Shown: positions 1 to 36,703 of the stretch, piece after piece
How positions within the stretch are numbered: the first letter of the stretch is position 1
Layout: the number at the start of each line of letters is the position of its first letter
Assembly: GCA_016935315.1 (NCBI GenBank)
Contig: JAFGRD010000027.1
Coordinates: 1-36,703 of the forward strand
Length of the DNA: 36,703 nucleotides
Direction of reading: 5' to 3'
Source: Pirellulales bacterium
GTDB taxonomy: Bacteria > Planctomycetota > Planctomycetia > Pirellulales > Thermoguttaceae
Program-made: the position numbers and the translations under genes
Notes under the pieces: model-generated
Told to the model about the DNA's origin: nothing
The model's database searches: none
The model's input: only the letters and a program-made list of their open reading frames with translations

Positions 1-69
1 GCGTAGCTCAATTGGCAGAGCAGCTGATTTGTAATCAGCAGGTTGTGGGTTCAAGTCCCTCCGCTAGCT
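1..69 (+). tRNA. tRNA-Thr (anticodon TGT), 5' end cut by window
   Basis: The window opens inside the acceptor stem: the first three bases gcg match the last three of the expected 5' strand, which should pair with cgctagc at 62-68. About four bases lie outside the window. The D arm (AGCTC...GAGC), an anticodon stem CTGAT/ATCAG around a loop carrying TGT, and a TTCAAGT T-loop are all present. The discriminator is T69 and no CCA is encoded. The T stem has one T-T mismatch. It is the first member of a Thr-Tyr-Gly-Thr tRNA cluster that precedes tuf. Confidence 0.93.
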
Positions 70-176
70 CGTAACGGAAACCCCTTGTTTTTCGCCTTGA
101 AGACGGCCCTCATCGCGATCCCTCGAAGGCGATATGGGTCGGCCAGTCGCTGACAGACGAGTTCCACACATACTTA

Positions 177-258
177 GGGGGGTTTCCCGAGCGGTCAAAG
201 GGGTCAGACTGTAAATCTGATGGCGAAGCCTTCGCAGGTTCGAATCCTGCACCCCCCA
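177..258 (+). tRNA. tRNA-Tyr (anticodon GTA)
   Basis: An 82-base class II tRNA with a long variable arm. The acceptor strand GGGGGGT at 177-183 pairs with ACCCCCC at 251-257, and the discriminator is A258. The anticodon loop reads CTGTAAA, giving GTA (Tyr). The T arm is GCAGG-TTCGAAT-CCTGC. No CCA is encoded. Only 25 bases separate it from the next tRNA, so co-transcription is very likely. Confidence 0.96.
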
Positions 259-283
259 TTGATACCCTGAGGCCACCAACGTT

Positions 284-354
284 GCGGGTGTAGCTCAACG
301 GTAGAGCCATAGCCTTCCAAGCTATTGACGAGGGTTCGACTCCCTTCACCCGCT
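284..354 (+). tRNA. tRNA-Gly (anticodon TCC)
   Basis: A 71-base tRNA. The acceptor GCGGGTG at 284-290 pairs with CACCCGC at 347-353, and the discriminator is T354. The anticodon stem ATAGC/GCTAT encloses CTTCCAA, giving TCC (Gly). The T-loop is TTCGACT. No CCA is encoded. It is the third tRNA of the cluster. Confidence 0.96.
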
Positions 355-495
355 TTGCCGGGAAGCAGGAGGGGGAAGCGGAGCCGGCCACGCAAACGCG
401 GCAGACGTTTTATTGCATACCGGGTTTGGTACCACGCCGTCCCGAGGAACGAACGAGCTTTCACGAAGGAGGACCGACTGCACAAGTGCGTCGCG

Positions 496-516
496 AAGCG
501 GTGGATTCAACCGCTT
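496..516 (+). other. Perfect 7-bp hairpin between tRNA-Gly and tRNA-Thr(GGT)
   Basis: Arms AAGCGGT (496-502) and ACCGCTT (510-516) enclose a 7-base loop, 22 bases before tRNA-Thr(GGT). There is no following U-run, so a processing or pausing structure in the tRNA precursor is more likely than a classical terminator. The gap holding it (355-537) is much longer than the Tyr-Gly gap. Confidence 0.4.
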
Positions 517-537
517 GGGGCTCGGGAGACCAAGTCG

Positions 538-610
<73 letters not shown>

Positions 611-699
611 CCTTTGTTGGCCGGTCCGACGTTTCCGACCAGTTTTTCCGTCCATCCAGGTTAATCTAAACAACTGCTTGATTCACGCAGGGAGAAAGA

Positions 700-1896
700 A
701 TGGCCAAGGAAGTTTTTCAACGAACCAAACCCCACGTCAATGTGGGCACCATCGGCCACATTGACCACGGCAAGACCACGTTGACCGGGGCGATTTTGGC
801 CGTCCAGGGAAAAAAAGGTTTTGCCAAGTTCAAGTCGTACGCGGACATCGCCAAGGGCGGCACGGTCCGCGACTCCACCAAGACCGTGACCATCGCGGTC
901 GCCCACGTGGAGTATGAAACCGACAATCGGCATTACGCCCACATCGACTGTCCCGGCCACGCCGACTTCATCAAGAACATGATCACCGGGGCCGCTCAAA
1001 TGGACGGGGCGATTCTGGTCGTGTCGGCCGCCGACGGACCCATGCCGCAGACCCGCGAGCACGTCCTCCTGGCCCGACAGGTGAACGTGCCGGCGCTGGT
1101 CGTCTTCCTCAACAAGGTGGACCTGGTCGACGACCCGGAATTGCTCGAGCTGGTCGAGTTGGAACTCCGCGAGTTGCTGACCGACTACGGATTCCCGGGG
1201 GACGACATTCCCATCATCCAGGGTGATTCGCTCTCGGCCTACAACAATCCGGAAGACCCGGAAAAGACCAAGTGCATCCAGGAGCTGATGGACGCCATCG
1301 ACGCGTACATCCCCGAGCCGGAACGGGCCACCGACAAGCCGTTCCTGATGGCCATCGAAGACGTGTTCTCGATCGAAGGCCGCGGCACGGTCGCCACCGG
1401 CCGTATCGAGCAGGGTGTGATCAAGACGGGCGAGGAAGTCGAGATCGTGGGCATCAAGGAGTCGCGAACCACCGTCTGCACCGGCGTGGAAATGTTCAAC
1501 AAGACGCTCGATCGGGGGCAGGCCGGCGACAACGTGGGCTGCCTGTTGCGGGGCATCAAGCGCGACGACATCGAACGCGGCCAGGTGCTGGCCAAGCCGA
1601 AGTCGATCACGCCGCACACGCAGTTCGAGGCCGAGGTCTACGTCCTGTCGAAGGATGAAGGCGGGCGACACACGCCGTTCTTCAGCGGCTATCGCCCCCA
1701 GTTCTACTTCCGCACCACGGACGTGACCGGCTCCGCCAACCTGCTCGGCGACGCCGAAATGTGCATGCCCGGTGACAACGTCAAACTGAGCGTCGAGCTG
1801 ATGTCGCCGATCGCCATGGACGCGAACGTGCGATTTGCGATTCGCGAAGGCGGTCGGACGGTCGGCTCGGGAGTCGTGACCAAGGTGATCAAGTAA
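700..1896 (+). CDS. tuf: Elongation factor Tu
   Basis: A 398-residue GTPase that brings aminoacyl-tRNA to the ribosomal A site. It is full length with all three EF-Tu domains: G domain to about residue 205, then two beta-barrels. Visible motifs are the P-loop GHIDHGKT (residues 19-26), DCPGHAD (83-89) and NKVD. GGAGA-like bases at 690-695 precede the ATG by about five bases. The effector loop is unusual: instead of the usual PEEKARGIT stretch it reads [12 protein letters not shown], about two residues longer, keeping the Mg-binding Thr (T64). The two hydrophobic-gate residues, Val20 and Ile60 in E. coli numbering, are Ile21 and Val63 here. I recall similar sequences in other Pirellulales, so this is probably a lineage trait. 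The flanking tRNAs suggest a shared transcript. Confidence 0.98.
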
Positions 1897-1932
1897 CGGA
1901 CGGTCGGCGGACGGAACTACGGCCCAAAACGC

Positions 1933-2008
1933 AGGGGTGTAGCTCAATTGGTAGAGCACTGGTCTCCAAAACCAGCGGTTGAGAGTTCGAGTCCCTCCGC
2001 CCCTGCCA
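1933..2008 (+). tRNA. tRNA-Trp (anticodon CCA)
   Basis: A 76-base tRNA. The acceptor AGGGGTG at 1933-1939 pairs with CGCCCCT. The anticodon stem CTGGT/ACCAG encloses CTCCAAA, giving CCA (Trp). The discriminator is G and the 3' CCA is encoded, unlike the four upstream tRNAs. The T stem has one A-C mismatch. It lies between tuf and secE, a position seen in many bacteria. Confidence 0.97.
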
Positions 2009-2044
2009 TCAATCAACCCCCACAGCCACACGAGAGATGACCCG

Positions 2045-2491
2045 GTGAGTGCGTTCTTCCAGGGACTGATCCACGCCGCGATTTACAAGCGCAGCCAGGG
2101 GCGGATTACGCGCCAGGTCACGTTTGCGGCCATCGCGATTACCGTGGTGCTGGGCGTTTGGCAGCTCAGCGACGTGCTGATCGACTTGGACCCCGGCTTC
2201 CGCCTGGGAATGGCCGATGCCCTGTTCCTGGGGCTGTTCCGCTATGGGATTCCCGGTGTGCTGCTGCTGGCGGGGGGGTGGATCGCGTATCGCGTCGTCA
2301 ATTTTCCCAGCTTCGCCGATTTCCTGATTGCGGTGGAAGCCGAGATGAACAAAGTCTCCTGGCCGTCGCGACACGAGTTGTTCCGCGCCTCGATGGTGGT
2401 GCTGTGTACCATTTTCTTCCTGGCGGCCGTTTTGGCCACGTTCGACTTTGTTTGGAGAGTCCTGTTCACCAAGGTGTTGGGGATCTTCTAG
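2045..2491 (+). CDS. secE: Preprotein translocase subunit SecE
   Basis: A 148-residue inner-membrane subunit of the SecYEG protein-conducting channel. The C-terminal half holds the SecE signature EMNKVSWPSRHEL, a cytoplasmic amphipathic helix, followed by one hydrophobic membrane helix. Two further hydrophobic stretches in the N-terminal half suggest three membrane spans in all, as in E. coli. The GTG at 2045 is chosen because the longer reading frame would start inside tRNA-Trp, and a gagag stretch lies about eight bases before this GTG. The gene stands directly before nusG, the almost universal secE-nusG pair. No oddities are seen beyond low conservation in the N-terminal half. Confidence 0.93.
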   Translation: MSAFFQGLIHAAIYKRSQGRITRQVTFAAIAITVVLGVWQLSDVLIDLDPGFRLGMADALFLGLFRYGIPGVLLLAGGWIAYRVVNFPSFADFLIAVEAEMNKVSWPSRHELFRASMVVLCTIFFLAAVLATFDFVWRVLFTKVLGIF

Positions 2492-2569
2492 AGCCCGTAG
2501 TCTTGTGTCGAGGCCGCCGCGCAAGCGGCGCCAAAGCCGTTTCCTTAGAACTCCCGTGGGAAGTCAAGC

Positions 2570-3628
2570 GTGACCGACGAGCCGAACAACGCGAGCCAGC
2601 GACCGCAAGACCCGCGCGAGGACGACGCGGGCGAAGGCGTGGTCGAGCAGGCGGGGGCCGGCCTGGCACCGGCAAGCGAACCGGGGCCGCCCGCCGAGCC
2701 GAAGCCGGCCGAGCCGCCGGCGCCGGAAACGGCGGTTGAGACGACCGTGGAGACCTCGCCGGGACAGCCGGAAGTGGCCGAGCAACTGGAGACGATGGTG
2801 GTCGAGGAGGCTGCCGTGCCGGTGGAAGTGTTGACGCAGGCGGAAACACCCTTGCAGGCGGAACCGCTTGACCAGGCCGACGCGGTCCCCCAACCGCCGG
2901 TGGCGTCACCGCCCGAGGCAAAGCCCGCGCCGGAACCGGAAACTGTGTTGGAACCGGAGCCTGCACCGAAGCCGGTGGCTGCGAAGCCGAAGGCCGCGCC
3001 AGCGCGTGGGGCAGCCGCCCCGGCCGGCAGCGCGGCCGGCAGCACGTCCGCGGAAGCGGCGGCAACGGAAGAGCGCCCCGAGGAACCGAAGTCGGAGAAC
3101 ATGGACTGGTACATCCTCAAGGTGCAGAGCAACCGCGAGGATTCGATCCGCGACGGATTGTTGCGACGGGTGGCGATCGCCGGCCTGGAACGGTATTTCG
3201 CCGAGGTGATCGTGCCGACCGAAAAGGTCACCGAGTTCAAGGGGGGCAAGAAACGGGTAAGCAAGCGCAAGCTCTACCCGGGCTACCTGGTCGTGAACAT
3301 GGAGATCAACGACGACACGTGGTTCCTGGTCCGCGAGACGCCGGGCATCGGCGACTTCACCGGAGCGGCGGGCCATCCGACGCCGATGTTGCCGCACGAA
3401 GTCTCTCGCATCGTGGCCAAGCAGGAAGAGAAGAGCGAGAAGGCGCCCAAGCTGAAGATCGGCTTCAGCCCGGGCGACCAGGTGAAAATCAACGAGGGAA
3501 CGTTCGAGAATTTTGAAGGCGAAGTGGAAGCCATCGACGAAACCAACGGACGGGTGACGGTGATGATCAACATATTCGGGCGCAGCACGCCCGTCGAATT
3601 GGAATATTGGCAAATCGAAGCGGTGTGA
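2570..3628 (+). CDS. nusG: Transcription factor NusG with long Pro/Glu/Ala-rich N-terminal extension
   Basis: NusG binds RNA polymerase and affects pausing, Rho termination and coupling to ribosomes. The conserved part begins at [11 protein letters not shown] (about residue 178), with the NGN domain including KLYPGYLVV, and ends with a KOW domain (PGDQVKI...[12 protein letters not shown]) near residue 345. That portion alone is about 175 residues, the normal family size. The frame remains open upstream to a GTG at 2570, giving 352 residues. The extra 177 residues are rich in Pro, Glu, Ala and Val and look disordered. An alternative start is ATG 3101, preceded by cggag. I favour the long form because its composition is protein-like, and the short form would leave a 609-bp hole inside a tight operon. 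rplK follows after seven bases. Confidence 0.9.
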
Positions 3629-3635
3629 GCGACCC

Positions 3636-4061
3636 ATGGCGAAACAATTGCAGGGAGAAGTGAAGTTCCAGGTTCCCGGCGGTCAGGCGACCCCGGCGCC
3701 GCCGGTAGGCACGTCGTTGGGCCGGTTTGGGATCAACCTGGGGCAGTTTGTACAGCAGTTCAACGACCGGACGAAGGATGCCGGGGGAATTCCGATTCCC
3801 GTAGTGGTTCGCGTCTACAACGATCGCAGCTTCGATTTCGTCACCAAGAGCCCCCCGGCGGCCGAGTTGCTGAAGCGCGCGGCCGAGATTGCCAAGGGCT
3901 CGGGAGTTCCCAACAAGGAGAAGGTCGGCAAAGTGAGTTCGGCCCAGGTCGAAGAAATCGTCAAAACCAAGATGGCCGACCTCAACGCCCGGGACGTCGC
4001 ACACGCCCGGCGAATGATCGAGGGAACCGCCCGAAGCATGGGGCTGGAAATCGAGGATTAG
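3636..4061 (+). CDS. rplK: 50S ribosomal protein L11
   Basis: A 141-residue ribosomal protein of the GTPase-associated centre, which binds the 1070 region of 23S rRNA together with L10 and L7/L12. The full-length family pattern is clear: an N-terminal PPVG loop, VVxVYxDRSF, PPAAELLK, GSGxPNK, and the C-terminal MxDLNARD and IEGTARSMG. The loop that is PPVGPALGQ in most bacteria reads [10 protein letters not shown] here, so the second loop proline (position 26) is Thr. Substitutions in this loop are known to lower thiostrepton sensitivity. Stop and the next start (rplA) are five bases apart, in the usual rplKAJL order. Confidence 0.98.
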
Positions 4062-4066
4062 AGATC

Positions 4067-4750
4067 ATGGTGAAGCAATCGAAACGTATGAAGGCCCTTG
4101 CCGAGCTGGCGCCGAGCAAGACCGCGTTGCCTCTGGACGACGCGGTGGCGATGCTGAAGAAGTTCAACACCACCAAGTTCGACCAGTCGGTCGAGGTCGC
4201 CATGCGGCTGGGTATCGACGCGAAACAGGCCGACCAGATCGTCCGCAGCTCGATCGTCCTGCCGCACGGGCTGGGCCGCACGCTGCGGGTGATCGTGTTC
4301 GCCAAGGGCGACAAGGTTGATGAAGCCCAGGAGGCCGGCGCCGACGAGGTCGGTGGTCCGGAACTGGCCGAGAGAATCAAGGGGGGATGGACCGATTTCG
4401 ACGTCTGCATCGCCTCGCCCGACATGATGGGCGTCGTCGGTCCGCTGGGGCGTGTTTTGGGTCCGCGCGGGCTGATGCCTTCTCCGCGTGCCGGCACGGT
4501 AACGCCCGACGTCGGCAAGATGGTCAAGGAATACAAGGCCGGAAAGGTCGAGTTCCGCAACGACTCCGGTGGCAACGTCCATGCGGTGGTCGGCAAGCTG
4601 AGCTTCGACACCCCCAAGCTGGCGGAGAACATCCGCACCTTCGTCAACCACGTGGTGGGGCTGAAACCGTCGGCGGTCAAAGGTCAGTATCTCAAAGGGA
4701 TCGCCATCAGCGCAACGATGAGCCCGAGCGTCCGAGTCCAGCCCCTCTAG
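4067..4750 (+). CDS. rplA: 50S ribosomal protein L1
   Basis: A 227-residue L1-stalk protein that binds 23S rRNA near the E site; in several bacteria it also represses its own mRNA. It is full length, with the conserved patterns [17 protein letters not shown] and [20 protein letters not shown], and the C-terminal SVRVQP ending. The ATG lies five bases after the rplK stop, so coupling is likely. An L1-binding operator could lie near the rplK start, but I could not identify one with confidence. Confidence 0.98.
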
Positions 4751-4769
4751 ACATCTCCCTAGTGCCAAC

Positions 4770-5291
4770 ATGAGCAAATACGTTAAGAACCTGATTACCG
4801 ATCACCTGCGAGAGCGACTGCAGAGCGTCAACGACGCGCTGTTGGTCAACGTGGTCGGATTGGATGCCAACGCCAACAATCGGTTGCGGGCGGAGCTGCG
4901 CAGCAAAGACATCAACGTGATGGTGGTCAAGAACAGTCTGGCCGCGCGTGCCACGGCGGGCACGCCGCTGGGGCCGATGTTCGACGGACTGGCCGGAACG
5001 ACGGCGGTTTGCTGGGGAAGTGAAGACGTTGTGAGTCTCGCCAAGGAGATCACGCGACTGGCCCAGGAAAAGCAGTACGAAGCGTTCGGGGCCCGCGGCG
5101 GCGTGATGGACGGCGAGTGCCTGACATCCGAGCAAGTCACCCAGGTCAGCAAGTGGCCCAGCCGAACCGAACAGCTCAGCCTGCTCCTGGGACAGATTCT
5201 CAGTCCGGGCGCCAGTCTACTCAGCCAGTTGACCGGCCCCGGCGGAGCGCTGGCCAGCCAGATCGAGCAGAAGGCGAAAGAGGAAGAGTAA
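4770..5291 (+). CDS. rplJ: 50S ribosomal protein L10
   Basis: A 173-residue protein that anchors the L7/L12 dimers to the ribosomal stalk. Family traits seen are the N-terminal SKYVKNLITDHL start, VVKNSLAARA, and a helical C-terminal tail (residues about 130-173) of the kind that binds L7/L12 dimers. The start codon is 19 bases after the rplA stop, with no strong Shine-Dalgarno sequence. The gene precedes rplL by 165 bases, a longer gap than the others in the operon. Confidence 0.96.
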   Translation: MSKYVKNLITDHLRERLQSVNDALLVNVVGLDANANNRLRAELRSKDINVMVVKNSLAARATAGTPLGPMFDGLAGTTAVCWGSEDVVSLAKEITRLAQEKQYEAFGARGGVMDGECLTSEQVTQVSKWPSRTEQLSLLLGQILSPGASLLSQLTGPGGALASQIEQKAKEEE

Positions 5292-5456
5292 GGAGCACGT
5301 GGCCAGGGAGGGTCCCGGCGAATCGCGCCGAAAACACACAGCAACGTTCGGGAGCCGTCCCGGACGGCATACCGAAAAGAACCGTTCAAGTTACATACTG
5401 CTGGCGGCGGGTCGTGATCTAACGGCCGGACCGCCGCGCCAAGGTGAGAAAGGACA

Positions 5457-5876
5457 ATGATTGCGATGGCGACAGATGCAGCAACCCGCGAGTTTTCCGC
5501 GCAGGCCCACGAGTTGGGCGACAAGATCGTGGGCCTTACGCTCAAAGAGGCCAAGGAACTCAGCGACTACCTCGAAGAGGTCCACGGGATCAAGCCCGCC
5601 GCCGGGGGCGGTGCGGTGATGATGGCTCCTGCCGCAGGGGGGCCAGCGGACGCGGAAGAGGAAAAGACCGAGTTCGACGTGGTCTTGGAGAGCTTCGGCG
5701 AGAAGAAGATCGGCGTGATCAAGGTCGTGCGTGCCGCGAGCGGACTCGGCTTGAAAGAGGCCAAGGATCTGGTCGAAGGCGCCCCCGCGAAGGTCAAAGA
5801 AGGCCTTTCCAAGGAAGACGCCGAGAAGCTGAAGACCGAGTTGGAAGAGGCCGGCGCAACGGTGTCTATCAAGTAG
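5457..5876 (+). CDS. rplL: 50S ribosomal protein L7/L12
   Basis: An approximately 139-residue stalk protein that recruits translational GTPases. It has an N-terminal dimerisation helix region, an Ala/Gly/Pro-rich hinge (about residues 42-64), and the conserved C-terminal domain with [33 protein letters not shown] and the final EAGATVSIK. Two ATGs are possible, 5457 and 5466. The aaagga at 5449-5454 is very close to the first and a little far from the second, so the start is uncertain by three codons. The N-terminal domain is more divergent than the C-terminal one. Confidence 0.96.
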
Positions 5877-6177
5877 CGCGTTGATGAGGGACAGACCGCT
5901 TTTCTCCTTACCAGACGCCCTCGCTGAGGGACGGCAACCCCGTGCGCGGGCAAGATCAGCGTAGCACCAGAGCTGTTTTGGGAAACTTTTGCATGGTGTG
6001 GCCTGGATTAGCCGCGGGACGGACGCCCGCGGAAGGCGTCGGATGCCGCCCGGATCGCGCTGTGCCGGTAGGGCGCCGCCGATCCGTTTGGGCCCCCGTG
6101 GCGGGCGAGAGCTCCGTGCCCGGTTTCTTTCTTCGACTTCGATCGCTTCCTCTATTCCGTTTAGGAGGGTGACACCT
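5877..6177 (+). promoter_or_regulatory. rplL-rpoB intergenic leader with hairpins (possible attenuator)
   Basis: This 301-base gene-free stretch contains CCCTC/GAGGG (5918-5930), a perfect 7-bp stem CCGCGGG/CCCGCGG (6012-6032), and a longer-range CGGATCG/CGATCCG pair (6051-6086). In E. coli the same gap holds an attenuator and RNase III site that lower rpoBC output relative to ribosomal proteins. No U-run follows these stems, so a classical terminator is not evident. The reading frame from 5989 in phase with rpoB lacks any rpoB homology and is treated as leader. Confidence 0.45.
6163..6169 (+). promoter_or_regulatory. Strong ribosome binding site of rpoB
   Basis: AGGAGGG ends eight bases before ATG 6178. 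It fixes the rpoB start there rather than at the upstream in-frame codon at 5989. Confidence 0.85.
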
Positions 6178-9100
6178 ATGGCTACGTTGGCTGAAAGACG
6201 CTTGAAGCCCACAGAGATTCGTTCCTTCGGCAGCCTCCGCGCCCCTCACGATATTCCCGATTTGACCGACATTCAGACCCGCAGTTACGCGGAATTCCTC
6301 CAATACGACGTCCCCTGGCAGAAGCGGAAAGACCAGGGAATCGAGAGCGTGTTGCGGGAGATCTTTCCCATCGAGAGCTACGACAAGAGCCTTCGGCTGG
6401 AATACCTGCGGTACGAGCTGGGCAAGCCGCGTTACGAGCCGGACGAATGTCGCCAGTTGCGCCTGACCTATGGCCGGCCCTTCAAAGTCTGGCTGCGGCT
6501 GACCAAGGAGGAACCCGTCGAGGAAGAGGTGTACTTGGGCGACGTCCCGATCATGCTCGGCGGCGGCGAGTTCATCATCAACGGGGCCGAGCGCGTGGTG
6601 GTCAGCCAATTGCACCGCAGTCCGGGAGTCGATTTCGTCCTGGACATCGAGGGCGGAGGCGAGCGCCGGCTGCACAGTTGCCGCATCATTCCCGAACGCG
6701 GAAGCTGGATCGAGTTGAACGTCACCCGCAAGGAAAGCCTCACGGTGCGCATCGATCAGAGCGGCAAGTTCTCGATCATGACGCTGTTGCGGGCGATGGA
6801 TCCGAAATACGGCGAGAACGTGGAGTTGCTGCGAGTCTTCTACGACGTGGAGAAGGTCAAAGTCGTCGACGGCCGAAGCGCCGTGAAGGTGGAAGGAAAG
6901 CTGGCCGTCGGCGACGTGGTGTATCCCGCCGGCAGCGAGCGGGCGGGGGAAGTCCTGGTCGAGTGCGGCCAGAAGATCACCAAGAACGCCGCCGAGTTGA
7001 TTTGCACCTCCGGCCTGAAAGAGGTCGAGGTCATGGAAGAACCCAAGAATCCGTTGCTGATCAGTGCCTTGGCCGACGACAACACGGCCAGCCACGAGGA
7101 GGCCCTGTTGCGGATCTATCAGCGTCTGCGCCCCGGCAACCCGCCGCAGTTGGAGAAGGCCCGGGCGCTGTTCGCCGAGAAGTTCTACGACACGAACCGT
7201 TACCGATTGGGTCGCGTGGGCCGTTTTCGCATCAACCGGAAGCTGGGGCTGAACATTCCCGAGACGGAGATGACGCTGCGGCCCGAGGATTTGATTGCCG
7301 CGATCAAGTACCTGTTGCGGCTGCGCGACAGCGACGTGTCCGCGGAGGTTGACGACATCGACCATCTGGGAAACCGGCGGCTGCGTACGATCGACGAGTT
7401 GGCCTGCGACGAGCTGCGCAAGGGCTTTCTGAAGCTGCGCCGCACGGTGCAGGAGCGGATGAGCCTCAAGGATCTCGAAGACATGACGCCGCGCAGCCTG
7501 GTGAACCCCAAGAGTATCTCGGCGGCAATCGAGTACTTCTTCGGTCGCGGCGAACTCTCGCAGGTGGTCGACCAGACCAATCCCCTCTCGATGCTCACGC
7601 ACGAGCGGCGGCTCTCGGCCCTGGGCCCGGGCGGTTTGAACCGGAAACGGGCCGGGTTCGAAGTCCGCGACGTGCACATCTCGCACTACGGGCGGATTTG
7701 CCCCATCGAGACTCCGGAAGGAACCAACATCGGATTGATCTCCAGCCTGGCGATTTACGCGGCCGTCGACGAGTACGGATTCCTGGTGACGCCGTATCAG
7801 AAGCTCCATGGCGGCAAGCTGACGGACGAGATCGAGTGGTTGCGGGCGGATCAGGAGCACGAGGCCTATCTGGCTCCGGCCGACGCTCGGATCGAAAGGG
7901 GCCGGCTCGTGGGCGAGGCGATTATCGCCCGGCACCACGGCGACTTCGAGATGGTCCCCGCCGACAGGGTCGAGTACATCGACGTCGCCCCCGCCCAGAT
8001 GGTCGGTGTTTCGGCCGGCTTGATCCCGTTCCTGGAGCACGACGACGCGAACCGGGCCTTGATGGGGTCCAACATGCAGCGTCAGGCCGTGCCGCTGCTG
8101 GTCAGTGAACCGCCGCTGGTGGCCACCGGCATGGAGAAGCAGGCCGCCCAGAACTCCAGCATGCCGGTCCATGCACGCCGCAAGGGAAGCGTCACCTACG
8201 TCGATGCCGGGCGAATCGAAATCGGCAGCGAGTCGTATCCGCTGCGGAAGTTCGTGGGCCTCAACGAGCGCACCTGCCAGAACCAGAAGCCGATCGTCGG
8301 CATGGGCGACAAGGTGGAAAAGGGCCAGGTAATCGCCGACGGCGCCGGCACCTACCTGGGTGAGCTGGCCCTGGGTCGCAACGTGCTGGCGGCCTTCATG
8401 GCTTGGGACGGGTTCAACTTTGAGGACGCCATCATCATCAGCGAGGAGCTGGTCGAAAACGACACGTACACCTCGATCCACATCGAGGAGTTCGACATCG
8501 AAATCCGCGAGACGAAGCTGGGGCGCGAAGAATTCACCCGCGACATCCCCAACGTCAGCGAAAAGATGTTGCGCAACCTCGACGAGAACGGCATCGTGCG
8601 GGTCGGCACGTACGTCAACCCGGGCGACATTCTGGTGGGCAAGGTCTCGCCGAAGTCGAAGACCGAGTTGACGCCCGAGGAAAAGCTGTTGCACGCCATC
8701 TTCGGCCGCGCCGGCGAAGACGTGAAGAACGATTCGCTGGAGGTGCCCTCCGGCGTGGAAGGGATCGTGATCGACACCCAGAAGTTCTCCCGGCGGATGA
8801 GCCTTTCGGAAGAAGAGCGCAAGGCGTTCGAAAACGCCCTGAAAGAAGCCGAGGCGGAGGGCAACGGCAGGATCGCCGCCGCGTTCGGCGAACTGGTCGG
8901 GCAGATCGAGGACGTGCTGAAGAAGAAGCTGGCCGACGAGGACGGCAACCCCCTGGTCGAAGGCCAGGAGCACCGCTATGTGGCTGAGCAGGCCCATCAG
9001 TTCAACCTCGACACGCTCGACATCCGCAGCCCTCAGCGCCGCGCCGACGTGGAGAAGATCCACAAGGCCCTCTGGCCGAACGTCGAGGCGACCATCGACG

Positions 9101-9891
9101 CCCGGGACCGGCAGCTCAACTCGATGAAGCGGGGCGACGAGCTTCGCAGCGGCGTGCTGCAGATGGTCAAGGTCTACATTGCGGCCAAGCGGGTGATTTC
9201 GGTGGGGGACAAGATGGCCGGCCGGCACGGAAACAAGGGGGTGATCGCCAAGATTCTTCCCAAGGAGGACATGCCCCATCTGGCCGACGGCACCCCGTTG
9301 CAGATTCTGTTGAATCCCTTGGGTGTTCCCAGCCGTATGAACGTGGGCCAGATCCTCGAGACGCACTTGGGGTGGGCCGGGGCGAAGCTGGGCTTCCAGG
9401 CGATCACACCCATTTTCGACGGAGCCGATGAAGCGGCGATCCAGGAATGCCTGATCGAGGCCGGCCTGCCCGCCTCCGGGAAGGCGCAACTCTACGACGG
9501 CCGCACGGGAGAGCCGTTCGGACAGCTTTCGACGGTGGGCTACATCTACATGATGAAGCTCCACCATCTGGTCGACGACAAGGTCCACGCCCGAAGCACC
9601 GGACCCTATTCGCTGATTACCCAGCAACCGCTGGGTGGAAAAGCCCGCTTCGGCGGCCAGCGGTTCGGGGAGATGGAGGTTTGGGCACTGGAGGCCTATG
9701 GGGCGGCCTACATCCTCCAGGAGCTGCTCACCGTCAAGAGCGACGACGTGGAGGGCCGCACCAAGATTTACGAATCGATGGTCAAAGGGGAAAACACGCT
9801 GGAGGCCGGGACGCCGGCCAGTTTCGACGTGTTGACCAACGAAATCCGTGGACTGGGATTGAACATGCAGCTCGAAAAAGCCCGCGTGTAA
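6178..9891 (+). CDS. rpoB: RNA polymerase subunit beta
   Basis: A 1,237-residue catalytic subunit of RNA polymerase. Recognisable regions are the N-terminal lobe ([15 protein letters not shown]), the rifampicin cluster ([20 protein letters not shown] followed by [10 protein letters not shown]), the PIETPEG motif, the [18 protein letters not shown] region, [12 protein letters not shown], and the C-terminal clamp ending [21 protein letters not shown]. The classical rifampicin contact residues matching E. coli D516, H526 and S531 are kept. However, the near-universal PEGPNIG reads PEGTNIG, placing Thr516 at the E. coli P564 equivalent. The AGGAGGG site sets the ATG at 6178. rpoC follows after 63 bases. 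Confidence 0.98.
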
Positions 9892-9940
9892 ACAACCAGT
9901 GACTCCCAAAAAAATGCTGAGACTCAGCCGGCCCATCATA

Positions 9941-9946
9941 AAGGAG
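9941..9946 (+). promoter_or_regulatory. Ribosome binding site of rpoC
   Basis: AAGGAG lies eight bases before GTG 9955. It overlaps the alternative GTG at 9946, which argues for the 9955 start. Confidence 0.75.
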
Positions 9947-9954
9947 TGCCTCCA

Positions 9955-14343
<4,389 letters not shown>

Positions 14344-14391
14344 CGGCAGTGCCCCCTGCAGAGCGGGGCGTGCGCCGGGGGCCGCCGGCCC

Positions 14392-14419
14392 TTGACCACC
14401 CGGGAAATGTTGGCATAAT
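14392..14419 (+). promoter_or_regulatory. Sigma-70-type promoter for rpsL-rpsG-fusA
   Basis: TTGACC (14392-14397) and CATAAT (14414-14419) are separated by 16 bases. This predicts a transcript start near 14426 and a leader of about 44 bases before rpsL. Just upstream, a GCCCC/GGGGC stem (14351-14369) could help end the rpoBC transcript, though no U-run follows. This suggests the str operon is at least partly independent of rpoBC. Confidence 0.55.
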
Positions 14420-14469
14420 TAAGGGTTTCCAAACTCCGAACATCACGTTTCGTTAATCTGAGCCAATCG

Positions 14470-14841
14470 ATGCCCACGATCAACCAACTGGTTCGCAAGC
14501 GGCGTAAATCGCCGCGCAAGTTCAGCAAGGCCCCCGTGTTGGACCGATGTCCGCAAAAGCGGGGAGTGTGCTTGCAGGTCAAGACGATGACCCCCAAGAA
14601 GCCGAATTCGGCCCTGCGGAAAATCACCCGCGTGCGGCTCTCCAACGGCAAGGAAGTTACCGTCTACATCCCCGGCGAGGGGCACAGCCTCCAGGAACAC
14701 TCGATCGTGCTGGTCCGCGGCGGCCGCGTCCGCGACCTGCCCGGCGTCCGCTACCAGGTCATCCGCGGCTCGATGGATACCCTGGGGGTGGAAGATCGCA
14801 AGCAGTCGCGAAGCCGGTACGGGGCGAAGAAGACGACGTAA
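14470..14841 (+). CDS. rpsL: 30S ribosomal protein S12
   Basis: A 123-residue protein of the decoding centre that monitors codon-anticodon pairing. The conserved loops [11 protein letters not shown] (K43 kept) and [14 protein letters not shown] are intact. The third conserved loop reads [13 protein letters not shown], so residue 88 (codon 14731-14733, CGC) is Arg instead of the usual Lys. K88R is a classical streptomycin-resistance change in E. coli and Mycobacterium. The start is ATG 14470, with no clear Shine-Dalgarno sequence. rpsG follows after 30 bases. Confidence 0.98.
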
Positions 14842-14871
14842 ACTCCAGTCCAAGCAGAAGAAGACAATACG

Positions 14872-15342
14872 ATGGGCCGTATCACTGCCAGCAAGAAACA
14901 GCTTGTGGGCGATCCCAAGCACGGGTCGATCCTCGCGAGCAAATTCATCAACTGCCTGATGTGGGACGGCGAGAAGAGCACCGCCCAGCGTGTCTTCTAC
15001 GACGCTCTGGACCGGATCGGCAAAAAAGTCTCCGACGCCGAGCCTATCGACGTTTTCACCCAGGCGCTGGAAAACGTCAAACCCAACATCGAGGTCCGCT
15101 CGAAACGGGTGGGCGGGGCCTCGTACCAGGTGCCGATGCAGGTGAACAGGACGCGGCAACAGTCGCTGGCTATCCGCTGGATCCTGCTGGCAGTCCGCGA
15201 GAAGAAGGGCCGTCCCACGTCGGACAAACTGGCCACCGAGTTGCTGGCCGCCTACCGTCGCGAAGGGGCCGCCATGACCCGGCGGGAAAACGTCCACCGC
15301 ATGGCGGAAGCCAACAAGGCCTTTGCCCACTTCGCGTGGTAA
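14872..15342 (+). CDS. rpsG: 30S ribosomal protein S7
   Basis: A 156-residue primary assembly protein of the 30S head, contacting 16S rRNA and the E-site tRNA. It has the expected length and family patterns: [45 protein letters not shown] and the C-terminal [17 protein letters not shown]. It lies between rpsL and fusA as in the classical str operon. No oddities are seen. Confidence 0.98.
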
Positions 15343-15510
15343 TACCGAACATCGTTGCGCGCCGTGCCGGCCCCCCCTGCCGGTGCGGCGTTCTCTTGCG
15401 CCGATGGATCGAACCGCGGGCAGCAAGACCAGCACCAGGGGGAAACGCAAGAGGAAGACCACGAACGACTCGGCGCCCCGGCGCCCACCCGCTGTTAACG
15501 CCTCTTCACC

Positions 15511-17583
15511 ATGGCCGACGACCTCCAGAAACTTCGCAACATCGGCATCATCGCCCACATCGACGCCGGCAAGACGACCGTCACCGAGCGGATGCTCTTT
15601 TATTGCGGGTTCAGCCATCGGGTGGGCGAAGTCGACAAGGGAACCACGCACACCGATTTCGACCCGGAGGAACAACAACGCGGCATCACAATTCTTTCCG
15701 CCTGCGTGACGTTCCCCTGGAAGAACGCGACCATCAACGTGATCGACACGCCCGGCCACGTCGATTTCACGGCCGAGGTCGAGCGCAGTCTGCGGGTGCT
15801 CGACGGGGGCGTGGTGGTCTTCAGCGCCCGGGAAGGCGTCGAGGCCCAGAGCGAGACCGTCTGGCACCAGGCCGACAAGTACCACGTGCCGCGGATCGCG
15901 TTCATCAACAAGATGGACCGCGAAGGGGCCGATTTCCACCTCACGCTGGAAGAGATCCGCGATCGGCTGTCCGCCAACCCGATCCCCGTCAATCTGCCCG
16001 TCGGCGCCGGCCCCCCGCATCTCGACGACGCGTTCCGCGGCGTGCTCGACCTGGTCGGCATGAAGATGCTCACCTTCACCAACACGGCCCGGAAGGGCGA
16101 GGTCGAGGCCGGCGACGTGCCCGACGCGCTGCGGGCGGAGGCCGAGATGTGGCGGGGGCACATGCTCGAGGAACTCTCGCGTTTCGACGACGAATTGCTC
16201 CATCTGCTGCTCGAGGAACAGCCCGTGCCCGAGGCGCTGATCCGAAAGGTCCTCCGCGAAGCCACGCTGCACAACATGATCGTGCCCGTGCTGTGCGGGT
16301 CGGCCCTGGACGGCATCGGTGTCCAGCCGGTATTGGACGCGGTGGTCGACTACCTGCCCAGTCCGTTGGACATGCCGCCGATCGAAGGCACCGATCCGCG
16401 CAAGAAAGGCGCCAAGCTTCTCCGCACCCCCGACGTGGCCCAGCCCTTTTGCGGCCTGGTCTTCAAGATCCAGGCCGACCGGCACGGCGACCTGCACTAC
16501 GTCCGCGTCTATTCCGGCGAGCTGAAGGCCAACTCCCGCGTCTACAACCCCGGCAAGGACAAGAAGGAGAACGTTCCGCAGTTGTGGCGGATCCAGTGCG
16601 ACCGCCGCCAGCAGGTCGACCGGGTGGCCGCCGGCGACATCATCGGCATCATCGGGCTGCGACACTCGGTGACCGGCGATACGCTCTGCGCGACCAAGGA
16701 TCCCATCCTGCTGGAAGCGATCACCTTTCCCGAGACGGTCATCTCGATGGCCATCGAGCCGGAAACCTCGACCGAGCGGAAGAAACTGGCCGACGTGCTC
16801 GAGATGATGAAGCGTCAGGACCCCACCTTCCACGCCCGCGAAAGCGAAGAGACCGGCCAGACGCTGATCAGCGGCATGGGGGAATTGCACCTAGAGGTCA
16901 TCAAGCACCGCTTGCTGCGGGATTTTAAGCTCGACGTAAAGGTCCACAATCCCCGGGTCAGCTATCGCGAGACGGTCGAGAAGGCGGTGGAAGTGACCGG
17001 CGAGTGCCACCGCACGATGGGCGGCCAGCCGCTCTGGGCCAAAGTCACCATCCGCATGGAGCCCTTTGAGCAAGGGGCCGCGCCGGTGACCGTTTTCGGC
17101 TTTCCCACCGACGACCTGCCCGAGCCCTTCTTCTCGGTGGTCAGCGAGGTGCTCACCGAGCAGGGCGCCGGCGGCGGCAGCCTGGGTTTCCCGCTGATGC
17201 ACACCAAGATCACCATCCTCGGAGGCCACGTCCACGACACCGAGTCCAACGAGACCGCGTTCCGCATGGCCGCCGGCGACGCCTTCAACAAGGCGTTGCA
17301 CGAGGCGGGCATCGTGTTGCTGGAGCCGATCATGCGGCTGGAGGTCACCACCCCGGAGGAGAGCCTCGGCGAGATCGTCAGCGACTTGCAGCAACGCCGC
17401 GCCGTCATCACCCGTACGCAGAATCGCGGCAAGAACACCATCATCGAGGCCCAGGCCCCCCTGGCCAACCTCTTCGGCTACTCCAACGCCATGCGCGGGC
17501 TGACCCAGGGCCGGGCCACCTGTACCATGGAGCCCTCCTCCTACGGCCCCGCGCCGCAGGAAGTGCTCGACGGTTTCCTCTAA
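15511..17583 (+). CDS. fusA: Elongation factor G (spirochaete/planctomycete-type)
   Basis: A 690-residue translational GTPase that moves tRNA and mRNA through the ribosome or, in paralogues, splits ribosomes after termination. Domain I has HIDAGKTT (about residues 16-23), RGITI, DTPGHVDF and NKMD. Domains II-V follow, with a recognisable domain IV and the terminal GYSNAMRGLTQGRA. Switch I reads GTTHTDFDPEEQQRGITI rather than the standard bacterial GAATMDWMEQEQERGITI. Its TDF pattern and GVEAQ motif resemble mitochondrial EF-G2 and the spd group (spirochaetes, planctomycetes, some deltaproteobacteria). It occupies the str-operon slot 168 bases after rpsG, with no clear Shine-Dalgarno site. No tufA or rpsJ follows; the next genes are on the other strand. 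Confidence 0.95.
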   Translation: MADDLQKLRNIGIIAHIDAGKTTVTERMLFYCGFSHRVGEVDKGTTHTDFDPEEQQRGITILSACVTFPWKNATINVIDTPGHVDFTAEVERSLRVLDGGVVVFSAREGVEAQSETVWHQADKYHVPRIAFINKMDREGADFHLTLEEIRDRLSANPIPVNLPVGAGPPHLDDAFRGVLDLVGMKMLTFTNTARKGEVEAGDVPDALRAEAEMWRGHMLEELSRFDDELLHLLLEEQPVPEALIRKVLREATLHNMIVPVLCGSALDGIGVQPVLDAVVDYLPSPLDMPPIEGTDPRKKGAKLLRTPDVAQPFCGLVFKIQADRHGDLHYVRVYSGELKANSRVYNPGKDKKENVPQLWRIQCDRRQQVDRVAAGDIIGIIGLRHSVTGDTLCATKDPILLEAITFPETVISMAIEPETSTERKKLADVLEMMKRQDPTFHARESEETGQTLISGMGELHLEVIKHRLLRDFKLDVKVHNPRVSYRETVEKAVEVTGECHRTMGGQPLWAKVTIRMEPFEQGAAPVTVFGFPTDDLPEPFFSVVSEVLTEQGAGGGSLGFPLMHTKITILGGHVHDTESNETAFRMAAGDAFNKALHEAGIVLLEPIMRLEVTTPEESLGEIVSDLQQRRAVITRTQNRGKNTIIEAQAPLANLFGYSNAMRGLTQGRATCTMEPSSYGPAPQEVLDGFL

Positions 17584-17650
17584 GCCCCCGCCCTCTTCCG
17601 AGACGCTCAATCGTGTGGTGTCGATGCTCGGCGGACCAGGCCAGCCTCGA

Positions 17651-17674
17651 TCATTCGCAATGCACACATCGATA
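17651..17674. repeat. 24-bp dispersed element, copy 1
   Basis: This 24-base stretch matches 34797-34820 at 21 of 24 positions. Both copies lie 70-90 bases after the stop codon of a + strand gene (fusA here, the ABC permease there). The rest of 17584-17713 shows no gene and no clear terminator. Confidence 0.4.
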
Positions 17675-17713
17675 ACACCGCGCGAAGACAGAGTTGTTGT
17701 CGGCCCCGGATTC

Positions 17714-20700
17714 TCATCGACGCTCGGGTTCTGCGAGATTCCCATCGAACCACCGTGCGTGGAGGCGCCCGCCCGTGCGCTTGGCAGGTGATTCGTGCCT
17801 GGCGTGCAGCGACTCGATTTCGTAGATCCAGTCGGCGTCGCGCGCCGACGACTCGGCGAACTCGCCGACGACGGACAAGCTGCTCTGGGGACCCGTCGCC
17901 TGCCGCGGCGAGGCCGCCGCCGTCTTCTCGCCCGGCACGCTGATCAGCCGCAGGGCGTTGAGGAAGTGCGTCTGGTTGTTGCGGGCGATCAGCATGTCGG
18001 TGGCGTTGACCCGCCCGTCGCGGTCGAAATCGTAGGCAAAGTCGATCGGCGCCGGGTTGAGGAAGTTGCGGGGGTTGTTCCGGGCCAGGAGCATGTCCGT
18101 GGCGTTGACCTTCGCGTCGGCCGTCGCATTGCCCGATTCGCCCACCGCGTTGCCGAAATAAAACACGTCCGGCTCGGCCAACCCGGTATTGGACGTCGCC
18201 AAGACCGTCACCTGGAGCCATTGCCTGGCGATGGCATAATCGTCCCAGACGATCGTGATCCGGTCGGAGCCGTCGACGCCTTCGCCCGGCCGCACGGCGA
18301 TCGCAATCGGGTTCGCGGCCGCCGCCCAGTCGGCCGGTTCGTCCGTGTTGCCCACGCGCAGCTCGAAGTCCTCCGCGCCGGGCAGGGCTCCGTCGGGCAG
18401 ACAGGCGATATCGACCATGATCCCGTTGAGGCCGCGGCTGTAGCTGGTGTAGTTGGCGACGCCGGCCGTTTCGCTCGGCAGCAGGGCCTGCTTGTCGGGC
18501 GCGATCGCGCCGGCGTCCGCGGCGTTCGCCCCGGCGTCGTTGCCGTCGAAGGCCGAGCGGTTGTAGAAGACATGGCGGCCGGCGACCTGGCTCGCCGTGG
18601 CGAAGAACGTCGCTTCGCTCAGCGCCGACCAGGTGTCGCCGTCGAGCGTGCGTGCCATCACCCGCGTGGAGCCGGTCAAGGCAAGGGGTGATCCGTCGAA
18701 CACCCGGGCACTGGTCTCGTGGACGGCGCCACCGGGCAGCCGCGGGTCGGAGCCGTCGAACGTGTAGTAGACGGTGGCTGAGCCGTGCGAGTTGACCATT
18801 TGCAGCAGGTCGCCGGCGTCAATCTGTCCGCCGTGCTGGTCGGCCCCGTTGATCTGGAACCTCGGCCCCTCGAAGGTGAACAGCCCCTGGGAGACCATCG
18901 AGGCGAGCACGTAGCCCGGCCGCCGGGGCGCGAACGTGTCGCGGATGTACGTGGACATATCGGGGAGCACGCCGCGCATCTCCTGGCGGAGCTCGTCGAA
19001 CCGCATCCGGACGTTTTCGGCGGTCAGCGCGCCGCCATGGAAGAAGTGTTTGGCCGCCCGATCGGCGAAGAGCTGCCGAAACTCGGCATTGGCCACGAGA
19101 TTGCCGTAGAGGATGTTGATCGGTATGTAGCTGTCGTTGCCGGGCGTTTTGAAGCTCCCGGTCAGCTCCTCGGCACCCCAGCCGAACTCCAGATCCCAGG
19201 CGTAGAAACGCCACTTGCCCAGCTCGCCGTCGGAACGCTCCCGCGCCGCGTTCCAGTTGTTATGGGGCCAGTCGCGAATCCGGGAGTATCCCTGGAGGAT
19301 CAGATAGTCGACGAATTGCGGAATGTCCAGCCGCCGGGCCATTTCCTCGTAGTGGGCCGGCTGCGCGAGATCGTGGGCCAGCGCATAGTCGAGCATCTCG
19401 GCGAAATGCGCTTCGTCGCCGTCGCGAACGTCGAAGTAGTACGGCTCGCTGTGGCTCCGCGGCGGATCGGCCGCCGTGCCGCTGGGCTGCCACTTGCTCA
19501 CCACGTCCCAGGGCAGCTCGCTGTGGTACTTCTCCTGGAACAGGTGCTCCTCGTGGCGCTCCGTGGGGTTGTAGTAGCCGTTGCTCTTCAATTGGCCGTT
19601 GACAAACAGATTGACGAACGTCCCTTCGGCTGCCAGGCTGCCCATGTCCTGGTGCAGTCGCCGCCCCAGCTCGTCCTTGATGAAAGGGTTTGAAGGGTCG
19701 TTGTAGCCGCTGCGCAACGTGATGCTCTTGTAGCGATCGACCGAGCTGCGCTCGATCAGTGGATACTCCAGCCAACTCCGGTCGTCGTAGGCGTCGCGGA
19801 AGTAGACCTTGAAGCTCCATTTGGCGCTGGGGTTGGGGCCGATCGTGCGGCGGCGGTAGGAGCTGCCTTGCAGCCGGATGCCGGCGTCCTGCTGCAGACC
19901 GGAGTTGTCTTCCGAGTGGATCAGTTCGAACGACACCGGATACTCGGCCGCCCGGGTCCGCAGCAATACGTCGGACCAGAGCCCCTCGACGCTGAACGTC
20001 TCCACCGGATCGGCGACCAGCGATATCACCGGCAGCGACTGCACGGCCGCGCTCTCGTTGATCAGGTAGGTCTGGGTATCGACGTTCGACGGGTAGTAGT
20101 CGGGCAAGAACGCCGCGGCCCGCAACACGGTCGTCGCGCCGAACGTCAGCGGAAGCGTGTAGGGGATGCCCGTGGTCTCGGTCGGCGGGCGGCCGTCGGT
20201 CGTGTAGCGGATCGTCGCGCCGGGCGTGTCGGTGGTGATCTCCACCGTGACCGGCCCATCGTAGAAGCCGCGATCGACGCTGAACTTCGTGTCGCCGACG
20301 AAGCCCCGATAGCCCGGCCCGTTCGGCTCGCCCGGCGAAGGCGGCACGAAGTAGCGCCGGCTGGTGGCGGTCAGCTCGGGCAGAATCAGGAAGTCGCCGT
20401 CGGCCGCGCCGGCGTTCAATCCATGAACGGCCAACACGTTGGTGCCTTCCACCAGCCAGTCCAGGCCCTCGGTCACGTCGATCGGCTCGAACAGCAGCGA
20501 GTCTTCCACGCTGCGGGAGTCCGGGGCGGCGGCGTTCCAACCCGCGTCGGCGGGCGCGTTGCGACGGGCGATCTCCCGGCCGTTGAGATACGCCACGAAA
20601 CCGTCGTTGTACCGGATCCGAAGCTGCATGGTTTCCAGCACGCCGCGGTCGCCGACCTCGAAGGGGATTCGCGTCCAGAGTGACGCGCTGATGCCGTGCA

Positions 20701-21976
20701 TCGCCTCGGCCACGTCGACCGCCACGGCGCCGGCCAGCCCGCCGCCGGAGAGGTCGAAGCCGATGCCGCCGCCCTGGGGTCTCGGAAACGGGCAGACGAG
20801 CCCTTGGTTCGCTTCGCCCATGCCGATCGGCGCGACGAACGCCCAGTCGGTGGCGTCGTCGTGGTCGGCCGTGCCGCGCCGCTGGAGCGAGACCCCCGAG
20901 GACACGGCCCTGGCCGCCCCTTCGCCCAGCCAGGCGTCGGCGGCGGTCGGCGCGAAGCCGCCGACCGCGACGACCATCGAGCTGATCTCCTCGCCCGTGT
21001 AGCCCCAGACAACCAGATCGACCACGTCTCCCGCGTCGTCGACGAGCATCGCCCAGCCGGGACCCGCCGTGCCCCACGCAATGTTTTCACCCCAATAGTG
21101 CTCCGGATCGTCGGCGTCGTCGTGCCGGTAGAGGATCTGATCGGCCGTGATCTCTTCGGGCAAGGTCCAGAGAATCGTGTTTCGGTGGTTGATGATCGGC
21201 TCATCGCCCAGGGGGTAGTTGACCGCCACGACCCACCCCGACGTGTCGACGGTTTCCCCGGAGACGTTCTGGATCTCGACGAAGTCGTCGGCGGTTCCCA
21301 CCTCGGTGATCAACACGGGCGACGGCCCGGCGGAGCGGGCCCAACCGGCGTCGTCGAAGGCCGCCGTCGTCCAGGCCGTGCCCAGAGCGGCGTCCTCGGC
21401 CGTCGGCACCCGATAGGCCTGCCCTTGCGTGGCAAACGGAAACGCCGCGCGGTTGAACACCGCCCCGTAAGAGACGTCTTCTTCCTGTCGGGGAAAGGCC
21501 GGCGCGAACTCGTGCGAAACGGTCGCGCCGTCGGGCCGCACCAGGGCCAGGTACTCGCCGTCGGCGTCGAGCCGGAAGCTCGTGTGGAGCTCGGCCGGAT
21601 CGAGACGGTCCTTGCCCGAGGCGAACACGACCAGGTACGCGTCCGGAGCCAGCAAGACGGCAGGAAACCGCCACTGCGTCAGCTCGGTCGGATCGTCGGT
21701 CAACGACCAGCCTTCGAGGTCGACCGGCGCGCTGGTGGGATTGTGGATCTCGATCCAGTCGGAGCTGTCGCCGTCGGCATCGGCCAGGACGTCGTCGTTC
21801 AGCGCGCAGAACTCGCTGATCACCAGCGGACCGCCGTCGAGCAAGCGCCGAGGCTCGAGTGGCTCACACCGCAGCCGCTTGTGGCGCAACGGCCGCCGCC
21901 CGCCGGTCCGCCTTCGGCCGGACGCGTGTCCGCATGCGGATACGACGGTATTCTTGAAGCTGCGCAGCACGACCAC
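17714..21976 (-). CDS. Large exported protein: lamin-tail domains, chitobiase-like domain, CotH kinase-like domain, dockerin tail
   Basis: A 1,420-residue multidomain protein. In order: a basic N terminus with the LEPR-XLL-type motif LEPRRLLDG (residues 40-48), seen on large exported planctomycete proteins; a lamin-tail domain (about 50-125); a second one (220-330); a beta-sandwich region (to about 545); a chitobiase C-terminal-like domain (565-640); a CotH kinase-like domain (648-940) with DWPHNNW (902-908) and WDLEFG (927-932) as probable ATP/metal-site motifs; another chitobiase-like sandwich (1050-1125); and a conserved tail (1132-1345) with two dockerin-like loops, both VNATDML. No classical signal peptide is visible. 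The GTG at 21976 is preceded by a purine-rich stretch; GTG 21970 is equally possible. It follows the giant gene by 59 bases. CotH-type proteins can phosphorylate secreted proteins, but activity here is inference. Confidence 0.9.
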   Translation of the reverse strand: MVVLRSFKNTVVSACGHASGRRRTGGRRPLRHKRLRCEPLEPRRLLDGGPLVISEFCALNDDVLADADGDSSDWIEIHNPTSAPVDLEGWSLTDDPTELTQWRFPAVLLAPDAYLVVFASGKDRLDPAELHTSFRLDADGEYLALVRPDGATVSHEFAPAFPRQEEDVSYGAVFNRAAFPFATQGQAYRVPTAEDAALGTAWTTAAFDDAGWARSAGPSPVLITEVGTADDFVEIQNVSGETVDTSGWVVAVNYPLGDEPIINHRNTILWTLPEEITADQILYRHDDADDPEHYWGENIAWGTAGPGWAMLVDDAGDVVDLVVWGYTGEEISSMVVAVGGFAPTAADAWLGEGAARAVSSGVSLQRRGTADHDDATDWAFVAPIGMGEANQGLVCPFPRPQGGGIGFDLSGGGLAGAVAVDVAEAMHGISASLWTRIPFEVGDRGVLETMQLRIRYNDGFVAYLNGREIARRNAPADAGWNAAAPDSRSVEDSLLFEPIDVTEGLDWLVEGTNVLAVHGLNAGAADGDFLILPELTATSRRYFVPPSPGEPNGPGYRGFVGDTKFSVDRGFYDGPVTVEITTDTPGATIRYTTDGRPPTETTGIPYTLPLTFGATTVLRAAAFLPDYYPSNVDTQTYLINESAAVQSLPVISLVADPVETFSVEGLWSDVLLRTRAAEYPVSFELIHSEDNSGLQQDAGIRLQGSSYRRRTIGPNPSAKWSFKVYFRDAYDDRSWLEYPLIERSSVDRYKSITLRSGYNDPSNPFIKDELGRRLHQDMGSLAAEGTFVNLFVNGQLKSNGYYNPTERHEEHLFQEKYHSELPWDVVSKWQPSGTAADPPRSHSEPYYFDVRDGDEAHFAEMLDYALAHDLAQPAHYEEMARRLDIPQFVDYLILQGYSRIRDWPHNNWNAARERSDGELGKWRFYAWDLEFGWGAEELTGSFKTPGNDSYIPINILYGNLVANAEFRQLFADRAAKHFFHGGALTAENVRMRFDELRQEMRGVLPDMSTYIRDTFAPRRPGYVLASMVSQGLFTFEGPRFQINGADQHGGQIDAGDLLQMVNSHGSATVYYTFDGSDPRLPGGAVHETSARVFDGSPLALTGSTRVMARTLDGDTWSALSEATFFATASQVAGRHVFYNRSAFDGNDAGANAADAGAIAPDKQALLPSETAGVANYTSYSRGLNGIMVDIACLPDGALPGAEDFELRVGNTDEPADWAAAANPIAIAVRPGEGVDGSDRITIVWDDYAIARQWLQVTVLATSNTGLAEPDVFYFGNAVGESGNATADAKVNATDMLLARNNPRNFLNPAPIDFAYDFDRDGRVNATDMLIARNNQTHFLNALRLISVPGEKTAAASPRQATGPQSSLSVVGEFAESSARDADWIYEIESLHARHESPAKRTGGRLHARWFDGNLAEPERR
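17801..18280. repeat. Duplicated dockerin-tail coding segment, copy 1
   Basis: This segment encodes the dockerin tail of the CotH protein. It matches 22111-22590 at a constant 4,310-base offset. Over 17941-18240 I count 15 mismatches in 300 bases (95% identity). Similarity drops sharply beyond 18280, while the encoded proteins stay related. Confidence 0.85.
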
Positions 21977-22035
21977 CTCCCCCTTCCATTATGACCATCG
22001 TCGCCGACGACGCAACCAATTCGGCCGCCGCCGGC

Positions 22036-25000
22036 TCACGGCCCATAGGTGGCCCAGAACGCCTCGGCCGCGTGTTGCCAGGCCGTGCGCTCGGCGGGTG
22101 GTTTGTGTTGGGAATGCAGCGACTCGATCTCGTAGAGCCAGCCCGCGTCGCGTGCCGACAACTCGGTGAACTCGCCGACGACGGGCAAGCTGCTCCGGGG
22201 ACCCATCGCCTGCCGCAGCGAGGCCACCGCCGTCTTCTCGCCCGGCACGCTGATCAGCCGCAGGGCGTTGAGGAAGTGTGTCTGGTTGTTGCGGGCGATC
22301 AGCATGTCGGTGGCGTTGACCCGCCCGTCACGGTCGAAATCGTAGGGGAAGTCGATAGCCGCCGGGTTGAGGAAGTTGCGGGGGTTGTTCCGGGCCAGGA
22401 GCATGTCGGTGGCGTTGACCTTTGCGTCGGCCGTCCCATTGCCCGATTCGCCCACCGCGTTGCCGAAGTAGAAGACGTCCCGCTCGGCCAGCCCGGTATT
22501 GGACGTCGGCAAGACCGTCACCTGGAGCCATTGCCTGGCGATGGCATAATCGTCCCAGACGATCGTGATCCGATCGGAGCCGTCGATTCCCTGGCCGGGC
22601 CGCAACGTGACCATGGTCGGATCGGGCGCCGGGGGCCAGGCCTGCGGATTGTCGTCGTTGCCTGTGCGGAAGGTGAAGTCGGCGGCGGTGGGCACACCGC
22701 CCACACCGGCGACGTCGACGATCACACCGTTGAGGCCACGGCTGTAACTGGTGTAGTTGGCCAGCGTGGCCGTGTGGCCCGGCAGCAGGGCGACCTTGTC
22801 GGGGGCGATGGCGTTGTCGTCTTGTGGGTTTGCGGCAGCGCTGTTTCCGTCGAAGATCGAGTTGTTGTAGAAGACGTAGCGGCCCGCGACTATTCCAGCG
22901 GCCCAATCGGGAGAGACGCTCCCCGGCGTCGGCGGCAAGGACGACCAACTGGACGGGTCATAGCCCCAGGCATCGGGTCCGGTGCGACTGAGCGAGGGCC
23001 CGGCCCCGTCGGCCTCGACCGGCCATGGCGGATCATCGTCGTAGCGGATCGCATCCTCCAGCAGACGAGGAACGAACCACGGCTCCTCCAGTGGCGGCTC
23101 GTCGGGTCGCAGCAACCGCACCTCTTCGCCACCGTTGCTCAGATGCCCTCCGTATCCGCCGACGAGGTGCACCGAGGCGCCGATCCCGTAGTGGTCGTAA
23201 AACGCAGAGAGTTTCGCCGTGTCCGCGGGATCGAACGGCACCACGACGATCGTCGACCTGGCGGCCACTATTGTACCCGGGGCGAAGGAGTACGCGACGC
23301 CACCGGTGATTTGCCAGTCCGTCAGATCCTGGGCGACGCCGGCGGGATTGTAGATCTCGATGAACTCCAGATCGTCGGCCCCGGTAAGCGTGCCCGGATT
23401 GTAGTGGATCTCGCTGAGGATGACCGGTCCGACGCGCGGGCCGCTGTTCTGCCCGGCGGCCGGGTCGAGCGTCGGCTCGATCATCGGATAGAGGTCGCCC
23501 GTGCCGTCGGGCCAGCGGCCGAACGACTCGCCGTTGGCGGCGGCCATGAACTCGACGTGATCGACGAACCGCGTCAGTCTGCCCGACGCATCGGCCGCCA
23601 TCAGCCAGACCGCGTCGCCATGGGAGCCGCTCAGCGCGAAATGGGTCGGCAGCGGCGCCCACGGCGTGGGATTGAAATCGTCCTCGTCGAAAACCACGTA
23701 TCCGCCGGGCGGGACAACGGTGCCGTCGGGAATGCGGAACTTCTGATAGGTTTCCTCCGAGTCGCTGAGATACCAGCCGCCCACGTCGATGGCCTGGCCG
23801 GTGGTGTTGATCAGCTCGATCGTATCGGTGCTGGGAAAGTCGGTGTGGGTGAGCACTTCGTTGATCCCCACGCCGCCTGTCGGCCCGCTGCCCGCGGCGC
23901 CCGGCGTGCCGCCATACTCGCTGCTGGAGCGCCAGTTTGCGGCGTTTTCCAGGAACTCGGTGCGCGGGGATCCGACGGCCGGAACGGACGGCGGGTCGAT
24001 CAACTCGAGCGACGCCCCTTGGCCGTCGGTCCGGTCGGGCCAATCGCCCTCGTCGTCGTATTCGAAGGCGAAGACATTGTCGCCGAGCCGGTCGACCAGC
24101 GCGAGTTGCTCGCCGCTGTCGCGCAGCCCCCCGTCGAACTGGCCGGCCACGGGTATCTCAAGGCCGTAGCGCGCGTGGAACCCCGTCAGGTTGCGCACAA
24201 GAACCACAAACTCTCCCGGCTCCAACTCGCGGGAGAGACTGTCTGTGAAATCGAACGTGATTCCGTCGGTGAATCGCACGCCCGTCAGATCCAACGGCAT
24301 CGGCGCCACGTTCTGCAGCTCGATGAACTCGAAATCGTCCGCACTCAGGCCCGTGTAGAGCGCCAACTCTTCGGGCGTAGGAGGGTATGGGTGATAGTTG
24401 ATTTCGGTGACGACCAGGGACCCGACGACTTCGTGCCGGCTGTTGGGTTCGCCGAGGGTGGGGTAGGCCAGCCGGTACAGATCGTCGCCGCCGTCGGGCC
24501 AGCGGCCGAACGATCTGCCCTCGGCCGTCGCCGCGTACTCGAACTGGTCGGCAAACTCGATCAGGCCCCCGGCCGCGTCGCCTTCGAGCAACCATAGTGT
24601 CCCGCCTGTATCGTCCAACGCGAAGGCGAAGTCGTCCTGGTCCAGCGCGACGAATCCCCCGGCCGGAATGACCGTCGGCTGAGGAATCCGGAACCTGCGG
24701 TAATCTTCGGCGGAGTTGCTCAGACACCAGTTGCCGACGTCGATCGGCCCGCTGGTCGTATTGTGCAGCTCGATGGCGTCGCGCTGCGGAAGCGTCGTGT
24801 GGGGAAGGACCTCGTTGATCACGACATCGCGTGAGGGCTCTCGGCGGGCGGCCCCGGGTGAGCCGCCGAATGGCGTGCTGGCCTGCCAGTTGTCCGGGTC
24901 GTCGTAGTAGCCCGTCAGATCGAGGACTTCCAGCGAGCTTCCCAGGCCGCCGGCCCGCGCCGGCCAGTCGCCGCCGCTGCCGTAGAGGAAACTCAGCATC

Positions 25001-28000
25001 GACCAACCGGAAGCGCTCAGCAGTGTCAGCGGCGTCGGCTGGTCGCTCAGCGCGCCCGTGTATTGCCCGGCGATCAACATCCCGGTCGTGTCGTAGCGGG
25101 TTGCAAACGCCACGGGGTTGCCGACGATCAGAACCCGCTGGTTGGCGGCCAGCGTGATCTCCGGGAAGACGAACTGGACGTCTCCGGTTAATTGGATTCC
25201 GCCCAGCGCGAGTGGCTCGCCGGCCACGTTCAGCAACTCGACAAACTCGAAGTCGTCGCCGGTCAGCGCGGGATCCGCGGCCAACTCGGCCGGTGTGGGA
25301 TCGTGGGCGTGGTAGTGGACTTCCGTAATCGCGAGATCCTCGACGCGGCGGCCGACCATGCCGGGCGAGGGCGGCTCGGCCGTCCAACCGGTTGCGTCGT
25401 TCCCCCAGCGATCGACCGCCACGCGGCTTAAGGAGTAGCCGAAGCCGTCGGCCATCGCGGGCCAGGGCGGGTCATCGTCGAAGGTGACCTCGTCTTCCAG
25501 CAACAGTGGAATCAGCCCCGGCCCCTCCGGCGGCGGTTGCCCCGCGCGCCACAGCCGTATCGTCTCGCCCGCATCGTTGAGGCTGCCCGAGAACCCGCCC
25601 ACGATGTCGACCCACGGGTTGATCCCGTAGTGGAGCCGCAGCGCGTCGAGCTTGCTTGCGTCCTCGGGATCGAACTGGGAGACGACCAGGGCCTCGTGGG
25701 GCGCCAACCGGGTGCCGGCAGGGAAGTCGAACTCCACGCCGCCGCTGATGCGCCAGTGAGTCAGGTCGACCGTCTCGTCGGTCGGATTGAAGATCTCGAT
25801 GTATTCGAGCGCGTTCTGGTCGATTCCGCTCCCCTGGGCTTTGGGATGGTACATGATCTCGTGGATCACCACCGGCCCGACGCGAGGTCCGCTGTTGGGA
25901 TCGCCCGGGGTCCGCCCATCCATCGGAAGAAGCTCGCCTTGGCCGTTGGGCCAGCGGCCGAACGGTTCGCCCGCGGCCGCCCCGCCAAACGCCACGTGAT
26001 CGGCGAATTGCGTCAGCCGGTTCGTCTGGCTGTCGGCCTGGATCAACAGCAGCTCACCGCCGCGGAACGGGTCAAGGGCGAAATGACTCGGCGCGGGTTC
26101 CGCCGGCGTCGGATTGAACTGGGCTTCGTAGCAGCAGTGGTATTGGTGGGGTTCGATCCAGGTGCCGTCGGGAATGCGGAACTTCCGCGGGCTGTCCACG
26201 GAATCGGTCAGGTACCAGCCGCCGACGCAGATGGCGGCGTCGGTCGTGTTGTACAGCTCGATCACGTTGGCCGACGGAGGATCCGCGCTGGAAAGCACCT
26301 CGTTGATCACCACGCCGGCCACCGGTCCGGTGCCCGCATCGCCGGGCGAGCCGCCGTATTCGCTGCTGCGGCGCCAGTGGGAGCCCTCGTCGAAATCGCT
26401 CGTCGCGTCCAGCAGTCCCAACGAACTGCCTCCGCCGTCCGCCCGTTCGGGCCAGGGGGCCTCGTCGTTGTACTCGAATTCGAGGATCGGCACGCCGGTG
26501 CCGCTTGCGATTCGGATGCGCTCCCCGCCGTTGTCGAGCCGCCCGATGTACTCACCGACGACGAGGGCCTCCGTGCCGTAGCGAACCTGAAACGCCCACC
26601 AGTTCGACACGGCCACCGCCCGTTGGCCGGGAGCCAGGGTGGACTCGCCTAAATCGAGAGCGACGCCGTCGGTGATCCACAAGCCGTCCAGCTCGATCGG
26701 ATCGCGGCCGATATTGAGCAGCTCGATGAACTCGAAGTCGTCGTTGTCGAAATCGAGGTTGACGGCCAGCTCGGCCTCGGTGGGGTCGTAAGGATTGTAG
26801 TTCAACTCGGAGATCACCAGGTTCCCCAACCGCAAATCGACGACCCCGGGCGTGGCCGGCGCGGTGGCCCAACTGGCCGGGTCATTGCCCCAGAAATCGA
26901 CTCCTCGCCGGTGCAGGGCGTAGCCTTCGCCGTCGGCCGTCAGCGGCCAGGGAGACCGGTTGTCGTAGGCGACTTCGTCCTCGGGCCCCATGGGAACGAG
27001 GTAAGGTTTCCACGGCGGCGGAAAGTCGGGACGGCACAGCCGTACCCTATTGCCCCCGTTGTTGAGCCGGCCGACGTACGGCCCGACCATCGCCACCGAG
27101 TCGTCGAGCTGGTAGACCTCGCGGAACATCCGCAGGTCGCCCGCGTCGGCAGGCCGCTGTGGGTCGAATCCCACCACCACCAGCACGCCGCCGGCCGGCA
27201 ACGTGAGGTCCGCGGGGAAATCGAACGCCACGCCCCCGCGCATCTGCCAGCCGGCCAGATTCAGATCTTCGCTGGTCGGATTGTAGACCTCGACGAACTC
27301 GACGTCGCTGGCAATCCCGCCCGACCCGGGATCGGGTGGATTGTACATGACTTCGCTCAGAAGGATCGGTCCGACGCGAGGGCCGCTGTTTTCTCGCCGC
27401 AAGGTCAGGCGCTGCATGGGCGCCAGCCTGCCCGAGCCGTCGGGCCAGCGGCCGAACGATTCCCCGTGGAAGGCCGTGGTGAACTCCACGTGATCGACCA
27501 GCCGCGTCAGGGCGCCGTCGGTGCCGGCGGCCGTCAGCCACACGTCGTCGCCGTTGCTGCCGTCCAAGGCGAATCCGCCCGCTCCCGGCTGCCAGCGCTG
27601 CGGGTTGAAGGCGTACTCGTCGAACACCTCGTAGCCGCCGGCGGGGATCACGGTTCCGTCGGGAATGCGAAACCCCCTAAGCTCGTTGGCCGAGTTGCCC
27701 AGGTACCAGCCGCCGACGTCGATCGCCGCGCCGGACCGGTTGTGCAGCTCGATCGCGTCGACCAGGGGCAGACTGGTCTGCGCGAGCACCTCGTTGATCA
27801 CGACGGCCGGCGGCGCATCGCTGCCGGCCGCGCCGGGCGAGCCGCCGTATTCCTGGCTGGCGTGCCAGTTGGCGCCGTCGGCGTAGTCGTCCAGAGGGTC
27901 CACGATCTGCAGCGTGCTCCCATACCCGTCGGCCCAACGCGGCCATGCGCTCTCGATGCCCCGGTCGAGCCCGTCGTCGTAGACGAAATCGAGGATCGGC

Positions 28001-30468
28001 CGGTCGAACCGGTCGCGAAGCAGAATCCACCCGCCGCTGTTGCCCAACTCGCCCTGGTAGACGCCCACGATGTCGGCCGACGTGCCGTAGCGGATCTCGA
28101 AGGCCGCCCGATCCTTCACCAGCAAGGCATACTCGCCCGGCGCCAGCAGCGTGGTGCCCTGGAAGCAAAACTCCACCTGCCCGGCCAGTTGCACGCCGCC
28201 CAGATCGAGCAAGCGGCTGCCCGTGTTTTGCAGCTCGATGAACTCGAAGGCCTCGCGGCTGTTGACTCCCAGGCTGCGCTCCTGCGGCGTCACGCGATAC
28301 GGATTGTAGTTCAATTCCGTGATCCGCAGAAAATCGGTCAAGGCGTCGGACAAAACGGCGCTGACCGTCACGTGGACGGTTGCCTGGTCCCAGGAGCCCT
28401 GGGGGTCGTATGCCCGGTAGGTGAAGTGGTCGTCGCCGGTATAGTCGATCTCGGGCGTGTACGTGTACTGACCGTGGGATTGAATCGTCACGGCCCCATG
28501 GGCAGGCGGATCGACCAGCACGGCCTGAAGCGGCTGGCCGTCGGGATCGACGTCGTCGGCCAGCAGGCCCGGAGTGGCCACCGTCTTCGCCGTGTTGATC
28601 GGCACCCAGAGGCCGTTGTCGTCGGCCAGCGGCGGGTCGTTGACCGGATCGACCGTGATGGTCACCGTGGCCAGGTTCGATTCGGCCACGCCGTCGTGGG
28701 CCCGGTAGGTGAAGCTGTCGGAGCCGTAGAAATTCGCGCTGGGCGTGTAGCTGAACGAGCCGTTGGAAAGCAGCGTCAGGGTGCCGTGCGGCGGCGCGTG
28801 GACCAGCGACGCGGTCAGCGGATCGCCGTCGTCGTCGGTGTCGTTGGCCAGGACGCCGCCGGCCGCCGCAACCGTCAACGTGGAATCCTCGGCAATGCGG
28901 TACGCACCGTGGGAGGCCACCGGCGGGACGTCGGCGGCGTTGCCGAAATCGAGGCCGACAAACGTCTCACCGTCGAGAAGCGACACGGTATGCGTTGCCG
29001 GCCGGCGAGGGAACGTCTGGACGTATCCGTCTTCCACGATCGCAACCACGCGATACGTGCCCGGTGGAAGATCGTCGAACCGATAGCCGCCGTCGCTTCC
29101 GGTCAGCAGGTGGGACCGTGCAACCGGGTCGAAGACGTAAGCGGTCTCTCCGGTCTGGGTTCCCACGACGACCCGCTCGCCCAGCGCCGCCACGGAAGTG
29201 CCGAAGGCGTCCCATGCGTCCGGGGCCGGATTGGTGATCGTCTGCAACAGGTGACCGGTGGTGCCGTCGAAGAGATAGACGGCGCCGCCGCTGTTGCTTC
29301 CTGAGCCGTCCTGGCTGTGGGCCCATCGGGCTCCCACGAGCACGTCGTTGCCCATCGCCGTCACACAGAAGCCGAATTCCTCGCCCGGCCCGGGCAGAGG
29401 GCTGGTCAGTGTGCGCAGCAGTCTGCCGGTGGCGCTATCGAACAAGAAGGCGGCCCCGGCGCTCTCGGCCCCACTGTCGTCCCATCGCGCGCCGATCACG
29501 ACATGGTCGCCCACCGCCGCGACCGACCGGCCGAAATCGGTCGGTTCGCCGGTAGAGCGTTGCGTGGGGTTGAGGAAACGCTGCAGCAGGTTGCCCGTGG
29601 CGCCGTCGAACAGGTAGACGGCCCCGACGCCTTCGGTCCCCGTCTCGTCCCATCGCGCGCCGACCAACACGTTGTCGCCCATCGCGGCGACGCTGTAGCC
29701 GAACTGGGCGTTTTGCGACGGCGTGGGGCTGAGGTACGTCTGCAGCAGTTCGCCGGTCGTGCCGTCGAACAGGTAGGCGGCGCCGGAGTCTTCGTACTCG
29801 ATCGCGCCGGTCTGCTCCGAGATGACGTCGGCCAGTCGGGCCCCGACCAGCACGTGATTGCCCACCGTCGCAATTGCCCGGCCAAACTGGTCGTTCGCCC
29901 GCGGACGAGGCGAACGCAGCTCGTGCAGCAACTCGCCCGTCTGGCCGTCGAAAAGATAGACGGCCCCGGCGTCCTCTGCACCGGTGTCGTCCAACGGGGC
30001 GCCGATCAGCACGTGGTTGCCCACGGCCGCCACGGCCCGGCCAAAACGGTCGCCGTCGGCCGGCGTGGGATTCTCGAAGGTCTGCAACAGCTCTCCGGTG
30101 GCGCCGTCGAACAGGTAGGCGGCCCCGGCCTCGACGTGGACGCCCAAGTTCTCACGAGGGCTGCCCACCAGCACCTTGTCGCCGTCGGCGGCCACAAAAC
30201 GGCCAAACTCGTTCAGCGGATTCGTCGAGGGATTGCCCAGCGTCTGTTGCGGCGTGTCGGTGCGACCGGCACGTTGTAGCTCGAGCGTCCAGCCGGCCAG
30301 CGGCGGCTCGCCCGGGTCGCGCCAACCGTCCCGGTCCAAATCGTCGAAGACCGTGCCGCCGAGCGTTCCCAGACCGTCCAGCAAGGTCCGCTGCTCGAGC
30401 GGCTCCAGCGCCAGCCGCGCGCACAAGATTCCCTCGCGACGGTGTTGGCGAACACGTCGAGCTCTCAC
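22036..30468 (-). CDS. Giant exported protein: nested FG-GAP-like propeller, cadherin-like repeats, eleven lamin-tail domains, dockerin tail
   Basis: About 2,810 residues. Residue numbers count from the upstream GTG at 30498. In order: a basic N terminus with LEPLEQRTLLDG (31-42), an LEPR-XLL-like motif; the first half of an SdrD-B-like fold (GTVFDDLDRDGWRDPGEP, 48-65); seven FG-GAP-like repeats (96-457); the second half of the SdrD-B-like fold (GSDGGYRFDDLPPGTYRV, 467-484); two cadherin/VCBS-like repeats (525-715); eleven lamin-tail-like domains (724 to about 2500); and a conserved tail with two dockerin loops (about 2535-2745). GTG 30468 is chosen because GGGAG lies nine bases before it; GTG 30498 lacks such a site. 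A consensus promoter lies just upstream. It is probably a surface or matrix protein. No enzymatic domain was recognised, and ligands are unknown. Confidence 0.88.
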   Translation of the reverse strand: MRARRVRQHRREGILCARLALEPLEQRTLLDGLGTLGGTVFDDLDRDGWRDPGEPPLAGWTLELQRAGRTDTPQQTLGNPSTNPLNEFGRFVAADGDKVLVGSPRENLGVHVEAGAAYLFDGATGELLQTFENPTPADGDRFGRAVAAVGNHVLIGAPLDDTGAEDAGAVYLFDGQTGELLHELRSPRPRANDQFGRAIATVGNHVLVGARLADVISEQTGAIEYEDSGAAYLFDGTTGELLQTYLSPTPSQNAQFGYSVAAMGDNVLVGARWDETGTEGVGAVYLFDGATGNLLQRFLNPTQRSTGEPTDFGRSVAAVGDHVVIGARWDDSGAESAGAAFLFDSATGRLLRTLTSPLPGPGEEFGFCVTAMGNDVLVGARWAHSQDGSGSNSGGAVYLFDGTTGHLLQTITNPAPDAWDAFGTSVAALGERVVVGTQTGETAYVFDPVARSHLLTGSDGGYRFDDLPPGTYRVVAIVEDGYVQTFPRRPATHTVSLLDGETFVGLDFGNAADVPPVASHGAYRIAEDSTLTVAAAGGVLANDTDDDGDPLTASLVHAPPHGTLTLLSNGSFSYTPSANFYGSDSFTYRAHDGVAESNLATVTITVDPVNDPPLADDNGLWVPINTAKTVATPGLLADDVDPDGQPLQAVLVDPPAHGAVTIQSHGQYTYTPEIDYTGDDHFTYRAYDPQGSWDQATVHVTVSAVLSDALTDFLRITELNYNPYRVTPQERSLGVNSREAFEFIELQNTGSRLLDLGGVQLAGQVEFCFQGTTLLAPGEYALLVKDRAAFEIRYGTSADIVGVYQGELGNSGGWILLRDRFDRPILDFVYDDGLDRGIESAWPRWADGYGSTLQIVDPLDDYADGANWHASQEYGGSPGAAGSDAPPAVVINEVLAQTSLPLVDAIELHNRSGAAIDVGGWYLGNSANELRGFRIPDGTVIPAGGYEVFDEYAFNPQRWQPGAGGFALDGSNGDDVWLTAAGTDGALTRLVDHVEFTTAFHGESFGRWPDGSGRLAPMQRLTLRRENSGPRVGPILLSEVMYNPPDPGSGGIASDVEFVEVYNPTSEDLNLAGWQMRGGVAFDFPADLTLPAGGVLVVVGFDPQRPADAGDLRMFREVYQLDDSVAMVGPYVGRLNNGGNRVRLCRPDFPPPWKPYLVPMGPEDEVAYDNRSPWPLTADGEGYALHRRGVDFWGNDPASWATAPATPGVVDLRLGNLVISELNYNPYDPTEAELAVNLDFDNDDFEFIELLNIGRDPIELDGLWITDGVALDLGESTLAPGQRAVAVSNWWAFQVRYGTEALVVGEYIGRLDNGGERIRIASGTGVPILEFEYNDEAPWPERADGGGSSLGLLDATSDFDEGSHWRRSSEYGGSPGDAGTGPVAGVVINEVLSSADPPSANVIELYNTTDAAICVGGWYLTDSVDSPRKFRIPDGTWIEPHQYHCCYEAQFNPTPAEPAPSHFALDPFRGGELLLIQADSQTNRLTQFADHVAFGGAAAGEPFGRWPNGQGELLPMDGRTPGDPNSGPRVGPVVIHEIMYHPKAQGSGIDQNALEYIEIFNPTDETVDLTHWRISGGVEFDFPAGTRLAPHEALVVSQFDPEDASKLDALRLHYGINPWVDIVGGFSGSLNDAGETIRLWRAGQPPPEGPGLIPLLLEDEVTFDDDPPWPAMADGFGYSLSRVAVDRWGNDATGWTAEPPSPGMVGRRVEDLAITEVHYHAHDPTPAELAADPALTGDDFEFVELLNVAGEPLALGGIQLTGDVQFVFPEITLAANQRVLIVGNPVAFATRYDTTGMLIAGQYTGALSDQPTPLTLLSASGWSMLSFLYGSGGDWPARAGGLGSSLEVLDLTGYYDDPDNWQASTPFGGSPGAARREPSRDVVINEVLPHTTLPQRDAIELHNTTSGPIDVGNWCLSNSAEDYRRFRIPQPTVIPAGGFVALDQDDFAFALDDTGGTLWLLEGDAAGGLIEFADQFEYAATAEGRSFGRWPDGGDDLYRLAYPTLGEPNSRHEVVGSLVVTEINYHPYPPTPEELALYTGLSADDFEFIELQNVAPMPLDLTGVRFTDGITFDFTDSLSRELEPGEFVVLVRNLTGFHARYGLEIPVAGQFDGGLRDSGEQLALVDRLGDNVFAFEYDDEGDWPDRTDGQGASLELIDPPSVPAVGSPRTEFLENAANWRSSSEYGGTPGAAGSGPTGGVGINEVLTHTDFPSTDTIELINTTGQAIDVGGWYLSDSEETYQKFRIPDGTVVPPGGYVVFDEDDFNPTPWAPLPTHFALSGSHGDAVWLMAADASGRLTRFVDHVEFMAAANGESFGRWPDGTGDLYPMIEPTLDPAAGQNSGPRVGPVILSEIHYNPGTLTGADDLEFIEIYNPAGVAQDLTDWQITGGVAYSFAPGTIVAARSTIVVVPFDPADTAKLSAFYDHYGIGASVHLVGGYGGHLSNGGEEVRLLRPDEPPLEEPWFVPRLLEDAIRYDDDPPWPVEADGAGPSLSRTGPDAWGYDPSSWSSLPPTPGSVSPDWAAGIVAGRYVFYNNSIFDGNSAAANPQDDNAIAPDKVALLPGHTATLANYTSYSRGLNGVIVDVAGVGGVPTAADFTFRTGNDDNPQAWPPAPDPTMVTLRPGQGIDGSDRITIVWDDYAIARQWLQVTVLPTSNTGLAERDVFYFGNAVGESGNGTADAKVNATDMLLARNNPRNFLNPAAIDFPYDFDRDGRVNATDMLIARNNQTHFLNALRLISVPGEKTAVASLRQAMGPRSSLPVVGEFTELSARDAGWLYEIESLHSQHKPPAERTAWQHAAEAFWATYGP
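22111..22590. repeat. Duplicated dockerin-tail coding segment, copy 2
   Basis: The partner of 17801-18280, encoding the C-terminal dockerin module of the giant protein. The 95% identity over 300 bases is well above that of the surrounding coding sequence of the two genes. This suggests recent duplication or gene conversion of the tail alone. Confidence 0.85.
23000..28330 (-). repeat. Coding super-repeat of lamin-tail-like domains (A-B-C units)
   Basis: Eleven related domains occur in three subtypes. A starts with (I/V)(S/T)E(L/I/V)NYNPY-type motifs, B with INEVL, and C with SE(V/I)xYNP-type motifs. B ends with FGRWPDG-like motifs. The order from the N terminus is ABC, ABC, AB, ABC. The A-to-A period is about 500 residues (1.5 kb), except in the third unit, which is about 310 because C is missing. 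Boundaries are approximate. Confidence 0.8.
29128..30216 (-). repeat. Seven FG-GAP-like repeats (predicted beta-propeller)
   Basis: Seven units of about 50 residues each share FGxxVAAxGxxVLVGA and AxYLFDGxTGxLLQ patterns. Seven blades would close a beta-propeller. The typical calcium loop DxDxDG of integrin-type repeats is not evident. The block sits inside the SdrD-B-like domain. Confidence 0.8.
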
Positions 30469-30521
30469 GACCAGATTCTCCCAGTGGCGGCAGAACACGC
30501 CTGATGAAAAGGTCTGTCCCG

Positions 30522-30551
30522 ATTATAACCCCCGTGATGAATGGGTGTCAA
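30522..30551 (-). promoter_or_regulatory. Consensus sigma-70 promoter for the giant gene
   Basis: On the - strand, TTGACA (30551-30546) and TATAAT (30527-30522) both match consensus perfectly, with an 18-base spacer. The predicted start, near 30515, leaves a leader of about 47 bases to GTG 30468. It is the best promoter match found in the window. It stands back to back with the gntR promoter in the 330-base gap 30499-30828. Confidence 0.7.
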
Positions 30552-30770
30552 ACCCCGCCATCCGGAAGCAAATCGTTTCAGTTTGGGAGATTCGGGTAGT
30601 CCTGTTCCGGCCCCTTCTACAAGAGAAACCGACATCGGGCAGTCGCTACCGCCACGAATTGCGGCGTGATTCTCGGGAATTCAGCCTGCTGCGACGCCGA
30701 AAGTCCCCCAACCCTGAAGAACTCCTGTGACCTCAGCTACCTTGTGGCCGAAACGTTTCGGAAGCGTCTC

Positions 30771-30798
30771 TTGACACCCCCGCGAAAATCCGTATAGT
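30771..30798 (+). promoter_or_regulatory. Sigma-70-type promoter of the gntR-ABC unit
   Basis: TTGACA (30771-30776) and TATAGT (30793-30798) are spaced by 16 bases. The -10 element abuts the palindrome at 30799-30816, so a bound repressor would block polymerase. The gene-free stretch 30552-30770 shows nothing else I can support. Confidence 0.7.
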
Positions 30799-30816
30799 GT
30801 ACTATGTAGCTAGTAC
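30794..30816 (+). promoter_or_regulatory. Candidate operator for the GntR/YtrA-type regulator
   Basis: GTACTA (30799-30804) and TAGTAC (30811-30816) form a perfect inverted repeat with a 6-base spacer. An overlapping shorter palindrome, ATAGT-GT-ACTAT (30794-30805), includes most of the -10 box. The position over the -10 and transcript start suits autorepression by the gene product that follows. AGGGAG at 30817-30822 is the ribosome binding site for ATG 30829. Confidence 0.6.
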
Positions 30817-30828
30817 AGGGAGCGGCCG

Positions 30829-31224
30829 ATGTTCTTCCGAATCGATTTCTCCGATGGCCTGGCCATCTACGCCCAAGTGGTCCGCCAGGTCAAATTCGCC
30901 GTCGCCGGCGGGGCGCTCAAGGCCGGCGAGCTGGTCCCCTCGGTGCGGGAACTGGCTCGCCAGTTGGCCATCAATCCCAATACGGTCGCCCGGGCCTATC
31001 GCGAGCTGCAGGCCGACGGCGTTTTGGAATCGGTCCGGGGTACCGGCCTGGCCGTGACCGCCGGGGCCGAGAAACTCTGTCGCACGCAGCGGGTCGAGCT
31101 GATTCGCACGCGGTTGCAGCAGGTCCTCGTCGAGGCCAGACAAAGCCGGCTGGACGCGGACCAACTGCGAACGCTCGTCGAAGGCGAGCTTCAGGCCGTC
31201 GAGCAACAGGAGCCCAGAACATGA
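30829..31224 (+). CDS. GntR-family (YtrA subfamily) transcriptional regulator
   Basis: A 131-residue DNA-binding protein. The N-terminal winged helix-turn-helix (about residues 10-80) shows the YtrA-type pattern IYAQVVRQVKFAVAGGALKAGELVPSVRELARQLAINPNTVARAYREL, split here as IYAQVVRQV, GELVPSVRELA and INPNTVARAYREL. A short helical C-terminal region of about 50 residues replaces the large effector domains of other GntR subfamilies, as usual for YtrA. YtrA-type genes typically lie in ABC transporter operons that they repress. This one has its own promoter with an overlapping palindrome, and its stop overlaps the next start (ATGA at 31221). The inducing signal is unknown; in other bacteria it is often cell-envelope antibiotics. 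Confidence 0.92.
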   Translation: MFFRIDFSDGLAIYAQVVRQVKFAVAGGALKAGELVPSVRELARQLAINPNTVARAYRELQADGVLESVRGTGLAVTAGAEKLCRTQRVELIRTRLQQVLVEARQSRLDADQLRTLVEGELQAVEQQEPRT

Positions 31225-32162
31225 AACCGGTGATTCGACTAGAGAACGTGACCAAGCGGTTCGGCGCCCAGACCGCGCTGAGCGACGTGTCGCTCGAGGT
31301 GGGGCCCGGCGTGGTCTATGCCCTCTTGGGCGAAAACGGCGCCGGAAAAACCACGGCTATCCGCATCATGCTCGGTTTGGCCGAGCCGAACTCCGGCCAG
31401 GCGGAAGTCCTGGGGCTGCGCAGCGACCGGGACGGATTGGCCATCCGACGCCGCATCGGCTACGTCCCCGAGCAGCCCACGCTCTACGACTGGATGCGCG
31501 TCGGCGAGATCGGCTGGTTCGCGGCCGGTTTCTACGGCGACGGGTTCCTGCCGCGATACTACGAGTTGGCGGCCCGGTTCGGGCTGCCGGAACGCCGGAA
31601 GCTCAAGACGCTCTCGAAGGGGATGCGGGCGAAGGTGGCCCTGTCGCTGGCCCTGGCCAACGATCCCGAACTGCTGGTGCTCGACGAGCCCACGTCCGGA
31701 CTCGACGCCCTGGTTCGCCGCGAGTTTCTCGAAAGCATGGTCGATCGGGCGGCTGCCGGGAAGACCGTTCTCTTGTCGAGCCACCAGATTGCCGAGGTGG
31801 AACGGGTGGCCGACGTCGTGGCCGTCATGCGCCAGGGTCGGCTGGTGCTGGTCGAACGACTCGACGAGCTGAAGCGGCAGACCCGCGAGCTGACGATTAC
31901 CCTGGCCGACGGCGCCGATGCGCCGCCGGACCTCAACGGCGACGTCCTCTACCGTTGCCGCAAGGGACACCAGTGGCAATGGCTGGTGCGCCACATGGCG
32001 GAGGCACAACTGGCCGATTTGCGGGCGCATCCGTCGGTCCGTGGCCTGGAGGTTCGCACCCCGAGCCTCGAGGAGATCTTCGTGGCCTATATGCAGGCGG
32101 GCCGGCAAACCGACGACCCGGCCGAACAGACCCAGCTTAGCGAGGAGGCACCGGCACCATGA
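31221..32162 (+). CDS. ABC transporter ATP-binding protein
   Basis: A 313-residue ATPase that powers the adjacent membrane protein. Walker A is GENGAGKT (residues 37-44), the Q-loop is YVPEQP (81-86), the signature is LSKGM (131-135, a common variant of LSGGQ in this subgroup), Walker B is LLVLDEP (151-157) and the H-loop is SSH (186-188). The approximately 90 residues after the ATPase core form an extra C-terminal domain, followed by a polar tail. Both ends overlap neighbours by ATGA, so it should be made in step with the regulator and permease. Export and stress-response roles are typical for YtrA-linked systems; the substrate is not evident. Confidence 0.94.
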   Translation: MKPVIRLENVTKRFGAQTALSDVSLEVGPGVVYALLGENGAGKTTAIRIMLGLAEPNSGQAEVLGLRSDRDGLAIRRRIGYVPEQPTLYDWMRVGEIGWFAAGFYGDGFLPRYYELAARFGLPERRKLKTLSKGMRAKVALSLALANDPELLVLDEPTSGLDALVRREFLESMVDRAAAGKTVLLSSHQIAEVERVADVVAVMRQGRLVLVERLDELKRQTRELTITLADGADAPPDLNGDVLYRCRKGHQWQWLVRHMAEAQLADLRAHPSVRGLEVRTPSLEEIFVAYMQAGRQTDDPAEQTQLSEEAPAP

Positions 32163-34711
32163 GCCCGACGATCTTCTGGCGCCTGATCTGGAAAGAGTAC
32201 CGCATGCTGCGCGGCTTCTGGATCTGTTTGACCGTGGCGGCCGTAGCCATCCAGTTGCTGGCTGCCTGGTTCGTCGATCAGCCCGTCGAGGATCTGGTTC
32301 CCATCGTGCTCTCGGTTGCCCTGGTGATGCCCACCCTCTACGTGCTGGGTGGCGCGGCCACGTTGTTTGCCGTCGAGCGGGAGACGGGAACGTACGATTT
32401 CCAGCGGGCGCTGCCGGCGGCGTCCTGGCGGTCGTTCCTCGGCAAGCTGACCTATGCCGTGGCCAGCGCGCTGCTGATGTTCGCGATCCTCGCCCCGACA
32501 GCCTACGGCGTGTCGCGTTTGCGCGTCGCGCAACCGGAGGTCAATCTCCGCCTGTGTGCCGTGTGGGGGCTGGCCGCCGCCACGGCCCTGGTCTGGGGGA
32601 TGTTCTTTTCGCTGCTGACGAAGGCGCCGCTGAAGGCGGCCGTCATGGCGACCATTGTCGGGCTGTTCAGCGTCTACTGCGTGGCGTACTTCGCCGAAAC
32701 CATGTTCCACGCCGACTTCTGGCACGTCGCCCTGTGGATCCTGGCGGCTGCCGCCGTGGTGGCTCTGGTCGACCTCTGGCTGGGGCTGCGCTGGTTTCGC
32801 GAGAAGGCGATGTTCTCGTGGTGGGCGGCAAGGTGGAACCGCCTGCGAATCGTCGCAGCCGGCAAGTCCGCCGGGGCTTCCTCCCGGCCCGCGCGCCCCG
32901 GCGGCCCGCTCTTCGCCCGGCTGCTCTGGCAACAATGGCGGCAATCATCGCGGCTGCTGGGTGTGCTGGCCGCCACGAGTCTGCTGCTGGCGCTTGTGGG
33001 TATCGTCATGTATGGACTCCCGCCGCGCCAACGCGGGTTCCTCGGCCCGTTGGGGGCCGTGTCGCTGGCAGCGCTGATCTACTTACTGCCGCCGATAGTC
33101 GGTGCCTGCGTATTCCTCGGCGATCAGCACGCGCGGCGGTTTCGTTTCCTTGCCGAGCGTGGTGCGCCGGCCCCCTACGTCTGGCTCAGCCGCCAGATTG
33201 TCTGGGGCGCCGCGGCCGCCTGCTGGACGGCCTTGATCCTGGTGGCAATGCTGTTTCTCCTTTTCCGAGGCATGCCGGAAGCCGACGTTCTTCAGGCGAT
33301 GGGATACATGATCGGGTTCATCGTGCTGGCCTACACGTCGGGCCAGCTCATGTCGATGTTCCTGCGCAACGGTGCGATGGCCGTCGTAGCCACGGTGGTC
33401 CTTTGCGGTCTGCTCTGCTTCTGGTCGCGGTTGATGCACGCCATGCAGATCTCCTGGCTCTGGTCGGTGATCCCGGTCCCGCTGGCCATGCTGGCGGCCA
33501 CCTGGCTGCGGACGCCCCGCTGGCTGCTGGAGCGCAACGGGCTGCGCGGCTGGCTGTGGCCGTTGCTGGCGTTGCTGCTGCCGACGGCGGCAATCCTGAC
33601 CGCCGTTCCGCTGTATCGCGTCTTCGAGATCCCCTTCGCCGATCCGGGCTTTTCGCCCGAGAAGTCCTTCCGGCCGGCTGCCGAGGAGGAATTGGCCGCC
33701 GCCGAGCTCTATCGCCGGGCCGGCGAGTTGCGGACCTCCGCCCGGGTGCTCGAAGCGGAAGGGGATCTCGATGCGACCTGGGATCGCTATCTGGCGGCAC
33801 TGCGCATGGCCGATCGTCTTCGTGTACGGGGCGCCATTGCTGAGTTGCTGAACGCCGACCGGATTGAGACGGACGTCTACGGGGCTTTGCCCGACTGGGC
33901 GGCACGGCCCGGGCAGACCCCCGAGCGGATTCGCGGGGCCCTCGGGCAGCTCGACGAGCTGGCCCGGCGGCGCCCGTCGCCAAGCGACGCCCTCGAGGCT
34001 GATTTCTTTCTCACCCGGGAGACGCTCTCAGGGCACCTGGAGCACCCGCTGCCCCATAGCCCATTGAACACAGAAGTGCAGTTGGTGGTCTATTGCACGC
34101 GCCGGTTGCCCTGGGAGAAGGCCCGCGCGTTCCGCCTGCTCGACTTCCTCGCCCAGCGCGACCTGGAAAGGGTCCGCCTTGCCGAGCGGCAGGCCGCCGA
34201 GGGCAAGCGGATCACTCAGCCAACCGATGAGCTTGCGGGGCCGCGCCAGCAATGGCTGGAAACGACCCCCTTCCTGCGATTATGCTACAGCCAGCATGCA
34301 TCGCATCTGGTGCGCAGCATCCTCCGTATGGAAACGCGCCGCCGTGTGGTGCGTCTGCTCCTGGCGATCGAGGCTCACCAACACGAGCACGACCGGCTGC
34401 CCGAGCGGCTCGACGACCTGGTCGGACCCGATCTCGACGCCGTGCCTATCGACCCGTACAGCGGCTATCCATTTCGCTACTTCCCCCAGGGTCTGCCGAC
34501 GGCCGTTCCCTGGTCGGAGCCTTCTTCGCGGGATGAACACACGCTGGCGGCCGGCACGCCGCTGATCATGAGCGTGGGGCCCTGCATTCACGATTTGGGC
34601 GTCGGCGACGCCCCCGAACGCTACCAGGTCCAGCTACCCAGCGGCTACTGGTACCAGCCGGAGTCCGACGACGAAGTCTGTCGGCGCGCCTGGCTGTTTC
34701 CGCTGCCGTAG
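32159..34711 (+). CDS. Double ABC-2-type permease fused to a large soluble domain
   Basis: An 850-residue protein. Residues 1-230 and 250-490 look like two tandem ABC-2 membrane modules, each beginning with a related motif (FWRLIWKEYR, LFARLLWQQWR) and having about six hydrophobic segments. The first also has the ETGTYDFQRALPAASWRSFLGKL pattern typical of these permeases. Residues about 500-850 are soluble and mostly helical. Near residue 724 there is a stretch (AIEAHQHEHDRLPERLDDLV, then PIDPYSGYPFRY) resembling the C-terminal part of type II secretion pseudopilins, common in planctomycete proteins. Typical ABC-2 permeases lack this domain. Two fused modules could form a complete channel with two ATPase copies. 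The start overlaps the ATPase stop. Confidence 0.85.
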   Translation: MSPTIFWRLIWKEYRMLRGFWICLTVAAVAIQLLAAWFVDQPVEDLVPIVLSVALVMPTLYVLGGAATLFAVERETGTYDFQRALPAASWRSFLGKLTYAVASALLMFAILAPTAYGVSRLRVAQPEVNLRLCAVWGLAAATALVWGMFFSLLTKAPLKAAVMATIVGLFSVYCVAYFAETMFHADFWHVALWILAAAAVVALVDLWLGLRWFREKAMFSWWAARWNRLRIVAAGKSAGASSRPARPGGPLFARLLWQQWRQSSRLLGVLAATSLLLALVGIVMYGLPPRQRGFLGPLGAVSLAALIYLLPPIVGACVFLGDQHARRFRFLAERGAPAPYVWLSRQIVWGAAAACWTALILVAMLFLLFRGMPEADVLQAMGYMIGFIVLAYTSGQLMSMFLRNGAMAVVATVVLCGLLCFWSRLMHAMQISWLWSVIPVPLAMLAATWLRTPRWLLERNGLRGWLWPLLALLLPTAAILTAVPLYRVFEIPFADPGFSPEKSFRPAAEEELAAAELYRRAGELRTSARVLEAEGDLDATWDRYLAALRMADRLRVRGAIAELLNADRIETDVYGALPDWAARPGQTPERIRGALGQLDELARRRPSPSDALEADFFLTRETLSGHLEHPLPHSPLNTEVQLVVYCTRRLPWEKARAFRLLDFLAQRDLERVRLAERQAAEGKRITQPTDELAGPRQQWLETTPFLRLCYSQHASHLVRSILRMETRRRVVRLLLAIEAHQHEHDRLPERLDDLVGPDLDAVPIDPYSGYPFRYFPQGLPTAVPWSEPSSRDEHTLAAGTPLIMSVGPCIHDLGVGDAPERYQVQLPSGYWYQPESDDEVCRRAWLFPLP

Positions 34712-34796
34712 GACTCCTGTTGACGCTTGCACACGCAATGCGCAAGGGCGACCCACGGAAGCCCGACTTGTCCGGCCTCCCGTAGGTCGGTCTGGG

Positions 34797-34820
34797 TCAT
34801 TCACAATGCCAACATCGATA
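34797..34820. repeat. 24-bp dispersed element, copy 2
   Basis: It matches 17651-17674 at 21 of 24 positions, including identical ends TCATTC and ACATCGATA. It lies 85 bases after the permease stop. Confidence 0.4.
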
Positions 34821-34998
34821 GCGTCTCTCCCGAAACGTCCTCGCCTCGCCCTGTTTGCGGGGAGAGGGACCGGCGGCAAGCGGCTCTCCAACATGCTGCC
34901 AGTCGCTACGCCCCGACGTCTCGCCGCCACGGCACATTGACAGCCCGCCCTGGCTGGGCGAAACTGGGGGACTCGCAGAAGGACAAGCTGGGCATACA

Positions 34999-35035
34999 TG
35001 AAAGTGCAAGGACGCACGGCGACCTTGCTCTTTCA
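34999..35035. other. Strong 13-bp hairpin in non-coding DNA
   Basis: Arms TGAAAGTGCAAGG and CCTTGCTCTTTCA pair with a single mismatch around an 11-base loop. No U-run follows on either strand, so it could be a small structured RNA, a leader element or a mobile-element remnant rather than a simple terminator. Confidence 0.55.
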
Positions 35036-35202
35036 TTACACCCGGACTGAAGATGCCTTTGAGTCTCCACGTTCTTTCGCGATCAGAAGTCACCGAAATC
35101 GACGTTTCGCACAGGGCGAGTGCTATGGCTGGAAAGACGTCTGCGCCACCTTTCCGGCCATAAGGATGCCCAACTTGTTCTTTCGCGAGTCCTGGGGCCA
35201 CG

Positions 35203-36435
35203 ATGGACGCAACCGACGGCGAAAACTCGAATATCCTCCAGGGACAGCGGCTGGCGTTTGTGGGCAAGCTGGCGAGCATGGCCCGGCGCGACGCGGCCAG
35301 GCTGGCCCGACGCCACGGGGCGACCGTCGTCGAGAAGCCCGACGCCGCCGTCCATCTGGTGGTCGTCGGCGAAGAGGAGCTGCCGCTGGGCGAGGCCGAG
35401 GGGCTGGTCGACTGGTTCGACGAGCCGACCCGCCAGGCCGCCGAGCAGGGGACGCTTCGGGTGATTACCGAAACCCAGCTCTGGCAGCGCCTCGGGCTGG
35501 TCGAGCCCCAGCAAGACGTCCATCGGCTCTACACGCCCGCCATGCTGGCCGAGCTGCTGGGCGTTCCGGTCGCGGTCATCCGCCGCTGGCACCGCCGGGG
35601 CCTGATCGTGCCGGTCCGCGAGGTGCGGCGGCTGCCCTATTTTGATTTCCAGGAAGTGGCCACGGCCCGACGCCTGGCCGAGCTGCTGGCCGCGGGCGTC
35701 TCGCCCCGGGCGATCGAAAAGAAGCTGGCCGCCCTGGCCCGCTATCTGCCCGGTGTGCGGCGGCCCATCGCCCAACTCTCGGTAATCGTCCGCGGTCCGC
35801 AGCTCCTGCTGCGCCAGGGCGACGGTCTGGTCGAGCCGGGCGGCCAGTTGCGGTTTGACTTCGAGGCCTGGGAACGCGAGACGCGGCCCGGCCCGACGCC
35901 CGACGGCTCCTCCCCCGCCACGACCGACGCCGTGGTGCCGCTGCCCGAGCCGCAGACGATCGATCCGGCCGCTGCCTCGCCCGAGCAGATGTGCCAATTG
36001 GCGGCCGAGTTGGAGGAAGACGGCCAGCTTGCGGCAGCCTGCGAGATGTATCGCGCCGCCATGGCCGCCGCCGGCCCCAACGCCGAGATCTGCTTCCAGG
36101 TGGCCGAGTTGCTCTATCGCCAGGGTGACCTCTCCGCCGCCCGCGAACGTTACTACACGGCCATCGAGCTCGACGAGGACTACGTCGAGGCCCGGGCGAA
36201 CCTCGGTTGCGTGCTGGCCGAGACGGGCCAGCGCGACCTGGCGGTAGCCGCGTTCGAGGGCGCCTTGGCCTATCACCCCGACTACGCCGACGTGCACTAC
36301 CACTTGGCTCGAACGCTCGACGAGACCGACGGCCGCGACCGGGCCGAGGACCACTGGCGGGCCTTTTTGAGGCTGGCCGCCGACAGCCCCTGGGCCGCCG
36401 AAGCCCGCGCCCGGCTGGGCCTCGCCAAAGAATAG
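35203..36435 (+). CDS. BRCT - MerR-type HTH - TPR fusion protein
   Basis: A 410-residue predicted cytoplasmic protein. Residues 11-98 resemble a BRCT domain (QGQRLAFVGKLASM...ARRHGATVVEKPDAAVHLVVV), as in bacterial DNA ligase. Residues 107-180 look like a MerR-type winged helix (LYTPAMLAELLGVPVAVIRRWHRRGLIVPV, in two parts, then YFDFQEVATARRL). Residues 186-222 form a short beta-rich piece, followed by a Pro-rich linker (225-255). Residues 258-405 hold three to four tetratricopeptide repeats, such as AEICFQVAELLYRQGDLSAA and YVEARANLGCVLAETGQRDLA. This suggests a DNA-binding regulator or adaptor with protein-binding repeats. No partner or target can be named. The ATG has only a weak purine-rich upstream site. 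Domain calls are by eye; BRCT is the least certain. Confidence 0.82.
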   Translation: MDATDGENSNILQGQRLAFVGKLASMARRDAARLARRHGATVVEKPDAAVHLVVVGEEELPLGEAEGLVDWFDEPTRQAAEQGTLRVITETQLWQRLGLVEPQQDVHRLYTPAMLAELLGVPVAVIRRWHRRGLIVPVREVRRLPYFDFQEVATARRLAELLAAGVSPRAIEKKLAALARYLPGVRRPIAQLSVIVRGPQLLLRQGDGLVEPGGQLRFDFEAWERETRPGPTPDGSSPATTDAVVPLPEPQTIDPAAASPEQMCQLAAELEEDGQLAAACEMYRAAMAAAGPNAEICFQVAELLYRQGDLSAARERYYTAIELDEDYVEARANLGCVLAETGQRDLAVAAFEGALAYHPDYADVHYHLARTLDETDGRDRAEDHWRAFLRLAADSPWAAEARARLGLAKE

Positions 36436-36589
36436 CCCAGGCGTTTTGCCGAAGGTAGCCTGTCCGGCGTTGCCCTCCCGCCGCACGGCGAGCCGCCCGG
36501 CCAATCCCCGCGCAAGGGATCACAGGCGAGGTTCTTGCGATCTCTCGGGGGTGGCGATACACGGACTGTTGACATACAGGGTCGGCTGA

Positions 36590-36703
36590 GTGCAGAATCG
36601 AATTGTCCTACCACTTCGGCCGGTGAACTTCGTGAGCTTCTGGGACGCCGCGCGGTTCTGCAACTGGCTGCACAACGGCCAAGGCAACGGCGACACGGAG
36701 AGC
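36590..36703 (+). pseudogene. 5'-truncated SUMF1/FGE-sulfatase-type fragment, runs off the window
   Basis: The last frame encodes RPVNFVSFWDAARFCNWLHNG, then QGNGDTES (bases 36617-36703). This matches the middle of formylglycine-generating-enzyme-like domains common in planctomycetes (VSFWDAxRFxNWL). A TGA at 36587-36589 stops the frame just upstream, and only GTG 36590 could start it. The 100 or so N-terminal residues normally before this motif are absent, and I saw no remnant in the other frames of 36436-36590. It may be a remnant gene or a frameshifted one; the rest lies beyond the window. Confidence 0.5.

Follow-up and report, generated by a model that had tools for sequence, protein, structure and literature searches.

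What is a planctomycete doing with one protein that joins a BRCT domain, a MerR-type DNA-binding domain and TPR repeats? The question is raised by an open reading frame near the end of a 36,703-nucleotide stretch of DNA from a Pirellulales bacterium; the whole stretch that was analysed is called the window here. An initial annotation, made from the sequence, had described the three domains, had not recognised the combination from characterised proteins, and had suggested a possible coupling of DNA state to protein recruitment. The features of the reading frame, in window positions, are as follows.

35203 to 36435, forward strand: the whole reading frame (BRCT, winged helix, beta linker, TPR), 410 amino acids plus stop codon, with an ATG start.
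35233 to 35493, forward strand: BRCT domain, residues 11-97, over the cut-off of Pfam PF00533, present in the structural model and with BRCT domains of RFC1 and LigA as fold matches.
35260 to 35262, forward strand: Val20, a position held by Thr in 11 of 13 BRCT-bearing members of other classes and in none of the 52 rows of alignment A1.
35527 to 35745, forward strand: MerR-type winged helix, residues 109-181, with a PF13411 match of 49.5 bits, DNA-bound MerR proteins as fold matches, and Arg127 and Trp129 unchanged across the 52 A1 rows.
35749 to 35868, forward strand: conserved beta linker, residues 183-222, with GQLRFDF at its end (35842-35862) and strands modelled at low confidence.
35869 to 35976, forward strand: variable, low-confidence linker, residues 223-258, poorly conserved and with pLDDT below 50 at residues 226-248.
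35980 to 36417, forward strand: TPR array, residues 260-405, matched by Pfam TPR models, with pLDDT of 91-98 over residues 261-400 and four helix pairs plus one more helix in the model.

The presence of BRCT, MerR-type and TPR domains in one chain is borne out, given that the Pfam cut-offs are passed and the folds appear in an AlphaFold model. The full-length model, generated from 52 orthologues (mean pLDDT 81.9), places the BRCT at about residues 11-97, the winged helix at 112-181, short strands at 193-218, disorder at 226-248 and TPR helices from residue 260. As the test of its proposal, the initial annotation had set beforehand a BRCT fold at residues 11-98 and a winged helix at 107-180, and both are found in the predicted structure. 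Several Pfam TPR models match between about residues 261 and 404 (for example TPR_11, 41.8 bits against a cut-off of 26.8), and the array resembles designed TPRs, OGT and MamA in the PDB, with Z of about 20. The MerR_1 model matches residues 110-177 far above its cut-off of 21.6 bits. The weakest domain by sequence is the BRCT, for which the Pfam match (residues 8-64) reaches 24.0 bits where 21.3 are required. Its order of strands and helices is nevertheless present in the model, with block-mean pLDDT of 86-96 for residues 11-60, 57 for 61-70 and 86-89 for 71-100. The searches made here returned no characterised protein with all three domains, in keeping with the initial annotation.

Because TPR matches filled the fold search with the whole protein, a second model was built of residues 6-225; it is of lower confidence (mean pLDDT 72.1, pTM 0.44), so that its linker fold is tentative. 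In fold searches, where even unmatched models commonly reach a Z of 7-8, the top matches of this second model are the BRCT domains of RFC1 and LigA (7u1a_A, Z 10.4, rmsd 2.7, 81 residues aligned; 9a6z_B, Z 9.7), and Foldseek also returns 9a6z_B with E 6.2e-05. The BRCT had been called DNA-ligase-like, and this holds in part. LigA, the NAD-dependent ligase, is the best NCBIfam BRCT match of the window protein (E 0.0047, far below the cut-off of the LigA model) and is matched by fold, but the likeness is not exclusive, since RFC1 equals it by fold and a Pol III epsilon-BRCT model beats LigA in both of the BRCT-bearing proteins from other classes that were scanned, L122 and L126. The genome of the window has two BRCT domains over the cut-off, one in this reading frame and one in a 687-residue frame that is presumably LigA itself.

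The small margin of the BRCT over its cut-off, 2.7 bits, would suit a chance fusion or an artefact of gene calling, and it is conservation that already refutes this explanation and leaves it a negligible probability. A scan of genome contigs gave 170 candidate stretches, of which 162 were confirmed and the best 80 kept, with best-segment identities of 49-80%. Among these best 80 of the 162 loci, 78 are planctomycete by title and two are titled only as bacterium, all align with the window protein over at least 250 residues, and in 79 the match begins at residue 16 or earlier and so takes in the BRCT part. The one other locus, L065, lies at the end of its contig and matches from residue 94 on, and L049 is likewise truncated by a contig end, after residue 351. 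Of 392 genomes drawn from the phylum, 40 belong to the window's class, which its record titles suggest is Planctomycetia; the protein is present in 38 of these 40 and missing in G266 and G377.

Relatives outside the class provide the setting that the window lacks. The 352 genomes of other classes in the same draw hold 20 matches, one of which (G029) is TPR-only, leaving 19 members; the loci taken outside the class are those of the 19 members and a second copy in G216, with G029 left out. By alignment, 13 of the 19 have the BRCT and six do not, and the Pfam BRCT model is over its cut-off in all three BRCT-bearing members scanned. Profiles and a gene tree indicate that homology of the window protein to this MerR-TPR family spans the winged helix, the GQ-ending linker and the TPR. 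With a profile of the winged helix and linker (A4), 22 members were counted outside the class, a count that includes G050, whose TPR match is weak and below the cut-off, sets the second copy in G216 apart and leaves out nine weak matches with E from 4e-16 to 9e-10 (two in G206, one each in G182, G138, G228, G135 and G386, and second matches in G100 and G025). Of these weak matches, five were examined, and the three of the five scanned with Pfam have no TPR match.

Accounts of bacterial non-homologous end joining (NHEJ) usually give it two components, Ku and LigD, and many of the relatives lie near one or both. A Pfam Ku match lies within 4 kb and on the same strand in 17 of the 22 members, and in an 18th case, G264, a C-terminal piece of Ku adjoins the member. 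The exceptions are G186, with a split Ku on another contig, and G050, G054 and G249, which have a member and no detectable Ku. At the level of whole genomes, Ku is found in 16 of the 19 member genomes versus 27 of the other 333 (Fisher p about 1e-13, with kinship ignored). A short ATP-dependent ligase lies between Ku and the gene in 10 of the 19 loci (in L128 the Ku is the C-terminal piece only), L133 has the ligase with Ku just beyond the stretch examined, and five loci (L123, L126, L135, L138 and L139) have Ku with no intervening ligase. Neither Ku nor the ligase was found near the gene in the stretches of L127, L129 and L137. LigD is encoded on the opposite strand, downstream in eight of the 19 loci and upstream in L128, L138 and L139. 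All ten neighbour proteins run against Pfam, from seven loci, match Ku, ligase or LigD models. The preceding frame stops within about 15 bases of the gene start in L131, L134, L138, L139, L155 and L156. Four of these loci (L138, L139, L155 and L156) belong to family f18, in which a plain MerR-TPR gene follows Ku by a few bases and LigD lies upstream on the opposite strand; this is a BRCT-less arrangement inside planctomycetes.

The association with Ku is not reciprocal. A member is found in 18 of the 43 Ku-positive genomes outside the class, and among 20 further Ku loci from 18 genomes, some of which end at contig ends, a plain MerR-TPR gene lies beside Ku in two (L155 and L156), with no MerR-TPR match at E 1e-3 in the other 18.

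The same gene order occurs on plasmids of another phylum. A tblastn search with the plain MerR-TPR protein of L156 matched 34 plasmid records, all from Burkholderiales genera, and in 32 of them the sequence immediately upstream, in the same orientation, matches Ku (in CP086300 across the record start, assuming a circular molecule). The remaining two are partial matches: no Ku was found in the unannotated 8.7 kb around that of AP023181, and none is annotated within 4 kb of that of CP099649. Annotation agrees in the seven of the 32 that were examined, where Ku is the preceding gene in each. Cupriavidus necator NH9 and N-1 are among the strains with the gene next to Ku. In these loci (L169-L175), Ku occupies about positions 4040-4990 and the MerR-TPR gene about 4990-5820, the gene ends overlap in L171 and L172, and the product is annotated as a TPR or HTH protein only; one plasmid relative carries the label MerR family regulator. 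The plasmid proteins that follow Ku, such as WP_078201789.1 and WP_244818596.1, proceed, like the window protein, from winged helix through GQ-ending linker to TPR (Pfam was run on one). They differ in that the BRCT is absent in all seven examined and Ku adjoins, whereas the window protein has the BRCT and its genome has no detectable Ku. The window protein from residue 105 on has no plasmid match at 1e-8; therefore, its link to the plasmid proteins goes via relatives of the L156 type and alignments. The Ku query matched 635 plasmids, most with no MerR-TPR match, and no MerR-TPR partner was found at the Ku loci of Cupriavidus pinatubonensis and Gemmatirosa.

Going by gene order and homology, the ancestral setting of the MerR-TPR family was probably a bacterial NHEJ operon with Ku, ATP-dependent ligase and LigD. 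The family looks like the third gene of some such operons, to which the BRCT would have been added in planctomycetes. The search for BRCT-less relatives covered Planctomycetota genomes and plasmid records. Because the BRCT is missing in six of the 19 members of other classes and in the seven plasmid proteins, it is not basic to the NHEJ link.

Most sampled members outside the window's class sit in Ku-ligase-LigD loci, but none of Ku, ATP-dependent ligase and the LigD Prim-Pol domain has a match in the genome of the window, an assembly that is 95.28% complete in 172 contigs. Within the class, Ku is found in three of the 40 genomes (G369, G087 and G216), with the main copy of the gene on another contig or more than 40 kb from Ku. 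In a tree of 51 rows, the class forms one clade (98/94) among Ku-linked rows. Besides the window, the rows are 12 of the 51 other A1 rows, with class labels taken from titles and similarity, 16 of the 29 loci L090-L118, and L121-L140, L155 and L156. The plain MerR-TPR rows were chosen as the root, and support is weak at several forks on the path from there to the class. The simplest history on this tree, dependent on the chosen root, would be an NHEJ-linked ancestor followed by loss of Ku, with the protein kept. The sister of the class clade is L140, on a very long branch that makes its placement unsure. This locus (2968-3987, reverse strand, in G216) is a highly divergent second copy beside Ku in which the MerR and BRCT Pfam matches are gone, and a normal copy lies elsewhere in G216.

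A conserved operon partner in the window's class was considered and rejected, since no neighbour cluster is universal over 110 class loci. With each neighbour cluster named from one representative and contig ends making the counts lower bounds, a YTV-domain gene (PF07639) lies upstream on the same strand in at least 33 loci, LipB is a neighbour in at least 26, an unannotated cluster lies downstream in at least 21, and HEAT repeats are found in at least 18. The YTV-domain gene, for example at 6318-7793 on the forward strand of L039, is the commonest upstream same-strand neighbour in the class. With no constant neighbour, the present role of the protein is unanchored in the class. In the window itself, the upstream forward-strand stretch 31221-34711 holds an ABC-transporter-like ATPase (31221-32162) that overlaps an 850-residue membrane-like protein (32159-34711), both identified by eye and with no link seen to the BRCT-MerR-TPR gene. 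At the other end, at 36620-36703 on the forward strand, a frame still open at the window end reads 'WDAARFCNWLHNGQG', which by eye we take to be like SUMF1-type sulfatase-modifying proteins.

On the window's side of the class, the BRCT differs from that of most relatives at one position. A Thr at the end of strand 1 is presumably part of the phosphate pocket in phosphate-binding BRCT domains, and the BRCT of RFC1 binds a 5'-phosphate through that Thr. Neither the Thr nor a Ser is present there in the window, which has Val20, or in any of the 52 A1 rows, where the residue is V, L, I, A or C throughout. Thr precedes the invariant Gly in most BRCT-bearing members of other classes (11 of 13) and also in 10 rows of f4, one family in the window's class, in the tree alignment. 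Given the missing Thr, a damage-sensing BRCT is less likely in the window than in its relatives. Loss of the Thr does not simply track loss of Ku, given that f4 keeps the Thr and yet is mostly without Ku. Within the class (29 rows), the least conserved domain is the BRCT, with a mean pairwise identity of 36%, and the most conserved is the winged helix, at 59%; the linker has 51% and the TPR 49%. Over 13 members of other classes, BRCT, winged helix, linker and TPR have 43, 51, 45 and 48%.

From these values, together with the loss of the pocket Thr in the window's part of the class and a genome in which Ku and LigD go undetected, a general TPR adaptor might be proposed, in which neither the BRCT nor the winged helix binds DNA any longer and for which the NHEJ setting is merely history. 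The winged helix is strongly conserved, with Arg127 and Trp129 invariant, which would be unexpected had DNA binding been lost, and a pure adaptor is accordingly judged improbable.

The same conservation suits a sequence-specific transcription regulator at least as well as it suits a DNA-bound adaptor. Such a regulator would place its winged helix on an operator and sense or bind a partner through the TPR, with the relatives controlling Ku and ligase and the class members controlling other genes. In the fold search with the model of residues 6-225, the winged helix has DNA-bound MerR structures among its closest matches (TipAL, 2vz4_A, Z 8.7; GlnR, 4r4e_B, Z 8.6), the family profile matches GlnR at 1.9e-10, the annotation of one plasmid relative points the same way, and genes that adjoin the operon they control are common. 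The winged helix is held in common with the MerR regulators GlnR, TnrA, TipAL and RacA, but the window protein continues into a beta linker and TPR. The long C-terminal dimerisation helix of MerR regulators is not present in the model, where helix 168-181 gives way to a short helix and to strands, and fusion to a BRCT is unusual for a regulator. A crude test for an operator upstream of the 52 orthologues gave no word that clearly stood out. The best-scoring spaced 6-mer occurs in 19 of the 52 against 5.8 expected, with the commonest words of shuffled sequence in 18-24, and a few 8-mers, each in seven or eight of the 52 and including two in eight and a third, lie slightly above the shuffle maxima of 5-6. 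Some of these 8-mers contain TTGACA, a usual -35 box. On balance, a regulator is a serious alternative that falls somewhat short of an even chance.

The linker appears to be old. The Gly-Gln of GQ..[LFI].F is the sole pair of invariant columns over 41 members from two phyla; GQxx[LFIMV]x[FLYV] fits all 58 aligned members, and the stricter GQ[LMR]x[LFI]xF fits 42 of the 58. The stricter form, GQLRFDF in the window, bears what we take to be a resemblance to a sliding-clamp-binding peptide. That candidate was rejected: five short proteins of the phylum match the winged helix and linker profile, all five have GQ at the end of the linker, and part of the motif is modelled as strand, so the motif is taken as structural. 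One of the five has DUF433, and the three scanned have no TPR or BRCT match in Pfam. In the fold search, Rv2018 (5af3) aligns over residues 100-217 of the N-terminal model, taking in the winged helix and linker, with Z 8.8. Rv2018, HTH-DUF433 proteins and the short MerR-linker proteins are alike with the window protein in the winged helix and linker and differ in their C-termini, which carry DUF433 or other sequence. The linker is therefore taken to be an old companion of this type of winged helix.

The reading that is preferred, with moderate confidence, is that the window protein is a scaffold bound to DNA and derived from NHEJ, which was retained without Ku and serves another DNA transaction. 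The winged helix would hold the protein on DNA, the TPR array would bind a partner, and the BRCT, found among the members seen only in planctomycetes, would add a further point of contact, to DNA ends or to repair proteins. With the phosphate-pocket Thr gone on the Pirellulales side, protein contact is probably how the BRCT works there. In the window's class, the gene would now serve a different DNA transaction, as suggested by its near-universal presence though nearly all sampled genomes are without Ku. The scaffold is preferred to a regulator because of the fused BRCT and the Ku-ligase operons, although conservation of the winged helix favours a regulator; against the scaffold stands the one-sided Ku link, with a member in fewer than half of the Ku-positive genomes and most Ku plasmids without a partner. 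The two roles can be compatible with each other. The suggestion that the protein couples DNA state to protein recruitment thus fares unevenly: it suits the NHEJ-operon context of the relatives, but not a genome without detectable Ku or LigD and a BRCT without the pocket Thr.

The domains and NHEJ are already known; going by the open-access PMC literature, what would be new is that a MerR-TPR protein, with or without a BRCT, partners Ku and LigD. No MerR, TPR or BRCT partner of Ku or LigD appears in the open-access PMC matches listed, which cover titles, starts of abstracts and passages. Two candidate links between TPR and NHEJ were rejected on the matched passages, given that 'TPR' is a trimethoprim marker in PMC6011247 and a figure-legend abbreviation in PMC5862659. 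In the main text of PMC10632474, a source of transposon data, the words BRCT, MerR, TPR and tetratricopeptide are all absent.

More broadly, it may be proposed, tentatively and with less confidence than the scaffold itself, that NHEJ in some members of two bacterial phyla has a third factor of its own, a DNA-bound MerR-TPR scaffold that is fused to a BRCT in planctomycetes and that in Planctomycetia outlived Ku and LigD to become a core, Ku-independent genome-maintenance protein. A third gene that recurs in planctomycete and Burkholderiales loci would extend the set of Ku plus LigD. Eukaryotic NHEJ ligases and polymerases use BRCT domains, and a BRCT joined to a MerR-TPR protein would be a bacterial parallel to them. 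Finally, a gene that is near-universal in a class in which 37 of the 40 sampled genomes are without Ku points to a further DNA process in planctomycetes.
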